64,000 bases of DNA from the NCBI GenBank assembly GCA_949840775.1, contig CATKXO010000005.1, positions 29,811 to 93,810 of the forward strand, read 5' to 3'. Source of the stretch: an uncultured bacterium (GTDB lineage: Bacteria; Bacillota; Clostridia; Oscillospirales; Oscillospiraceae). The number at the start of each line of letters is the position of its first letter. Position 1 is the first letter of the stretch. Below, piece by piece: positions 1-64,000 of this stretch. The translations under genes were made by a program, and so were the position numbers. The notes below the pieces were generated by a model, which was not told the DNA's origin, made no database searches, and saw only the letters and a program-made list of their open reading frames with translations.

Positions 1-35
1 ATGGTCAGGCAGATCAGGATTTGCTGCGTTGTCAT
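1..35 (-). CDS. N-terminal fragment of an unknown gene running off the left edge
   Basis: An ATG at 35-33 lies 6 nt after a strong GGGAGG ribosome binding site (minus strand) and opens a frame reading MTTQQILICLT before the window ends. The start is hydrophobic, as in a permease or other membrane protein, but eleven residues are too few to name a family. A TTGCGT-17-TATGAT promoter lies about 65 bp upstream, and a hairpin (56-64 pairing with 75-83) sits in the leader just before the ribosome binding site. The neighbouring TetR-family gene is upstream on the same strand, with a terminator between them. Confidence 0.55.
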   Translation of the reverse strand, partial: MTTQQILICLT

Positions 36-97
36 ATAATTCCTCCCAAAAGCTCTTTGGCGGCACACACAGCAGCCGCCAAAAGCAGATTATTGGT

Positions 98-126
98 ATC
101 ATACCAGGAAAAACACCGGAACGCAA
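98..126 (-). promoter_or_regulatory. Promoter of the left-edge gene
   Basis: On the minus strand TTGCGT (126-121) and TATGAT (103-98) are separated by 17 bp. It lies between the terminator downstream of the TetR gene and the left-edge start codon. Confidence 0.5.
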
Positions 127-158
127 TATAGAACAAACTCCGTACTATAAAATATAAA

Positions 159-198
159 ACAGCCGATTTTCCTTGATATCTCAAGAAAAATCGGCTGT
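159..198 (-). terminator. Terminator of the TetR-family gene
   Basis: A long stem (159-176 with 181-198, loop TATC, one mismatch) is followed on the minus strand by a U-rich stretch. It lies about 40 bp after the stop codon of the TetR-family gene. The near-perfect symmetry means it could also act as an operator. Confidence 0.6.
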
Positions 199-239
199 AC
201 ATTTTATAAAATACTTTTTTGTACATTCCTACAAAGTTT

Positions 240-830
240 TCAGGCTTTCCGCCGGAAATCCTGGAGGAACATGGGCATCATGGCCTGGCTGTACTGGGTG
301 AGTGAGTAGTCCCCCTCAGACAGGCACCAGTCGTAAATCAGGGCCCGCTCGCACAGGGCGTATACCCGGACGATCTCGCTGACAGTGACATCGCTCCGCA
401 GCTCCCTCCGCTCCTGGCCCTGGAGGGCAATCTGCCGCAGCAGCCGGTAGTAAGTGCGGTTGTGGTCCATGAGGGACTTGTCCCCCCGGGTAACCAGCTG
501 GTAGGAATACAGCCTGGCCAGCAGGTCCAGGGAGATGGAGTTCTCGATCATGGCAAAGAGCTCCCGGTTCAGGTACATCAGCTGGTCAAAGCGGTCCATG
601 GCCGGGTCGATGGTCTCCATCAGGGCCTCATACTTCTGATCAAAGACGTCGGACAGGGTGGACAGCAGGGAGTCCTTGCCCTGGAAGTAGTGGTAAAAGG
701 ACCCCCGGGAGGTGCCTGACTCCTCGATGATTTCCTCCACAGTGGTGTCGTCGTAGCCCTGGCGGTAAAACAGTTTCCAGGCCGCGTCGATGATCTTGCC
801 CCTGGTATTTCGGGTGTTTTTCTTGGCCAT
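240..830 (-). CDS. TetR/AcrR-family transcriptional regulator
   Basis: This 196-residue protein has the classic TetR layout. An N-terminal DNA-binding domain (about residues 10-55) contains the helix-turn-helix TTVEEIIEESGTSRGSFYHYF, in which the SFYHYF recognition helix is diagnostic of the family. An all-helical C-terminal ligand and dimerisation domain follows. TetR proteins usually repress a nearby exporter or enzyme and release DNA on ligand binding. The left-edge membrane-like gene downstream on the same strand is a possible target; this is inference. The start is preceded by a GGGGG-type ribosome binding site. No ligand can be predicted. Confidence 0.9.
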   Translation of the reverse strand: MAKKNTRNTRGKIIDAAWKLFYRQGYDDTTVEEIIEESGTSRGSFYHYFQGKDSLLSTLSDVFDQKYEALMETIDPAMDRFDQLMYLNRELFAMIENSISLDLLARLYSYQLVTRGDKSLMDHNRTYYRLLRQIALQGQERRELRSDVTVSEIVRVYALCERALIYDWCLSEGDYSLTQYSQAMMPMFLQDFRRKA

Positions 831-910
831 AGTACCCCCTCAGTCTCTTCGCAGCCAGCAGCGTACCGGCCGAACGGGCGCCGTAAGAGTAATGTCCCTC
901 TGCGGGCATA

Positions 911-946
911 ATAAAACCCCAAAAGCCTTGCGGCTCCAGGGGTTTA
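911..946 (-). terminator. Terminator of tRNA-Val
   Basis: Reading the minus strand, AAACCCC...GGGGTTTT encloses an inner AGCC-GCAA-GGCT stem and ends in TTTTATTA, 3 nt after the tRNA CCA end. Confidence 0.75.
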
Positions 947-948
947 TC

Positions 949-1024
949 TGGTGGACGATACAGGACTTGAACCTGTGACCTCCCGCACGTCAAGCGGATG
1001 CTCTACCAGCTGAGCTAATCGTCC
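949..1024 (-). tRNA. tRNA-Val (anticodon GAC)
   Basis: A 76-nt cloverleaf on the minus strand. The acceptor stem GGACGAT pairs with ATCGTCC, the 3' CCA is encoded, the D arm contains AGCTCAGCTGGTAGAGC, the anticodon loop is TTGACGT (anticodon GAC, valine) and the T arm contains GGTTCAAGTCC. It has its own consensus promoter upstream and a terminator directly downstream, so it is a single-gene transcript. Confidence 0.96.
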
Positions 1025-1038
1025 GGACAGCAAAAATT

Positions 1039-1067
1039 ATTATACTCACGGACAGCGGGTTTGTCAA
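1039..1067 (-). promoter_or_regulatory. Consensus sigma-A promoter of tRNA-Val
   Basis: Minus strand: a perfect TTGACA (1067-1062), a 17-bp spacer and a perfect TATAAT (1044-1039), placing the transcript start about 8 bp before the tRNA 5' end. A perfect promoter is expected for a stable RNA gene. Confidence 0.9.
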
Positions 1068-1203
1068 TAGAAAATTCCGATTTTTTTGGCAATGGGTAAA
1101 ATTTTTGCGGTGGAAGAGAAATTTAAAAATATTGGTGAAATGTCCCAAAGAATGTGCTATAATAATTTGGCATTATCCCATTCTTTCATAGGAGGAATGT
1201 TCC

Positions 1204-2529
1204 ATGTTAAAACTCGACCTCTCCAAGCTGAAGGGTTTTCTGCCCGAAGACTATCTGACCTCCCGTCAGGACCGCCTGGCCAAGGCGGCTGAGATGGTGG
1301 CCGCCCACACCGGCCCCGGCGGAGACTTCACCGGCTGGGTCACCCTACCCCGGGACTACGACAAGGAGGAGTTCGCCCGCATCCAGGCGGCGGCCAGGAA
1401 GATCCAGCAGCAGTCCCAGGTGCTGGTGGTCATCGGCATCGGCGGCTCCTACCTGGGGGCCCGGGCGGTGATCGAGGTGCTGCTGTCCAACAACTACAAC
1501 TTGAAAAAGAAGGACACCCCCGACATCTTCTTCGCCGGCAACGGCCTGTCCACCGACGCCCTGCTGGAGCTGCTGGAGCTCATCGGCGACCGGGACTTCT
1601 CCGTCAACGTCATCTCCAAGTCGGGCACCACCACCGAGCCTGCCGTCTCCTTCCGCATCTTCAAGGAGCTGCTGGAGAAGAAGTACGGCAAGGAGGGGGC
1701 CAAAGAGCGCATCTACGCCACCACCGACAAGGCCCGGGGCGCCCTGAAGGGGCTGGCCGACGCCGAGGGCTACGAGGAGTTCGTGGTGCCTGACGACGTG
1801 GGCGGCCGGTTCTCCGTCCTCACCGCCGTGGGCCTGCTGCCCATCGCCGTGTCTGGCGTGGACATCGGCGCCCTGATGGCCGGCGCCCGGCAGGCTATGG
1901 AGGAGCTGTCCGTGGGCGGCCCGGACAACCCCGCCTGGCAGTACGCCGCCGCCCGCCACGGCCTGTATCAGAACGGCAAGGCCATCGAGGTTCTAGCCGG
2001 CTACGAGCCCCGGTTCCGCTTCTTCGCCGAGTGGTGGAAGCAGCTCTACGGCGAGAGCGAGGGCAAAGACGGCAAGGGCCTGTTCCCCGCCAGCGTGGAG
2101 TTCACCGCCGACCTGCACTCCATGGGCCAGTATATCCAGGACGGTGAGCGGGTCATGTTCGAGACGGTGGTCTCCTTCGCCCCCGCCGGGGAATACAAGA
2201 TTCCCAACGACCCCGCCAACGTGGACGGCCTGAATTTCCTGTCCGGAAAGCCCCTGTCCTTCGTGGCGGAGCAGGCCATGCGGGGCACCATCCTGGCCCA
2301 CGTGGACGGCGGCGTGCCCAACGTGCTCATTGAGCTGCCCCAGATCAGCGAGCAGAGCGTGGGCTACCTGATCTACTTCTTTGAGTACGTCTGCGGCCTG
2401 TCCGGCCACCTGCTGGAGGTCAACCCCTTCAACCAGCCCGGCGTGGAGGCCTACAAGAAAAACATGTTTGCCCTGCTGGGCAAGCCCGGCTACGAGGACC
2501 TGCGCAAAGAGCTGCTGGCCAAGCTGTAA
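1204..2529 (+). CDS. pgi: Glucose-6-phosphate isomerase
   Basis: Interconverts glucose 6-phosphate and fructose 6-phosphate in cytosolic glycolysis. The 441-residue length matches the short bacterial PGI group. Visible family motifs are the sugar-phosphate loop [14 protein letters not shown] (about 76-90), [14 protein letters not shown] (about 138-152), [19 protein letters not shown] (about 201-219) and the C-terminal [15 protein letters not shown] segment with the conserved Gln and Lys. The ATG follows TAGGAGGAATGTTCC, an excellent ribosome binding site. An extended -10 (TGCTATAAT, 1155-1163) lies about 40 bp upstream without a clear -35. It is monocistronic and convergent with nrdG. With pyk nearby, two glycolytic genes fall in the same 10 kb but in separate transcripts. 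Confidence 0.97.
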
Positions 2530-2561
2530 TCCCCGCCTCACTCTAACCGAATCAGTTGAAC

Positions 2562-2592
2562 AGGGTCCCCTGACATCCAGTCAGGGGACCCT
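2562..2592. terminator. Convergent hairpin between pgi and nrdG
   Basis: A perfect 12-bp stem (2562-2573 with 2581-2592, 7-nt loop) sits between the two convergent stop codons. The flanking T-tracts are weak on both sides, so efficiency is uncertain. Confidence 0.6.
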
Positions 2593-2607
2593 CTGATTGT
2601 GTCTTCT

Positions 2608-3129
2608 TCACTTCATGTACTCCTCCGCCAGCCGGACCGCTCCCGCCTGAAGCGAGGCGGGCACGTCGATAATCCGCTGGTTATTGGACCCCCGGAACCG
2701 CAGGCCCAGGTCCTTTTTCGCCAGAATAAAGGGGCCGTCCACCAGCACGTCCAGCCCCTCCAGCAGAGCCCGGCTGTGGTCCCCGACTTTCCCCCCGGCC
2801 AGCTCCTCGAAGAGGTAACCGGAGTAGCACCAGATCGTCTTTTGGGGCAGCGTTTCCCGGACCCGGCGGACCAGCTCCAGCACCGGCCCCTGATTGGCGG
2901 GCTCAAAGGGCTCGCCCCCCAGCAGGGACAGCCCTCGGATGTGGTCCGGAGCCAGCAGTGCGAGAATCTTTTCGATTTCGGCTTCCCCGAAGGGAGCTCC
3001 GAAGTCAAAATCCCAGGCCTCCGGGTTGAAGCACGCCTCACAGCGGTGGGTGCACCCGGAGACAAACAGCGACACCCGCACGCCGGGGCCGTTGGCCACG
3101 TCTACCTTTTTAATATCGGCGTAGTTCAT
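2608..3129 (-). CDS. nrdG: Anaerobic ribonucleoside-triphosphate reductase activating protein
   Basis: A radical SAM enzyme that installs the glycyl radical on NrdD so that anaerobic cells can make deoxyribonucleotides. The 173-residue protein has the radical SAM cluster motif CTHRCEACF (C-x3-C-x2-C, about residues 26-33), which binds a 4Fe-4S cluster and SAM. The GGEPFEPANQG glycine-rich SAM contact follows at about residue 70. The start ATG follows AAGGAGATTGTT. It is the last gene of the nrdD operon, but two unrelated small genes separate it from nrdD, whereas the two are usually adjacent. Confidence 0.95.
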   Translation of the reverse strand: MNYADIKKVDVANGPGVRVSLFVSGCTHRCEACFNPEAWDFDFGAPFGEAEIEKILALLAPDHIRGLSLLGGEPFEPANQGPVLELVRRVRETLPQKTIWCYSGYLFEELAGGKVGDHSRALLEGLDVLVDGPFILAKKDLGLRFRGSNNQRIIDVPASLQAGAVRLAEEYMK

Positions 3130-3139
3130 AACAATCTCC

Positions 3140-3655
3140 TTACCGCATAATTTTCAGCTTGGGGCACTTCTCCTTCAAAAAGGGCAGAAAGTTCTTCTGC
3201 TGCTCCGGGGTGAGACAGTCCTTGAACACCACAAAAAACTGCTGCATCCTGCTGATGACGAAAAAGACATGCTCCGTCTCCGCCGCCCGGGCAAAGTGCT
3301 CATAACGAAACAAGGTCTCGCCGCCGTTGGACAGGTTGTGAATCTGGACGCCCTCCGCCGTAAAAAAGCTCTCGTACCGGCAGAAGCCGCTGGGGTAGGC
3401 CTCCCGGAGCCGGGCGATGTTGTTCCGCAGCAGCCTCCGCTTCAATAGAGGAAGCTCCACAGCAAAAACCAGTGCGGCAATGATACAGACCACAACTAGA
3501 ATCATATTTCCGCCCACAAAATTCAGAGCCGCCGACCCGCAGAACAGCACGATAAATAGCAGTGCCAGCCATTTTGACCGGGGCGGCAGCAGATATTTGC
3601 CGAACTCCCGCAGAGTGCCCTCGTCCATGGTCCCCGAGGTGCGGTATTGGTCCAT
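3140..3655 (-). CDS. Small membrane protein with a YcxB-like C-terminal domain
   Basis: A protein of about 171 residues. After a polar N-terminus (MDQYRTSGTMDEGTLREFGK), two adjacent hydrophobic segments (about 28-50 and 53-70) form a membrane hairpin. A soluble tail of about 100 residues follows with the pattern seen in YcxB-like proteins, ending in VISRMQQFFVVFKDCLTPEQ. I chose the ATG at 3655 because GGGAAGTGG precedes it; the open frame extends further upstream without a ribosome binding site. It lies between nrdD and nrdG, 10 bp before nrdG, so it is co-transcribed with them. Its role there is unknown. Confidence 0.75.
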   Translation of the reverse strand: MDQYRTSGTMDEGTLREFGKYLLPPRSKWLALLFIVLFCGSAALNFVGGNMILVVVCIIAALVFAVELPLLKRRLLRNNIARLREAYPSGFCRYESFFTAEGVQIHNLSNGGETLFRYEHFARAAETEHVFFVISRMQQFFVVFKDCLTPEQQKNFLPFLKEKCPKLKIMR

Positions 3656-3720
3656 GTTCACCACTTCCCATCGTGAAAGATCGGGGCCCCCAGGCGGAGG
3701 CCCCAATAACGTACATGTTT

Positions 3721-4191
3721 TTAAAGAGCGTTTCCCTGTGCGCCGTCCAGGCGAATCAGCCTTGCGCCCTTATCCGCGGCGCTGAACACAGCGCCATAGG
3801 AGCAGTCGGGCTGAGCCTCAAAGGAAAACCGGGCCGTGGACACCTTCCGTCCCTTGCTGACCAGGGTGGCCTCCAGTTCTACGCTGCCGGGCAGCAGATG
3901 GCAAGCCACTCCTTTTCGCACCAGCGGCTGGGGGAGGTCGATCCCGTCAAACAGCCTGGAGGCTGTTCCCCGGACGCACTCCACCTCCCCCTTGTTTTGA
4001 GGCAGGTCCTGAGCATACAGGTAAAAGGTAGCGGCGTCCGGGTGCTCCGCCAAAAATTTTGATGAAACGGCTCGGGACTGCCTCCGGCCCAGTTTGAGCA
4101 GCAGAAAAATTGCGGCAAAGCAGAGAACCAGAACTGCCAGCAGGGCCGGCGGGCTGAGGGGCCGGTTTAAAGCCTGATATATGCGCTCCAT
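3721..4191 (-). CDS. Hypothetical single-span membrane protein
   Basis: A 156-residue protein with one N-terminal transmembrane helix (LLAVLVLCFAAIFLLLKLG, about 17-36), then a positively charged RRQSR stretch and a soluble domain of about 115 residues. By the positive-inside rule the soluble domain is probably cytoplasmic. I recognise no family. The start codon lies 3 bp after the nrdD stop and lacks a strong ribosome binding site, suggesting translational coupling to nrdD. Confidence 0.7.
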   Translation of the reverse strand: MERIYQALNRPLSPPALLAVLVLCFAAIFLLLKLGRRQSRAVSSKFLAEHPDAATFYLYAQDLPQNKGEVECVRGTASRLFDGIDLPQPLVRKGVACHLLPGSVELEATLVSKGRKVSTARFSFEAQPDCSYGAVFSAADKGARLIRLDGAQGNAL

Positions 4192-4194
4192 CGC

Positions 4195-6321
<2,127 letters not shown>

Positions 6322-6402
6322 GCCAGTTCTCCTCTCATTGGTAAAAGACGCTAAAAAAAACGCGCTTCCGCCCGGAGTGATTCCTCCACTCGGGAAGCAC
6401 GA
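6322..6402 (-). promoter_or_regulatory. nrdD leader with a terminator-like hairpin at the transcript 5' end
   Basis: The predicted transcript starts at about 6401. It immediately folds into a hairpin (6393-6401 with 6361-6369 including a G-U pair, plus inner stem 6387-6391 with 6375-6379) followed by eight U residues (6360-6353). There is no gene upstream on this strand for it to terminate, so it must act on the nrdD transcript itself, either as a 5' attenuator or as a stabilising hairpin. Confidence 0.6.
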
Positions 6403-6407
6403 TATGG

Positions 6408-6436
6408 ATTATAGCATATCCGCTCCCCTTTGTCCA
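6408..6436 (-). promoter_or_regulatory. nrdD promoter
   Basis: Minus strand: TGGACA (6436-6431), 17 bp, TATAAT (6413-6408) with an extended TGC upstream of the -10. The -35 is overlapped by an NrdR-type box. Confidence 0.85.
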
Positions 6437-6491
6437 CTATATCTTGTGCCGTCTTTCAGTACTTTTTGAGTATGAATACAAGATGTATTTT
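6434..6491. promoter_or_regulatory. Two NrdR-type boxes upstream of nrdD
   Basis: Box 1 (6434-6449) reads CCACTATATCTTGTGC, close to the established NrdR box consensus acaCwATATcTwGtGt. Box 2 (6476-6491) reads ATACAAGATGTATTTT, a weaker match in the opposite orientation. Their centres are 42 bp apart, four helical turns, and tandem NrdR boxes are known to lie an integral number of turns apart. Box 1 covers the -35, as expected for repression by NrdR with (d)ATP. The nrdR gene is not in this window. Confidence 0.75.
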
Positions 6492-6525
6492 ACACCCACT
6501 AACCCGGTCTTTCCAGGGGTTCCGG

Positions 6526-6554
6526 TTGCTATCACAAGCAAGTTATGGTATAAT
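6526..6554 (+). promoter_or_regulatory. mnmA promoter
   Basis: TTGCTA (6526-6531), 17 bp, then a perfect TATAAT (6549-6554), about 39 bp before the mnmA start. Confidence 0.75.
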
Positions 6555-6592
6555 TCAGATAAATTTTCAGCAAAATGCCCATGGAGGTCTCT

Positions 6593-7654
6593 ATGACAGA
6601 AAAAACAGCCGCCGCCATGAGCGGGGGCGTGGACAGCTCCGCCGCCGCCCTGCTCCTCCAGCGGGCGGGACACAGCCTGCTGGGCCTTACCCTGCGGCTT
6701 TTTGACGGGGAGGACACCCCCTCGGCGGACGCCGCAGCCGTGGCCGCGCAGCTGGGTTTCCCCCACCGCACCCTGGACCTGCGCCGGGAGTTCCGGACCG
6801 GGGTGATCGAACCCTTCGCGGCGGACTACGAGGCGGGGCGCACCCCCAACCCCTGCGTAGCGTGCAATCGGGCCGTAAAATTCGGCGGACTGCTCCAAAA
6901 GGCGGTGGAGCTGGGCTGCTCCCGGCTGGCCACCGGCCACTACGCCCGGCTGGACTACGACGCCGGTTCAGGCCGCTGGCTGCTGAAAAAGGCGGCCCAC
7001 CGGTCCAAGGATCAGAGCTACGTGCTGGCCGTTCTGACCCAGGCGCAGCTGTCCCGCGCCCTGTTCCCCCTGGGGGAGCTGTCCAAGGAGGAGGTGCGGG
7101 CCCTGGCCCTGGAGGCCGGCCTGGTCAACGCCCGGAAAGGGGACAGCCAGGACATCTGCTTCATCCCCGACGGGGACTACGGGGCCTTTCTCCGCCGGTA
7201 TACCGGGAGGGACTACCCCACCGGGCCCTTCCTGTATGAGGACGGGACCCTGCTGGGCTGGCACAGCGGGATTGTAGACTACACCGTGGGCCAGCGCCGG
7301 GGGCTGGGGGTGTCCTCCGGTCTGGGGCGGCTCTATGTAAAGGAGATCGTTCCTGAGCAGAATACGGTGGTGCTGTCCGTCAACGAGGGACTCTTCGCCC
7401 GCACCTTGACGGCGAACCGGCTCAACCTCATCCCCTGTGAGCGGCTGGACGGCCCCGTCCGCCTCCGGGCCAGAATCCGCTACCGCATGGCGGAGCAGCC
7501 CTGCACCGTGGAGCAGACCGGGGAGGATACCATCCGCCTCACCTTCGACCAGCCTCAGCGGGCCATCACCCCCGGCCAGACGGTGGTCTTTTATGACGGA
7601 GACCTGGTGGTGGGGGCGGCTGCCATCATCCAAGGAGGTTCCCATGGCGAATAA
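6593..7654 (+). CDS. mnmA: tRNA-specific 2-thiouridylase MnmA
   Basis: Thiolates uridine 34 of tRNA-Lys, -Glu and -Gln with sulfur relayed from a cysteine desulfurase. The 353-residue protein has the PP-loop ATPase motif [14 protein letters not shown] (residues about 6-19). It also has the first catalytic cysteine in [13 protein letters not shown] (about 91-103), the ATGHYARL loop, DQSYVLAVL, and the second catalytic cysteine in [12 protein letters not shown] (about 182-193). I chose the ATG at 6593, preceded by ATGGAGGTCTCT, over an upstream in-frame ATG at 6575. The 3' end overlaps the next gene by 11 bp, so the two are translationally linked. Confidence 0.96.
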
Positions 7655-7952
7655 GAAGAACAAAAAGCGGCAGCACAGCCGCACCGTAGAGCTGAAACGG
7701 CAGCTGGAACAGGAGAAGCTGGCCGACGTGAAGAACCGGGAAAAAAACCGCTGGGACCCCGCCGGCCGGGCGCTGTTGTGGGGGGACCTGGTCTTTCTAG
7801 CCGTCATCTCTTTGCTGGAGCGCAATGGGCTGATTTCAAAGCAGGTGGGCGGACTGTGCACCATCCTGGCCGTCATCCTTCTGCTCACCGCCCTGTGGCT
7901 CCTGTTCGGCCAGAAAAAAGGGGATGGGCCGGGCAAGGGGCCAAGGCTGTAA
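7644..7952 (+). CDS. Small two-helix membrane protein, unknown
   Basis: A 102-residue protein with a very basic, coiled N-terminus ([20 protein letters not shown]) followed by two hydrophobic helices (about 50-66 and 72-93) and a short GKGPRL tail. The start overlaps the end of mnmA and carries its own AAGGAGG ribosome binding site inside the mnmA coding region. I recognise no family. The lysine/arginine-rich head could touch RNA or lipid head groups, but nothing in the sequence shows which. Confidence 0.75.
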
Positions 7953-8034
7953 AAAGGATTGATTTTCCTGCCGTCTTGGTATATGATAGCTACGATTCCC
8001 GGAAAATATCTTCCAAACGAGAGGACTTAACGCG

Positions 8035-8874
8035 ATGAAAAACAGCATTGCCCTGCCCGCCCTGGCAGTTGCCGGAGGGATGGCCGGATTTTTCCTGCGG
8101 CGGCTGCAGCTGGCCTCCGCCTACCTGCCCGACCAGGGCCTGTTCCTTCACGGCGCCCCCGCCACCTACCTCCTGCTGGGGCTCATGGCCCTGCTGGCCC
8201 TCCTCTTTTTGCTGCTGGTCTGGAGGCCGCGGGAGGGGCTGGACGACTTTCTTCCCGCCTTCGGCTCCCCCAGCCCAGGACAGATGACTATTCTGGTTGC
8301 TGCCGGCTTTCTTATGATTGCCGCCGGGGGCTTCGGTATGCAGGACGGCTTCCGGGCCCTCCGGCTGTGGCGGGCCGATCCGGGGATGTATCAGCTCTCC
8401 ACCCCCGGCTCCCAGATGCTCACCGGGGCGCTGTGCGTCCCCGCCGGGCTGGGCATGCTGCACATGGGCCGCATGGCCTACCGGGGGGGACTGACCACCG
8501 GCGGCTGTCTCCTGGCCCCCTTCCCCGCCCTGGCCGGGCTGGTATGGGTCTTCTCCGCCCACCTGGAGCATGGCACCGAGCCGGTGCTGATGAAGTACGG
8601 CTTCTCCCTCTTTGCCGCTTTGCTGCTCACCCTGGCCCACTACTACGCGGCCGGGTTCCTCTATGGCAAGCCCCGGCCCCGGCGGACCCTCTTCTGCGCC
8701 CTGATGGGGATTGTGGTGGGGATCACATCCCTGGCCAGCTGGCCGGACCTGTTCACCGCCGCCGCCACCGCCGCCTTTTCCCTGTCCGCCCTGGGCCTTG
8801 CCCACGCCCTGCTGGGCGGCCCCTGGCCTGAGCGAATGCCTCCCGCCGAGGAGGAAAACATAGATAACGCCTGA
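8035..8874 (+). CDS. Hypothetical polytopic membrane protein
   Basis: A 279-residue protein with about seven hydrophobic helices, the clearest at about 5-22, 40-62, 82-100, 125-143, 155-172, 186-206 and 219-262. The loops are rich in arginine, glycine and proline. It follows an AGAGGACTTAACG leader and is followed directly by a strong terminator, so it ends the mnmA transcript or is its own unit. No catalytic or transport motif is visible, and codon use matches the neighbours. Confidence 0.75.
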   Translation: MKNSIALPALAVAGGMAGFFLRRLQLASAYLPDQGLFLHGAPATYLLLGLMALLALLFLLLVWRPREGLDDFLPAFGSPSPGQMTILVAAGFLMIAAGGFGMQDGFRALRLWRADPGMYQLSTPGSQMLTGALCVPAGLGMLHMGRMAYRGGLTTGGCLLAPFPALAGLVWVFSAHLEHGTEPVLMKYGFSLFAALLLTLAHYYAAGFLYGKPRPRRTLFCALMGIVVGITSLASWPDLFTAAATAAFSLSALGLAHALLGGPWPERMPPAEEENIDNA

Positions 8875-8882
8875 CCCTGTTG

Positions 8883-8911
8883 GGGCCGGCGCCTTCGCCG
8901 GCCCACTTTTT
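8883..8911 (+). terminator. Terminator before metG
   Basis: A perfect 9-bp GC stem GGGCCGGCG/CGCCGGCCC (8883-8891 with 8896-8904, CCTT loop) followed by ACTTTTT. Confidence 0.85.
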
Positions 8912-8934
8912 CCCGCTGCATATCGTTAAAATTC

Positions 8935-8960
8935 GGGCCGCCGAGGGCGGCGGCCCCTAC
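8935..8960. repeat. Half copy of the dispersed double-hairpin repeat (copy R1)
   Basis: The hairpin GGGCCGCC-GAG-GGCGGC and the end GGCCCCTAC match, in reverse, the first half of the full copies elsewhere in the window. The second hairpin is missing. Confidence 0.6.
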
Positions 8961-8988
8961 AAATATCAACAAAAGGGAGCCCGTTACT

Positions 8989-10959
8989 ATGGAAAAGAAA
9001 CGTTTTTATATCACCACCCCCATCTACTACCCCAGCGACAAGCTGCACATCGGCCACACCTACTGCACCGTCGCCACCGACGCCATGGCCCGCTACAAGC
9101 GGCTGGCCGGGTATGATGTGATGTTCCTCACCGGCACCGACGAACACGGCCAGAAGATTGAGGACAAGGCCCGGGAGGCGGGAATTTCCCCCCAGCAGTT
9201 CGTGGACAACATCGTCCGGGGGGACCGGGGCATCCTGGACCTGTGGAAGCTGATGAACATCAGCAATGACCGCTTCATCCGCACCACCGACGATTACCAC
9301 GTCTCCGCCATCCAGAAGATTTTCAAAAAGCTCCACGACAACGGAGACATCTACAAGGGCACCTACAAGGGCAAGTACTGCAAGCCCTGTGAGTCCTTCT
9401 GGACGGAGAGCCAGCTGGTGGACGGCAAGTGCCCCGACTGCGGCCGGGAGGTCCAGGACGCGGAGGAGGAGGCCTATTTCTTCCGTCTGTCCAAGTACGC
9501 GGACAGAATCCAGCACCTGCTGGAGGACACCGACTTTCTGGAGCCCCGCTCCCGGGTGAACGAGATGGTGAACAACTTCATCAAGCCCGGCCTGGAGGAC
9601 CTGTGCGTCAGCCGCACCTCCTTTACCTGGGGCATCCCCGTGGACTTCGATCCGGGCCACGTGGTCTATGTGTGGGTGGACGCCCTGTTCAACTACACCA
9701 CCGCCCTGGGCTTCCTCAACGAAAAATATGACGACTACGAAAAATTCTGGCCTGCCGATGTCCACTTTGTGGGCAAGGAGATTGTCCGCTTCCACTCCAT
9801 CATCTGGCCGGCCATGCTGATGAGCATGGAAATGCCCCTGCCGAAGAAGGTCTTCGGCCACGGCTGGCTGCTGCTGGACGGAGGCAAGATGTCCAAGTCC
9901 AAGGGCAATGTGGTGGACCCCTATATCCTGGCCGAGATGTTCGGGGTGGACGCCCTGCGCTTCTTCCTGCTGCGCACCTTCCCCTTCGGCTCCGACGGCA
10001 GCTTCTCCAACGAGGCCCTGATCCAGACCATCAACGTGGACCTGGCCAACGACCTGGGCAACCTGCTCAGCCGCACCGTGTCCATGGTGGGCAAGTATTT
10101 CGGCGGGCAGCTGCCTGAGCATCAGGCGGAGGACCCGGAGCGGGACGGCGAGCTGGTGGCTTTGGCCTCCTCTCTCCGTGACCGGTATGAGGAGCAGATG
10201 GAGAGGTTTGCTTTCCAGAACGCCTTGGCGGAGATTTTCAAGGTCATCGGCCGGGCCAACAAATATATCGACGAAAACGCCCCCTGGGTGCTGGCCAAGG
10301 ACATGGAGGCCAACGGCCCCCGGCTGGCCCGGGTGATGTACAATCTGCTGGAGGCCCTGCGCATCAGCGCCATCCTGCTCACCCCCTTCATCCCCGCCTC
10401 CGCCAACCAGGTGCTGCGGCAGACCGGCGCGGACGGCTCCTGCTCCACCTGGGACAGCGCCGCCGCCTGGGGAACCCTGCCCAAAACTGTCACCGTTCAG
10501 CGGGGGGCAAACCTGTTCCCCCGCATCGACGCGGAGAAGGCCCTCAAGGAGCTGGAGGAGGCCAGCCAGGCCGCCAAAAAGGCCGCCCTCCCCGACCTGG
10601 AGACTGAGCCCCAGCTCACGGAAAAGGTGGACTTCGACACCTTCTGCAAGTCCGACTTCCGGGCCGTGAAGGTGAAGGACTGCCAGCCCGTCAAGAAGAG
10701 CGAAAAGCTGCTGAAGTTCACCCTGGACGACGGCACCGGCACCGACCGGCAGATTCTCTCCGGCATCGCCAAATGGTACAAGCCGGAGGACCTCATCGGC
10801 AAGACCCTCATGGCCATCGTCAACCTGCCCCCCCGGAAGATGATGGGCCAGGAGTCCAACGGCATGCTCATCTCCGCCGTTCACACCGAGAAGGGGGAAG
10901 AATGTCTGAATCTGCTGATTCTGGACGACAAAATCCCCGCCGGGGCCAAAATGTGTTAA
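8989..10959 (+). CDS. metG: Methionyl-tRNA synthetase
   Basis: Charges tRNA-Met for initiation and elongation. The 656-residue class I enzyme has the HIGH motif in YPSDKLHIGHTYCT (residues about 10-23), a single zinc knuckle (CKPC ... CPDC, about 127-147) and the KMSKS loop GGKMSKSKGNVVDP (about 296-309). The anticodon-binding helical domain follows. After a lysine-rich linker comes a C-terminal EMAP/Trbp111-like tRNA-binding domain (about 545-656, KVDFDTFCKSDFRAVKVKD). Translation starts after AAAGGGAGCCCGTTACT. It is monocistronic, bounded by a terminator and repeat upstream and a terminator downstream. No T-box leader is visible. Confidence 0.97.
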   Translation: MEKKRFYITTPIYYPSDKLHIGHTYCTVATDAMARYKRLAGYDVMFLTGTDEHGQKIEDKAREAGISPQQFVDNIVRGDRGILDLWKLMNISNDRFIRTTDDYHVSAIQKIFKKLHDNGDIYKGTYKGKYCKPCESFWTESQLVDGKCPDCGREVQDAEEEAYFFRLSKYADRIQHLLEDTDFLEPRSRVNEMVNNFIKPGLEDLCVSRTSFTWGIPVDFDPGHVVYVWVDALFNYTTALGFLNEKYDDYEKFWPADVHFVGKEIVRFHSIIWPAMLMSMEMPLPKKVFGHGWLLLDGGKMSKSKGNVVDPYILAEMFGVDALRFFLLRTFPFGSDGSFSNEALIQTINVDLANDLGNLLSRTVSMVGKYFGGQLPEHQAEDPERDGELVALASSLRDRYEEQMERFAFQNALAEIFKVIGRANKYIDENAPWVLAKDMEANGPRLARVMYNLLEALRISAILLTPFIPASANQVLRQTGADGSCSTWDSAAAWGTLPKTVTVQRGANLFPRIDAEKALKELEEASQAAKKAALPDLETEPQLTEKVDFDTFCKSDFRAVKVKDCQPVKKSEKLLKFTLDDGTGTDRQILSGIAKWYKPEDLIGKTLMAIVNLPPRKMMGQESNGMLISAVHTEKGEECLNLLILDDKIPAGAKMC

Positions 10960-10973
10960 AATTTTATTAAAAT

Positions 10974-11009
10974 GTGCTGTCTCTCTTGGAGGGACAGCAC
11001 ACTTTTTTT
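10974..11009 (+). terminator. metG terminator
   Basis: A 12-bp stem (10974-10985 with 10989-11000, TTG loop) followed by ACTTTTTTT. Confidence 0.9.
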
Positions 11010-11121
11010 GCCGGGGCGCTTACATTTTTATGAAAATCTCCCCTATTCAATCCGGGGTTTTTCCTGTAATATGGGGATGTACGCATGGAATGAACAAGGA
11101 TACCCGAAGGAGGTAATCACG

Positions 11122-12552
11122 ATGAGAAAAACAAAAATTATCTGCACGCTGGGGCCCGCAGTGGACAGTGAGGACATGATCCGCACCCTCATCCGCACCG
11201 GCATGGACGCGGCCCGGTTCAACTTTTCCCACGGCAGCCACCCGGAGCATCTGGAGCGGCTGAACATGCTGAAGAATGTCCGGGACGCCATGGGCCGGCC
11301 GGTGGCCACCATCCTGGACACCAAGGGCCCTGAGATTCGCATCAAGTCCTTTGAGACGAAATCCATCACCCTGGAGCCCGGCGACCCCTTCACCCTCACC
11401 ACCGAGGACGTGGTGGGCAACCAGGGCTGGGTGTCCGTCACCTACCCCAGGCTCCATGAGGAGCTCACCCCCGGCCAGCAGATTCTGATTGACGACGGTC
11501 TGGTAGCCATCCGGGTGGACCGCATTGAGGGAACGAACATTGTCTGCGTTGTGGAAAACGGCGGCACCCTGTCGGCCAACAAATCCCTCAACATCCCCGG
11601 CGTCCACATTCAGCTGCCCGCCCTCACCGAGAAGGACGTGGACGATATCCGCTTCGGCGTGGAGAACGACTTCGACTTCATCGCCGCCTCCTTTGTCCGC
11701 CGGGCGGCGGATGTGGAGGCCGTCCGGGCCGTCCTCCACGAGTGCGGCGGGGACGACGTGAAGATTATCGCCAAGATTGAGAACCAGGAGGGTGTGGACA
11801 ACCTGGACGCCATCCTGGAGGCCGCCGACGGCATTATGGTGGCCCGGGGCGACCTGGGGGTGGAGATTCCCGCCGCCCGGGTGCCCATCCTGCAAAAGCA
11901 GATGATCCGCAAGGGACTCCAGGTGGGCAAGCCGGTGATTACCGCCACTCAGATGCTGGACTCCATGATGCGCAACCCCCGGCCCACCCGGGCGGAGGTG
12001 TCCGACGTGGCCAACGCCGTGTACGACGGCACCGGCAGTGTGATGCTCTCCGGCGAGACCGCCGGGGGCAAGTACCCGGTGGAAGCCCTCCAGGCCATGG
12101 TGACCATCGTCACCGAGACGGAGGGGGCCATCGACTACTGGAAGCAGTTCCAGAAGCAGCGGATTATCCCCACCCCCGACATCAACGACGCCATCACCCA
12201 CACCTGCTGCATGACCGCCAGGGACTTGGACGCCAAGGCCATCCTGGCCGCCACCAACTCCGGACGCTCCGCCCGGATGATCTGCCGGTTCCGCCCCGCC
12301 TGCCCCATCGCCGCCCTCACCATGCACGAGAAGGTCCGCCGCCAGCTGAACATCTCCTGGGGCGTCATCCCCTTCCTCACCGGCGAGGTCACCTCCACCG
12401 ACCGCATCTTCTCCCTGGCCTCTGAGACCGCCATCAAGGAGAAGCTGGTCCGGAACAAGGACGTGGTGGTCATCACCGCCGGCATCCCCCTGGGCAAGAG
12501 CGGCTTTACCAACCTCATCAAGGCGCAGGTCATCGACGAGGACGCCATGTAA
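11122..12552 (+). CDS. pyk: Pyruvate kinase
   Basis: Transfers phosphate from phosphoenolpyruvate to ADP in the last step of glycolysis. The 476-residue protein carries TKIICTLGPAV (substrate strand, about 3-13), ARFNFSHG (about 31-38), the catalytic lysine segment IIAKIENQEGVDN, the metal-binding MVARGDLGVEIP and the allosteric-domain strand SGETAGGKYPVEA. It ends without the extra PEP-utiliser domain that Bacillus-type enzymes carry. I chose the ATG at 11122 because AAGGAGGTAATCACG precedes it; the frame is open further upstream. It is monocistronic with a strong terminator. Confidence 0.97.
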   Translation: MRKTKIICTLGPAVDSEDMIRTLIRTGMDAARFNFSHGSHPEHLERLNMLKNVRDAMGRPVATILDTKGPEIRIKSFETKSITLEPGDPFTLTTEDVVGNQGWVSVTYPRLHEELTPGQQILIDDGLVAIRVDRIEGTNIVCVVENGGTLSANKSLNIPGVHIQLPALTEKDVDDIRFGVENDFDFIAASFVRRAADVEAVRAVLHECGGDDVKIIAKIENQEGVDNLDAILEAADGIMVARGDLGVEIPAARVPILQKQMIRKGLQVGKPVITATQMLDSMMRNPRPTRAEVSDVANAVYDGTGSVMLSGETAGGKYPVEALQAMVTIVTETEGAIDYWKQFQKQRIIPTPDINDAITHTCCMTARDLDAKAILAATNSGRSARMICRFRPACPIAALTMHEKVRRQLNISWGVIPFLTGEVTSTDRIFSLASETAIKEKLVRNKDVVVITAGIPLGKSGFTNLIKAQVIDEDAM

Positions 12553-12573
12553 CTCTATACATAATCCAAGAGC

Positions 12574-12611
12574 AGCCCCGTCTCTCGTTTTGAGGGACGG
12601 GGCTGTTTTTA
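12574..12611. terminator. pyk terminator, shared with the convergent HTH gene
   Basis: Stem AGCCCCGTC/GACGGGGCT (12574-12604, inner loop around GTTTT) followed by TTTTTAT. The stop codon of the minus-strand HTH gene lies in the T-run, so the same hairpin lies just after that gene too. Confidence 0.85.
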
Positions 12612-12818
12612 TTCCTCCACCACGGTGAGGATATCGGTAAGCTGGCAGTCCAGCGCCTGGATGATGCGGCCAAGGTTGTAGCCATCCAGACGGTAGACCT
12701 TATTCTTGTAGTAGCCATCAACGACAGGGTATCCAATTCCCGCACGCTTCGACAGCTCATATCGGCTGATGTTATGGCTATCCAAATATTCTTTCAGACA
12801 GAAACGAACGACTTTCAT
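12609..12818 (-). CDS. Small XRE/Cro-type helix-turn-helix protein
   Basis: A 69-residue protein that is almost entirely a Cro/CI-like DNA-binding domain. LKEYLDSHNISRYELSKRAG contains the first two helices, followed by the recognition segment GYPVVDGYYKNKVYRLDGY and the closing helix IIQALDCQLTDIL. Such proteins regulate small modules or mobile elements. It is transcribed divergently from a 49-residue gene across an AT-rich region holding an inverted repeat and a consensus promoter, so mutual control is plausible. The ribosome binding site GGGAG lies 7 nt before the ATG. Confidence 0.85.
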   Translation of the reverse strand: MKVVRFCLKEYLDSHNISRYELSKRAGIGYPVVDGYYKNKVYRLDGYNLGRIIQALDCQLTDILTVVEE

Positions 12819-12823
12819 AGAAG

Positions 12824-12854
12824 ACTCCCTTCTTATTTATATAATAAAGGGAGT
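12824..12854. promoter_or_regulatory. Inverted repeat between the divergent HTH and 49-aa genes
   Basis: ACTCCCTT (12824-12831) and AAGGGAGT (12847-12854) are exact inverted repeats around an AT-rich centre. The left arm includes the HTH gene's ribosome binding site, so it may be an operator, an RNA stem hiding that site, or both. Confidence 0.45.
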
Positions 12855-12863
12855 ATTTACTTA

Positions 12864-12892
12864 TTGACAATTCTAATACTTCACTATATAAT
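12864..12892 (+). promoter_or_regulatory. Perfect sigma-A promoter of the 49-aa gene
   Basis: TTGACA (12864-12869), 17 bp, TATAAT (12887-12892), about 38 bp upstream of the start codon. Confidence 0.85.
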
Positions 12893-12929
12893 TATACATA
12901 TATTGATATAAGAATATAGGAGGCAGAAA

Positions 12930-13079
12930 ATGACCGATTACAAAAAGCTTTACCATCTTCTGTTCAACGCCATCACAGATTCGCTGGAGGCACTGGGGCA
13001 CTTAGATTTGCCAACCGCTACCCGGTTGCTGGAGGAAGCACAGATCAAGGCCGAAGAGATAATTTTGTCAGAAGAGTAA
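12930..13079 (+). CDS. 49-residue protein of unknown function
   Basis: ATG at 12930 follows TAGGAGGCAGAAA, a near-perfect ribosome binding site, and runs 49 codons to TAA at 13077. The product is one acidic, two-helix polypeptide beginning MTDYKKLYHLLFNAITDSLE and ending in LLEEAQIKAEEIILSEE. A perfect promoter lies upstream and a terminator begins one base after the stop codon, so this is a complete compact gene. Similar short proteins beginning with this KLYxLLFNAITD pattern occur around Firmicutes mobile elements as far as I recall; function is not known. Confidence 0.85.
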   Translation: MTDYKKLYHLLFNAITDSLEALGHLDLPTATRLLEEAQIKAEEIILSEE

Positions 13080-13103
13080 AGAGACGCATCTGCGTCTCTT
13101 TTT
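13080..13103 (+). terminator. Terminator of the 49-aa gene
   Basis: A perfect 9-bp stem AGAGACGCA/TGCGTCTCT (13080-13099) with a 2-nt centre, followed by TTTT. Confidence 0.85.
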
Positions 13104-13122
13104 AAATTCTCAAAATTTCCTC

Positions 13123-13151
13123 TTGACATTTCAGCTTCATTGCGTTACACT
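13123..13151 (+). promoter_or_regulatory. Promoter of the symporter gene
   Basis: TTGACA (13123-13128), 17 bp, TACACT (13146-13151), about 50 bp before the start codon. Confidence 0.75.
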
Positions 13152-13200
13152 TCAACGGTACAAAGCGTCAAAGCAGGCGCAAAGGAGAGGACTGTTCCAT

Positions 13201-14775
13201 ATGGCAATCAAAATTATCATGCTGCTGGTGTTCTTCGGAGTCATGGTAGGCATCGGGCTCTACTGCCGCAAGAACGCCACCGATGTCAACGGCTTTGTGC
13301 TGGGCGGGCGGTCCGTGGGCCCCTGGCTCACCGCCTTCGCCTACGGCACCTCCTATTTTTCCGCCGTGGTCTTTGTGGGCTACGCCGGCCAGTTCGGCTG
13401 GAAGTACGGCATCGCCGCCACCTGGGCGGGCATCGGAAACGCGGTGCTGGGCTCCCTGCTGGCCTGGGTGGTGCTGGGCCGCCGCACCCGCATCATGACC
13501 CAGCACCTGGACTCCGCCACCATGCCGGAGTTCTTCGGCAAGCGGTTTGGCTCCACCTCCCTGAAAATCGCCGCCTCGGTGATTATCTTCATCTTCCTGA
13601 TTCCCTACACCGCCAGCCTGTACAACGGCCTCAGCCGCCTGTTCGGCATGGCCTTTGACATCGACTACTCCGTCTGCGTCATCGTCATGGCCATTCTCAC
13701 CGGCGTGTACGTCATCGCCGGCGGCTATATGGCCACCGCCATCAACGACTTTATCCAGGGCATCATCATGCTCTTCGGCATCTCCGCCGTCATCGTGGCG
13801 GTGCTCAACAGCCAGGGCGGCTTTATGGCGGCCCTCACTGAGCTGGCCAAGGTGCCCAACGAGACCGCCGCCGGTCCTGTGGCCGGGGCCCCCGGCGTCT
13901 TCGCCTCCTTCTTCGGCCCCGACCCGGTAAACCTGCTGGGCGTGGTAATCCTCACCTCCCTGGGCACCTGGGGCCTGCCCCAGATGGTCCAGAAGTTCTA
14001 CGCCATCAAGAGCGAGAAGTCCATCAACACCGGCACCGTAATCTCCACCCTCTTCGCCATGGTGGTGGCCGGGGGCTGCTACTTCCTGGGCGGCTTCGGC
14101 CGGCTGTTCTCCCCCCAGCTGGACCCCACCGGCAGCGGCACCCCCGCGGGGGGCTTCGACGCGGTCATCCCCACCATGCTCTCCAACCTGCCTGAAATCC
14201 TCATTGCCGTGGTGGTCATTCTGGTACTGTCCGCCTCCATGTCCACCCTCAGCTCCCTGGTGCTCACCTCCAGCTCCACCATGACCCTGGACCTGCTCAA
14301 GGGCCACATCATCAAGGAGATGGACGAGAAGAAGCAGGTCTTCATCATGCGGTGCCTCATTGCGGTGTTCATCGCCATCTCCGCAGTGCTGGCCATCATC
14401 CAGTACCGCTCCAGCGTCACCTTCATCGCCCAGCTCATGGGCGTGTCCTGGGGCGCCCTGGCAGGGGCTTTCCTGGCCCCCTTCCTCTACGGCCTGTACT
14501 GGCGGGGCGCCACCAAAATCGCCTGCTGGACCAGCTTCATCTTCTCCACCGTGGTCATGCTGGCCGACATCTCCCCCCTGAAGGCCCACTTCCCCGCCCT
14601 GCTGGTCTCCCCCATCAACTGCGGCGCTTTCTGCATGGTGGCCGGGCTGGTGATTGTGCCGGTGGTGTCCCTCTTCACCGCTAAGCCCGAAAAGTCCCTG
14701 GTGGACGACGCTTTCTCCTGCTACGAGGAGAAGGTCACCGTCCGCAAGAGCCAGGCCCTGGGCGACCCTCAATAA
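13201..14775 (+). CDS. Sodium:solute symporter (SSS family)
   Basis: A 524-residue membrane transporter with about 13 transmembrane helices. Family features include the early GFVLGGRSVGPWLTAFAYG (about 25-43) and GWKYGIAATWAGIGNAVLG (about 61-79). GGYMATAINDFIQGIIMLFG (about 175-194) is the conserved SSS signature region, and AQLMGVSWGALAGAFLAPF lies late. SSS proteins import solutes such as amino acids, sugars or carboxylates with sodium; the substrate cannot be read from sequence. I chose the ATG at 13201, after AAAGGAGAGGACTGTTCCAT, over an upstream in-frame ATG inside the promoter. The last 41 bp overlap the 3' end of the convergent MATE gene. Confidence 0.92.
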   Translation: MAIKIIMLLVFFGVMVGIGLYCRKNATDVNGFVLGGRSVGPWLTAFAYGTSYFSAVVFVGYAGQFGWKYGIAATWAGIGNAVLGSLLAWVVLGRRTRIMTQHLDSATMPEFFGKRFGSTSLKIAASVIIFIFLIPYTASLYNGLSRLFGMAFDIDYSVCVIVMAILTGVYVIAGGYMATAINDFIQGIIMLFGISAVIVAVLNSQGGFMAALTELAKVPNETAAGPVAGAPGVFASFFGPDPVNLLGVVILTSLGTWGLPQMVQKFYAIKSEKSINTGTVISTLFAMVVAGGCYFLGGFGRLFSPQLDPTGSGTPAGGFDAVIPTMLSNLPEILIAVVVILVLSASMSTLSSLVLTSSSTMTLDLLKGHIIKEMDEKKQVFIMRCLIAVFIAISAVLAIIQYRSSVTFIAQLMGVSWGALAGAFLAPFLYGLYWRGATKIACWTSFIFSTVVMLADISPLKAHFPALLVSPINCGAFCMVAGLVIVPVVSLFTAKPEKSLVDDAFSCYEEKVTVRKSQALGDPQ

Positions 14776-16159
14776 AATTCCCCTCTTCCTCTTTTAAATT
14801 GGCGGAGCCTGTGGTATGCTTAGGTGTACTGCGGGCTTCGTCCATGTCCGGGCCAGTGATCCGCCTTTTGATATACGCAAGGGCAGCGGCGGCCACGATG
14901 CACTCCGACACCGGCAGGGCCAGCCACAGCCCGGTCAGGTCCAGCAGCAGGGGCAGCGCCAGAATTGCCGGACCGCTGATCAAAAAACTGCGCAGAAGGG
15001 CGACCAGCATGGACATTTTGCCGTGGAGGATAGATTCCAGGAAATAGGTAGCCAGAACCGTCACCCCCAGCGGGGGGAAGAGCAGAAAGTAGGGTCGGAA
15101 CACACTTGGCACGATGGCCAGCGTCTCCGGGGCGGCGTCCATAAACATCCGGACAAAGGGGACGGGGAACAGCTCCCCCAGGCAGGTAAAGGCCGCCCCC
15201 AGCGCCAGGGAGGTCGTCAGCCCCAGCCTCCAAAAGGTCCGGACCCGGTCCCACTCCTTCGCCCCGCAGTTGGCCGAGACCAGGGGCTGGACGGCCTGGC
15301 CCACCCCGCCGAATACCGCCTGAAACAGGGGGCTGACGGCGGCAATCACCCCGTAGACGGCCAGCTCCGTGGGTCCGCCGCAGCGCATGATCTGGTTGTT
15401 CATCAGAACGGCGATGAATACGGAGCCCAGGTCCAGAATCCCGGAGCCGATGCCGGCGGTCCCCAGCTTTCGGATACCCTTCCCGAAGTGGCGGGGCCGC
15501 ACCAGCCGCAGACCGCACCGTTTTCGGAAGAAGTGTCCGCACATGATGGCGGTCTGCACCACCGAGCCAATCACCGTGGCGACGGCGGCCCCCTCCATGC
15601 CCAGCCCCAGGGCAAAGACCAGCAGCCAGTCCCCCAGTATGTTGACGCATCCGCCCACAATCACGGCCCCCATCGCCAGGTGAGGCGCGCCGTCGTTGCG
15701 GAGGAAGGCCCCCAAAAACGTGGGCAGGATGAAGAAGGGCAGAAAGCGGATGACCCATTGGGCGTACTCCATCACCTTGGGCAGAATCACCTCGTCCGCG
15801 CCAAAAAACCGGAAGACAGGGTCGTGGAACAGAAAAAGCCCCGCCCACAGCAGAGCCGTCACCCCTCCTGCCGCCATCAGCGACAGGGTGTAGCAGGCCC
15901 GGGCCTTCTCCTCCCTGCCCTCCCCTCGGGCGGCGGAGAACAGCACCGAGCCGCCGATGCCGCAGAGGATGCCGAAAAAGGTGAGAAAGCTGTAGAGGGG
16001 GGAGATGACCGCCATGGCGGCGGTGCCCAGCTCCCCCTCCGACTGGCCGACGGCGATGGTGTCCACAAAGCTGTAGACAGACAGGGCCAGGGCGCTTCCG
16101 ATGGACGCAATGAGGTATTTCCGGTAGATTGCTTTAACGTCGGCAGTGATAAAATCCAT
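14735..16159 (-). CDS. MATE-family multidrug/metabolite efflux protein
   Basis: A protein of about 474 residues with twelve transmembrane helices in two MATE repeats. Typical segments are SVYSFVDTIAVGQSEGELGTAA near the N-terminus (about 25-46) and GGCVNILGDWLLVFALGLG (about 190-208). MATE proteins export cationic drugs or metabolites in exchange for sodium or protons. The ATG at 16159 follows CAAGGAGGAGATTAC and gives the usual N-terminus; the open frame continues upstream through a leader hairpin. The final ~40 residues are polar and run into the convergent symporter gene, probably by loss of an earlier stop codon. Confidence 0.9.
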   Translation of the reverse strand: MDFITADVKAIYRKYLIASIGSALALSVYSFVDTIAVGQSEGELGTAAMAVISPLYSFLTFFGILCGIGGSVLFSAARGEGREEKARACYTLSLMAAGGVTALLWAGLFLFHDPVFRFFGADEVILPKVMEYAQWVIRFLPFFILPTFLGAFLRNDGAPHLAMGAVIVGGCVNILGDWLLVFALGLGMEGAAVATVIGSVVQTAIMCGHFFRKRCGLRLVRPRHFGKGIRKLGTAGIGSGILDLGSVFIAVLMNNQIMRCGGPTELAVYGVIAAVSPLFQAVFGGVGQAVQPLVSANCGAKEWDRVRTFWRLGLTTSLALGAAFTCLGELFPVPFVRMFMDAAPETLAIVPSVFRPYFLLFPPLGVTVLATYFLESILHGKMSMLVALLRSFLISGPAILALPLLLDLTGLWLALPVSECIVAAAALAYIKRRITGPDMDEARSTPKHTTGSANLKEEEGNFIEGRPGPGSCGR

Positions 16160-16292
16160 GTAATCTCCTCCTTGAAAAATGGGCAAAAAAATGGCGTCGG
16201 GTACCATGACTTCTCCAGGAATGCCCCTGGAGCTGTCATCATACTCGACGCGTAATCCCGTCAGTGATTCACCGATGAACAAGATTAGTATA
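16160..16292 (-). promoter_or_regulatory. MATE leader with a long terminator-type hairpin
   Basis: Minus strand: TATACT (16292-16287) is a candidate -10 with only a weak -35 (TGGTAT). Downstream, one long stem-loop (16251-16246 with 16199-16194 at the base, CTCCAGG pairs at the top, symmetric small internal loops) is followed by seven U residues (16191-16185) and then the ribosome binding site. It looks like an attenuator; I could not match it to a known riboswitch class. Confidence 0.55.
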
Positions 16293-16392
16293 ACATATCA
16301 GGCCAATCAATACCATTGACCACTTTCCCAAACTTCCCGGCGGCCCGCCTTGTGCACTTTGACCACACTTCTACCCAGAAAGGAACATCCCC

Positions 16393-17238
16393 ATGATCTT
16401 CGACATCCATACCCACACCTTTCCGGACAAAATCGCCGCTCCCACCATTGAAAAGCTCCAGTCCATGTGCCACACCGTAGCCTTCTCCGACGGCACCGAG
16501 GCGGGACTGCGGGCATCGATGGAAAAGGCGGGCATCGGCGGCTGTCTGGTCCTTCCGGTGGCCACCAGCGCCCATCAGGTGGTCCATGTTAACGACGCCT
16601 CTGCCGGTCTGAACGACCGGGCCGGGGAGACCGGCCTGTGGTCCTTCGGCTGTATGCACCCCGACTTCCCGGACTGGAAATCCGAGCTGGCCCGGATCGC
16701 GGAGCTGGGCATGAGGGGGGTCAAGCTCCATCCCATCTACCAGGGCATCGACTTTGACGACCCCCGCTATCTGCGTATCCTGGACCGCTGCGGCGAACTG
16801 GGGCTGATCGTCCTCACCCACGCGGGGCGGGACATCGGCTTCCCCCTCCGGGACCACTGCACCCCGGAGATGACCCTGAACGCCCTGCGTCAGGTGGGGC
16901 CGGTGAAGCTCATTCTGGCCCACATGGGGGGCTGGCGGGAGTGGGACCGGGTGGAGGCCCTGCTGCCGGACACCGGGGTCTATCTGGACACCGCCTTCGC
17001 CCTGGGCCGCATCTCCCCCCTGGGGGACGGCTACTATGGCCCCTCCGACCTGCCCCTGATGGAGGTGGAGCAGTTTGTCCGTATGGTGCGCAAGTTCCCC
17101 GGCCGGGTCCTCTTCGGCACCGACTCCCCCTGGCGGGACCAGAAGGAGGGTGTCGCCCTCATCGAGGAGCTGCCCCTCACCCGGGATGAGAAGGACGGCA
17201 TCCTGGGCGGGTACGCCCGGAAGCTGCTGGGGATTTGA
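16393..17238 (+). CDS. Metal-dependent amidohydrolase-family protein
   Basis: A 281-residue TIM-barrel hydrolase. The N-terminal FDIHTHTFPDK (residues 3-13) has the HxH metal motif. GVKLHPIYQG supplies the strand-4 position, LTHAGRDIG and LAHMGG supply further metal-ligand histidines, and the conserved aspartate is in LFGTDSPWRDQ (about 235-245). The amidohydrolase-2 superfamily includes decarboxylases and deacylases, and the substrate is unknown. It begins after AAAGGAACATCCCC. A second, different member of the superfamily is encoded at 27733-28554. Confidence 0.88.
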   Translation: MIFDIHTHTFPDKIAAPTIEKLQSMCHTVAFSDGTEAGLRASMEKAGIGGCLVLPVATSAHQVVHVNDASAGLNDRAGETGLWSFGCMHPDFPDWKSELARIAELGMRGVKLHPIYQGIDFDDPRYLRILDRCGELGLIVLTHAGRDIGFPLRDHCTPEMTLNALRQVGPVKLILAHMGGWREWDRVEALLPDTGVYLDTAFALGRISPLGDGYYGPSDLPLMEVEQFVRMVRKFPGRVLFGTDSPWRDQKEGVALIEELPLTRDEKDGILGGYARKLLGI

Positions 17239-17278
17239 ACGCAGCTAAACAGGAGACAGCCTCCGCACCGCTCTTCCA

Positions 17279-17356
17279 AGTGGGGCCCGCCGCCCTCGGC
17301 GGGCCATAAAAAAGCTCCAGCAAAATGACCCGCCCATGGGGGTGGGTCCCACATAA
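17279..17356. repeat. Dispersed double-hairpin repeat (copy R2)
   Basis: Hairpin 1 GTGGGGCCCGCC-GCCCTC-GGCGGGCC (17280-17306), a short AT-rich linker, and hairpin 2 GACCCGCCC-ATG-GGGGTGGGTCCCAC (17327-17352). It lies between the amidohydrolase and proX. Confidence 0.8.
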
Positions 17357-17376
17357 GTATAGAAAGGGAAACCGCC

Positions 17377-17937
17377 ATGTACATCGACCCGAACCGCTAC
17401 ACCGCACGCCCCACCGACAACCGCATCCCCCAGGAGCTGGCCATCTACGACCGGCTGGAGGAGCTGAATATCCCCTACGTCCGGGTGGACCACGACCACG
17501 CCGACACCATTGAAATCTGCCACGAGGTGGAGCAGATTTTGGGCTCCAAAATCTGCAAGAACCTCTTTCTGTGCAACAAGCAGCAGACCGGCTTCTATCT
17601 GCTGATGATGCCGGGGGACAAGCCCTTCAAGACCAAGTTCCTCTCCGCCCAGCTGGGCTGTACCCGGCTGTCCTTCGCCGGTGAGGACCCTATGCGGGAT
17701 TACCTCCAGACCGTCCCCGGCTCTGTCTCCGCCCTGGAGCTGCTGTTCGACACGGACCGCCATGTCAAGCTGGTCATCGACCGGGACCTGCTGGCCGACG
17801 AGCTCATCAGCGGCCACCCCGGTATCTCCACCTCCACCCTCCAGCTGAAACGGGAGGACCTTCTCAAATTTGCGGAGTCCACCGGCCACCCGCCCGTCTA
17901 CGTGGACCTGCCCGACCCCCGTAAAGAGGAGGTCTAG
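17377..17937 (+). CDS. proX: Prolyl-tRNA editing protein (YbaK/ProX deacylase)
   Basis: A 186-residue free-standing editing domain of the INS/YbaK family. It hydrolyses alanine (or cysteine) wrongly attached to tRNA-Pro. Supporting features are the PYVRVDHDHADTIEICHEVE segment (about 33-52), CKNLFLCNKQQTGFYLLMMP (about 61-80) with the conserved KNLF core, and the late GSVSALELLFD, which matches the conserved GSVTPFGLLND-like strand. Length fits the ProX group of Gram-positive bacteria. It starts 20 bp after copy R2 and is followed within 5 bp by the dipeptidase gene, so the two are probably co-transcribed. Confidence 0.9.
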   Translation: MYIDPNRYTARPTDNRIPQELAIYDRLEELNIPYVRVDHDHADTIEICHEVEQILGSKICKNLFLCNKQQTGFYLLMMPGDKPFKTKFLSAQLGCTRLSFAGEDPMRDYLQTVPGSVSALELLFDTDRHVKLVIDRDLLADELISGHPGISTSTLQLKREDLLKFAESTGHPPVYVDLPDPRKEEV

Positions 17938-17942
17938 CCGCC

Positions 17943-18785
17943 ATGCGGACCTGCAAGCTCGCCGCGCTGTTTTTCTGGCTCATTTTGCTTGCTTCCTGCG
18001 CGGCTGGAAACAGCAGCGCGGCAGACCCGGCCCAGGAACAGGAAGCCTGGTCCAGCGGTTACGAAAGCGGCTATCAAGCCGGGTATCAGGAGGGACTGGC
18101 CGCCCATCCCCTCCCCCAAGAGCCCGGCTCCCCGGAGGAGGACCCCGTCCCCCCAGCGCCCGAGCCGGATTCCTCCGCCTTCGTCATGATCTCCGACGCC
18201 GTTCCCGACGCCATTTTGGAGGTTCGCTACTACTCCACCTACAACTTTGTGGGTGACCGCATCAATGGCTACGAGGCGCCTGTGGCCCTCCTCACCCGGG
18301 AGGCGGCCGGGGCCCTGAGGGAGGTCAGCGACGAGCTGGCCAAACAGGGCTACCGGCTGAAAATCTACGACGCCTACCGCCCCCAGTCCGCAGTGGACCA
18401 CTTTCAGCGGTGGGCCGCCGATTGGGAGGATGTTCGCATGAAGGAGTATTTCTACCCCGATCTGGACAAGTCCCTCCTGTTCTCCCAGGGCTATATCTCC
18501 GCCAAATCCGGACACAGCCGGGGCTCCACCGTAGACCTGACCCTCTTCGACATGGCCGCCGGGAAGGAGCTGGACATGGGCGGGACCTTCGACTACTTCG
18601 GCAACCGCTCCCACCCCAACTATGCCGGGCTGACAGAGGAACAGGCCGCAAACCGGGCCCTCCTCCGGGACGCCATGCTCTCCCACGGCTTCAAAGGGAT
18701 CAACACCGAGTGGTGGCACTTCACTCTGAAGGATGAGCCCTATCCCAACACCTATTTTGATTTTCCCGTGGCGGTTTTGCCATAA
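17943..18785 (+). CDS. VanX-like D-Ala-D-Ala dipeptidase, predicted lipoprotein
   Basis: A 280-residue zinc peptidase of family M15D. The N-terminus is a lipoprotein signal ending in LLASC (cysteine about 20), then a polar acidic linker of about 50 residues. The catalytic domain has VRYYSTYNFVG, KIYDAYRPQSAVDHF, the zinc motif SGHSRGSTVDLTL (His and Asp ligands, about 185-197) and the terminal EWWHF (catalytic Glu and third ligand, about 257-261). VanX enzymes cut D-alanyl-D-alanine. An exported, lipid-anchored copy outside a van cluster suggests cell-wall peptide turnover rather than vancomycin resistance (inference). Confidence 0.92.
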   Translation: MRTCKLAALFFWLILLASCAAGNSSAADPAQEQEAWSSGYESGYQAGYQEGLAAHPLPQEPGSPEEDPVPPAPEPDSSAFVMISDAVPDAILEVRYYSTYNFVGDRINGYEAPVALLTREAAGALREVSDELAKQGYRLKIYDAYRPQSAVDHFQRWAADWEDVRMKEYFYPDLDKSLLFSQGYISAKSGHSRGSTVDLTLFDMAAGKELDMGGTFDYFGNRSHPNYAGLTEEQAANRALLRDAMLSHGFKGINTEWWHFTLKDEPYPNTYFDFPVAVLP

Positions 18786-18823
18786 AAAAGCACCAGCTTT
18801 CAATATAAAAGCCGGTGCTTTTT
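18785..18823. terminator. Bidirectional terminator between the dipeptidase and the CofE-like gene
   Basis: AAGCACCaGCTTT (18788-18800) pairs with AAAGCcGGTGCTT (18808-18820), flanked by an A-run on the left and a T-run on the right, so it can serve both convergent genes. Confidence 0.85.
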
Positions 18824-18824
18824 G

Positions 18825-19520
18825 TCACGCCTTGCGCAGGATGCCCATGGGAGTGCACTCCTCCCCCTGGCCCAGGGGGTTGTCTCCCAGCGCCTTGGCC
18901 AGCCAGTCCATGGTGGGCTGTTTTTCGGAGAAGCCCAGGATGTTGGCCCCCAGGTCGTTGATATCCACAATGGCAACAGGATATCCAAGCGCCTGTGCCA
19001 GGCGCTTGGCCGTCCCCATGGGGTCGGCGGGGGTGAGGACCACGTAGTGGTCGTAGGGCGGGATGGTGCCCTCGGTGGGGCCGTCGATGCCCCTGGCCTT
19101 GGGCCCGGCCACGTTGTAGAACCAACCCCTCTTCCCCAGCAGCTTGCCGATGACAGAGCAGAAGGCGGCGAATAAAATCCGCAGGGTGCCGCACTCCTGG
19201 AGGGCCATTTCCATGGTCTCCGGGATGCCCAGGCCGATGCCGGCGGGGGTCTTGGTGACGTAGCGGCTCAGGGTGACGGCCAGCTTCCGGGGACGGATGT
19301 CCTCCATGGGGATGGCCCGGCTCTGGGTACAGGCCACCGCCTTCTCGGAGATGAACAGGATATCCCCCGTCTGCATCTTGTCCTTGGGGTACTTGTTCAC
19401 CACATCCACCATGTCGTCGTCCTTGGTAATCAGGTGGGTTTTGACGGGGATGCGCAGATAATCGACGCCGTCCACGGTGCGGACCAGATTTTTTCCGGGA
19501 TTGGCGCTGTAATTTTCCAT
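18825..19520 (-). CDS. CofE-like (F420-0:L-glutamate ligase domain) protein
   Basis: A 231-residue protein resembling the coenzyme F420 gamma-glutamyl ligase fold. Visible parts are the N-terminal YLRIPVKTHLITKDDDMVDVV, GDILFISEKAVACTQSRAIP (about 52-71), the central GKRGWFYNVAGPKARGIDGPT and the terminal DINDLGANILGF (about 183-194). Firmicutes of this kind are not known to make F420, and no other F420 gene is in the window, so the substrate is probably another acid or amine; that is inference. It is monocistronic, preceded by AGAGGAGCCCTGTCCC and by repeat copy R3. Confidence 0.8.
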   Translation of the reverse strand: MENYSANPGKNLVRTVDGVDYLRIPVKTHLITKDDDMVDVVNKYPKDKMQTGDILFISEKAVACTQSRAIPMEDIRPRKLAVTLSRYVTKTPAGIGLGIPETMEMALQECGTLRILFAAFCSVIGKLLGKRGWFYNVAGPKARGIDGPTEGTIPPYDHYVVLTPADPMGTAKRLAQALGYPVAIVDINDLGANILGFSEKQPTMDWLAKALGDNPLGQGEECTPMGILRKA

Positions 19521-19555
19521 GGGACAGGGCTCCTCTCATTGGTACACATTAAAAT

Positions 19556-19604
19556 GTAGGGGCGCGCAGTGCGCGCCCGCGGGCGGACACTGTCCGCCCC
19601 TACA
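19556..19604. repeat. Dispersed double-hairpin repeat (copy R3, compact)
   Basis: GTAGGGGCGCGC-AGT-GCGCGCCC (hairpin 1) and GGGCGGAC-ACT-GTCCGCCCCTAC (hairpin 2), with the outer ends GTAGGGGC and GCCCCTAC also complementary. Confidence 0.85.
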
Positions 19605-19639
19605 CACAGGGATATTATACCACTGTTAACAGGCAGATT

Positions 19640-20940
<1,301 letters not shown>

Positions 20941-20944
<4 letters not shown>

Positions 20945-21276
20945 GCGCCGTGGGTGGGGATCATGGCCAGCAGCTCCAGGTCCTCGGTCCCGTCGTTGAT
21001 GAGGCTGTGTTCGTGGCCCTTAGGGCAGTAGTGGCAGGAGCCGGGGGCCAGGGGCTCGTACTCCCCGTCGCACAGCACCTTGCCCGCGCCGGACAGAATA
21101 TAAAACATTTCGCTGTCCGTCTCGTGGGTGTGCAGGCCGATGGTGCTGCCGGGGGTGAGGCGGCCGTACATGATCTTGGCGTCCTCGTTGACGAACATCC
21201 GGGTAATCATCTCCCCCTCGCCGCCCCGCATATGGGGGATGACCTTCTCCTCAATCTGCTCAAAATTCAGTAACAT
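20941..21276 (-). CDS. Cupin-domain protein
   Basis: A 111-residue single cupin barrel. Motif 1 reads TIGLHTHETDSEMFYILSG (about 45-63), with the His, His and Glu metal ligands, and motif 2 is PGSCHYCPKGHEHSLIND (about 77-94). Small cupins are isomerases, dioxygenases or ligand sensors; nothing shows which applies here. It starts after CCAGGAGGAAAACAAC and overlaps the mtaB start by 4 bp. Confidence 0.88.
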
Positions 21277-21306
21277 GTTGTTTTCCTCCTGGTTTATTGT
21301 TTTTTC

Positions 21307-21819
21307 TCAGCCAATTCCAAACTCTTTCGCGTATTGTACAACGCCCAAAATTTGGGGAGCGTTCTTTTCTAACTGACAGACCATAAAATTCTCACACGGC
21401 ACATCAAAGGGGGCCTGTATTCCATACCGTTCCGCTGGCAGATAGCCCATTTGGGGGTAGTATGTCTCACTTCCCAGTACAACGGAATAGTGATACCCCA
21501 GCTCCCTCGCTCGTTTGTGCCCCTCTTGAATCAACGCCTTCCCAATCCCCTGCCGCTGACGGCCGGGGATAACAGACAGGGGGGCCAGCGCCAGCTGGGT
21601 GCTGCCGCCAATGTTCACTTTGGTAAACAGGATATGTCCCAGGATTTCTCCATCCTGCTCCGCCACTAAGGACAGTTGGGGGATAAAGCTGCCGCTGTTC
21701 CGCAGCGCGTTTACCAGGTCGTGCTCATTGCCGTCGGAGTGTTCGGTGCTGTCAAAGGCTGATTTGACCACGCTATATACGGCCTCGTAATCTTTGGTTT
21801 CTTCCTGCCTGATAATCAT
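21307..21819 (-). CDS. GNAT-family N-acetyltransferase
   Basis: A 170-residue acetyltransferase fold. The acetyl-CoA binding motif is SVIPGRQRQGIGKALIQEGH (about 83-102), the R/Q-x-x-G-x-G/A pattern of motif A. YHYSVVLGSETYYPQMGYLP at about 113-132 supports a GNAT of the YhbS type (predicted N-acetyltransferase). The acceptor is unknown. It starts 3 bp after the stop of the next upstream gene, so the two form an operon. Confidence 0.9.
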   Translation of the reverse strand: MIIRQEETKDYEAVYSVVKSAFDSTEHSDGNEHDLVNALRNSGSFIPQLSLVAEQDGEILGHILFTKVNIGGSTQLALAPLSVIPGRQRQGIGKALIQEGHKRARELGYHYSVVLGSETYYPQMGYLPAERYGIQAPFDVPCENFMVCQLEKNAPQILGVVQYAKEFGIG

Positions 21820-21821
21820 GA

Positions 21822-22319
21822 TTACTCCTCCAAAGCCTCCTGATCCAGCGACTGTAAAATGCTCTCAGTAAAATAGGCGATGTCCCCATTCTCCGACTCG
21901 GCCAGCGCGGCAAATATAGGCCGATCCGCTTTCAGCTTGTTCCGGAGCTGCCGGGGCCAGAGAGTGTCGGAGCTGAACCGCTCGGTGCAGACGGCAAAGC
22001 CCAGGAGAATATCCAACAGCTCCACCTTCAAATCGTCGTCCAGCTCCTTCAACCCGATCATCAGAAAGTCGTAGGCGGGCAGGGCGGCGGAGGACACATA
22101 GGCGTGCTGATGGCACAGACCGCACCACAGGTCGTTGGCCGCCGCCATGGCCCGTTCCCGGTCCCCGGAGAACAGGGCCCACAGGGAGCTGGGCACGCTG
22201 GGGGTCTTCCCCGTCTGGAAGTGGGGGATGTCCTGGGCGGCATTGCCGTAGGCGGTCTCGTACCGGGACCAGTCGATCTCGTCAATCATCTTGTAGAGCA
22301 CAGCAGTTTCCAATGTCAC
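21822..22319 (-). CDS. Hypothetical helical protein
   Basis: A 165-residue, soluble, all-helical protein (MTLETAVLYKMIDEIDWSRY...). The central part LWALFSGDRERAMAAANDLW and the paired helices after it have a HEAT-like rhythm, reminiscent of small immunity or SMI1-neighbour proteins. I cannot assign a family. It is co-transcribed with the GNAT gene downstream, separated from it by 2 bp. Upstream lies repeat copy R4. Confidence 0.7.
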   Translation of the reverse strand: MTLETAVLYKMIDEIDWSRYETAYGNAAQDIPHFQTGKTPSVPSSLWALFSGDRERAMAAANDLWCGLCHQHAYVSSAALPAYDFLMIGLKELDDDLKVELLDILLGFAVCTERFSSDTLWPRQLRNKLKADRPIFAALAESENGDIAYFTESILQSLDQEALEE

Positions 22320-22341
22320 CCTCGCTTTCTGTCTGACGGGT

Positions 22342-22415
22342 GTAGGGGCGGGTATTACCCGCCCGTTCTAACAAATACGCCCTTGCCTTTGCGGGCGGAT
22401 CATATCCGCTCCTAC
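22342..22415. repeat. Dispersed double-hairpin repeat (copy R4)
   Basis: GTAGGGGCGGGT-ATT-ACCCGCCC, a 26-bp linker, then GCGGGCGGAT-CAT-ATCCGCTCCTAC. The second hairpin overlaps the stop end of the AAA ATPase gene by a few bases. Confidence 0.85.
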
Positions 22416-23842
22416 GCCTCTAAATCCTCCGGTTTCAGCTCCATGAGCTGCTCCTTGGTGGGCTCCTCCAGCTGAGACACCCGATCGGCCTGACGGGCCA
22501 CCGCCTGCTCAAAGAGGTTGCGCACATCCCGGGCGTTGCCGAAGTTCTCATCCCGGCTGTCGTACAGCTCCTGCAAGTCCTTCTCCATGAACTGCTCCCC
22601 CTCCTCCGAGAGGGTATAGCCGTTTTTCTTGCACATGGACCGGAAAATTTCCATCAGCTGCTTGCCGTCGTAGTCCTCAAAAAAGAAATACTTGTTGAAC
22701 CGGGACTCCAGGCCGGGATTGGCGTGGATAAACTGCTCCATCCGGTCGGTGTAGCCCGCCACGATGACAATCAGGTCCTTCCGGTGGTCCTCCATGTTCT
22801 TCAAAATGACCTCAATGGCCTCGTGGCCGAAGTCGTTGGCGTTGTCGGCGTTGACCAGGGCGTAGGCTTCGTCGATAAACAGCACCCCGCCGATGGCCTT
22901 CTGGACGGCCTCCTGGGTCTTCAGGGCGGTCTGGCCCACAAAGCCGGCCACCAGCCCGGACCGGTCCACCTCCACCAGCTGGCCCTTGGACAGCACCCCC
23001 ACGGCGTGGTAAATTTTTGCCAGCAGCCGGGCCACGGTGGTCTTGCCGGTGCCGGGATTGCCCATAAACACCAGGTGGAGGGACATGGGGGGGACGGGCA
23101 GCCCGGCCTCCTCCCGCAGCTTCCGCACCTTGACCAGGTTGATGAGGCTCTTCACGTCCTTCTTCACCCGCTCCAGGCCGCAGAGGGCGTCCAGTTCAGC
23201 CAGCAGCTCCTCCAGGGTGGGCTCAGGCTCATTCTGGGGCTCCTCCTTCGTCTGCCCGGCGGGGACGGCTTCCGCCTTCGCCGCCGGGGCGTCGGGCTGT
23301 TCCGGCCTGGGGGTGGTAAACTGGTCCGCCCGGAGGTTGGGCCGGTCGGAGCGCAGGCCGTCCTTGTCGCACAGTCCCAGCAGAACGTCGCTGCACGCGT
23401 TGACAAAGCCCGCCTCACTCTCGCTGACCACCCCGTCCACTGCGGCGAACAGAAGGAGCAGCAGGGTAAGCTGGTCGGCAAACCGCCGGGCCAGGGTGGT
23501 GCCCCGCATCCGGTCACACCGCCGCAGGTCCTGGAAGAAGGCAGGGGGCTGGAACAGGTCGAAGTTGGCCACCCCGGAGGCCACCTCCCAATACAGGGCG
23601 GAGGGCACCGGGTTTCCGGGGGTCCAGATGGCGTTGTAGAACTCCACGTGCCGGGGAGTGATGGAGCTGTTGTTGTCCGCCTGCCACACCCCCAGGGCGT
23701 ATTGGCGGAGGTAGCCGTCTATCTGACGGCTGAAAGCCAGCCGCAGGGCGGGGTCCGGAATCAGCTTGCGGAAGGCGGCGGCCACCTCGGTATACTGCTT
23801 GTGGACCTCGCTGGCGGTCATAACGGTACTCACGGCGGGCAC
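22412..23842 (-). CDS. AAA+ ATPase of the CbxX/SpoVK type
   Basis: A protein of up to 476 residues. The N-terminal ~170 residues are helical and include LLLLFAAVDGVVSESEAGF, resembling a TerB-like acidic helical unit. A charged linker follows, then a single AAA+ module starting LDALCGLERVKKDVKSL. It has Walker A GNPGTGKT (261-268), Walker B VLFIDEAYAL and the sensor/arginine segment NPGLESRFNKYFFF. CbxX/CfqX/SpoVK proteins remodel client proteins; SpoVK acts in sporulation. The start is ambiguous: GTG at 23842 is too close to the GGGGAG site, and GTG at 23833 or ATG at 23821 are alternatives. Confidence 0.88.
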   Translation of the reverse strand: MPAVSTVMTASEVHKQYTEVAAAFRKLIPDPALRLAFSRQIDGYLRQYALGVWQADNNSSITPRHVEFYNAIWTPGNPVPSALYWEVASGVANFDLFQPPAFFQDLRRCDRMRGTTLARRFADQLTLLLLLFAAVDGVVSESEAGFVNACSDVLLGLCDKDGLRSDRPNLRADQFTTPRPEQPDAPAAKAEAVPAGQTKEEPQNEPEPTLEELLAELDALCGLERVKKDVKSLINLVKVRKLREEAGLPVPPMSLHLVFMGNPGTGKTTVARLLAKIYHAVGVLSKGQLVEVDRSGLVAGFVGQTALKTQEAVQKAIGGVLFIDEAYALVNADNANDFGHEAIEVILKNMEDHRKDLIVIVAGYTDRMEQFIHANPGLESRFNKYFFFEDYDGKQLMEIFRSMCKKNGYTLSEEGEQFMEKDLQELYDSRDENFGNARDVRNLFEQAVARQADRVSQLEEPTKEQLMELKPEDLEA

Positions 23843-23951
23843 ATCTCCCCTGCAAAAAATGGTGCTTCTATTATAGTAAAAAGGGCGCGGAAGGTCAAGT
23901 AGGGGACAGATTTTGCTCCCCCCACAAGATATAGTGACCCCCTCGAAGCGA

Positions 23952-24024
23952 TTGACATAAAATCGTGAATTTTTTGTTATTTCGACCGGAACTTGTTGAC
24001 GGGAGTGAAAAATCCTTGTAAAAT
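23952..24024 (+). promoter_or_regulatory. Tandem promoters of the zinc-ribbon/SH3 gene
   Basis: The proximal promoter has TTGACG (23996-24001), 17 bp and TAAAAT (24019-24024). A second candidate has TTGACA (23952-23957), 17 bp and TGTTAT. Confidence 0.65.
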
Positions 24025-24069
24025 AGAAAGCATCTCACAACAGTTTTACGGAACTTGGAGGAAACGACC

Positions 24070-25245
24070 ATGGCAGACAGAATCATCCCCCCGTCCGGCG
24101 GCGACAGCGGTGAGCGCCGTCCCACAGCTCCCCGGCCCACCGGCGGTTACGGGGACCGGCCTCAGCCCCCCCGCAGCACAGGCGGTTACAGTGAACGCCC
24201 CCAGCCTCCCCGTAGCGGCTCCGGCTACGGAGAGCGGTCCCAGCCCTCCCGGAGCACAGGGGGCAGCTATGGGGCCCGTCCCTCATCCTCATCCACCCGC
24301 AGCTACAGCGACCGTTCCCAGCCCTCCCGCAGTGCGGGCGGCTACGGAGAGCGCCGCCCGGCTGCCCCCCGCCCCGCAGGCGGCTCGGGGGGGCGCCAGT
24401 CCGCCCCCCGGCGGATGAATGTAATCCGCTGTGAAAACTGCGGCGAGGACTACGATGTCAGCTATAAGAGATGCCCCTTCTGTGACGAACGCCCCGGCCG
24501 GGGCGGCGTCTCCGGCAAGCGGGTATCCAACACCCGGGGGGGCGGCTACGGCCGGCCCGTCAACCCCATTCAGATTGCGGGGCTGGTCATCTCCCTGGCC
24601 CTGATTGCCAGTGCGCTGTTTATCGTGTTCCGCTTTATCGGCGCCCCCATCTTCGGCGGGAAAAAGCCCCCCGCCTCCAGCCAGGGGAGCAGCCAGAACA
24701 CCAGCCAGAGCGCTCCAAATCCGGGCTCCACCACCGGCAGCGGCTCCACCCTCCCCTCCACTCCGCCTATGGTTCAGTCCATTGCGCTGAGCAATAACGA
24801 TGTCTCGGTGGACAGCGGCGCCACCTATCAGATGACCGCCAATCTGCTCCCGGCGGGGGCCATCGGTGAGGTGGTCTGGACCAGCAGCGACATCACCGCC
24901 GCCATGGTGGACTCCACCGGACTGGTGACCAACCTGAACGCCGGCAATTCCGATGTCCGCGTGACCATCACCGCCACCTGCGGCGACGTGTCCGCCCAGA
25001 CCTCCGTGACCTGCAAGGGCAAATCGGGCGGCGGCACTGCTGCGGTGGGCTCCACAGGCCGGGTCATTAACGCCGAGAAGGGGCTGAACATCCGCTCCGG
25101 TCCCGGCAAGAACTACGACAAGGTGGCCAGCGCCCAAAACGGCGCCACGGTTACCATCCTGGGCGAGGAGAACGGCTTTTACAAGGTGAAATACTCCGGC
25201 GACAACATCGGCTATGTGTCTAAGGACTATATCTCAGTGGGATAA
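24070..25245 (+). CDS. Membrane protein with zinc ribbon, BIG2 and SH3b domains and a repetitive basic N-terminus
   Basis: A 391-residue mosaic. Residues 1-118 are a disordered run of imperfect repeats of GGYGERxQPxRS type, rich in Ser, Arg, Gly, Tyr and Pro. A zinc ribbon follows (Cys 121, 124, 135, 138: CENCGEDYDVSYKRCPFC), then a transmembrane helix (168-190) and a Gly/Ser linker. A bacterial Ig-like BIG2 domain spans about 232-318 (IALSNNDVSVDSGATYQMT), and a C-terminal SH3b domain about 328-391 (GLNIRSGPGKNYDKVAS). The zinc ribbon and tail should be cytoplasmic and BIG2/SH3b outside, probably touching the cell wall. The ATG at 24070 follows GGAGGAAACGACC. Confidence 0.88.
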   Translation: MADRIIPPSGGDSGERRPTAPRPTGGYGDRPQPPRSTGGYSERPQPPRSGSGYGERSQPSRSTGGSYGARPSSSSTRSYSDRSQPSRSAGGYGERRPAAPRPAGGSGGRQSAPRRMNVIRCENCGEDYDVSYKRCPFCDERPGRGGVSGKRVSNTRGGGYGRPVNPIQIAGLVISLALIASALFIVFRFIGAPIFGGKKPPASSQGSSQNTSQSAPNPGSTTGSGSTLPSTPPMVQSIALSNNDVSVDSGATYQMTANLLPAGAIGEVVWTSSDITAAMVDSTGLVTNLNAGNSDVRVTITATCGDVSAQTSVTCKGKSGGGTAAVGSTGRVINAEKGLNIRSGPGKNYDKVASAQNGATVTILGEENGFYKVKYSGDNIGYVSKDYISVG

Positions 25246-25252
25246 TCAGAAG

Positions 25253-25280
25253 CAAGCCCCGCCGTCAGGCGGGGCTTGTC
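25253..25280. terminator. Convergent terminator
   Basis: CAAGCCCCGCC/GGCGGGGCTTG (25253-25263 with 25268-25278, GTCA loop), between the SH3b gene and the convergent ABC-F gene. Confidence 0.8.
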
Positions 25281-26876
25281 TTATCCCTCTTTTTGGCTCT
25301 CCAGATACTCGTCGTAGGTCATCTTCCGGTCGATAAGCTTCCCGTCGGCGGTGAAGTCAAAGACCCGGTTGCACACCGTCTGGATAAGCTGATGGTCGTG
25401 GGAGGCCACCAGCACGTTGCATTTCACGGCCTCCAGCCCCTTGTTCAGGGCGGCAATGGACTCCAGATCCAGGTGGTTGGTGGGCTGGTCCAGCATGAGC
25501 ACGTTGGCCCCGGACAGCATCATCCGGGACAGCATACACCGCACCTTCTCGCCGCCGGACAGCACCTTCACCGGCTTGTGGACCTCGTCCCCGGAGAAGA
25601 GCATCCGCCCCAGGAAGCCCCGGAGGTACTGCTCCTGGGGGTCGGGGGAGAACTGACGCAGCCACTGGACCAGGTCGTCGTCACAGCCCTCGAAGTAAGG
25701 GGTGTTGTCCTTGGGGAAGTAGGAGAAGGTGGCGGTCTGGCCCCACTTGACAGTGCCCTCGTCGGGCTCCAGCTCCCCGGCCAGAATCTTAAACAGGGCG
25801 GTGTGGGCGTTCTCGTTGTCCCCCACAAAGGCAATCTTCTCGTCGTGGCCCACGATGAAGGACACCTTGTCCAGCACCTTCACCCCGTCGATGGTCTTGG
25901 ACACGTCGGTGACAAAGAGGATATCCTTGCCCACCTCCCGGTCGGGAGAAAAGCCCACCCAGGGGTAGCGCCGGGAGGAGGCGGGCATCTCCTCCACGGT
26001 AAGCTTGTCCAGCAGCTTGCGCCGGGCGGTGGCCTGCTTGCTCTTGGACTTGTTGGCGGAGAAGCGGGAGATAAAATCCTGGAGCTCCTTGATTTTCTCC
26101 TCGTTGCGCTTGTTCTGGCTCTTGATGAGCTGCTGCACCAGCTGGGAGGACTCGTACCAGAAATCGTAGTTGCCCACATACATCTTGATTTTGCCGTAGT
26201 CGATATCCACGATGTGGGTACACACGGTGTTCAGGAAGTGCCGGTCGTGGGACACCACAATCACGGTGCCCTCAAAGTCCAGCAGAAAGTCCTCCAGCCA
26301 GTTCACCGCGTCGATGTCCAGGTTGTTGGTGGGCTCGTCCATCATCAGCAGGTCGGGGCTGCCAAACAGGGCTTGGGCCAGCAGCACCTTCACCTTGAGG
26401 CGGGCGTCCAGGGTGGCCATGTCGCTGTAGTGGAACTCGGTGCCGATGCCCAGGCCCTGGAGGATGCGGCTGGCGTCGCTCTCCGCCTCCCAGCCCCCCA
26501 GCTCGGCGTACTCCTCCTCCAGCTGGCAGGCCAGCATCCCGTCCTCGTCGGTCATCTCCTCCTTGGCATAGAGGGCCTCCTTCTGTTTGCCGATGTCATA
26601 CAGCCGCTGGTTGCCCATGATGACGGTGTCCATTACGTTGTAGGCGTCGTAGGCGTACTGGTTCTGCTTCAGCACCGACATGCGGATGTTGGGCAGGATG
26701 GACACCTGACCGGAGGTGGAATCCAGCTCTCCGGACAGGATTTTCAGAAAGGTGGACTTGCCGGCGCCGTTGGCGCCGATGATGCCGTAGCAGTTGCCCC
26801 GCAAAAATTGCAGGTCCACATGGGAAAACAGCGGAGTGCCGCTGTAGTTCAGGCTCAGGTCGGTAACAGTGATCAT
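25281..26876 (-). CDS. ABC-F family ATPase
   Basis: A 531-residue soluble protein with two ABC ATPase domains joined by a charged helical linker (about 245-300) and no membrane segments, as in ABC-F translation factors. Domain 1 has Walker A GANGAGKST (34-42) and Walker B LLMMDEPTNNLD, but its signature reads TLDARLKVKVLLAQ instead of LSGGQ. Domain 2 has the intact signature VLSGGEKVRCMLSRMM and Walker B VLMLDQPTNHLD, but its Walker A reads GDNENAHTALFK, with His 358 in place of the lysine. One composite ATP site is therefore intact and the other lost. ABC-F proteins act on stalled ribosomes or give antibiotic protection. Confidence 0.92.
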   Translation of the reverse strand: MITVTDLSLNYSGTPLFSHVDLQFLRGNCYGIIGANGAGKSTFLKILSGELDSTSGQVSILPNIRMSVLKQNQYAYDAYNVMDTVIMGNQRLYDIGKQKEALYAKEEMTDEDGMLACQLEEEYAELGGWEAESDASRILQGLGIGTEFHYSDMATLDARLKVKVLLAQALFGSPDLLMMDEPTNNLDIDAVNWLEDFLLDFEGTVIVVSHDRHFLNTVCTHIVDIDYGKIKMYVGNYDFWYESSQLVQQLIKSQNKRNEEKIKELQDFISRFSANKSKSKQATARRKLLDKLTVEEMPASSRRYPWVGFSPDREVGKDILFVTDVSKTIDGVKVLDKVSFIVGHDEKIAFVGDNENAHTALFKILAGELEPDEGTVKWGQTATFSYFPKDNTPYFEGCDDDLVQWLRQFSPDPQEQYLRGFLGRMLFSGDEVHKPVKVLSGGEKVRCMLSRMMLSGANVLMLDQPTNHLDLESIAALNKGLEAVKCNVLVASHDHQLIQTVCNRVFDFTADGKLIDRKMTYDEYLESQKEG

Positions 26877-26933
26877 GGTCGTTCTCCTTTTTCATACTTG
26901 AGATTATCGCTGACCATCATACCATAGGTTCAG

Positions 26934-26973
26934 AAAAAAAGACAGCGTTTTTTTGCAAAACGCCGTCTTTTTT
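26934..26973. terminator. Terminator after the RHH/89-aa gene pair
   Basis: A stem of 14 or more bp (GACaGCGTTTT with AAAACGCcGTC and the flanking A/T runs) with long U-tracts on either strand. It lies 3 bp past the 89-aa gene's stop. Confidence 0.85.
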
Positions 26974-26976
26974 CTT

Positions 26977-27246
26977 TCAATCCAGTTCACTGTGTCGGTT
27001 GATGTTGATGCCCAACTCCTTGAAAAAAAGCATAACCAGTGCATCGACCCGCTCAAAGCACTCTGGGTCATTGTAGCTATCGTCCTCCAAAATACGACGG
27101 ATGGCCTCCAGCGTTCGAATGGCCCGATTCTCCATTGCTTTCTCAATTACTGTAGGATGGATATGCTCCACATAATCCAGCATCATTTGACCCACTACCT
27201 CATGATAAAGAGTAATTGGTATGTCCTGTTTGTTCTGACTGCTCAT
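26977..27246 (-). CDS. 89-residue protein of unknown function paired with an RHH regulator
   Basis: A small, mostly helical protein (MSSQNKQDIPITLYHEVVGQ..., ending NINRHSELD). No catalytic motif or membrane segment is visible. I chose the ATG at 27246. It lies inside the upstream RHH gene, overlapping it by 47 bp in another frame, which implies tight translational coupling. The arrangement resembles toxin-antitoxin or element-maintenance pairs, but the protein does not match a toxin family I recognise. Confidence 0.7.
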   Translation of the reverse strand: MSSQNKQDIPITLYHEVVGQMMLDYVEHIHPTVIEKAMENRAIRTLEAIRRILEDDSYNDPECFERVDALVMLFFKELGININRHSELD

Positions 27247-27448
27247 TTTCTCCGCCTTCCTCCAGTGTGTAGTGCTCCAGCGCGTACTCCAAAAACAATC
27301 CAATCAGCTCATTTCGGCTGCGCCCTGTATCTCTAGATACGTCTTCGATTTTTTTAACCATTGATTCCCTTAACCGGACGGAAAATGTCTTATAGCCATC
27401 CTGGCCTTTTGGATGCTTTGTGGTTAAAATCAGCATGTCATTCCCCAT
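27200..27448 (-). CDS. Ribbon-helix-helix (CopG/Arc-type) DNA-binding protein
   Basis: An 82-residue protein. GYKTFSVRLRESMVKKIEDV gives the beta strand and first helix, then SRDTGRSRNELIGLFLEYAL gives the second helix, the classic RHH pattern (about 18-57). A charged tail follows. RHH proteins are dimers that bind operators and usually repress their own operon. Upstream lies a perfect 11-bp inverted repeat with a third partial copy, a good candidate operator. The ATG at 27448 follows GAGGTGAGCCT. Confidence 0.85.
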   Translation of the reverse strand: MGNDMLILTTKHPKGQDGYKTFSVRLRESMVKKIEDVSRDTGRSRNELIGLFLEYALEHYTLEEGGENEQSEQTGHTNYSLS

Positions 27449-27497
27449 AGGCTCACCTCAATCCGGCTATATTCTACACCACTTTTCATATTATTAC

Positions 27498-27561
27498 TAT
27501 GTTCAAAATATGTTAGGATTTCTATCCGTTTTTGAACATAACTATAATCGCTTTTGAATAT
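27498..27561. promoter_or_regulatory. Inverted-repeat operator candidate upstream of the RHH gene
   Basis: TATGTTCAAAA (27498-27508) and TTTTGAACATA (27530-27540) are exact inverted repeats with centres 32 bp apart. A third partial arm, TTTTGAATAT, follows at about 27552-27561. The region is AT-rich against a GC-rich genome. Confidence 0.6.
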
Positions 27562-27585
27562 TTTTTAGAGATTTAAAACTTTTTC

Positions 27586-27614
27586 TTGTCAAACCCTGAA
27601 AACTGTGATATACT
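27586..27614 (+). promoter_or_regulatory. Promoter of the candidate small RNA
   Basis: TTGTCA (27586-27591), 17 bp, TATACT (27609-27614). The start site is predicted at about 27621. No credible reading frame lies between it and the terminator at 27734. Confidence 0.8.
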
Positions 27615-27620
27615 GTTTTT

Positions 27621-27734
27621 GGTCAAAAGACCGCCTGTGCATATTTGTCCTTGCGTGCCGGCCGGGCCTCCTCCCGGCTGGTATAAAAAAAGATTCGGGC
27701 CCCTGGAGCAGCTTTCGCTCCAGGGGCCTTTTTT
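27621..27734 (+). ncRNA. Candidate small RNA with a CCUCCU loop
   Basis: A promoter and a strong terminator bracket about 114 nt in which three stems can be drawn. Stem 1 is GGUC-AAAA-GACC at the 5' end (27621-27632). Stem 2 is a 10-bp stem (27657-27666 with 27673-27682, including two G-U pairs) closing a six-base loop CCUCCU. Stem 3 is the 12-bp terminator with U6. The CCUCCU loop is complementary to the AGGAGG ribosome binding sites used by genes around it. It lacks the GGAAGGAAGC-type apical loop of SRP RNA and is shorter than 6S RNA. No open frame here has a ribosome binding site. Confidence 0.65.
27698..27734. terminator. Strong bidirectional terminator
   Basis: A perfect 12-bp stem GGCCCCTGGAGC/GCTCCAGGGGCC (27698-27709 with 27717-27728). 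T6 follows on the plus strand, ending the small RNA, and a T7 run follows on the minus strand, ending the amidohydrolase operon. Confidence 0.92.
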
Positions 27735-28554
27735 ACAGTCCCAAGCCATAAATCCGGTTGGCATTTTGGAAAAATACCTTCTCCCAGTGCCGCTCCGGGA
27801 CCAGCCGTTGGACAAAGCGGATGTACTCCTCCAGGTTGACGATGGGCCAGTCGGTGCCATACAGAATGTCGTCCCACTGGCCGATGGCGGTGAGCCATGT
27901 GGTAAGGAGCCCGGCATAGCCCGCCTGCTCCTGAAAGTACCGGTCTATATCCACCCGGCCCTCCAGCAGTCCGGACAGGTCGGCGGCCACGTTTGGATTT
28001 TTCTCCACCACTGCGGCGGCGCTCTCCAAAAAGGGGTTTCCAAAGTGGCACATGACAAACCGCGTCCGCTTATGGTCCGCCGCCACCTCGTCCAGCGTGA
28101 GGGGGTGGGCGTATTTCAGGTGGGCCCTGGGAAAGGCGGTGAGCCCCATGTGGACGGCCACCGGCTTGTCGTACCGGGCGGCCAGCTCATACACCGGCTG
28201 ATAGATGGGGTCGGACAGCCAGAGCCGGTTGTAGCCGGGGTACAGCTTCACCCCGCAGCAGGAGTCCCGCTTCAAATTCTCCTCCACCTTCTCCGCCAGG
28301 CCGGGGACCGGCTTGCTCCCCCGCTCCATCAGCACACTGTCCAGCCCAATGCAGTAGTGGAACAAATCAGAGGGGTAGTCGTGATCATCGGGGTCCAGGC
28401 TCCGGTTGCCCATCACCACCCCGTGGACCACCCCCAGCTCCCCGTATACCTGCCGCAGATGGGCGGTGGAGTTCTTGTGCCCCACCCCCTCCGCCATGGC
28501 GTCGGTGTCAGGGGAGGAGGGAAAGAGGTGCAGGTGAGCGTCAATCATTTTCAT
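27733..28554 (-). CDS. Amidohydrolase-2 family protein
   Basis: A 273-residue TIM-barrel hydrolase. MIDAHLHLFPSS (residues 3-14) has the HxH metal motif, CCGVKLYPGYNRLW the central strand, and PVAVHMGLTAFPRA and FVMCHFGNPFLESAA the ligand histidines. The catalytic Asp is in DDILYGTDWPIVNLEEY (about 230-246). The substrate is unknown. Its ATG overlaps the stop of the upstream acyltransferase (ATGA, 4 bp), so the two are translationally coupled, hinting that the hydrolase acts on or near an acylated product. Confidence 0.85.
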   Translation of the reverse strand: MKMIDAHLHLFPSSPDTDAMAEGVGHKNSTAHLRQVYGELGVVHGVVMGNRSLDPDDHDYPSDLFHYCIGLDSVLMERGSKPVPGLAEKVEENLKRDSCCGVKLYPGYNRLWLSDPIYQPVYELAARYDKPVAVHMGLTAFPRAHLKYAHPLTLDEVAADHKRTRFVMCHFGNPFLESAAAVVEKNPNVAADLSGLLEGRVDIDRYFQEQAGYAGLLTTWLTAIGQWDDILYGTDWPIVNLEEYIRFVQRLVPERHWEKVFFQNANRIYGLGL

Positions 28555-29543
28555 TTCAGTCGCTCCTTTCCGTCCCGTACCAGTACTGCAATCCCGGTGG
28601 AGAGGACCGCGATGACCGGCGCGGTTATCAGCCGGTGCCCCACAATCCACCCAAAGAGGGGCACATGGCTCCACTCGCAGAAAAAGCTGTACAGCGGGAC
28701 GTGGATCATGTAGATGAGGAAGGTCAGACTGCTCCCGCAGCGGCACATCAGGCGGCCCGCCGGCCCCTGCCGGACCCCAGGCCATTTCAGTGCCGCAGCC
28801 ATCAGCAGCAGGGCAAAGAGGACGCTGCCGGAAAAGAGGTCCAGGTCCCCGGCCAAGGACTGCCCCGCCAGCACCGCCCCGCCGCTGAGCAGCAGCCCGC
28901 CCCATATCATGGTATGCGTCACCCTGGAGACCATCCACTCCTGGTCGCTGTGCATCCAGGCCCCCAGCAGAAAGAAGGGCAGTCCATCCAGCCAGGCGTT
29001 GCGCAGGTACCGGACGGGCACGCTCCCCCGGCCAAGGAGGGCAAGTCCCTCCCCCAGGAAGAGGTTCATCCCCAGAAGAAGCACCGCGGCCCCGGCCAGG
29101 GCGCGATAGGGTATCTCTGGCCACAGCCGGGTAACGGCCCACCAGATCAGGTAGAGCAGCGGCATGGCGCCAATAAACCAGAGGTGGTAGCCATAGGGAA
29201 AGGGGAGGATTTGAAAGACCGCCAGCTCCAGCCACGCCCGGGGCGTAAACTGCTGCTGAAGATAAATCAGAAACGACCATCCGGCCCGCCAGACCGTCCC
29301 GGCACACAGCGCCGCCACCAGCCCCGCGCTGGCCGCCCACAGGAGGAGGGAGCGGCGCGCCCGCTCCAGAAGCTTCTTCTCCCCCTGCCCATAGGAAAAA
29401 TAGCCGGCCACCAGGAAAAAATAGGGCACTGCGAACCGGGTCAGCGCCGCTGTCTGCCCATCCAGAACGCCGGTCTTGATGTGCAGCAGGACCACGCTGT
29501 AAATTGCGATGCACTTAAAGAGATCCATCCGCTGATTGCGCAT
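28551..29543 (-). CDS. Acyltransferase-3 family membrane protein
   Basis: A 330-residue membrane protein with about ten transmembrane helices. The N-terminus MRNQRMDLFKCIAIYSVVLL begins with the polar-residue plus first-helix pattern of the family, followed by HIKTG, which supplies the conserved histidine. The YHLWFIGAMPLLYLIWW region (about 128-144) matches the second conserved block. Such proteins transfer acetyl or succinyl groups to extracytoplasmic sugars or lipids. I chose the ATG at 29543 because only from there does the N-terminus look like the family. Confidence 0.85.
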   Translation of the reverse strand: MRNQRMDLFKCIAIYSVVLLHIKTGVLDGQTAALTRFAVPYFFLVAGYFSYGQGEKKLLERARRSLLLWAASAGLVAALCAGTVWRAGWSFLIYLQQQFTPRAWLELAVFQILPFPYGYHLWFIGAMPLLYLIWWAVTRLWPEIPYRALAGAAVLLLGMNLFLGEGLALLGRGSVPVRYLRNAWLDGLPFFLLGAWMHSDQEWMVSRVTHTMIWGGLLLSGGAVLAGQSLAGDLDLFSGSVLFALLLMAAALKWPGVRQGPAGRLMCRCGSSLTFLIYMIHVPLYSFFCEWSHVPLFGWIVGHRLITAPVIAVLSTGIAVLVRDGKERLK

Positions 29544-29570
29544 GAAACCACATCCTAAAGAATTTGGAGA

Positions 29571-29603
29571 TAAAAAATCCCGTTCCAAATTGAACGGGAT
29601 TTT
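29571..29603 (-). terminator. Terminator of the ribosomal superoperon
   Basis: Minus strand: ATCCCGTTC/GAACGGGAT with a 6-nt loop and a U6 tract, 11 bp after the rplQ stop codon. Confidence 0.9.
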
Positions 29604-29613
29604 GTTGCTGCAA

Positions 29614-29958
29614 TTACACCAGCTGGATAATGGCCATCTCAGCGGCGTCGCCCCGGCGGGGGCCAATGCGGACGATGCGGGTGTAACCGCCGTTGCGGTC
29701 GGCGTACTTGGGGCCGATCTCCTTAAACAGCTTATTGGCCACGTCCTCCTTGGTGATATAGGACAGGGCCTGACGGTAGGAGGCCAGGGTGTTGGTCTTG
29801 GCCAGGGTAATCATCTTCTCGGCCACGGGAGCCACTTCCTTGGCGCGGGTGACGGTGGTCTTAATTTGGCCGTTCTCCAGCAGGTAGGTGACCATGGCGC
29901 GGAGCATGGCCCGGCGCTGGTCGCTGGTACGGCCCAGCTTGCGGTTCTTCTGAGACAT
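29614..29958 (-). CDS. rplQ: Ribosomal protein L17
   Basis: A 114-residue protein of the large subunit near the exit tunnel. It starts [20 protein letters not shown], the invariant L17 opening, and contains [20 protein letters not shown]. The length suits the short Gram-positive form. The ATG at 29958 follows GAAGGAGTGTTTACC. It is the last gene of the S10-spc-alpha superoperon, separated from rpoA by 145 bp holding repeat copy R5. Confidence 0.97.
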
Positions 29959-30034
29959 GGTAAACACTCCTTCGACCTCGCGTGGCGAGATCAATTTAGA
30001 TTCGTTCATTCAGCGGAACGTTACATACGCTTTT

Positions 30035-30098
30035 ATGTGGGGCCCGCCGCCCCCGGCGGGCCATCCTCCTGACCCGCCCAAAGGGGCGGGTCCTACAT
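30035..30098. repeat. Dispersed double-hairpin repeat between rpoA and rplQ (copy R5)
   Basis: GTGGGGCCCGCC-GCCCC-CGGCGGGCC and GACCCGCCC-AAA-GGGGCGGGTCCTAC. It lies within the ribosomal operon transcript. Confidence 0.85.
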
Positions 30099-30103
30099 AA
30101 CGC

Positions 30104-31069
30104 TTAGTTATTCTCTTCGCTGGCCAAAGACAGCCCCATCATGGACAGCTTATTGATGACCTCCTCCAGGGACTTGCGGCCCAGGTTCCGGACCTTCATC
30201 ATCTCTTCCTCGGTCTTGGAAATCAGGTCCTCCACCGTATTGATGTTGGCCCGCTTCAGGCAGTTGTAGGAGCGGACGGACAGGTCCATGTCGTCGATGG
30301 TCATCTCCATCACCTTGTCCCGCTGGGCCTCCGCCTTCTCCACCACGGTGGAGCGGCTGCCCATGGTCTCGGACAGGTCGGTGAACAGGGTAAAGTGGTC
30401 GCACAGGATGCGGGCTCCCAGAGAGACGGCGTCCCGGGCGTCGATGGTGCCGTTGGTCCACACCTCCAGGGTCAGCTTGTCGTAGTCGGTGGCGTCGCCC
30501 ACGCGGGTGTTTTCCACGGTGTAGTTGACCTTGCGGACGGGGGTGTAGATGGAATCCATGGGGATGACCCCGATGATGGACTGAGTGGTCTTGTTCTTGT
30601 CGGGCTTGTTCTTGTCAGCGGAGACATAGCCCCGGCCGTGGGACAGGGTCAGCTCCATGGACAGGGTGGCGTCCGGGCCCAGGGTGGCGATGTGCAGGTC
30701 CGGGTTGAGAATCTCCACGTCGGCGTCCGCCTTGATGTCGCCGGCAGTCACCTTGCACTCGCCGGCCGCCTCGATATGGACGGTCTTGGGCCCCTCGCTG
30801 TAGAGCTTGGCGATGATGCCCTTCACGTTGAGGACGATCTCGGTCACGTCCTCCTTTACCCCGGGGATGGTGGTAAACTCGTGCTGGACCCCGGAGATTT
30901 TGATGGAGGTCACCGCAGTGCCGGGCAGGGAGGACAGCAGAATCCGCCGCAGGGAATTGCCCAGGGTGGTGCCGTAACCCCGCTCCAGCGGCTCTACCAC
31001 ATACTTGCCATAGGAGGTGTCGCCGGGATTTTCGATACAGTCGATGCGGGGCTTTTCAATTTCTATCAT
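30104..31069 (-). CDS. rpoA: RNA polymerase alpha subunit
   Basis: A 321-residue scaffold subunit of RNA polymerase. The N-terminal domain starts [20 protein letters not shown] and includes the dimer motif [20 protein letters not shown] (about 27-46). After a linker, the C-terminal domain [20 protein letters not shown] (about 255-274) binds UP elements and activators. I chose the ATG at 31069, preceded by GGAGGGTATTCCAGCAT. Repeats R6 (before) and R5 (after) flank it in the operon. Confidence 0.97.
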
Positions 31070-31181
31070 ATGCTGGAATACCCTCCTTTTCTCGGCGGCG
31101 CCCTTGCGCCGCTTCATTCAGCTCACCAATATCTGAGGGTTCTCTAAGTCTGTTGTGCCTAAGCTGCCTGCAAATACTTTC

Positions 31182-31254
31182 TGTGGGGCCCGACGACCCC
31201 GGCGGGCCATTTGCCGCACTGGGTATGACCCGCCCAGGTGGGCGGGTCCCACAT
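31182..31254. repeat. Dispersed double-hairpin repeat between rpsD and rpoA (copy R6)
   Basis: GTGGGGCCCG/CGGGCC hairpin with a slightly degenerate loop, then GACCCGCCC-AGGT-GGGCGGGTCCCAC. It accounts for much of the 209-bp rpsD-rpoA gap. Confidence 0.8.
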
Positions 31255-31278
31255 ACTCTCTACACAGGACAGCCGGAA

Positions 31279-31881
31279 TTACTTAGAATACAGCTCGACG
31301 ATGAGGTGCTCTTCCACGGGGAAGTCGATGTCATCCCGGGTAGGCATGGCATTGACGGTGCCCTGGAGGGTATTCTTGGTGCGGTCCAGCCACTTGGGCA
31401 CGTTGACCACGGGGGCGTCCTCGCCGGTCAGGCGCTTGAACTTGACGGAGGAGCGGCTCTTCTCCCGCACCTCGATCACGTCGCCCACCTTCACCAGGTA
31501 GGAGGGCACGTCCACCCGCTGGCCGTTGACGGTAAAGTGGCCGTGGGTGGTGAGCTGGCGGGCCTCACGGCGGGTCATGGCAAAGCCCAGGCGGTACACC
31601 ACGTTGTCCAGCCGGCGCTCGATGAGGGTAAGCAGGTTCTCGCCCGTCTTGCCCTGCATGCGGCTGGCCTTCTCGTAGTACATATGGAACTGCTTCTCCA
31701 TGATGCCGTAGACAAATTTGACCTTCTGCTTCTCAGTCATCTGCATGGCGTACTCAGACTGCTTCTTGCGCATCTGGCCCTTGGGGTTGCGGTTGGTCGT
31801 CTTCTTGGCATAGCCCATGGCGGCGGGGGACAGGTTCAGCGCCTTGCACCGCTTGGCGATGGGCTGCATATTTCTAGCCAT
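31279..31881 (-). CDS. rpsD: Ribosomal protein S4
   Basis: A 200-residue 16S-binding assembly protein. It contains [21 protein letters not shown] (the S4 RNA-binding domain start) and [20 protein letters not shown] (about 122-141). The N-terminus lacks the zinc-binding cysteines of the C+ form and has an insertion typical of clostridial S4 ([20 protein letters not shown]). In many bacteria S4 represses its own operon. Ribosome binding site GGAGG before the ATG. Confidence 0.97.
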
Positions 31882-31904
31882 CTGTCAAAACCTCCTTCAC
31901 TTGA

Positions 31905-32303
31905 TCAGACGCGGCGGCGCTTCGGGGGCCGGCAGCCGTTGTGGGGGACGGGGGTCACGTCCTTGATGAGGGTGACCTCCAGGCCCACGGCCTGGAGCGC
32001 CCGGATGGCGGCCTCACGGCCCTGACCGGGGCCCTTCACAAAGACCTCTACGCTCTTCAGGCCGTACTCCATGGCGGCCTTGGCGGCGGTCTCGGCGGCG
32101 CTCTGAGCAGCATAGGGGGTGGACTTCCGGGAGCCCCGGAAATTCAGGGCGCCGGAGGAGCACCAGGACAGGGCGTTGCCCTGGGCGTCGGTGACGGTGA
32201 CCATGGTGTTGTTGAAGGAGGAGCGGATATGCACCTGGCCCCTCTCTACGTTCTTGCGTTCGCGGCGCTTGCGCACCACTTTCTTACCTTTGTTCGCAGC
32301 CAT
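31905..32303 (-). CDS. rpsK: Ribosomal protein S11
   Basis: A 132-residue platform protein of the small subunit that lines the E-site mRNA path. Recognised by [40 protein letters not shown] and the terminal [18 protein letters not shown]. It sits between rpsM and rpsD with 12- and 23-bp gaps. Confidence 0.97.
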
Positions 32304-32315
32304 GTGTATCCCTCC

Positions 32316-32681
32316 TTACTTCTTCTTATTGGCGACGGTACGCTTGGGACCCTTGCGGGTGCGGGCGTTGGTCTTGGACCGCTGGCCCCGGACGGGCAGC
32401 CCCTTGCGGTGGCGGATGCCCCGGTAGCAGCCGATCTCGGTGAGCCGCTTGATGTCCATCGCCACGTTGCGGCGCAGGTCGCCCTCCACGGTGTAGTCGT
32501 GGATGACCTCCCGCAGCTTGGCCTCGTCCTCCTCGGTGAGGTCCTTTACGCGGGTGTCGGGGTTTACCCCGGCCTTGGCCAGGATCTTGTTGGCGCTGGT
32601 GCGCCCAATGCCGTAGATATAAGTGAGGCCGATCTCGATTCTCTTCTCTCTCGGCAGGTCAATACCGGCAATACGAGCCAT
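32316..32681 (-). CDS. rpsM: Ribosomal protein S13
   Basis: A 121-residue small-subunit head protein that contacts tRNA and L5. It starts [20 protein letters not shown], has the helix-hairpin-helix [20 protein letters not shown], and the basic tail [20 protein letters not shown]. The ribosome binding site GGAGG lies just upstream, 18 bp after rpmJ. Confidence 0.97.
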
Positions 32682-32699
32682 TTTTTACAGCACCTCCAA

Positions 32700-32969
<270 letters not shown>

Positions 32970-32977
32970 GTCGGGTA

Positions 32978-33196
32978 TTATTTGGACCGCCAGGTGATTC
33001 TTCCCCTGGTCAGGTCATACGGTGACATCTGAATGGTCACCTTGTCGCCGGGCAGGATGCGGATAAAGTTCATTCGCAGCTTGCCGGAAATATGTGCCAG
33101 GATAATGTGTCCGTTTCCGATGTCCACATGGAATGTGGTGTTAGGCAGGGCCTCGGTGACGACGCCCTCCAACTCGATCATATCGTCTTTAGCCAA
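32978..33196 (-). CDS. infA: Translation initiation factor IF-1
   Basis: A 72-residue OB-fold protein that blocks the ribosomal A site during initiation. [39 protein letters not shown] and the terminal [10 protein letters not shown] are near-invariant. It overlaps the stop of the upstream KOW gene by 8 bp. Confidence 0.98.
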
Positions 33197-33482
33197 GCGT
33201 AGTTCCCTCCTTGAAGGCGGCCAGCGCCCGTCTCAATGCCCGGTCGGAAACCGGTTCTCCCTGTTGCAGGCTTTGGATCACTGGGTGGTCATACAGGTTC
33301 TGACTGTCGATCAGCTGTGTCACATGTCCCAGTTTTTTAGCCTTGGGATGGGAGAGCTTTCTCCGCTTCCCGTCGGCCAGCAGAAGCATAGTCCGCTCCT
33401 GATCCATACCCACTACACAGAAGATACCGCCCTTGTCCCGTCCCGCGTCAGCCCGGACGATCTGGCCCGTGTAATCAAACAT
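33189..33482 (-). CDS. KOW-domain RNA-binding protein (L14e-like)
   Basis: A 97-residue protein with an N-terminal KOW strand pair, [20 protein letters not shown], then [20 protein letters not shown] and a basic helical C-terminus. It resembles archaeal/eukaryotic L14e, and proteins of this kind lie between map and infA in many Clostridia, so a ribosome-linked role is likely though not established. I chose the ATG at 33482. It overlaps the map stop by 8 bp and the infA start by 8 bp. Confidence 0.9.
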
Positions 33483-34251
33483 AGGCCCCGTCCTCGGTGA
33501 CGGTGAGTATCTCAGGGCCATCCTCAGTGATGAGGATGGTGTTTTCATAGTGGGCGGCCAGGGAGCCATCCTTGGTGACGGTGGTCCAGTTGCCCTCCCG
33601 GTTTTCCACCTGCCAGTCCCCGGCGCATACCATAGGCTCCACGGCGATGGTCATGCCCGGCTGGAGCCGGGGGCCGTGGCCGGCGGGGCCGAAGTTGCGC
33701 ACCTCAGGGGCCTCGTGGAGCTTGGCGCCCACGCCGTGGCCCACAAAGTCCCGGACCACGGAGAAGCCGTTCTGTTCCACATAGACCTGGACGGCGTGGC
33801 CGATGTCGCTCACCCGGCAGCCCCGGCGGGCTTTTTGGATGCCCTCCCAGAAGCTCTGCTGGGTCACTTCCACCAGGCGCTTCGCCTCAGGACTGACCTC
33901 TCCGCACAGGTAGGTGGCGGCGCAGTCCCCGTGGAAGCCGCCGATAAAGGCGCCCACGTCGATGCTGACGATGTCCCCCTCCTTCAGCTTCCGGGGGCCG
34001 GGGATGCCGTGGATGACCACCTCGTTTACCGAGATGCAGGCGGAGCCGGGAAAGCCGCCGTACCCCAGAAAGGAGGGCTTGGCCCCGTGGCTCTCGATAA
34101 AGCGGCGGACCGCCCTGTCGATCTCGTGGGTGGTGACCCCCGGCCGGACCATGGAGCCGGCCAGGGCCCGGGCCTGGGCGGTGAGCCGCCCGGCCCGGCG
34201 CATGGCCTCAATCTCCCGTTGGGATTTTAACGAAATCATTTCCAGCGCCAT
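33475..34251 (-). CDS. map: Methionine aminopeptidase type I
   Basis: Removes the N-terminal methionine from new proteins. A 258-residue pita-bread fold with metal ligands in DIVSIDVGAFIGGFHGDCAA (two Asp), the His in FVGHGVGAKLHEAPEVRN, Glu in GMTIAVEPMV and Glu in NTILITEDG. The start ATG shares one base with the adk stop (TGATG), so map translation is coupled to adk. A second in-frame ATG at 34239 is possible. Confidence 0.96.
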   Translation of the reverse strand: MALEMISLKSQREIEAMRRAGRLTAQARALAGSMVRPGVTTHEIDRAVRRFIESHGAKPSFLGYGGFPGSACISVNEVVIHGIPGPRKLKEGDIVSIDVGAFIGGFHGDCAATYLCGEVSPEAKRLVEVTQQSFWEGIQKARRGCRVSDIGHAVQVYVEQNGFSVVRDFVGHGVGAKLHEAPEVRNFGPAGHGPRLQPGMTIAVEPMVCAGDWQVENREGNWTTVTKDGSLAAHYENTILITEDGPEILTVTEDGAYV

Positions 34252-34883
34252 CAGAGTCCCAGCGCCTCCATGACTGCCTTGTTGGTCCCCTCGATGGTGT
34301 CCTGATTGGCCACAGGGGCCAGGATGCCCTTGGCCTCGTAGAAGCCCTTCAGGGGCTCGGTCTCCTCGTGATAGACTGCCAGGCGCTTCCGGACGGTCTC
34401 GGCCCGGTCGTCCTCCCGCTGGACCAGCGGTCCGCCGCAGGAGTCGCACACGCCCTCCGCCTTGGGGGGCTTGGCCTTCACGTGGTAGGGCGCGCCGCAG
34501 CTCTGGCACACCCGCCGGCCCGACATGCGCTCCTCGATCTCCCCGTCGGAGATTTCGATGGACAGCACGTGGTCGAAGGTGACGCCGGCCCCGTCCAGCG
34601 CCTCAGCCTGGCCGATGGTGCGGGGCACGCCGTCCAGGATGAAGCCCTTGGCACAGTCGGGCTGTGCCAGGCGGTCGGCTACGATGCCGATAATCACGGA
34701 GTCGGGCACCAGCTTACCGGCGTCCATATAGCGCTTGGCCTCCAGACCGGTGGGGGTGCCCTCCTTGATGGCGGCGCGGAGAATGTTCCCAGTAGAGATG
34801 GTAGGGATACCCAGCTTGGCGCTGAGGAGCTCGGCCTGGGTCCCTTTTCCGGCGCCGGGGGCGCCCAAAAGGATCAATTTCAT
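34251..34883 (-). CDS. adk: Adenylate kinase
   Basis: Interconverts ATP + AMP and 2 ADP. The 210-residue long form has the P-loop [17 protein letters not shown] (4-20), [16 protein letters not shown] and the LID domain with a structural zinc site, CQSCGAPYH ... CDSCG (about 128-154), typical of Gram-positive adenylate kinases. It lies between secY and map, 13 bp after secY. Confidence 0.97.
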
Positions 34884-34895
34884 AGCCGTCTCTCC

Positions 34896-36290
34896 TTACT
34901 CCAGAAAGCCCTTGTAGTGCCGCATGAGCATCTGGGCCTCCATCTGCTTCACGGTCTCCAGGGCGACGCCCACCACAATGATGACGGAGGTGCCGCCGAT
35001 GGCCAGGGAGCTGTAGCCCACCAGGTTGCCGGTGATAATGGGGGCGATAGCAATCACGGACAGGTACAGAGCCCCGAACATGGTGATCTTGTTGAGGACC
35101 TTCATGAGGAAGTCGATGGTGGGCTTGCCGGGCCGCAGGCCGGGGACAAAGCCGCCGTTCTTCTTCAGGTTATTGGCCACCTCAACGGGGTTGAAGGCCA
35201 TGGTGGAGTAGAAATAGCTGAAGCCCACGATGAGCAGGAAATAGATGATGCTGTAGAAGGGCTTGCTGGTGTCGAACACCTTCATCAGGCCGCCGCCGAA
35301 GCCCTCGCTCTCCGCCGTGATGCCCATAAAGGCGCACACCGTGGCGGGCAGGGAGGCGATGGACTGGGCAAAGATGATGGGCATAACGCCGGCCATGCTC
35401 ACCTTCATGGGGATGTGGGTGGACTGGCCGCCGTACATCTTCCGGCCCACCACGCGCTTGGCGTACTGGACGGGAATGCGGCGCTCGGCGTTGTTGATAT
35501 AGACGATGAAGACCACCAGGGCCAGCATACCGACAACAATCAGGGCAATGACCCAGGGGGCCAGGGCGCCCTGCTTCATCATATCAATATACTGCTGGGC
35601 GACCTCCTCGGTCATACCCTCGTTCTCCGCCACCAGGGACTCCACGGTGGTGTTCTGCACAGCCATCCAGCGCTGGAAGCCGCTGATGACATCCATGCAC
35701 ATCCGGGGGAACCGGGACACGATGCCGGCGAACAGGATGATGGAGATGCCGTTGCCGATGCCGAACTCGGTGATCTGCTCACCCAGCCACATCAGGAAGG
35801 CGGAGCCGGCGGTGAAGGAGATCACAATGACCAGGCCGGCCCACAGCTTGGGCAGGGCGCCGGCATTGACCAGGCCGTAGCCGTTCACCAGGGAGTAGTA
35901 GCCGAAACCCTGGAGCAGGGCGATGGCCACGGTGGTGTACCGGGTGATGGAGGCGATCTTCTTGCGTCCCTCCTCGCCGCCGTCCCGGGCCATGCGCTCC
36001 AGGGCGGGGATGGCCACAGTCAGCAGCTGGATGATGATGGAGCTGTTGATATAGGGCTGGATGGACAGGGCGAAGACGGTGGCCATGGAGAAGGCGGAGC
36101 CGCTCATGGCGTTCATCAGGCCCAGGATGGTGCCGCTCTGGCTGTCCAGATAAGTCTGGAGGGAGGCAGAGTCGATATAGGGCACAGGGATGGCGGAGCC
36201 GAGGCGGAAGATGAGCAGGGCCATAATGGTAAAGAGCATCTTCTTTTTCAGCTCAGGCACCCGCCAGGCGTTGCGGATGGTCTGAATCAT
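34896..36290 (-). CDS. secY: Protein translocase subunit SecY
   Basis: The channel-forming core of the Sec translocon, 464 residues and ten transmembrane helices. Diagnostic segments are LGSAIPVPYIDSASLQTYLD in the N-terminal region, GQSTHIPMKVSMAGVMPIIF before the seventh helix, and GGFVPGLRPGKPTIDFLMKV in the ribosome-contacting C5 loop region. I chose the ATG at 36290, after GGGAGGTGGTCTGATT. It lies 3 bp after rplO. Confidence 0.97.
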   Translation of the reverse strand: MIQTIRNAWRVPELKKKMLFTIMALLIFRLGSAIPVPYIDSASLQTYLDSQSGTILGLMNAMSGSAFSMATVFALSIQPYINSSIIIQLLTVAIPALERMARDGGEEGRKKIASITRYTTVAIALLQGFGYYSLVNGYGLVNAGALPKLWAGLVIVISFTAGSAFLMWLGEQITEFGIGNGISIILFAGIVSRFPRMCMDVISGFQRWMAVQNTTVESLVAENEGMTEEVAQQYIDMMKQGALAPWVIALIVVGMLALVVFIVYINNAERRIPVQYAKRVVGRKMYGGQSTHIPMKVSMAGVMPIIFAQSIASLPATVCAFMGITAESEGFGGGLMKVFDTSKPFYSIIYFLLIVGFSYFYSTMAFNPVEVANNLKKNGGFVPGLRPGKPTIDFLMKVLNKITMFGALYLSVIAIAPIITGNLVGYSSLAIGGTSVIIVVGVALETVKQMEAQMLMRHYKGFLE

Positions 36291-36292
36291 AA

Positions 36293-36733
36293 TCAGACCA
36301 CCTCCCACTTACCGCCGGCAGCCACGATTTTTTGCTTCGCGGATGCGGAGAAAGCGGAAGCCTTTACGATCAGTTTCTTGGAAATCTCGCCGTTGCCCAG
36401 GATTTTCACGCCGTACTGGCACTTGGACAGCACGCCGGCGTCCAGCATCGCCTGGGCGTCCACCACGGCGCCGTCCTCAAACCGCTCCAGAGCGGAGACG
36501 TTGATGGCCTCCAGGGGCTTGGCAAAGATGTTGTGGAAGCCCCGCTTGGGCAGGCGGCGGGCCAGAGGCATCTGGCCGCCCTCGAACCCGACGCGGACAC
36601 CGCCGCCGCTGCGGGCCCACTGGCCCTTGTGGCCCCGACCGGCGGTCTTGCCGTTGCCGGAACCGGCGCCCCGGCCTTTGCGGTAGGCCTTGGTGTTGGA
36701 GCCGGGGGCGGGGGAAAGTTCATGCAGATTCAT
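36293..36733 (-). CDS. rplO: Ribosomal protein L15
   Basis: A 146-residue large-subunit protein. The N-terminus [20 protein letters not shown] and the glycine-rich [19 protein letters not shown] are typical, with [18 protein letters not shown] following. It lies between rpmD and secY. Confidence 0.97.
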
Positions 36734-36749
36734 GTCGTACGCCTCCTCG

Positions 36750-36932
36750 TCAGTTTTCCTCGGTGACCTGGAGCAGGTAGCCGATGTGGGCGATCTTGCC
36801 CCGGGTAGCCTCGTTGTCTGGCTGCACAGTGGCGTCGCCGATCTTGCGGAGGCCCAGGGCCTCGGCGGTCGCCTTGTGCTTGGCGATGCGGCCGTTGAGG
36901 CTCTTGACCAGCTTAATGTTCAGATTAGCCAT
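36750..36932 (-). CDS. rpmD: Ribosomal protein L30
   Basis: A 60-residue protein, [20 protein letters not shown] then [20 protein letters not shown] and [13 protein letters not shown], matching the L30 fold and length. It is 12 bp downstream of rpsE. Confidence 0.96.
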
Positions 36933-36944
36933 TTTTGACCCTCC

Positions 36945-37445
36945 TTAACCCAAGATCTCTTCCACGCTCTTGCCGCGGACGCGGGCCACTTCCTCGGGGG
37001 TGCGCAGGGACTTCAGGCCCTCGAAGGTAGCGGAGACCACGTTCTGCGGATTGTTGGAGCGCAGGCACTTGGTACGGATGTCCTTGATGCCGATGGCTTC
37101 CATCACGGCGCGGACGGGGCCGCCGGCGATGACGCCGGTACCGGGGGCGGCGGGCTTCATCAGCACGCGGCCGGCGCCGAACTCACCAATCACCTCGTGG
37201 GGGATGGTGGTACCGGACAGGGACACGTTGATCATATTCTTCTTGGCGTCCTCGATGCCCTTGCGGATGGCCTCGGGGACCTCGGCGGCCTTGCCCAGGC
37301 CGAAGCCCACGCGGCCCTTCTCGTCGCCCACCACCATGAGGGCGGAGAACTTGGCCACGCGGCCGCCCTTGACGGTCTTGGATACGCGGTTCAGATAGAC
37401 CAGCTTCTCAACGAACTCGCTGGGCTCTCTCTCAAATCTAGCCAT
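36945..37445 (-). CDS. rpsE: Ribosomal protein S5
   Basis: A 166-residue protein important for decoding accuracy. [13 protein letters not shown]-type N-terminal domain (here [20 protein letters not shown]), [20 protein letters not shown] and the C-terminal [20 protein letters not shown] with the conserved GxGxxAGG pattern. It lies 17 bp after rplR. Confidence 0.97.
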
Positions 37446-37462
37446 AGCTTTTTCCTCCTCCC

Positions 37463-37822
37463 TTAGAACTGCAGGCCGCCCTCGCGGGCGCCCTCGGCCA
37501 GAGCCTTCACGCGGCCGTGGTAGACATAGCCGCCGCGGTCGAAGACCACGGTGTCAATGCCCTTGGCCTTGGCGCGCCCGGCCACGTTGACGCCCACCTG
37601 CTTGGCGGCGTCGGACTTGGTGCCGTCCACCTTAAAGTCCTTCTCCAGGGAAGACGCGGAGACCAGGGTGACGCCGTTCACGTCGTCGATGACCTGGGCG
37701 TAGATATTGGTCTCGCTGCGGAAGACGCAGAGGCGGGGACGCTCGGGCGTGCCGGAAATCTTGGCACGCACGCGCTTGTGGCGCTTAATGCGCTGGGAGC
37801 GGGTATCGGGTCTGTTGATCAT
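37463..37822 (-). CDS. rplR: Ribosomal protein L18
   Basis: A 119-residue 5S rRNA-binding protein. [20 protein letters not shown], then [20 protein letters not shown] and [21 protein letters not shown] chose the ATG at 37822, 10 nt after AAGGAGG; an upstream in-frame GTG at 37831 touches the ribosome binding site and is unlikely. Confidence 0.97.
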
Positions 37823-37840
37823 AAGTGGCACACCTCCTTA

Positions 37841-38386
37841 TTACTTCTTGGCGCCGGTCTTACCAGCCTTGCGGCGGATGACCTCGTCAGTGTACTTGAT
37901 GCCCTTGCCCTTGTAGGGCTCGGGGGGACGCTTCTCTCTCACTTCGGCGGCAAACTGGCCCACCTTCTGCTTATCGCAGCCGTGGATGATGATCTTGTTG
38001 GGGCCGGGCACCTCGATGGTGATGCCGTCCTTCTCCTCCACGGTGACCTGGTGGGAATAGCCCAGGTTCATGACCAGCTTGTTGCCCTCCTTGGCCACGC
38101 GGTAGCCCACGCCGTTCACGTCCAGCTCCTTCTTGAAGCCGTCGGTCACACCCACCACCATGTTGTGGATCAGGGTGCGGGTCAGGCCGTGAAGGGCCCG
38201 GTTCTCCTTGGCGTCGTTGGGACGGGTGACCTTCAGCTCGGCGCCCTCCACGGCGATGGCCATGTTGGGGTTGAACTGCTGTGTCAGGGTGCCCTTGGGG
38301 CCCTTGACGGTGACAACGTTGTTGTCCTCTACCTTGATCTCCACTCCGGCGGGAATGGCGATAGGAGCTCTACCAATTCTAGACAT
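37841..38386 (-). CDS. rplF: Ribosomal protein L6
   Basis: A 181-residue protein with two L6 repeats near the sarcin-ricin loop. [20 protein letters not shown] at the start, [20 protein letters not shown] in the centre and [20 protein letters not shown] near the end (conserved PEPYKGKGI). It lies 14 bp after rpsH. Confidence 0.97.
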
Positions 38387-38400
38387 TCCTATAACCCTCC

Positions 38401-38799
38401 TTACCAGACAAATGCCAGGACTTCGCCGCCGACATGGGCCTCCCGGGCCTTCTTGTCGGTCATGACGCCCTTGGACGTGGAAACAATGGCGATACCCAGG
38501 CCACGGAGGACCTTGGGCAGCTCGTCGGCGCCGGCGTACACCCGCAGGCCGGGCTTGGACACCCGCTTCAGGCCGGAGATGACCTTCTCCTTGCCGGCGT
38601 TGTACTTCAGGGCGATGCGGATGACCCCCTGGGTGCCGTCGTCGATGAGCTGGAAGTTCTTGATATACCCCTCGTCCAGCAGGATCTGCGCGATGGACTT
38701 CTTCATGTTGGACGCGGGCACATCAACAGTGTCGTGCTTGGCGTTGTTCGCGTTGCGGATACGGGTCAGCATATCCGCGATAGGGTCGGTGATTTGCAT
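38401..38799 (-). CDS. rpsH: Ribosomal protein S8
   Basis: A 132-residue primary 16S-binding protein. [20 protein letters not shown] at the N-terminus and [20 protein letters not shown] with the final GGEVLAFVW are diagnostic. In E. coli S8 is the autoregulator of the spc operon. Here it is preceded not by a 10-20 bp gap but by 447 bp containing a promoter and a structured leader. Ribosome binding site AGGAGG. Confidence 0.97.
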
Positions 38800-39123
38800 G
38801 CGTGTTTACCTCCTATTCAGATTACCGGGTTTGCCCGGTAGAGACGGCAAGGTATCGGGGATTAGGTCGTCCCCCGACCTGTTGACCGCCTTCGCGCCCG
38901 GTTGGGGCAGGCGCATTTTTTATATGCGGAAGTCCCTGAAAGGTCTGTACACGTTGGACCTCTCCGGTTCTCCCTATCAAAACCGCCGAAGCGGGTTTGA
39001 CCGGATTTTGTGCGGTTCTCTGCGGCCATATCACTTTCCGGAAGGCTCCGGAGTTTATACGGTGCGCAAGCAGAAACACACGGCTGCGTGTGGAGCAATT
39101 TGAGTTGTCCCACGGGGACACAA
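38800..39123 (-). promoter_or_regulatory. Structured leader of rpsH and the downstream half of the operon
   Basis: About 324 nt from the predicted start at 39123 to the rpsH ATG. Several short hairpins can be drawn on the minus strand: GTTGTgTCCC with GGGACAAC near the 5' end, TCCGGA with TCCGGA, GGTCG with CGACC, and ACCGGG with CCCGGT (38824-38839) a few bases before the ribosome binding site. No long coding frame here looks like a protein. It may be an S8-responsive autoregulatory leader, but I did not find a clear copy of the S8 rRNA site. Confidence 0.5.
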
Positions 39124-39129
39124 CGACTG

Positions 39130-39158
39130 ATTATACTCCCGCAAATTGGGATTTGCAA
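39130..39158 (-). promoter_or_regulatory. Internal promoter between rpsZ and rpsH
   Basis: Minus strand: TTGCAA (39158-39153), 17 bp, perfect TATAAT (39135-39130). It would give rpsH to rplQ their own transcription start, independent of the S10 promoter. Confidence 0.8.
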
Positions 39159-39201
39159 GGAAAATTTCGTCCGAACACGCGAGCGTGTGGACAGAGATAT
39201 G

Positions 39202-39231
39202 CCGGAACGGAGCAAAAAGGCTCCGTTCCGG
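39202..39231. other. Strong hairpin after rpsZ
   Basis: A perfect 12-bp stem (39202-39213 with 39220-39231, 6-nt A-rich loop on the plus strand) 15 bp past the rpsZ stop codon. There is no U-tract after it on the minus strand, so it is more likely an RNA processing or 3'-end protecting structure than an intrinsic terminator. Confidence 0.6.
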
Positions 39232-39246
39232 GCACATCACTCATAT

Positions 39247-39432
39247 TTACCAGGAGGCCTTGCGCACGCCGGGAATCTGACCCTTGTAGGCCAGCTCACG
39301 GAAGCAGATACGGCAGATGCCGTAGTCCCGGAGGTAGGCGTGGGGACGGCCGCACAGCTTGCAGCGGTTGTAGCGGCGGCTGGAGAACTTGGGCTCCCGC
39401 TGCTGCTTCAGGATCATAGATTTCTTAGCCAT
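39247..39432 (-). CDS. rpsZ: Ribosomal protein S14, zinc-binding type Z
   Basis: A 61-residue protein, [20 protein letters not shown] then [20 protein letters not shown] and [18 protein letters not shown]. The four cysteines bind zinc (C+ form). Length and the C-terminal KASW are typical of Gram-positive S14. It starts 15 bp after rplE. Confidence 0.97.
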
Positions 39433-39446
39433 AACTCTTCCTCCTC

Positions 39447-39998
39447 TTAGCGGCCGGCGAAGGGAGCGCCCACCAGCTTCAGCAGCTCACGGGCCTCCTC
39501 ATCGGTCTTGGCGGTGGTGACCACCACGATGTCCATGCCGCGGATCTTGTCGATCTTGTCATACTCGATCTCGGGGAAGATCAGCTGCTCCTTCACGCCC
39601 AGAGCGTAGTTGCCCCGGCCGTCGAAGGCGTCGGCAGAGATGCCCCGGAAGTCACGGACACGGGGCAGGGCCACGTTGAACAGGCGGTCCAGGAACTCCC
39701 ACATCTTGTTGCCGCGGAGGGTGACCTTGGCGCCGATGGGCATGCCCTCACGGAGCTTAAAGTTGGCCACGGACTTCTTGGCCTTGGTGATGACGGCCTT
39801 CTGGCCGGTGATGGTGGTCAGGTCGTTGACCACGGCGTCCAGCACCTTGGCGTTTTCCCGGGCCTCGCTGCAGCCCACGTTGACCACGATCTTCTCCAGG
39901 CGGGGGATCTGCATGGTGGACTTATAGCCGAACTTCTGCATCAGAGCAGGAGCGACCTCGTCCTGGTACAGCTTCTTCAAATTAGGGGTGTTAGCCAT
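39447..39998 (-). CDS. rplE: Ribosomal protein L5
   Basis: A 183-residue central protuberance protein that binds 5S r[43 protein letters not shown], and [20 protein letters not shown] are family hallmarks, with [20 protein letters not shown] near the end. It lies 20 bp after rplX. Confidence 0.97.
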
Positions 39999-40018
39999 TT
40001 CGATTCACTCCTCCTCTC

Positions 40019-40336
40019 TTAAATCTCGGCGCCGCACTTCTTGCAGACGCGGACCTTCTTGCCATCGGCCAGCAGCTTGTGGGCGGGCCGGGTGGGCTTG
40101 TTGCACTTGGGGCAGACGCGCTGCACCTTGCAGGCGTAGATGGGGGCCTCCTTCTGGAGGATGCCGCCCTGCTCGCCCTGCTGGCGGGGCTTGGTGTGGC
40201 GGGAGACCATGTTGACCTTCTCCACAATCACCTTGCCGGCGTCAGGCATGACGGACATGACCTTGCCCTGCTTGCCCTTGTCCTTGCCGGACAGGACGAC
40301 GACGGTGTCGCCGCTCTTGATACTCAGTTTGTTCAT
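40019..40336 (-). CDS. rplX: Ribosomal protein L24
   Basis: A 105-residue assembly initiator of the large subunit with an N-terminal KOW domain, [20 protein letters not shown]. The C-terminal half has two CxxC pairs (CPKCNKP and CKKCGAEI), a zinc-binding variant found in many Firmicutes L24 proteins. Confidence 0.97.
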
Positions 40337-40351
40337 AGTCGATGCCCTCCC

Positions 40352-40720
40352 TTACAGCACTTCGGGAGCCAGGGACAGGATCTTCATATAGTCCTTGTCG
40401 CGCAGCTCACGGGCCACTGGGCCAAAGATACGGGTGCCGCGGGGGTTCTTGTCGTCTCGGATGAGCACAGCGGCGTTGTCGTCAAACCGGACGTAGGAGC
40501 CGTCGGGACGGCGCACGCCCTTGGAGGAGCGGACGATGACGGCCTTGACCACCTCGCCCTTCTTCACGGTGCCGCCGGGCTGGGCCTTGCGGACGGAGGC
40601 CACCACCACGTCACCGATGTTGCCGAACTTCCGCTTGGAGCCGCCCAGCACCAGGATGGTCTTGATCTCCTTGGCGCCGGTGTTGTCGGCCACCTTCAAA
40701 TAAGTTTCCTGCTGAATCAT
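40352..40720 (-). CDS. rplN: Ribosomal protein L14
   Basis: A 122-residue interface protein. [40 protein letters not shown], and [19 protein letters not shown] are near-invariant in the family, with [20 protein letters not shown] close to the end. Confidence 0.98.
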
Positions 40721-40735
40721 GCTGCCGACACCTCC

Positions 40736-40996
40736 TTATTTCGCCTTCTCGATGATCTCAACCACGCGCCACCGCTTGTCCTTGGACAGGGGGCGGGTCT
40801 CCATGACCTTGACGCGGTCGCCCACGCCGCACTGGTTGTTCTCATCATGAGCCTTCAGCTTATAGGTTCTCTTTACGATCTTCTTATACAGAGGATGGGC
40901 CACGCGGTCGGCGATGGCGACCACAACGGTCTTGTCCATCTTGTCCGAAACCACCAGGCCGACTCTGGTCTTGCGGGAAGAAGTTCTGTTTTCCAT
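40736..40996 (-). CDS. rpsQ: Ribosomal protein S17
   Basis: An 86-residue OB-fold protein. [40 protein letters not shown] and [20 protein letters not shown] match the S17 signature. It is 15 bp from rpmC and 15 bp from rplN. Confidence 0.97.
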
Positions 40997-41011
40997 CTTC
41001 TATTCCTCCTC

Positions 41012-41209
41012 TTAGCGGCCTGCGAGCTGCTGCTCGCGGATGATGGTCTTGACCCGGGCGATATCCTTCTTCACTTCAGCAATGCGCAGGGGATTGTCCA
41101 GCTGATTGGTGGCGTGCTGAAGGCGGAGGTTAAACAGGTCTTTCTTCAGGTCCACCAGCTTGGTCTCCAGCTCCGCGGCGGACATCTTGCGAACTTCATT
41201 GGCCTTCAT
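41012..41209 (-). CDS. rpmC: Ribosomal protein L29
   Basis: A 65-residue two-helix protein at the exit tunnel. [20 protein letters not shown] and FNLRLQHATNQLDNPLRIAE show the conserved LFNLRFQxATGQL-like signature. Its ATG shares one base with the rplP stop (TAATG), so translation is coupled. Confidence 0.97.
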   Translation of the reverse strand: MKANEVRKMSAAELETKLVDLKKDLFNLRLQHATNQLDNPLRIAEVKKDIARVKTIIREQQLAGR

Positions 41210-41640
41210 TACGCTTCACCACCCTTCTCAGTCTCCTCGCGCTTGATGATCTTGCACTTGACGGGCAGCTTGTGGCTGGCCAGGCGCAGGGCCTCCTTGG
41301 CGGTCTCCTCAGAGACGCCGGCGATCTCGAACATGACCCGGCCGGGCTTGACCACGGCCACCCAGTACTCGGGGGAACCTTTACCGGAACCCATGCGGGT
41401 CTCGGCGGGCTTCTCCGTGACGGGCTTGTCGGGGAAAATCTTGATCCAGACCTTGCCGCCGCGCTTGGTGTGGCGGGTCATGGCGATACGGGCCGCCTCG
41501 ATCTGGTTGCTGGTAATCCATGCGGGCTCAGTGGCCTGCAGGCCGTACTCGCCGTAGCTGACAAAGTTGCCCCGGCTGGCCTTGCCCTTCAGGCGGCCGC
41601 GGTGGACACGGCGGTACTTGACTCTCTTGGGGAGCAGCAT
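41209..41640 (-). CDS. rplP: Ribosomal protein L16
   Basis: A 143-residue protein near the A-site tRNA and peptidyl-transferase centre. [40 protein letters not shown] and [10 protein letters not shown]-like [20 protein letters not shown] are diagnostic. It overlaps rpsC by 1 bp and rpmC by 1 bp. Confidence 0.98.
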
Positions 41641-42509
41641 TACTGAGCGCCTCCTTCCTTCGGGGTGGTGTTGGCGGGTCCCGCAGGACGGGGGCCGCGG
41701 TTGTTGTTGAAGCCGCCCTGGCCGGCGGGACGGGGGCCGCGGTCACGGTTAAAGCCGCCGCCCTGACGGTCCCGGTTAAAGCCGCCCCGGCGGTCGCCGT
41801 CCCTGCGGCGGGGCCGGTCCCGGCGCTCCTGATAGGGCTTGCTGGTGTCCAGGGTACGGGGGGTGGTGCGCAGGGCCTGGGTGAGCACCTCGCCCTTGTA
41901 GATCCACACCTTCACGCCGATGCGGCCGTAGGTGGTGGCAGCCTCGGCAAAGCCGTAGTCGATGTCGGCCCGGAGGGTCTGCAGGGGGATGGTGCCGTCG
42001 TGGTAGTGCTCGGACCGGGCGATCTCAGCGCCGCCCAGACGGCCGGAGCAGGAGGTCTTGATGCCCTTGGCGCCGGCCCGCATGGCCCGGCCCATGGCAT
42101 TCTTCATGGCCCGGCGGAAGGCGATGCGCTTCTCCAGCTGCTGGGCGATGTTCTCGGCCACCAGCTGGGCGTTGGTGTCCACGTCACGGACTTCCACGAT
42201 CTTCAGGTCAACGGCCTTGCCGGTGAGCTTCACCAGCTGGGCCTCGATCTTCTTGATATCCTCGCCGCCCTTGCCGATGACCACGCCGGGACGGGCGCAG
42301 TGCAGGTAGATGCGGACCTTAGCGTTGTTGTCCCGCTCGATCTCGATCTTGGGGATGCCGGCGCCGTAGAGGGTCTTCTTCAGGTACTTGCGGATTTTCT
42401 GGTCCTCCACCAGCAGGTCGCCCACCAGCTCGTTGCGGGCATACCAGCGGGAATCCCAATCCTTGATGACGCCCACGCGCAGGCCGTGGGGATTAACTTT
42501 CTGTCCCAT
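41640..42509 (-). CDS. rpsC: Ribosomal protein S3 with an extended RGG-rich tail
   Basis: A 289-residue mRNA-entry protein. The first ~215 residues are ordinary S3: [20 protein letters not shown], the KH domain with [20 protein letters not shown], and the C-terminal domain with [20 protein letters not shown]. After [10 protein letters not shown] comes a ~60-residue low-complexity tail of Arg-Gly-Asn repeats ([39 protein letters not shown]), disordered and basic. Usual S3 proteins stop at about 210-235 residues. Confidence 0.97.
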
Positions 42510-42524
42510 ATCGTTCCTCCTCCC

Positions 42525-42857
42525 TTAGCGCTCGCTCACGGCGATGGTGACGTGAGAGGTACGCTTGTTGATCCGATAGGCGCGGCCCTGGGCCCGGGGC
42601 ATGATGCGCTTGATGATGGGGCCGGGGTTGGCGTAGCAGGCGGACACGTACAGCTTCTCAGGGTCCATCTGGTGGTTGTTCTCCGCATTGGCGGCGGCGC
42701 TCTTCAGCAGCTTGAGCACAGGCTCAGAGGCGGCCTTGGGGGTCTGCATCAGGATGGCGGTGGCCACAGCCACGTCCTTGCCCCGGATCAGGTCCAGGAC
42801 GATCTTCACCTTACGGGGAGAGATCCGCAGATATTTCAGATTCGCTTTTGCTTCCAT
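42525..42857 (-). CDS. rplV: Ribosomal protein L22
   Basis: A 110-residue exit-tunnel protein. [20 protein letters not shown] at the start, [20 protein letters not shown] centrally and [20 protein letters not shown], the conserved tunnel-hairpin segment, near the end. It lies 14 bp after rpsS and 15 bp before rpsC. Confidence 0.98.
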
Positions 42858-42871
42858 CTCGTCTCTCCTCC

Positions 42872-43144
42872 TTACTTACCGGTCTTGCTGCCCGCGTGGC
42901 CCCGGAAGGTGCGGGTGGGCACGAACTCGCCCAGCTTGTGGCCCACCATGTCCTCGGTGACATAGACGGGCACGTGCTTGCGGCCATCGTGCACAGCAAA
43001 GGTGTGTCCCACGAAGGAGGGGAAGATGGTGGAGGCGCGGCTCCAGGTCTTCAGAACCTTCTTCTCGTTCTTCTTGTTCAGCTCGTCGACCCGCTTCAGC
43101 AGCTCAGGGGCGCAAAAAGGGCCTTTCTTGATACTTCTGCTCAT
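42872..43144 (-). CDS. rpsS: Ribosomal protein S19
   Basis: A 90-residue head protein next to S13. [40 protein letters not shown] and [20 protein letters not shown] are near-invariant. Confidence 0.98.
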
Positions 43145-43160
43145 CTTCTACACTCCCTCC

Positions 43161-43994
43161 TTATTTGCTGCCGCGGCGCTTGACAATAAACTTGTCAGTG
43201 CGGTTCTTGGTCTTGCGGGTCTTGTAGCCCAGGGCCGGCTTGCCCCAGGGGGTAACAGGGCCGGGACGGCCCACGGGGCTCTTGCCCTCGCCGCCGCCGT
43301 GGGGGTGGTCGTTGGGGTTCATCACGGAGCCGCGGACGGTGGGCCGCCAGCCCATGTGGCGCTTGCGGCCGGCCTTGCCGATCTGGATGTTGGCCCAGTC
43401 GGTGTTGCCCACCTGGCCGATGGTGGCCTTGCAGTTCTCACGGACCAGCCGGACCTCGCCGGAGGGCAGGCGGACCTGAGCCATGCCGTTCTCCTTGGCC
43501 ATCAGCTGGGCGGCCACGCCGGCGGCGCGGACCAGCTGGGCCCCCTTGCCGGGGTAGAGCTCGATGCAGTGGATGGTCTCGCCCACGGGGATGTTGGCGA
43601 TGGGCAGGCAGTTGCCGGGCAGGATGTCGGCGTCGGCGCCGGTCATGATGACGTGGCCGGCCTTCAGGCCGTTGGGGGCCAGGATATAGCGCTTCTCGCC
43701 GTCCTCATACTGGATGAGGGCGATGTTGGCGGAGCGGTTGGGGTCATACTGGAGGTTGAGCACAGTGGCCTTGCCCTCCTTGTCCCGCTTGAAGTCGATG
43801 ATGCGGTACTTCTGCTTGTTGCCGCCGCCGTGGTGGCGGACGGTGATGCGGCCGTAGCTGTTGCGGCCCGCGTGCTTCTTGAGCACCTCGGTGAGGGCGC
43901 GCTCGGGCTTGGCCTTCTTGTCGATCCCCTCGAAGGCGGACACAGTCATGTGACGGCGGGAGGGGGTTGTGGGCTTATAAGTCTTGATCGCCAT
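43161..43994 (-). CDS. rplB: Ribosomal protein L2
   Basis: A 277-residue protein needed for subunit joining and peptidyl transfer. [20 protein letters not shown] at the start, [20 protein letters not shown], and the active-site-proximal [20 protein letters not shown] with the conserved His. It is complete and in the standard position between rplW and rpsS. Confidence 0.98.
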
Positions 43995-44009
43995 GTTTCA
44001 TTCTCCTCC

Positions 44010-44306
44010 TTACACCATACCCTCGAAGAACTCGATGGACTTGGAGTCAGCGGTCAGGGTGACCATCGCCTTTTTCCAGCTGGGCCGGCGGCCGGCGGGA
44101 CGGGCGCCCATGCGCTTCTCCTTCCCCTGCATGTTCAGGGTGTTCACCTTGGCCACCTTCACGCCGAAGATCTCCTCGATGGCCTTGGCAATCTCGATCT
44201 TGTTGGCGCGCTTGTCGACCTCAAAGGTGTAGCGCTTCATCTCGGTCTGCTCCATGGACTGCTCGGTGATGATGGGGCGCTTGATGATGTCATAAGCAGT
44301 AGCCAT
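44010..44306 (-). CDS. rplW: Ribosomal protein L23
   Basis: A 98-residue docking protein for SRP and trigger factor at the tunnel exit. [40 protein letters not shown] and [20 protein letters not shown] identify it. The ATG at 44306 shares a base with the rplD stop (TAATG). Confidence 0.97.
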
Positions 44307-44926
44307 TACGCATACACCTCCTCGATGATAGCCAGGGCAGCCTTGTCGATGACCAGCTGCTTGGCGTTGACGATGTCGTAGACGCTGAGGACCTTGGCGG
44401 TGGTGGTCACCACGCCGGGGATGTTCCGGCTGGAGAGGACCACGTTCTTGTCCACGTCGGGGGTGACGACCACGGGCTTGCCGGCCTCCAGGCTGTTGAG
44501 GAAGCTCTGCATGGCCTTGGTCTTCACCTCGTCCAGCTTCAGACCGTCCACCACCAGCACGTTGCCGGCGGCGGCCTTGGCGGACAGGGCGGACTTCAGG
44601 GCCAGCCGGCGGGTCTTCTTGTTCAGGCTGGTGCGGTAGCTGCGGGGCTTGGGGGCAAAGACGATGCCGCCGTGGGTCCACTGGGGGGCCCGGGTGGAGC
44701 CCTGACGGGCGTGGCCGGTGCCCTTCTGACGCCAGGGCTTCTTGCCGCCGCCGGATACCTCGGCCCGGGTCAGGGCGCTCTGGGTGCCCTGACGGCAGTT
44801 GCCCAGGTGGTTCTTGACGGCCTCATGGACCACGGCCTGGTTGGGCTCGATGCCGAAGATGGCCTCGGAGAGCTCGATCTCGCCGATCTGCTTACCAGCC
44901 ATATCATAAAGGTTCGCTTTAGGCAT
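44306..44926 (-). CDS. rplD: Ribosomal protein L4
   Basis: A 206-residue tunnel-constriction protein. The extended loop [20 protein letters not shown] and the following [20 protein letters not shown] are diagnostic. In E. coli L4 is the autoregulator of the S10 operon, acting on its leader; a leader with an attenuator-like hairpin precedes rpsJ here. Confidence 0.97.
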
Positions 44927-44945
44927 AACTCAATCTCTCCTTTCC

Positions 44946-45674
44946 TTACTTGTTGCGGGCGGAAGCCTTCTGCGGGTTGACGCGGGCGGAAGCCTTCTGC
45001 GGGTTGACACGGCCGCCCTCGGTGGCGTGCTTCTCGATGATGGTCTTAACGGTGTTCTTCACGTAGACAACGCCGCCCTTGGGGCCGGGGATGGCGCCGC
45101 GGACCGCGATGAGGCCCAGCTCCTCGTCCACCTGGACCACATCCAGGTTGAGGACGGTGACCTGCACGTTGCCCATCTGGCCGGCGCCGTCGCGCCCTTT
45201 GGCGATGTGGCCGGGGGTGGTGCCGGGGCCCAGAGAGCCCTGGTGGCGGTGGACGGGGCCGCCGCCATGGGTGTTGCGCTTGACGGCCGCGCCATGGCGC
45301 TTGACAACGCCCTGGAAGCCGTGGCCCTTGCTGGTGCCGGTCACATCAACGAAGTCGCCGGCGGTGAAGACGTTAGCGGTGAGCACGTCGCCCACCTCGT
45401 ACTTGGAGCAGTCCTTCAGGGCGAACTCCTTGAGGACCTTCTTGTACTCGGTGAGGCCGGCCTTCTTCTGGTGGCCCAGCTCAGGCTTGGTGAGCTTGCG
45501 CTCGGGAACGTCCTGGAAACCCAGCTGGATGGACTCGTAGCCATCCTTCTCGGCGGTCTTCTTCTGCACCACAGTGCAGGGGCCGGCCTGGATCAGGGTG
45601 ACGGGCACCACCCGGCCGGCTTCATCGAAGATCTGGGTCATGCCGATCTTTTTGCCGATGATCGCTTTCTCCAT
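44946..45674 (-). CDS. rplC: Ribosomal protein L3 with a duplicated tail
   Basis: A 242-residue protein reaching toward the peptidyl-transferase centre. MEKAIIGKKIGMTQIFDEAG, FVDVTGTSKGHGFQGVVKRH and GSLGPGTTPGHIAKGRDGAG are typical. The C-terminus carries RVNPQKASA twice in tandem, encoded by an exact 27-bp direct repeat, followed by RNK. A single copy would give a usual-looking L3 tail. Confidence 0.97.
   Translation of the reverse strand: MEKAIIGKKIGMTQIFDEAGRVVPVTLIQAGPCTVVQKKTAEKDGYESIQLGFQDVPERKLTKPELGHQKKAGLTEYKKVLKEFALKDCSKYEVGDVLTANVFTAGDFVDVTGTSKGHGFQGVVKRHGAAVKRNTHGGGPVHRHQGSLGPGTTPGHIAKGRDGAGQMGNVQVTVLNLDVVQVDEELGLIAVRGAIPGPKGGVVYVKNTVKTIIEKHATEGGRVNPQKASARVNPQKASARNK
44955..45008. 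repeat. Exact 27-bp tandem duplication in the rplC 3' end
   Basis: Two identical 27-bp units (44955-44981 and 44982-45008), beginning GCGGGCGGAAGCCTTCTGCG on the plus strand. The in-frame duplication adds nine residues to L3. Confidence 0.95.
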
Positions 45675-45808
45675 TGGGGTTTTTCCTCCTAATAAAGGTT
45701 ATTGGTTGGGCGGGGTGACCATTGGACTGCCATTGCCCGGCCAACTTGACCCGTCCGCCTCAAAAAGCGGCGGACAGCGGGTACAACGGGGTTATTGGGG
45801 ACTTTTTT

Positions 45809-45875
45809 GTGGGACCCGCCGCCCTCGGCGGGTCATCTCCTCTGATTGGCCCGCCCAAGGGGGCGGGCCCCACAA
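45809..45875. repeat. Dispersed double-hairpin repeat between rpsJ and rplC (copy R8)
   Basis: GTGGGACCCGCC-GCCCTC-GGCGGGTC and GGCCCGCCC-AAG-GGGGCGGGCCCCAC, in the 208-bp gap between the first two genes of the S10 operon. The copy starts 7 bp from the rpsJ stop. Confidence 0.85.
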
Positions 45876-45882
45876 GAAACCC

Positions 45883-46197
45883 TTACAGCTTAATCTCGAT
45901 CTCCACGCCGGCGGGAAGCTCCAGGCTCATCAGGGCCTCCACGGTCTTGGGGGAGGGCTTGATGACATCGATGAGGCGCTTGTGGATGCGGCGTTCAAAC
46001 TGCTCGCGGCTGTCCTTGTACTTGTGGACGGCCCGCAGGATGGTGACCACTTCCTTCTTGGTGGGCAGGGGGATGGGGCCGGAGACGTTGGCGCCGGTGC
46101 GCTTGGCGGTCTCCACGATCTTCTCGGCGCTCTGGTCGATGAGCTGGTGGTCATAGGCCTTGAGGCGGATGCGGATCATTTCTTTCTGAGCTGCCAT
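45883..46197 (-). CDS. rpsJ: Ribosomal protein S10
   Basis: A 104-residue protein that also serves as NusE in antitermination complexes. [40 protein letters not shown] and [20 protein letters not shown] are diagnostic. It is the first gene of the superoperon, with AAGGAGGAAACAAAC before the ATG and a ~260-nt leader behind a consensus promoter. Confidence 0.98.
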
Positions 46198-46459
46198 GTT
46201 GTTTGTTTCCTCCTTAAATACGAAGTTGAGTTTCTGTTGTCCCTCGCTTCGTACGGTAAGCGAGCTTGATACACGCTATCGTGCGTATCACTCCAGGCCA
46301 CGAAAAAACCGGCGCAAAGCAGGCCGGTTTTTACCGTACCAGGCGATATACGCCGTGTACGGACTCGCTCAGCCGCCCGATAGTCGGACATACTCCGCGG
46401 AAGTTACCTCATCTCTGAGCAATCTCCCACATCATCGCAGACTGCGCCCTTGCGGACGC
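46198..46459 (-). promoter_or_regulatory. S10 operon leader with terminator and competing pairings
   Basis: In the RNA, an intrinsic terminator AAAAACCGGC/GCCGGTTTTTT (46332-46303) lies about 130 nt after the predicted start. Its 5' flank GUACGGUAA (46339-46331) can pair upstream with CCGUAC (a hairpin with inner GGCG/CGCC) or downstream with UUACCGUAC (46259-46251). The downstream partner sits in the loop of a CUCGCUU/AAGCGAG hairpin, so that pairing would be a pseudoknot. Another hairpin spans 46267-46290. This is the layout of an attenuating ribosomal-protein leader. Confidence 0.65.
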
Positions 46460-46465
46460 TCAGCT

Positions 46466-46494
46466 ATCATACTACACCCGCCCGTGTGTGTCAA
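46466..46494 (-). promoter_or_regulatory. S10 superoperon promoter
   Basis: Minus strand: perfect TTGACA (46494-46489), 17 bp, TATGAT (46471-46466). It is preceded by an AT-rich stretch that could act as an UP element. Confidence 0.9.
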
Positions 46495-46571
46495 GTGGTT
46501 TTTTAAAAATATTTGGCAGATTTTTGCCCCGTCCGGCGGGTTTCTTTGTAGCATTTGCAAAGGGGAGGGCA

Positions 46572-47267
46572 TTAGCCCTCCCCCAGCTGTCCGCTCTTCT
46601 CCAGCAGCAGAGAGCCGTCCGCCCGATAGAGGCGCAGGGTGTAGGGATACGCAATCCCCGGTTGGTCAAAGACGGCATAAGTTTCCCCAACGCCCAGCAG
46701 CCACACACCATTGCCCAGGTCCCAGCCCCCGCTGGTCAGGCAGTCCTCCTCCCGCACCACAGTAATCTCCGCCCGGGCCGTTTCCCGGGGGACGTTCACC
46801 AGTAGGACAGAGGAAAAGTGGTGGTGGACCAGATCATATTTCCGATACGGGTCCTCCGACGGCACCTCCTCGCTCCAGCCGCCGTGGGCCTCCGCCGCCA
46901 GGGGCACCAGGGTGGGACCCTCCTCCAGGGGATATGTGCGGCAGCGGATATAGGAAAAGTCATCCACATTGGCCACTGTCACCAGATTTTCACACAGGCC
47001 CGCGAAATTGCCCTTGGAAAAATGCAACTGTGTGCCGTCGGCGGCGGTGACCTCTCCTCTGCCGCTACGGAAAACCAGCTCGCTCCGGGGCAGCAGATGG
47101 GTACGCTCATACCGGCGGAACTCCATCTCCGCCGTGGGCAGGGGGTAGCCGAACTGGGACCAGATCAGCAGCCCCATAAAGGCGCACAGGGCCAGGTTGC
47201 CGACAATCCTTTTCCGGTAGCTGATCCCCTCCAGGAACCACTCCAGTCGTTTCCACCACTTTTTCAC
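46572..47267 (-). CDS. Hypothetical membrane-anchored protein of the PadR operon
   Basis: A 231-residue protein. A basic amphipathic start (VKKWWKRLEWFLEGISYRKR) leads to one transmembrane helix (about 22-42) and a soluble, probably extracytoplasmic, domain of about 190 residues with beta-rich composition. No family is recognised. The start is GTG at 47267, overlapping the upstream stop as GTGA, so translation is coupled to the HAAS-domain gene. Confidence 0.7.
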   Translation of the reverse strand: MKKWWKRLEWFLEGISYRKRIVGNLALCAFMGLLIWSQFGYPLPTAEMEFRRYERTHLLPRSELVFRSGRGEVTAADGTQLHFSKGNFAGLCENLVTVANVDDFSYIRCRTYPLEEGPTLVPLAAEAHGGWSEEVPSEDPYRKYDLVHHHFSSVLLVNVPRETARAEITVVREEDCLTSGGWDLGNGVWLLGVGETYAVFDQPGIAYPYTLRLYRADGSLLLEKSGQLGEG

Positions 47268-48082
47268 GGGATCATCACCCTCTCTGTCACCGGCGCGGAC
47301 AGCGCAATCCTCCCCGCCGGGCTGTCCAGCTCCAGAGTCACCCGGTCCCCCGGCTCCCAGTCCTCCGCCGGGAGGAAGACGGCAAACTCCCGGTACCAGA
47401 GCTCCCACTCGCACAGACTGCGCCCGGTATAGATATAAGTAACAGGGTGGCCGTAGCCGGGGCTGTCCGTCACAGTGTACCGTTTGATCTCCTCCCCGCC
47501 CAGAGGGTACCGGGTCCCGTCGGGACCGACAGCGGCAAGGCCTTCCAGCACCGCCTCAATGGAGACCCGCTCCCAGAATTTCGGGGAGGATGCCCGCAGC
47601 ACCACCTGGAAGGTATCCTCAGCCCCCGGATGGGCGGACCGGTCCAGACAGGCCGCTCCGGTGATCTGGAAGGTATACTGCCCCAGCCGGGCCTTCTCCC
47701 CGTCCTGGACGCGGTGGTAAATCTCAGTGCCGGTCCTCCCCCGGAGGGAGTTGTCGTACCCGGTCCTGACCCCCAGGCCCACAAGGCTCATCACCAGGAG
47801 CATCAGGGACACCGCCCACCGGCTTGCCATCCACAGGCGGCCCCACCAGGGCTTGTGGACCCTGGCCAGCTCGGTTTTCAGCTCCTCCGGGTCCCCCATA
47901 CCGGCCAGGGCCCGGTCCTGGGCCTCCAGCGCGTCCATGCCGGGGAAAATGCGTTGGAGGTCAGCGGCCTTGTCCTCCAAATGCTCCTCCAGCTCCCGGC
48001 GGACCCGATCCCGGTCGGGCCCAAAGCGGACGCCGGACACCGCCGTGTCCAGCCACTGGGCAGCCGTTCTCCTCTCGTCCAT
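47264..48082 (-). CDS. HAAS/DUF1700-type membrane protein of the PadR operon
   Basis: A 272-residue protein. Residues 1-80 form a helical HAAS-type permease-prefix domain (VRRELEEHLEDKAADLQRIF, then ALEAQDRALAGMGDPEELKT). One transmembrane helix follows (about 90-110) and then an extracytoplasmic domain of about 160 residues. HAAS domains typically occur next to PadR regulators, as here. The function of the outer domain is unknown. Confidence 0.82.
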   Translation of the reverse strand: MDERRTAAQWLDTAVSGVRFGPDRDRVRRELEEHLEDKAADLQRIFPGMDALEAQDRALAGMGDPEELKTELARVHKPWWGRLWMASRWAVSLMLLVMSLVGLGVRTGYDNSLRGRTGTEIYHRVQDGEKARLGQYTFQITGAACLDRSAHPGAEDTFQVVLRASSPKFWERVSIEAVLEGLAAVGPDGTRYPLGGEEIKRYTVTDSPGYGHPVTYIYTGRSLCEWELWYREFAVFLPAEDWEPGDRVTLELDSPAGRIALSAPVTERVMIP

Positions 48083-48091
48083 GACTCCCCC

Positions 48092-48436
48092 TCAGGCTAG
48101 GGCGCTGGCCCCGCCGGACAGCACACTGTCCACCCCCTGCTGAAAGGCCTCCCACTCCGCCCGTTTGCCGTCCAGCAGCCTCTTTCCTTTCCGGGTGAGC
48201 CTATAGTACTTCCGCTCCCGGCCCGTGGGGGCCTCCTGCCGGTAGGAGGCCAGGCACCCATCCCGCTCCAGCCCGTGGAGGATGGGGTACAGTGTGCCCT
48301 CCTTCATTTGAAACAGGTCGTTGGACCGCCGGGCCAGCTCCTCGATCATCTGGTAGCCGTACATGTCCGCCCCCTCCAGAAGGGACAGCACCAGCATGGT
48401 CCCGCTCCCCGCCATCAGGCCCTTGTCAAATTTCAT
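48092..48436 (-). CDS. PadR-family transcriptional regulator
   Basis: A 114-residue winged-helix repressor. LVLSLLEGADMYGYQMIEEL and FQMKEGTLYPILHGLERDGC are the family signature (xxYGYxIxxxL ... EGTLYPxLxxLexxG). The wing reads GRERKYYRLTRKGKRLL. I chose the ATG at 48436, 9 nt after AAGGAG; the in-frame ATG at 48445 abuts the ribosome binding site. It heads a three-gene operon, and two matching operator-like palindromes overlap its promoter. Confidence 0.93.
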   Translation of the reverse strand: MKFDKGLMAGSGTMLVLSLLEGADMYGYQMIEELARRSNDLFQMKEGTLYPILHGLERDGCLASYRQEAPTGRERKYYRLTRKGKRLLDGKRAEWEAFQQGVDSVLSGGASALA

Positions 48437-48454
48437 ACCGGTCATCTCCTTTTA

Positions 48455-48505
48455 TATACCTTGCTGTTCTAGGTATATTATACCTTGATAGTCTAGGTAT
48501 GTCAA
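48455..48505 (-). promoter_or_regulatory. PadR operon promoter with twin palindromic operators
   Basis: Promoter on the minus strand: TTGACA (48505-48500), 17 bp, TATAAT (48482-48477), both perfect. Two 23-bp palindromes of TATACCTTG-N5-CTAGGTATR type lie at 48455-48477 and 48479-48501, centres 24 bp apart. They cover the -10 and the spacer up to the -35, so binding would block RNA polymerase. Confidence 0.85.
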
Positions 48506-48513
48506 GCAAAACG

Positions 48514-48537
48514 TGCCTCCCCCTGTTGGGGGAGGCA
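48514..48537. terminator. Terminator after the glycosyltransferase gene
   Basis: A perfect 10-bp stem TGCCTCCCCC/GGGGGAGGCA with loop TGTT, 6 bp past the stop codon and just upstream of the PadR promoter. A short TTTT follows on the minus strand. Confidence 0.75.
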
Positions 48538-48542
48538 TTTCG

Positions 48543-49571
48543 CTAGTTGAACTTGTAAATCCTCCGGGCCAGCCGGTACAGGGCCACCGACAGCCTCCGT
48601 CCCGGCGCAGTGGGCAGGTTGGTGGCGGCGGGGATGGCGAAGTAGCGCATCCGGGTATAGAGCCCCTGATCCACCGTCCGCAGGTACTCCCACAGCCGGG
48701 TCCTCTTTCCCAGGGCCTCCGGGCTGCCGTCCATGGTGAGGAAGATGGAGGAAATGGCCATCATCATGGCCAGGTAACTGAACATATACTTGGCCAGCTT
48801 TTTGTTTTTCTTGGCCACCTCACGCAGGTCGATGGCGTCAATCATGTGGTAGTTCACCCGCAGCTGCTGGTCCACCCGGCCGATCATCACGCTCTCGTTT
48901 ACGCTCTGGTCCGCCCGGCCGATAAAGTAGCGGTACAGGTCCACATCCATATAGTAGATGTTCTTCACCAGGGGGAGGGGCTCATAGACAAAGATGTTAT
49001 CCACATAGAAGGTGTGCTTGGGCAGCTCCAGCTGGCAGTCCCGCAGAATCCGGGTGCGGTAGATGACCGAGTGCATCAGCAGATACTGGGAGGGCTTGAA
49101 GTTCCCGATGTGCTTCCAGTTAAACACCCTGCCCACGGGGAACACATTGCGGTAGCCCATCACCCGCTGGGTGTTGTCCTCCACGTGCTCATAGACGTAG
49201 TTGGCGATCATCAGGTCCACCAGCTTGCCGTCCCGGACAAACTGCCGCAGCTTGTCCAGCACCTGATGCAGGGCGTCCACATCCAGCCAGTCGTCGGAGT
49301 CCACCACCTTATAGTAGATGCCCTGGGCGTTGCGGATGCCCTGGTTCACCCCCTCGCCGTGGCCGCCGTTGGGCTGGTGGATGGCCCGGACGATATCGGG
49401 GTATTTTTCTGCGTACCTGTCACAGATGGCAGGGGTGTCGTCCTTGGTGGAGCCGTCATCCACCAGAATGATTTCGATGTCGTCCCCGCCCTGGAGCAGG
49501 GTCTCCACGCAGTGGTCCATATAGGCCGCCGAGTTGTAGCAGGGGACGGCGAAGGTAATCAGCTTTTCCAT
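48543..49571 (-). CDS. Family 2 glycosyltransferase
   Basis: A 342-residue GT-A enzyme. LITFAVPCYNSAAYMDHCVE (about 3-22) is the nucleotide-sugar strand, IEIILVDDGSTKDDTPAICD (about 33-52) the donor-binding DDGS, and YYKVVDSDDWLDVDALHQVL (about 90-109) the DxD-type metal site with the characteristic SDDW. The C-terminal half has no clear transmembrane helix. Next to a galactofuranose-precursor enzyme, it probably builds a surface polysaccharide or glycolipid; donor and acceptor are not known. It lies 15 bp after glf. Confidence 0.92.
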   Translation of the reverse strand: MEKLITFAVPCYNSAAYMDHCVETLLQGGDDIEIILVDDGSTKDDTPAICDRYAEKYPDIVRAIHQPNGGHGEGVNQGIRNAQGIYYKVVDSDDWLDVDALHQVLDKLRQFVRDGKLVDLMIANYVYEHVEDNTQRVMGYRNVFPVGRVFNWKHIGNFKPSQYLLMHSVIYRTRILRDCQLELPKHTFYVDNIFVYEPLPLVKNIYYMDVDLYRYFIGRADQSVNESVMIGRVDQQLRVNYHMIDAIDLREVAKKNKKLAKYMFSYLAMMMAISSIFLTMDGSPEALGKRTRLWEYLRTVDQGLYTRMRYFAIPAATNLPTAPGRRLSVALYRLARRIYKFN

Positions 49572-49586
49572 GGCGTTGTCTCTCCT

Positions 49587-50756
49587 TTACAGCCGCTCCG
49601 CCAGCTCCAGAGCCCGGGCGGCGATGGCGTCCATGTTGTAGTATTTGTACTCCGCTAGCCGGCCCAGCAGGTGGAGATTCGGATATTTGTCCGCCTCCGC
49701 CCTGTACTTGGCATAGAGGGCGTTGTTCGACCGGTTGATGATGGCGTAGTAGGGGGTCTCTCCCTCCCCTCCGGTATAGGCCCGGGAGTACTCCTTTACA
49801 ATCGTCGTCACGCCGGGCAGGTCCTGGCCGGTGAGGTGCTTGAACTCGGTGATGCGGGTAAAGTCCTGGTCCACCGTGTAGTTCACTGTGCCGTGGGTTT
49901 GGAAGCAGTCCTGAGACAGCGTCTCGAATTTGAAGTCCAGGGTCCGGTAGGGCAGGGGGCCGAACTTGAAGTCGAACAGCTCGTCCGCCTGGCCGGTGTA
50001 GATGACGGGCCCCTGGGCCTCCTTTAAAAGGGGCCGGGCGTCCACACCCAGGCGCACCTCAATGTTGTGGTGGTCCAGCATCCGCTCAAACATCCTGGTG
50101 TAGCCCTCTAAGGGCATCCCCTGGTAGGCGTCCTGGAAATACCGGTCATCCTGCGACAGACGCACCGGCACCCGGGCAGTGGTGGCAGGGTCGATCTCCT
50201 CCGGGGTCTGGCCCCACTGCTTCATGGTGTAGTGGACGAAGACGTGCTCATAGACGTAGTCCGCAATAGCGGCGACCTCCGGATCCGGGTTCTGCCGCAG
50301 CTCCAGAATGGTCACCTGGCTCTGGGCGGGGTAGGCGTCCAGCAGCTTCTGGCCCAGACGTTTTCCCTCCCGCTCCCCGAAGGCGTTTTTCAGAGAGTCC
50401 AGGTTAAAGGGCACCGGGAGGAAAAACCGTCCGTCCGTTACTTTGTGGGCAGGGACCACCTCAGGGTTGTCCCTGGGGATGTTGGCAATGACCCGGTGCT
50501 GGTAGCGCCGCCACTGGGTGAACCTGGACAGAAAGTCAAAGACCTTCCGGTCGTTGGTGTGGAAGATGTGGGGGCCGTATTTGTGGATGAGGACCCCCGC
50601 CCCGTCCAGGCAGTCGTAGGCGTTGCCGCCGATGTGGTCCCGGCGCTCCAGTACCAGCACCCTTTTCCCCTGTTCCGCCAGAGCCCGGGCGGCCACCGCG
50701 CCGGCGTAGCCGGCCCCGGCAACCCATATGTCAAACCGATCCAAAATCAAATCCAT
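49587..50756 (-). CDS. glf: UDP-galactopyranose mutase
   Basis: A flavoenzyme making UDP-galactofuranose. The 389-residue protein has an N-terminal Rossmann FAD motif, WVAGAGYAGAVAARALAEQG (about 11-30), VLVLERRDHIGGNAYDCLDG, KYGPHIFHTNDRKVFDFLSR (the conserved HxFHT) and the C-terminal FAD-binding LLGRLAEYKYYNMDAIAARA. Family members are usually 365-390 residues. Start codon context is weak (GGGAAAGG directly before ATG). With the downstream glycosyltransferase it forms a small cell-surface galactan operon. Confidence 0.95.
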   Translation of the reverse strand: MDLILDRFDIWVAGAGYAGAVAARALAEQGKRVLVLERRDHIGGNAYDCLDGAGVLIHKYGPHIFHTNDRKVFDFLSRFTQWRRYQHRVIANIPRDNPEVVPAHKVTDGRFFLPVPFNLDSLKNAFGEREGKRLGQKLLDAYPAQSQVTILELRQNPDPEVAAIADYVYEHVFVHYTMKQWGQTPEEIDPATTARVPVRLSQDDRYFQDAYQGMPLEGYTRMFERMLDHHNIEVRLGVDARPLLKEAQGPVIYTGQADELFDFKFGPLPYRTLDFKFETLSQDCFQTHGTVNYTVDQDFTRITEFKHLTGQDLPGVTTIVKEYSRAYTGGEGETPYYAIINRSNNALYAKYRAEADKYPNLHLLGRLAEYKYYNMDAIAARALELAERL

Positions 50757-50787
50757 CCTTTCCCATGGGAATTTTTTAATCTGGTAT

Positions 50788-50816
50788 AGTATAGCACATT
50801 TTCCCGGGAAAACAAA
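50788..50816 (-). promoter_or_regulatory. glf promoter
   Basis: Minus strand: TTTGTT (50816-50811), 17 bp, TATACT (50793-50788) with an upstream TGC (extended -10). Confidence 0.6.
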
Positions 50817-50873
50817 TTAAAGTTTCTTTAAAGATTCAGTCCGCCGGCACCTCCGACTTTCTTTTGTAAAATT

Positions 50874-50888
50874 TACAATTCAAAAAGA
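50874..50888. promoter_or_regulatory. 15-bp palindrome between glf and the clpP-like gene
   Basis: TTGTAAA-A-TTTACAA, perfect symmetry, in the AT-rich divergent region. Such short perfect palindromes are typical regulator sites; no binding protein can be named. Confidence 0.4.
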
Positions 50889-51006
50889 GCTCCCCCTGTA
50901 TAGTATCATTCATCAGGCATCTTGACAATCGACCCCCGCCAAAAGGCATATCCTCCGGGGGCGCTCTACCCCCCAAGGATAAGCAACATAACAAGGAGGA
51001 GTTAAA

Positions 51007-51594
51007 ATGTACGTCTCAAACGAAGCCAGCATCATCAAGGAATCCACCTACGGCTACCACCTTATCCACATTCAGGACGAAATGCTGTCCCACCGGGAGG
51101 TGGAGCTGGTGGGAGAGGTGACCCCGGACTCGGTGAACGCCCTGATCCGCCAGCTGCGGTATCTCCAGCGGCAGGACCCGGAGGGGGAGATCACCCTATA
51201 CATCAACAGCCCCGGCGGCAGCGTGGACAGCGGTATGGCCCTGTACGACGTGATGCAGGCGGTAAGCTGTCCCATCCGGACGGTGTGCGTGGGGCTGGCA
51301 GCCTCCATGGCGGCCCTGCTCTTCATCTCAGGGACCCGGCGGGACATGCTCCCCCACAGCCGCCTGATGATCCACGACCCGCTGATTCTCCAGACCGGAG
51401 GCAGCGCCCTGAAGCTGAAAGCGGTGAGCGACGACCTGATGGAGACCCGGCAGATCATCGCCAAGGTCATCGCGGACCATTCGGGCAAGAGCATGGAGGA
51501 GGTGCTGGCCAAAACCGCCACCGACAGCTACTTCCGGGCGGAGGAGTCTGTGGAGTTCGGCCTGGCCGACCATGTCATCACCAGCCTAGCCTGA
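51007..51594 (+). CDS. ClpP-like serine protease
   Basis: A 195-residue ClpP-family protease with the full triad: Ser100 in GLAASMAALL, His123 in RLMIHDPL and Asp173 in TATDSYF. The oligomer-forming NSPGGSVDSGMALYDVMQ (about 67-84) is also intact. Length matches ClpP without a propeptide. It is not in the usual tig-clpP-clpX setting but opens a three-gene operon with a VirD4-like ATPase, so it is probably an accessory paralogue. Ribosome binding site AAGGAGGAG. Its catalytic residues indicate an active enzyme. Confidence 0.9.
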   Translation: MYVSNEASIIKESTYGYHLIHIQDEMLSHREVELVGEVTPDSVNALIRQLRYLQRQDPEGEITLYINSPGGSVDSGMALYDVMQAVSCPIRTVCVGLAASMAALLFISGTRRDMLPHSRLMIHDPLILQTGGSALKLKAVSDDLMETRQIIAKVIADHSGKSMEEVLAKTATDSYFRAEESVEFGLADHVITSLA

Positions 51595-51666
51595 GGTTCC
51601 CTCCCCCCATAGGGGGCGGAGGCTCAGGCCGCACGAAAACAATCAACGAAGCAGGAGGGAAATGCA

Positions 51667-52860
51667 ATGTATTACAACGTCAATACCAAGCGCATCCTGG
51701 GGAAAAACGCCTTTGCCAGCAACGACACCTGGACCACGGGGCTCAACAACAACGACCTGCTGGTGGGGCCTCCGGGGGCCGGCAAGACCCGGGGCTACAC
51801 GGTGATGCACCTGGACTTCACCGACGTGGCCGGCACCCCCTGGGGCTACAACCCCCTCGCCTACATCCGGGAGTGGCGGGACGGCGAAGCAAACCGGGAC
51901 GGCGACTTTTACAACGAGCAGGACGTGAAGAAAGTGGCTCAGGCCATCTGCCCCTGCATGGATTTCAAGGAGCCTTACTGGGACCTGGCCGCCCAGATGT
52001 ATCTGGAGGCCATCCTCCTCTTTATCCTGAACCACCTGCCCCAGGAGCAGCATAACCTGTACGAGGCATACACCTTCCTGTCCAAAATGGGGACCCCCGA
52101 GCTGGAGGACATCGTGGAGGAAGAATGCATCGCCCATCCCAACAGCGCCTTTGCCCGAAAAATCGGGATGATCCAGCAAAACAAAAAGGCGGATAAGATG
52201 GACGCCAGCATCAAGGGCATTCTGGCCCGGCATCTGGATGTGGTGTCCCACTCCGGGGTAAAGCGGATGTTCCGCATGGAACCCCAGGTGGACCTGAGTG
52301 CCTTTCTCAGGAAGAAGACGGCCCTGTTCCTGTCCGTCAGCGATTCCGACCGCAGCCAGGACGCCCTGGTCAACCTGTTTTACACCCAGGCGCTGCAATA
52401 CCTCATGGCCGCCGCCGGCCGGCAGCCGGACAGCCGGCTCCCCATTCCGGTGCGCTTCATCCTGGATGACTTCAGCACCAACACGGTCATCCCGGATTTT
52501 GACAGCATCATCTCCGTAATCCGCTCCCGGGAGATCTACGTCAGCCTCATTATCCAGAGCTTGTCCCAGCTGGAGGGCCTTTACGGCAGCGCCAAGGCCC
52601 AGACCATTATCAACGGCTGCGACCACTGCCTGTATCTGGGCGGGACGGACATCCAGACAGCCCGGTACTTCGCTGAGAAATTCAACTGCCAGGTGTCCAC
52701 GGTGCTCAACCTCCCCCTGGACAGCGCCTTTCTCTTTGCCAGAGGCAGCGAACCCCGGAAGGTCCAGAAGTACGAGCTGAACCGGGATAACGCCTACCGC
52801 GCCCTGACGCAAGCTCGGGATGGGGCGGAGGCCAATGTCGAAAAGGAGTGCGCCATATAA
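51667..52860 (+). CDS. Soluble, shortened VirD4/TraG-like ATPase
   Basis: A 397-residue protein of the type IV coupling protein family. It has GLNNNDLLVGPPGAGKTRGY (Walker A 34-41), the Walker B-like FILDDFSTNTVIPDFDSI, LIIQSLSQLEGLYG and the C-terminal INGCDHCLYLGGTDIQTARY typical of VirD4/TraG proteins. Two parts are missing: the N-terminal transmembrane domain, and roughly 45-50 residues after Walker A where family members have the DPKGE segment, so that GKTR runs directly into GYTVMHLDFTD. The frame is otherwise intact. No relaxase or mating-pore gene is nearby, so a conjugative role is doubtful. Confidence 0.85.
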   Translation: MYYNVNTKRILGKNAFASNDTWTTGLNNNDLLVGPPGAGKTRGYTVMHLDFTDVAGTPWGYNPLAYIREWRDGEANRDGDFYNEQDVKKVAQAICPCMDFKEPYWDLAAQMYLEAILLFILNHLPQEQHNLYEAYTFLSKMGTPELEDIVEEECIAHPNSAFARKIGMIQQNKKADKMDASIKGILARHLDVVSHSGVKRMFRMEPQVDLSAFLRKKTALFLSVSDSDRSQDALVNLFYTQALQYLMAAAGRQPDSRLPIPVRFILDDFSTNTVIPDFDSIISVIRSREIYVSLIIQSLSQLEGLYGSAKAQTIINGCDHCLYLGGTDIQTARYFAEKFNCQVSTVLNLPLDSAFLFARGSEPRKVQKYELNRDNAYRALTQARDGAEANVEKECAI

Positions 52861-53891
52861 TGGAACAGGAAAAACTGACACTGGAGGAGCGCATCGCCCG
52901 GGCGGCGCGGTCTCAGGCGGCATCGCCGGAGACCGCCGCCAAGCTGGTACAGCGGTTTGCGCAGCTCCATACCACGCACATTTTCCACGGGACTGCCGAT
53001 CTTGAGCTCATGTATGGGCAGATCGGGCCGTACATGAATCAGATAGAGGACGATATACTGTACTACTCCGGTTTCTGCCACAGCATCAATTTGGCCTTCA
53101 CAAACGGCGCACCCCAGGCGGAAAGCGGCGTCCCCTTCCGGCCAACCCTGGGGACGCGGGCCAGCAACGCGGTGGTCCTGCTGGGGCTGATGCTGCTGGA
53201 CCACGCTAAAAACAGGGGGTGGGACAATGAGGTATACCACTGCACCCGGATGACCTTGGGGCAGTACTTGGACGCCCTGGAGATGCTGGCCTTTCCGGGG
53301 AACGAGGAGGCGGCCCGGAAATTCCGCCACTGGCGGGAGCTGTTCCTGGAGCTCTATGCCCCCTCCGACCCCCTGGGAGATGTGCTGGCAGCCCTCCTCC
53401 GGCAGTATATCCACGGGTGGAAGACCTTCGACTGCCTGGACCATGTCCTGCGCTGTATGGAAGGGCTCTCCGACTATCTGGAGGAGGAGCAGACGGCGGC
53501 CCTGGACCGGGAATGCCGGGAGGCCATGCGCCAGTGTATTGCCGGGATGGGCTTGACCGGCGTGGAGGTGGTGGAGGAGGACGAGCGGGAACAGTATCCG
53601 GATCCCGCCGGGCACTATATGGCCCTGGCCCTGTCCTATTCCTGGGACGTACCGGACCCCGCCGGGGAGGGAATCTCCGCCGGCGACGTGCGCGAGCAGA
53701 TTTTCCTGTCCGACCGGGACTTCAGCCCCGCGTCCCTGCGGGCGCTGGCCGGGGAAGCGCCCGCCCCAGGGTTCCAGGCGCTTTTGGAGCAGCTCGCTTC
53801 GGAGCAGCAGCTGTATGCGGCAATGTCGGAGGTCAACGAGTCGGTCTCCAATCTGTTCATGCTGTGGGTGGGCCCCTATCTGTGGATGTAG
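52860..53891 (+). CDS. Unknown helical protein of the ClpP/VirD4-like operon
   Basis: A 343-residue soluble, mainly helical, acidic protein (MEQEKLTLEERIARAARSQA...). No known motif is visible. Tryptophan- and tyrosine-rich stretches (YYSGFCHSINLAF, KFRHWRELFLELY) suggest a packed helical array. The ATG shares a base with the stop of the VirD4-like gene (TAATG), with AAAGGAG 12 nt upstream, so the two are made together. It is followed by repeat copy R9 and the convergent kinase terminator. Confidence 0.75.
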   Translation: MEQEKLTLEERIARAARSQAASPETAAKLVQRFAQLHTTHIFHGTADLELMYGQIGPYMNQIEDDILYYSGFCHSINLAFTNGAPQAESGVPFRPTLGTRASNAVVLLGLMLLDHAKNRGWDNEVYHCTRMTLGQYLDALEMLAFPGNEEAARKFRHWRELFLELYAPSDPLGDVLAALLRQYIHGWKTFDCLDHVLRCMEGLSDYLEEEQTAALDRECREAMRQCIAGMGLTGVEVVEEDEREQYPDPAGHYMALALSYSWDVPDPAGEGISAGDVREQIFLSDRDFSPASLRALAGEAPAPGFQALLEQLASEQQLYAAMSEVNESVSNLFMLWVGPYLWM

Positions 53892-53966
53892 GGGCCGGGC
53901 TCTGTCCCGGCCCGTTGCCCCACAAGTCTTTGCCGAACGGGCGGGCGCGGAGGCCCGCCCCTGCGA
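53888..53966. repeat. Dispersed double-hairpin repeat (copy R9)
   Basis: GTAGGGGCCGGG-CTCTGT-CCCGGCCC, linker, then GGGCGGGC-GCGGAG-GCCCGCCCC. It begins at the stop codon of the unknown gene and may act as its terminator. Confidence 0.8.
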
Positions 53967-53995
53967 GGTCTCAGGAACACAAAAGCGAATTGGAA

Positions 53996-54037
53996 AAAAC
54001 AAAAAGCGGCCCGCACGATCTGCCAGTGCGGGCCGCT
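53996..54037 (-). terminator. Terminator of the phosphorelay operon
   Basis: A perfect 12-bp stem AGCGGCCCGCAC/GTGCGGGCCGCT (54005-54016 with 54026-54037) followed on the minus strand by TTTTTGTTTTTT. Confidence 0.9.
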
Positions 54038-54056
54038 GGACTTTATGGATGGCAGC

Positions 54057-56756
54057 TTACCCCGCCGCATCCTGCTTTTCCGTCCGGGCAGCCTCGATTG
54101 CCGCCTCATCCTTTCTCATAAACAACAGGCCGAATGACCCCGGTCCGCAGTTGCAGGCAACGGCGGAAGATGCCTTTTGCAGATAGACCCGCTCGAAAGA
54201 GCAGTACTGTCCCACCAGGTTTTGAATATACCGGAGCGTTTCCTCGTCCAGACCGGAATATGTGATAAACAGAATACTCCGGTCGATGGTTCTGGTCTCC
54301 TGAAGCGCTTTTCTGATATATTTTTTAACCACATTGGGAAAGCTGCCCAGCTCCATACTGCTCACCACCATCCTGCTTTTTTTCAGCACAAGGATTGGGT
54401 GCAGCAGCAGTGCGTCGCAAAGAACCTGGATCCGTTTCGAGATTCGCCCGGATTGGCACATCATTTGGACGTTGTTTATGATAAAGGCTGAGGAAATACA
54501 TCGCTCCATCCGTTTTACTGCCACAACAATTTCCGCCTTGGCAGCGTGATGCTCTGCCAGGTAGGCCGCCCGCAGGACCGCCAACCCCATGCTGCTGGAC
54601 AGGTGCCCGGAATCTATCACGGTGACATTATCAAAGGATTTTGCCGCCTCAAGGGCATTTTGATAGCCGGCGCTGACATGCTTCGCCATTGTAATATGGA
54701 TCACATTCTGCGCCTCTGTCAGCTTTTCCGCAAAAAAGCGCTCATAGTCCTCCACCTCCGGCGGCTGGGAATACCCCTTCTGCCCCTGGGCAATATGCAC
54801 CAGCAGCTCATCCGCGCTCAGCTCCTGGCCGTCCAGAAAACGGCCCTCCTCTGTGCAGACATAGTAGGGGCATACGGATACGCCAAATTTCTTTCTGAGG
54901 GCTTCCGGGAGGTCGCACACGCTGTCTGTTGTAACCAGGACAGACCGCCTTTTGGCCTGGTCAAAAATCAGGATGTCCTGCTCCGGCTCTGCCTGCCCGG
55001 AATCCTCGCACTGCCGCACCAGCTCTCTGGGCAGAATGTTCAGCACAGCCGCCTCCAGCAGCGCGCCGCTGACCGGCTTGGCCAGATAGTTGCTGAACCC
55101 CTCTTTTCGGTAAAGCAGCTGATTGTCGCTGCCTGCGTTGGCAGTCAGGGCCACCACAGGCACCTCCTGGCACAGCCCGCCCGGCTGTGCGCGCAGCGCA
55201 TGGAGGCATTCAATTCCGTCCATCTCCGGCATCATATGGTCCATTAAAATGCAGTCATAGTGGTGGTTTTGGGTCAGCTTCAGGCATTCCGCCCCGCTGG
55301 ACGCGGTGTCAATCTGAATTTTTGTGGCGGAAAGCAGCTTGGTCACCACCATCAGGTTCATCTCGTTATCGTCCACCACCAGGATATGGGCGTCCGGTGC
55401 CTCAAAGCTCTGCCGGTATATTTCCCCGTCGTGCAGCTTTGCCCGGGAGGCCAGCGTAAACGTCCCCAGCTCCTTTTCGTCCACAATATCCTGGTCCAGG
55501 GTGACGATAAATTTCGAGCCCTTGGTATAGACGCTGTTGACGCTGATCTCCCCGCCCATCAGCTCCACCAGCTGTTTGACAATGCTGAGCCCCAGGCCGG
55601 TCCCCTCGATGTGGCGGTTTTTCTCCTCATCCACCCGGCGGAAGGCGTTAAACAGATAGGGGATGTTCTCCTTTTTCACCCCCTGCCCCGTATCCTCCAC
55701 AGAATACCACACCCTCACCCGGTTGACGCCCTGGCGCTCACAGCGGATGGAGAGGGTGACGGAGCCCTCACTGGTGTATTTCACCGCGTTATTCAGCAGA
55801 TTGATGAGAATCTGCTTGATGCGCACCTCGTCCCCGCAAAGCATACTGGGAATGGAGGGGTCGATGTGGAGCTTAAATTCCAGCCCCTTCTCCTTCGCCT
55901 TAATCCAGATCATATTGACAATCTCTGAAAAAAGCGTTCCGGTCTCATAGGACGCGTTGATAATCTCCATCTTTCCGGATTTGATTTTGGAGATATCCAG
56001 AATGTCGTTAATCAGGGTGAGCAGCAGCTTGCTGGCCCCCTGGATATTCCGGGCGTTCTCCGCCACGTCCTCTGAAATATCCCCCCGAAGCGTGATTTCA
56101 TTCAAGCCTATAATGGTGTTGATGGGCGTGCGGATCTCATGGCTCATGCTGGAAAAGAAATGGTTCTCCGCCTGATTCAGCTCCTCGATCTCCTTTTTTT
56201 GCCGCTGGGTCAGGGCGTTTTCCTCCTCATACATCCGGTTCAGGAACATGAGCAGCACACTGGTGAGCAGGCCGACCATGACCATGGAGAACGCGGAATC
56301 AAAAAAGGAGCGTTCCTGGGTGCTCAGCGCGGCCAGCTCCGGGTAATAGAAAGCGATGCTGTAGCAAATCAGCGTCTCCGCCGTACACAGCGCAAAAAAC
56401 ACAGCCATGCGTTTCCCCTGCAGGGTGATGCAGACATAGATAAAGCAGAGCACAAACCACTCCGGTACCCCGCTGTAAAATCCCCCCGCGCTGAAAAATG
56501 TAAAGGGGAACAGCACCAGCAGCAGTATTACAATGGCCGTAGCCCCCGTCTGGACGCGGCCGCTCCGAATGCTGAGCCGCACAATCAGCGCAATGGCCGC
56601 CAGGCTTATGACCAGAATCACAATATTCAGGACGCTCCTGCCCATAGGCAGGGTAAAAATCAGCGCGACCATGCAGATCGCCGTCACAATGCGGAACATG
56701 CGCTCACGCAGGCTGATTCTGTGGTCGTAGAGAATGTCAAACCATTTCTTTAACAC
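54057..56756 (-). CDS. Hybrid histidine kinase with receiver and a fused DegV domain
   Basis: An 899-residue protein (GTG start at 56756 after AAAGGAGCGGGAGCTTGC). Domains in order: five or six transmembrane helices (about 20-175); HisKA with the phospho-acceptor His206 in FFSSMSHEIRTPIN; HATPase (about 300-425, VEDTGQGV, GTGLGLSIVKQLVELMGG); receiver (about 457-576, ILVVDDNEMNLMVV, phospho-Asp506 in LMDHMMPEMDG); and a C-terminal DegV domain (about 605-890, VLVTTDSVCDLPEALRKKFG, DSGHLSSSMGL). DegV/FakB proteins bind one fatty acid. The fusion suggests a lipid-linked input or output. It is the third gene of an all-minus operon. Confidence 0.9.
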   Translation of the reverse strand: MLKKWFDILYDHRISLRERMFRIVTAICMVALIFTLPMGRSVLNIVILVISLAAIALIVRLSIRSGRVQTGATAIVILLLVLFPFTFFSAGGFYSGVPEWFVLCFIYVCITLQGKRMAVFFALCTAETLICYSIAFYYPELAALSTQERSFFDSAFSMVMVGLLTSVLLMFLNRMYEEENALTQRQKKEIEELNQAENHFFSSMSHEIRTPINTIIGLNEITLRGDISEDVAENARNIQGASKLLLTLINDILDISKIKSGKMEIINASYETGTLFSEIVNMIWIKAKEKGLEFKLHIDPSIPSMLCGDEVRIKQILINLLNNAVKYTSEGSVTLSIRCERQGVNRVRVWYSVEDTGQGVKKENIPYLFNAFRRVDEEKNRHIEGTGLGLSIVKQLVELMGGEISVNSVYTKGSKFIVTLDQDIVDEKELGTFTLASRAKLHDGEIYRQSFEAPDAHILVVDDNEMNLMVVTKLLSATKIQIDTASSGAECLKLTQNHHYDCILMDHMMPEMDGIECLHALRAQPGGLCQEVPVVALTANAGSDNQLLYRKEGFSNYLAKPVSGALLEAAVLNILPRELVRQCEDSGQAEPEQDILIFDQAKRRSVLVTTDSVCDLPEALRKKFGVSVCPYYVCTEEGRFLDGQELSADELLVHIAQGQKGYSQPPEVEDYERFFAEKLTEAQNVIHITMAKHVSAGYQNALEAAKSFDNVTVIDSGHLSSSMGLAVLRAAYLAEHHAAKAEIVVAVKRMERCISSAFIINNVQMMCQSGRISKRIQVLCDALLLHPILVLKKSRMVVSSMELGSFPNVVKKYIRKALQETRTIDRSILFITYSGLDEETLRYIQNLVGQYCSFERVYLQKASSAVACNCGPGSFGLLFMRKDEAAIEAARTEKQDAAG

Positions 56757-56806
56757 GCAAGCTCCCGCTCCTTTCAATATGGGTCTGGGGAAAACAGGAA
56801 TACATG

Positions 56807-59332
56807 CTATACTCCGGCAAGCTGTGCGCAGACCGCGTCATAAGCGTCCATCAGCGCAGGATGATGGGCCCGGATAAAGTCCCCGTCGCCCCGTTTCCCG
56901 GCCAGCTCCAGCTCCTTCGCCTGGGCGGAGAGGGCCTCGGCGCCAATGGACAACGACGTGCTTTTGAGGGCGTGGACCTTGATTGCATAGTCGGTCCAGT
57001 TGGCAGCCTCATATAGCGCCATAATCTCCGCCTTTTTATCTCCGCTCTGGGCATGGAACATCCGCAGCATTTTTCGGAAAAAGCCCTCATCCCCGCCGCA
57101 GTAATTCAGCCCCAGCTCCCCGTTGATGCCGGCTTGGGCCAGCCGGGCGCAGAGAAGAGCCGTTTCGTCCACAGGTACCGCCGGCTCCGGGGCGCCGGCC
57201 GGCGCCTCATTTTTTTCTTCCGCCGGAACGGTCCGGGGAACGTCTCTGGGTCCATTCTCCTCCGCCGGCCCCTCGTCGCACTGGACACAGCGGCTGGGCA
57301 GCACCCTGCGCAGCACCCGCTCCAAAACGGTGCGTTCAATGGGCTTGGGGACAAATTCTGTAAAGCCCTCACTGCGGAACATCTCCCGGGCGCCGCTGAC
57401 GGTATTCGCGGTCAGCGCAATGATTGGCAGGTCCTGATAGGCGCCGTCCTGAAGCTCCCGAATCTTTTTCAGGGTCTGTACGCCGTCAAAGCCCGGCATC
57501 ATGTGGTCCAGGAAGACGATGTCATAGGGGACGCTGCCGCACCGGGCCACCGCTTCCTTTCCGCTCAGGCAGGTGTCCACCTCAATGCCGTAGCTCCCCA
57601 GCACCCCTCTGGCTACCACCAGGTTCATCTCCTCGTCGTCCACGGCCAGCGCCCGCACGCCCGGACAGGTAAAGGGCCTCCGCCCGGCGGCCTGGGCTTC
57701 GGCGAAGCCCCGGGCGTCCAGGTCCCCGTTCAGCAGATTGGCCACGGAGAGGGCGGAAAAGGGCTTGTGCATAATGTACAGCCTGCTTCCGCTGTCTAGG
57801 GCGAAGTCCTTCTCGGCGATGACCACCACCCGGAGTGAGGCGGCCAGCTCCTCGTAATACGCCCGGTCCTCCTCATATTCCGACTGGGCAATAAACACGT
57901 GGGTCAGGCTGTAATTCCGCCGCAGCTTGAGCAGCCCCTCAAAATTGTGGGTCTGATACCCGTGGATGCCAAGCCCCTCCAGCAGATTCCGGATCAGGCC
58001 GTCATAATACCCCCGGACCTCGTCGCTGCTGTACCGCTCCGGCTTGAAGTAGCAGGCGACGCACACCTGATCCGCATGGTTGAGCACAATGCAGGGCTGG
58101 CTGTCCGCCACGCCCTGGGGGATGACGATATGGGCGTGCAGGCCCTGCTGCCCCTTGCTCTCAAAGTGGATAAAGCCGCCCATGGCGTTCAAAAGCCCCC
58201 GGGCGATGGGGAGCCCCAGGCCGAGCCCGCCTGCCAGGCGGCTGCTTCCGGAGTCCGCCTGGTAAAAGTCGTCATACATTTGCAGCATCTGGGAATCCGT
58301 CATCCCAATGCCCGTATCACGGATGTCTATAATCAAATTGATGCCGTAGCTCTCCTGCCGGTACCCAATGCGGACGTTGACGCCGCCCTCCTCGGTAAAT
58401 TTGATGGAGTTTTCCACCAGAATCTTGAGCACATGGGAAATTTTCTCCGCGTCCCCAACCAGAACTGCCGGCATCTTCGGGTCAATATCGAACACAACCT
58501 CCAAATGCTGCCGGTTGCTTTGCAGGGCGGTCATTGTGATCACATCGTTCAGCACCGAGGTAATCATATACGCTTCTTTCGCGGGGGTCAGGGTGCCCTC
58601 CACAATCTCCGTATAGTCCAGCATTTTGCTGATCTGACTGGACAGGCGCTTCCCGGCCATTTTGATGGACTCCATATCCGCCCGGATATCCGGGGCGAGC
58701 TCCTTCCCCAGCGCCACCTCGCTGATTCCAATGACCATATTGATGGGCGTGCGGAGCTCATGGGACACGTTGGATAAAAAAACGGCGTTTTGCTTTCCCG
58801 AGGCCTCCAGCTCGGCAAATACCCGGTCGTACCATTTGCGCTGGATGCTGCGCTGCTTGATCCAGTATCCCGCCAGCGCCGCCCCGCCAAGGGTGACAAC
58901 GGCCCCCAGCTCCAGGCGGAAGCTATCCCGGAGCCAGAACCGAAGGGGAATTGTATGGAGAATCAGAGCATGGTACAGCAGCGCCAGGGCGTAGAGCGCC
59001 ACAAGCGCATACAGGACCCATCTTTTATTCAGCATGAACAGGGCCAGAATCAAGATGCAGGCCACGGCGGGTATGTCATAGAGGCTGGATTCATGCACGC
59101 CGAAGAAAAAGAACTCCAGCAGCATCAATCCGGCGCAAAAATTTTCATAAAATGTGTCCGAGCCAACCTTCGCAATATGTAAAAGCCATACGCTGAAGCA
59201 GCCTGCCGCCATCAGGGGGATTGTCCAAAGCTCCCAGGCCATGACCACGGTAATCAGGCTCAGCATTCCGCTGAATACCGTGGTGATCACGGCCAGCAGC
59301 AGATGCCTGCTTGTCTGCTCCCCCGTCCTCAT
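56807..59332 (-). CDS. Hybrid histidine kinase with receiver and HPt domains
   Basis: An 841-residue protein. Six or so transmembrane helices (about 10-155); HisKA with His191 in FLSNVSHELRTPIN; HATPase (DIRDTGIGMTD, GGLGLGLPIARGLLNAMGG). A degenerate receiver-like segment lacking the acidic pocket lies at about 420-555. A true receiver (RALAVDDEEMNLVVARGVLG, IVFLDHMMPGFDGV) follows, and a C-terminal HPt domain with His787 in IKVHALKSTSLSIG. This is the full set for a multistep His-Asp-His-Asp phosphorelay. The ATG overlaps the stop of the upstream response regulator by 4 bp. Confidence 0.92.
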   Translation of the reverse strand: MRTGEQTSRHLLLAVITTVFSGMLSLITVVMAWELWTIPLMAAGCFSVWLLHIAKVGSDTFYENFCAGLMLLEFFFFGVHESSLYDIPAVACILILALFMLNKRWVLYALVALYALALLYHALILHTIPLRFWLRDSFRLELGAVVTLGGAALAGYWIKQRSIQRKWYDRVFAELEASGKQNAVFLSNVSHELRTPINMVIGISEVALGKELAPDIRADMESIKMAGKRLSSQISKMLDYTEIVEGTLTPAKEAYMITSVLNDVITMTALQSNRQHLEVVFDIDPKMPAVLVGDAEKISHVLKILVENSIKFTEEGGVNVRIGYRQESYGINLIIDIRDTGIGMTDSQMLQMYDDFYQADSGSSRLAGGLGLGLPIARGLLNAMGGFIHFESKGQQGLHAHIVIPQGVADSQPCIVLNHADQVCVACYFKPERYSSDEVRGYYDGLIRNLLEGLGIHGYQTHNFEGLLKLRRNYSLTHVFIAQSEYEEDRAYYEELAASLRVVVIAEKDFALDSGSRLYIMHKPFSALSVANLLNGDLDARGFAEAQAAGRRPFTCPGVRALAVDDEEMNLVVARGVLGSYGIEVDTCLSGKEAVARCGSVPYDIVFLDHMMPGFDGVQTLKKIRELQDGAYQDLPIIALTANTVSGAREMFRSEGFTEFVPKPIERTVLERVLRRVLPSRCVQCDEGPAEENGPRDVPRTVPAEEKNEAPAGAPEPAVPVDETALLCARLAQAGINGELGLNYCGGDEGFFRKMLRMFHAQSGDKKAEIMALYEAANWTDYAIKVHALKSTSLSIGAEALSAQAKELELAGKRGDGDFIRAHHPALMDAYDAVCAQLAGV

Positions 59333-59691
59333 TTTTTCTCAAACTCCTGCGCCACCCGTTTCAGGAGCTCCTGGGGCGGGTAGGGCTTTTTCAGGTAATC
59401 CACCGCGCCCAGCAGCAGTGCGCCCACCACATCCTCCACCTCTCCCGACGCCGTGAGGAAAATAACGGGGATGTCTGCGGCAAACTCTTTCATGTGCTCA
59501 AAGGTCTCGATTCCGTTCATCAACGGCATATCAATATCCAGAAGGACTAGGTCTATTTTCTGTTTTTTCAATATATTCAGTGCCCGAATCCCTGATTCCG
59601 CCAGCACCACCTCATAGTTATCCTCCAGAATAATCTGTGTCCGAGCCAGATTCATGTCATCATCATCCACCACTAAAATGCGCTTCTGCAT
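59329..59691 (-). CDS. Single-domain response regulator (CheY-like)
   Basis: A 120-residue receiver with no output domain. RILVVDDDDMNLARTQIILE holds the acidic pocket, the phospho-Asp lies in LVLLDIDMPLMNG (about 53), the conserved Thr in VIFLTASG, and the Lys in DYLKKPYPP. It precedes two hybrid kinases with a 4-bp overlap to the first. It can act as the terminal acceptor or as a phosphate shuttle; no DNA-binding regulator is encoded in the operon. Confidence 0.93.
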   Translation of the reverse strand: MQKRILVVDDDDMNLARTQIILEDNYEVVLAESGIRALNILKKQKIDLVLLDIDMPLMNGIETFEHMKEFAADIPVIFLTASGEVEDVVGALLLGAVDYLKKPYPPQELLKRVAQEFEKK

Positions 59692-59815
59692 GTGAACATT
59701 CCTCCCGTTCTGTTATCAGGTCCTTTTCGGCCTGTGGCTTCTATTGTAAAGGAAGATTCCGGGAAAATCAAGCTCGATGAGAAAACCTTGCGGCCCCATA
59801 TTTTTGAAAAAGCGC

Positions 59816-59867
59816 TTGACAAATACGCCTACACGGTGTAGTCTGTATACGAGACTACACTGTGTAG
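59816..59867 (+). promoter_or_regulatory. blaI-type promoter with two operators
   Basis: TTGACA (59816-59821), 17 bp, TAGTCT (59839-59844). Two 13-bp palindromes, CTACAC-G-GTGTAG (59829-59841) and CTACAC-T-GTGTAG (59855-59867), centres 26 bp apart, flank the -10. This matches the TACA/TGTA logic of BlaI/MecI sites. Confidence 0.85.
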
Positions 59868-59883
59868 ATAGGAGGCTGTACTG

Positions 59884-60243
59884 ATGGCAGAAATTCAATT
59901 AGGGGCTGTGGAGGCCCGCTTTGCGGATATCATCTGGGAGAGAGAGCCCGTGACCTCCGCCGAACTTACCAAACTGGCTGCGGCAAAACTCACCTGGAAG
60001 CGGACAACCACACACACGGTACTGCGCCGGCTCTGTGACAAGGGCCTGTTTCAAAACAACGGCGGCGTGGTGACCTCTCTCGTGTCCCGGCAGGAGTTCT
60101 ACGCCCGTCACAGCAAGAAGTATGTGGATGAGACCTTTGCAGGTTCGCTCCCCGCTTTTCTGTCCGCATTTACCAGCGAGAAAAAGCTGACAGCCGAGGA
60201 ACTTTCCGAGATTCGCGAACTGATTGACAAGGCAGGTGAGTGA
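59884..60243 (+). CDS. BlaI/MecI/CopY-family repressor
   Basis: A 119-residue winged-helix repressor. LGAVEARFADIIWEREPVTS, then LTWKRTTTHTVLRRLCDKGL as recognition helix and wing, and a C-terminal dimerisation helix (LTAEELSEIRELIDKAG). It normally represses its own operon until the partner BlaR1-type protease triggers its cleavage. The twin palindromes overlapping the promoter fit autoregulation. Ribosome binding site AGGAGGCTGT. Confidence 0.93.
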   Translation: MAEIQLGAVEARFADIIWEREPVTSAELTKLAAAKLTWKRTTTHTVLRRLCDKGLFQNNGGVVTSLVSRQEFYARHSKKYVDETFAGSLPAFLSAFTSEKKLTAEELSEIRELIDKAGE

Positions 60244-60244
60244 T

Positions 60245-62647
60245 GTGAGCGATCTGTTCCTGAAAACCCTGAACATGAGCATTGCCGCAAGCTGGCTGAT
60301 TTTGGCGGTGGTGCTGCTCCGGTTCGTGCTGAAAAAAGCGCCGAAGTGGATTGCCGTCCTTTTGTGGGGCATTGTCGCCCTGCGGCTGGTGGTCCCCTTC
60401 TCCCTTGAGAGCGCGTTGAGCCTGATTCCCAGCGCCGAGACCTTCAGCGCCTATAACATCCAGTATGAAATGCCTGCCATCAGCAGCGGCATCCCCGCCG
60501 TCAACAACGCGGTCAATCCCATTCTGGGCGAGACCTTCGCGCCGAGTCCGGGGGCCAGCGTCAACCCGCTCTATGTCTGGACATTTATTGTGTCGGTAAT
60601 CTGGTTCATTGGGATCGCCGCCATGCTGCTCTATGCAGTCATCAGTTCTATGCGGGTCCGCCGGGGCGTCGGGGAAAGAGCCCCCTATGAGGGAAACATT
60701 TTTCTGTGCGACCATGTAAAATCTCCGTTTATTCTGGGACTGGTTCGGCCCAAAATCTATCTGCCCTCCGGCATGGACGCGGCGGCCATGGAGCCGGTGA
60801 TTGCCCACGAAAAGGCCCATCTGGCAAGGCGGGACCACTGGTGGAAGCCGCTGGGCTTTTTGATTCTGACGGTTCACTGGTTCAATCCCCTGTGCTGGAT
60901 TGCCTATGTGCTCCTTTGCCGGGACATTGAGCTGGCCTGCGACGAGAAGGTGATCCGGCAGATGGATTTGGATGGGAAGAAGCAGTACTCCACCGCCCTG
61001 CTGGAGTGCAGCGCCGGGCGGCGGCTGGTCACAATCTGCCCGCTGGCCTTTGGAGAAGTCGGCGTAAAAGAACGGGTGAAAAACGTGCTACATTACAAAA
61101 AACCGGCCTTTTGGGTCATGGTCGCGGCTGCCGCCGCCTGCGCGGTGGTAACGGTGTGCTTCGCGACGAATCCGAAGCAGGACATTCCCCAAGAGCAGCG
61201 CACAGTTCAGGCGCGGATTACTGAGATTGAAGATGCTTCCTTCCTGGTCACGCCAGTGGAGGGGGCTTGGGAGTTGTCCTCCAGCGATTTGTTCCGTGTT
61301 TCCATCAAAAATATGCCCCCGTCCCCGGAGCCCCAGGTGGGAGACATTGTAGAGATAACCTACGATGGCTTTATTCTGGAGAGCGATCCGGCTCAGTTCA
61401 GCAATGTTCATAGTATAAGAGTGGTTTCGCAGGAGAACTCACTGGAACTAAGCGAGTTGCGGGCTAAATACCCGGAATACTTTGACCTTGGGACCTTCAA
61501 GGGGCTGGAGGTCTATGTCTGGCAGTTGGCCAAGAATCACTACCGTTTCGGGCTGATGGAGGGAACCAACCGGGAAAAAACGCTGGAAGAAAAAATGGCC
61601 TTGAACGGCGCTACGGCGGAGGAAATGGCGCTGATTCTGTCTACTTTCGATATTGAGGATGAAAATATTTTTGTGATTCCATGGGGGAATCCCATTTCCA
61701 GCTACATGGTCACAGAGGACATGGTGAAAGACCCGGCATACATCAACAGCATTCGCGCGATGCTGGGGCTGGACGGTGTTTCAACGGGTCCCATCGGAGG
61801 CACAGATGGGCCAACCGCTGCCGGGCCGGATGCGGCGGCTACGATCTCCGAAGAACAGGCGGCTATCCGTCAGGCGATTCTGGAACATAATCCCTCCGCA
61901 GACCCGGCCAGCCTTGTACGCTGCGCCAGTTTTGCAGAACTGGCAGTCCTATCCGGCACGCCGCTGGCAGGAAGCAACACCCATAAAATCACCTATTACG
62001 GGTGGGCGCTCTATGAGGGGTACAAGGTTACAGACAGCGGATTGAAAATTGCCGCTGGCAGCTATGTCCCTGTGGCAATTTCCTTTGACCTGGATGAGCG
62101 CGGCTATACTCTGACGGAATATTGGGAACCCAGAGACGGCAGCTACTATGTGCAGGATGTCCGCGAGAAATTCCCGGCACACATCGTTGAAGACGGCATG
62201 GACAGTCAGAAGTTCATCCTTCAGCAGACGCAGGAGTGCTACGAGCAGGCGATAGTGTCTGCCGGGCTGGATACCGATCAGGTGATTGGTTCTCTCATTG
62301 AGACAATTTGCAGCAGCCCCGCATTGTCCTCCAATCCGGGGGATTATATCGAGGCGCACTCCACCGAGTACCGGGAGCTGACATACTATGGCCGGTACAC
62401 CCTGAAATACTGCTTCACCGAGTTTTTGAAGGGCGGGCAAACTGATTTGCGTGGGCATATTATGAGGGCCGCCATTGATGACATAGCGCCGGAAGCTCAA
62501 CTCAATTTTGATGTGAAAACCGGACAGGAGTATTTCGATGCGTGGAAGGATGCCGCAATATCCGTCGGGGAGCAGCACGATATGGAATGGATTGAAACGC
62601 ATCAACCGGCTATCTATCTGTTGCTCAGTATGCTTGGGGAAGTATAG
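60245..62647 (+). CDS. BlaR1-type M56 sensor peptidase with a novel outer domain
   Basis: An 800-residue membrane protease. The N-terminal integral domain (SDLFLKTLNMSIAASWLILA) has four transmembrane helices. The cytoplasmic zinc-protease loop carries the HExxH motif in VIAHEKAHLARRDHWWKPLG (about 188-207) and ELACDEKVIRQM. After the last helix (FWVMVAAAAACAVVTVCF) comes an outer region of about 490 residues. It has no penicillin-binding domain and includes a Gly-Pro-rich linker (TGPIGGTDGPTAAGPDAAAT). GTG at 60245, one base after the blaI stop, gives the usual family N-terminus. Confidence 0.9.
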   Translation: MSDLFLKTLNMSIAASWLILAVVLLRFVLKKAPKWIAVLLWGIVALRLVVPFSLESALSLIPSAETFSAYNIQYEMPAISSGIPAVNNAVNPILGETFAPSPGASVNPLYVWTFIVSVIWFIGIAAMLLYAVISSMRVRRGVGERAPYEGNIFLCDHVKSPFILGLVRPKIYLPSGMDAAAMEPVIAHEKAHLARRDHWWKPLGFLILTVHWFNPLCWIAYVLLCRDIELACDEKVIRQMDLDGKKQYSTALLECSAGRRLVTICPLAFGEVGVKERVKNVLHYKKPAFWVMVAAAAACAVVTVCFATNPKQDIPQEQRTVQARITEIEDASFLVTPVEGAWELSSSDLFRVSIKNMPPSPEPQVGDIVEITYDGFILESDPAQFSNVHSIRVVSQENSLELSELRAKYPEYFDLGTFKGLEVYVWQLAKNHYRFGLMEGTNREKTLEEKMALNGATAEEMALILSTFDIEDENIFVIPWGNPISSYMVTEDMVKDPAYINSIRAMLGLDGVSTGPIGGTDGPTAAGPDAAATISEEQAAIRQAILEHNPSADPASLVRCASFAELAVLSGTPLAGSNTHKITYYGWALYEGYKVTDSGLKIAAGSYVPVAISFDLDERGYTLTEYWEPRDGSYYVQDVREKFPAHIVEDGMDSQKFILQQTQECYEQAIVSAGLDTDQVIGSLIETICSSPALSSNPGDYIEAHSTEYRELTYYGRYTLKYCFTEFLKGGQTDLRGHIMRAAIDDIAPEAQLNFDVKTGQEYFDAWKDAAISVGEQHDMEWIETHQPAIYLLLSMLGEV

Positions 62648-62683
62648 CGCCTCAAAACGTAAGCGGCAGCCGCTGTCCCCCTT

Positions 62684-63610
62684 TTACGCCTTCTCAGGGT
62701 GCTTTTTCAGGTCTACCACCGGGTTGACCAGCGGGGCCATCTCAAAGCCGCCGGGGCCGGTAATCCGGCACTCGGCCATGTCGCCGTCCTGGATGTGGAA
62801 GGCCCTGGGAGTGCCGGTGGACAGAATGTCGCCGGCGTACCAGCCCTGGATGCTGCTGTGGAGGGAGACCAGCCGGGCGGGGCGGTGGGTCATGTTGGCC
62901 ACCACATTTTTGGCGTACACCTCGCCGTTGTGGACCGACTGGACCTCCAGCTTCAGTACATCGGGCACCTCGTCAGGGGTGACCAGCTGGGGGCCAAAGG
63001 AGAAAAAGGTGGGGAAGTTCTTCACAATGCACAGATACCGGGGGTTGCCCTTGACATAGTCGTTCCCCTTGAGAATCGACTCCTCCGTCATGTCCAGGAT
63101 GGTCGTGTAGCCCACAATGGCGTCCTGCCAGTCCTCCTCGGACACATCCCGGCAGTCCTTGCCCATGATGACCCCCAGCTCCGCCTCGGCGGTTGTCTTT
63201 TGGGCCTCTTCCAGCTTGGGCAGCTTAATCTCGTCGCCGGGACCAATCAGGGTATCGGCCATCTTGAAAAAGCTGCCGGGGAACCCGGTGGGAGCAGCGG
63301 CCCCGATATCCCCGGCATGGTCCACGTAGTTCAGCCCGATGCCGAAAATCCGCTTGGGATTGCGGTACAGCGGAGCATAGACCACCTGGCCGTTGGGCAC
63401 TAAACCGGCCATGCTCTCCAGCTCGGTTTTGCCGCCAGCGTTGTACCACCGGGTCATGGCGGGAATCTCCCCGGCCTGAATGAGGGCCATCATGCCGGTC
63501 TTGTAAGAAGTGCCTTTGGCCTCGTTCAGGGCGGCGATGGGCAGAACGCCCTTGGAAGTGACGATGCCGGCAATTTCGGCGCGGTTGTGCTTAATCGTAG
63601 CCAGACGCAT
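62684..63610 (-). CDS. Fumarylacetoacetate hydrolase-family protein
   Basis: A 308-residue member of the FAH/HpaG superfamily of C-C bond hydrolases, isomerases and decarboxylases. IFGIGLNYVDHAGDIG (about 110-125) starts the catalytic domain. Metal-ligand acidic residues sit in TTAEAELGVIMGKDCR (about 163-178) and the Asp of GYTTILDMTEESI. GDILSTGTPRAF (about 266-277) is the conserved glycine-rich loop. The first ~90 residues are an FAH N-terminal domain. The substrate is unknown. I chose the ATG at 63610, after GATGGAGGAATTTATT. Confidence 0.9.
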   Translation of the reverse strand: MRLATIKHNRAEIAGIVTSKGVLPIAALNEAKGTSYKTGMMALIQAGEIPAMTRWYNAGGKTELESMAGLVPNGQVVYAPLYRNPKRIFGIGLNYVDHAGDIGAAAPTGFPGSFFKMADTLIGPGDEIKLPKLEEAQKTTAEAELGVIMGKDCRDVSEEDWQDAIVGYTTILDMTEESILKGNDYVKGNPRYLCIVKNFPTFFSFGPQLVTPDEVPDVLKLEVQSVHNGEVYAKNVVANMTHRPARLVSLHSSIQGWYAGDILSTGTPRAFHIQDGDMAECRITGPGGFEMAPLVNPVVDLKKHPEKA

Positions 63611-63787
63611 AATAAATTCCTCCATCTATCATGATTTATACTGTGTCAGAGAGAACTTGGCTATGGCCGCCGCTATGGGGATGTACAGCAGCATTACAAG
63701 GAGAATATCGGCAGCATCAACGCAAGAATAAGCTTACACAGGAGGTCAAAGATGGAGGGGCGCACTTTAGGCCTGCATATGCCATAG

Positions 63788-63882
63788 GTCTACCAAATGT
63801 CTACCGAAACCTCCCCGGATTACCTGCACCGCAGGTGGTCCGGGGAGGTCTTCTTTTTGGGTGGCCTACCACTCGTCTACCG
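63788..63882. repeat. Direct repeat around a terminator (possible recombination site)
   Basis: GTCTACCAAATGTCTACCG (63788-63806) and GCCTACCACTCGTCTACCG (63864-63882) match at 15 of 19 positions in the same orientation, and each contains CTACC twice. They flank the hairpin at 63809-63849. Confidence 0.4.
63809..63858 (+). terminator. Plus-strand terminator with no clear upstream gene
   Basis: ACCTCCCCGGA/TCCGGGGAGGT with an inner ACCTGC/GCAGGT stem, followed by TTCTTTTT. No plausible plus-strand gene ends before it, so it may be left from a lost gene. Confidence 0.75.
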
Positions 63883-63900
63883 CCGCAACTTTTTGACACA

Positions 63901-64000
63901 TTATAGCTGCATTTTTTTGGATTTCCTCCGCTTTTTGTAGCCTTCAGAGCTGCGTAAGTATCGTGACACGGGCGTGGCCGGGCGAAAACGTTGAAAAACC
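63901..64000 (-). CDS. C-terminal fragment of an unknown gene running off the right edge
   Basis: An open frame on the minus strand enters from the edge and ends at TAA (63903-63901) after 32 residues. The visible tail reads VFQRFRPATPVSRYLRSSEG followed by YKKRRKSKKMQL. A strongly basic C-terminus suggests a nucleic-acid-binding protein, but this is too short to identify and might not be coding. Confidence 0.35.
   Translation of the reverse strand, partial: VFQRFRPATPVSRYLRSSEGYKKRRKSKKMQL

Follow-up and report, generated by a model that had tools for sequence, protein, structure and literature searches.

The closest described counterpart of the RNA reported here is NfeR1 of Sinorhizobium meliloti, a 123-nt molecule that founded the alpha-proteobacterial family ar14 (Rfam RF02344) (PMC10746234). 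NfeR1 is described as folding into three hairpins that share one unpaired motif, CCUCCUCCC, on stems that are unlike in sequence, and as silencing through pairing with the translation initiation region, which was tested experimentally; together with NtrBC it forms a double-negative loop (PMC10746234). Among Firmicutes, RoxS of Bacillus subtilis has four C-rich regions and binds the Shine-Dalgarno sequences of some of its targets (PMC5419742). Here we describe a locus at 27620-27734 on the plus strand of the window (the whole 64,000-nucleotide stretch of DNA analysed, from an uncultured member of the Oscillospiraceae) that very probably specifies a functional RNA, one of a structured small RNA family that appears to be real, new and restricted to a single genus. 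The locus is predicted to encode an independent non-coding transcript of about 112 nt, laid out as a 5' hairpin, an unpaired CCUGUGCAU, a pyrimidine-rich linker, a hairpin of 10-12 bp whose C/U-rich loop is typically CCUCCU, and finally a terminator (Table 1). To our knowledge, the small RNAs of Oscillospiraceae, which are common gut bacteria, have been little studied, and no such RNA is described among the matches listed for literature on Lawsonibacter, Flavonifractor and Flintibacter in combination with small RNAs.

Table 1. Features of the RNA locus and of its neighbouring genes, in window coordinates
Feature	Coordinates	Strand	Basis
Promoter TTGTCA-17-TATACT with extended -10 TG	27586..27614	+	Sequence inspection; form kept in 19/19 homologues
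5' hairpin GGUC-AAAA-GACC	27621..27632	+	Alignment of 19 sequences
Unpaired CCUGUGCAU, most conserved stretch	27634..27642	+	Exact in 18/19 aligned sequences
Variable pyrimidine-rich linker with second C-rich stretch (UCC-like)	27643..27654	+	Alignment
Main hairpin, 12 pairs, hexaloop CCUCCU at 27667-27672	27655..27684	+	Fold, simulation, covariation
Intrinsic terminator, 13-bp stem and T run	27697..27734	+	Stem 27697-27729, then T's
Gene for a small ribbon-helix-helix (CopG/Arc-like) protein, adjacent to the RNA and divergent	27200..27448	-	Pfam RHH_1 just below cut-off
89-aa ORF overlapping the 3' end of the ribbon-helix-helix gene	26977..27246	-	Sequence

The window RNA is like NfeR1 in its size, in displaying an anti-Shine-Dalgarno motif in a hairpin loop, and in having stems that vary in sequence (PMC10746234). 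It differs in having one CCUCCU loop rather than the three CCUCCUCCC motifs of NfeR1, and in belonging to Oscillospiraceae rather than alpha-proteobacteria; for NfeR1 targets and Hfq independence are known. It is not a member of ar14: the covariance model of that family scores 26.5 bits here against a gathering score of 58.8, and in place of three CCUCCUCCC-bearing hairpins the window RNA has a single CCUCCU loop, a 5' loop of AAAA and a terminator loop that is not C-rich. It may nevertheless work like NfeR1. With RoxS it shares the status of a Firmicute small RNA with C-rich regions, but RoxS is reported to have four such regions and known targets (PMC5419742), and the window RNA matches no Rfam family at cut-off. 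The Betaproteobacteria toxic small RNA (RF02278) aligns weakly over CUCCUC and the terminator, with 21.2 bits where its cut-off is 50, and its architecture is unlike. An Rfam search of the whole window, clostridial RNAs included, returned a single match at gathering score, a tRNA at 952-1024, and the RNA locus itself reaches no family's cut-off; weak alignments to ar14 (26.5 bits), His_leader (25.0 bits) and trpB (24.8 bits) lie far under theirs.

The original prediction had proposed a discrete small RNA enclosed by a TTGTCA-17-TATACT promoter and an intrinsic terminator, and both signals are present where it placed them. The -35 element TTGTCA occupies 27586-27591 and the -10 element TATACT, preceded by TG, occupies 27609-27614, with a 17-nt spacer. 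By itself a promoter-like site is unremarkable, 2 being found in this stretch where 1.8 would be expected by chance. Among homologues the same form is kept in 19/19, with a spacer of 17 (16 genomes) or 18 (3 genomes), and the promoter lies 6-7 nt upstream of the 5' hairpin in every one. The segment 27620-27740 folds at -61.5 kcal/mol, compared with -39.2 +/- 3.6 for shuffled versions (z -6.2; none of 200 equalled it). A terminator was recognised by script in 14 of the 19 homologues and by eye in four more (G005, G007, G376 and G358), and in G364 none was seen by either means. The terminator at 27697-27734 may also end the convergent amidohydrolase gene, found at 11 of 18 examined loci. It could be argued that there is no functional RNA here, only a promoter-like sequence beside a bidirectional amidohydrolase terminator and a hairpin without meaning, given that a lone consensus promoter readily arises by chance and that the terminator could work for the minus strand too. 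We regard this as very improbable: the stem covaries, the 5' element is nearly invariant, the promoter is found in 19/19, and the RNA is kept in the 7 of 18 examined loci that have no amidohydrolase gene. A discrete small RNA is instead well supported by the conserved promoter, the structure, the strand, the covariation, the lack of an Rfam match and the lack of a credible ORF.

The central hairpin had been predicted as a 10-bp stem (27657-27666 with 27673-27682) presenting exactly CCUCCU as a hexaloop; these coordinates are right, and the stem extends to 12 pairs when G-U is counted (27655-27666 with 27673-27684). The loop has exactly the core sequence of the anti-Shine-Dalgarno region of 16S rRNA and is complementary to AGGAGG. 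CCTCCT occurs at 120 sites on the two strands of the window, and only one of them, 27667-27672, is enclosed by a stem longer than 6 pairs; across 200 Markov-simulated windows the longest stem round a CCTCCT was 9 pairs, and none of the 200 reached 10. Covariation in the stem, proposed as a check on the prediction, is clear, with changes on both sides in 9 of the 12 pairs over 19 sequences. For the structure as a whole it extends to 11 of 19 pairs and 33 cells, a level reached by none of 500 shuffles, while the best slid control gave 5 pairs and 12 cells. The expectation of an invariant CCUCCU loop was borne out in its general character but not in its letter. A C/U-rich anti-Shine-Dalgarno loop is kept in 18/19 homologues, but CCUCCU itself is found in only 11/19 (ten times as the exact hexaloop and in G358 inside a wider loop); 7/19 loops are otherwise C/U-rich (G028, G005, G014, G002, G007, G376 and G364), and that of G374 reads GAGU. 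The pairs closing the CCUCCU loops vary as well (GGG/CCC, AAG/CUU, GAG/CUU, AGG/CCU). With its own promoter (19/19) and terminator (14/19 by script plus 4 by eye), no ORF, and a conserved, exposed C-rich anti-Shine-Dalgarno motif (C/U-rich in 18/19), the locus shares these features with the class of small RNAs whose C-rich loops mask ribosome binding sites.

The best-conserved part of the RNA is not this loop but the 5' hairpin and the CCUGUGCAU that follows it, which the original prediction had overlooked. The mean frequency of the commonest base over 19 sequences is 0.99 in CCUGUGCAU, 0.96 in the 5' hairpin and 0.84 in the loop. The 5' hairpin is paired in 100% of cells, with both-side changes at two pairs, both contributed by G364, and its loop, AAAA in the window, is GAAA in most homologues and of GNRA type in 17/19 by eye. 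Downstream, a weak GC/GC mini-helix with the preceding GCA may close the linker 27643-27654; two of its pairs can form in 19/19 and a third in 8/19, without covariation. This distribution of conservation invites another reading, namely that the RNA works mainly by binding or titrating a protein through the 5' hairpin and CCUGUGCAU, with the C-rich loop secondary. The behaviour of G374, which loses the loop and nearly keeps the 5' part, points the same way, as does a linker without exceptional complementarity to the initiation regions tested. We nonetheless think this unlikely, as a C/U-rich loop persists in 18/19 though its stem varies, and the analysis suggested no candidate partner protein.

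Coding potential had been dismissed in the original prediction, and comparison of the homologues agrees. Because the linkers of different homologues vary in length by single bases, which argues against a reading frame, we judge coding not credible. A GTG frame inside CCUGUG does recur, with a length that is not constant, and only G014 has a Shine-Dalgarno-like sequence ahead of it; no common small ORF with a Shine-Dalgarno sequence exists across the 19 homologues. The pairs also report on the strand: G-U cells number 19 over 10 pairs and A-C cells 9 over 3 pairs, which favours the plus strand. We considered a minus-strand feature, either the 3' end of the amidohydrolase gene or a small ORF beginning AUGCACAGG, and set it aside, as the promoter is on the plus strand and the G-U pairs favour that strand; no conserved minus-strand frame was seen by eye among the homologues.

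How widely is the RNA distributed? A blastn search over 60 genomes gave clear homologues, judged from the alignments, in 12 besides the window's own, and most other matches were short or in unlike sequence. These 12 and the window sequence made up the 13 sequences from which the covariance model R1 was built. Within the genus, 19 of 64 genomes each contain a single strong R1 match (49.6-90.3 bits), and the next best match reaches 30.6 bits; 13 of these 19 sequences are those that built the model, and the homologues are related, such that the counts are not independent events. The RNA is patchy within the genus, not being recognised in 45/64 genomes. Among 300 genomes sampled from the family, covering 106 genera, 35 gave a match at E <= 0.1, and the one strong match is the locus in the window itself. 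The best of the others, at 32.4 bits, lies on the minus strand at about 1501-1558 of L022 in G241, from another genus of the family. Its E value of 2.0e-5 for its own genome is below chance expectation over the 300 genomes, and it has a GGTC...GACC hairpin and GCCTGGGCAT, then a GC-rich hairpin, with no CCUCCU hairpin by eye. Seven other weak family matches were inspected and taken as chance. An exact-pattern scan of 84,980 genomes, using a pattern that demanded the common form of the 5' element and would be escaped by divergent relatives, returned 16 stretches. Fourteen of them belong to the RNA family (at least 68.7 bits), in records named Lawsonibacter, Colidextribacter, Flintibacter muris, and uncultured Firmicutes, Bacillota or Oscillospiraceae; these 14 genomes appear identical to most of the 19 and add no independent cases. 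Carriers named in this way include Flintibacter muris DSM 110149 and Colidextribacter sp. OB.20. The other two, in Thioclava and Pontibacter (18.8 and 19.7 bits), were dropped as chance. There was no match in plasmid collections, nor in viral collections, where the exact pattern was scanned. So far as seen, then, the family is restricted to one genus.

What might such an RNA do? The likeliest mechanism, to which we give a probability of roughly 0.6, is that it is a trans-acting antisense blocker of ribosome binding sites. Once transcribed from its predicted promoter, the C-rich loop would begin pairing with AGGAGG-type Shine-Dalgarno sequences of mRNAs in trans, and ribosome binding would be blocked. 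The conserved linker, which is complementary to AUG-CACAGG and a preceding purine-rich stretch, might add further pairing, specificity or a protein contact. Consistent with such a role, 19/64 genomes carry one strong copy each, the RNA block is kept despite differing downstream genes and, by crude gene calling, AGGAGG precedes 10 of 50 gene starts in the window. Against it, CCUCCU matches so many ribosome binding sites that alone it offers little specificity. A more elaborate version would have two anti-initiation elements, a loop that mimics the anti-Shine-Dalgarno tail of 16S rRNA, and a linker whose complement spells out an entire initiation region (AAGGA-CAAAU-AUG-CACAGG in the window, with a spacing that varies between homologues as in real spacers). 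Such an RNA would mask the Shine-Dalgarno sequence and the start codon together, possibly on energy-metabolism mRNAs such as that of the [FeFe] hydrogenase of group B1, with a start region, AAGGAGCGUACAUAUGCACAC, that partly fits the linker, and would possibly be wired to the ribbon-helix-helix regulator encoded next door. We offer this version as a quite unlikely one.

Target prediction with the linker gave no gain over shuffled linkers across 321 initiation regions. Mean duplex energy was -16.46, compared with -16.48 for shuffled linkers, and 21 of 200 shuffles did at least as well as the best linker energy; the shuffles kept base composition only, and the 321 crude regions represent part of one genome, with genes called as longest ORFs and starts chosen by Shine-Dalgarno pairing, such that some of these 'genes' are surely false. 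A search with ATATGCACAGG found 13 places in 11 of 13 genomes, nine of them the RNA locus itself. The looser pattern AGGAN{4,10}ATGCACA found 32 places in 4 genomes. Starts of this form that recur include those of the [FeFe] hydrogenase (group B1), recO, and greA-like and uvrA-like genes (the last two by eye), and they recur because protein starts are conserved. The hydrogenase was identified by TIGR04105; in L148 (G000:C13) its initiation region, AAGGAGCGUACAUAUGCACAC, is partly complementary to the RNA's conserved linker. By eye, a hydrogenase starting AUGCACAC or AUGCAUAC is present in 17/17 RNA-carrying genomes and in 6/13 without the RNA, a pattern that is drawn from 30 examined loci, out of 56 genomes that gave a match, and that is confounded by relatedness. 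The start AUAUGCACAC is also found in the RNA-less relatives G357, G380, G035 and G363, and among the 321 regions the hydrogenase ranks 77th by linker and 175th by loop. Because of this confounding and these ranks we claim no target, the group B1 hydrogenase included.

The neighbourhood of the RNA offers a different candidate for regulation. The ribbon-helix-helix product scores 20.0 bits with Pfam RHH_1 against a cut-off of 20.5, and its gene adjoins the RNA in 19/19 homologous loci, on the opposite strand in 13 and on the same strand in 6 (G002, G005, G007, G025, G373 and G376); in those six the gene lies upstream of the RNA, whose own promoter is intact. The six same-strand genes (L054, L055, L056, L062, L064 and L065) are 46-63% identical to that of the window, compared with 69-80% in the other 12 relatives. 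The 89-aa ORF matches nothing in Pfam or NCBIfam at E 0.1, and is near the RNA in 18/19 loci, with G030 the exception; distant relatives of it occur elsewhere in several genomes, two more of them in G000. We considered whether the RNA and this gene pair form one control module, in which the RNA represses translation of the pair and/or the DNA-binding protein controls the RNA, as in mixed transcription factor-sRNA loops, with the NfeR1-NtrBC double-negative loop for precedent (PMC10746234). The constant adjacency in two orientations is consistent with such a module, as is the 89-aa ORF, whose initiation region often has GGAGG and whose loop energy is about -12 in several genomes, compared with a mean of -9.45 over 321 starts in a ranking run without a shuffled control. 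But the loop energies on the pair's ribosome binding sites, though good, are unexceptional, departing from the mean for other starts by no more than one or two standard deviations. An ABC-F gene lies on the same side in 18/18 loci examined and also in G358, which therefore represent one chromosomal site, and synteny alone explains the adjacency. ATGTTA/TAACAT-type repeats recur by eye upstream of the ribbon-helix-helix gene, at about 27500-27550 in the window and in homologues; they are perhaps that gene's own operator, and they sit at its promoter, with no overlap with the promoter of the RNA. On balance we consider a control module improbable. In G380 (L112) and G035 (L108), homologues of the ribbon-helix-helix and 89-aa genes are kept with no recognisable RNA there; in G380 a terminator and the amidohydrolase gene directly follow the two genes, which looks like loss of the RNA.

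The locus provides a testable small RNA family, with a structure supported by covariation, in gut bacteria related to Lawsonibacter and Flintibacter. If the RNA acts as a blocker of ribosome binding sites, the anti-Shine-Dalgarno-loop device of alpha-proteobacteria has apparently arisen independently in a distant phylum, an origin that we infer because there are no strong matches outside the genus.
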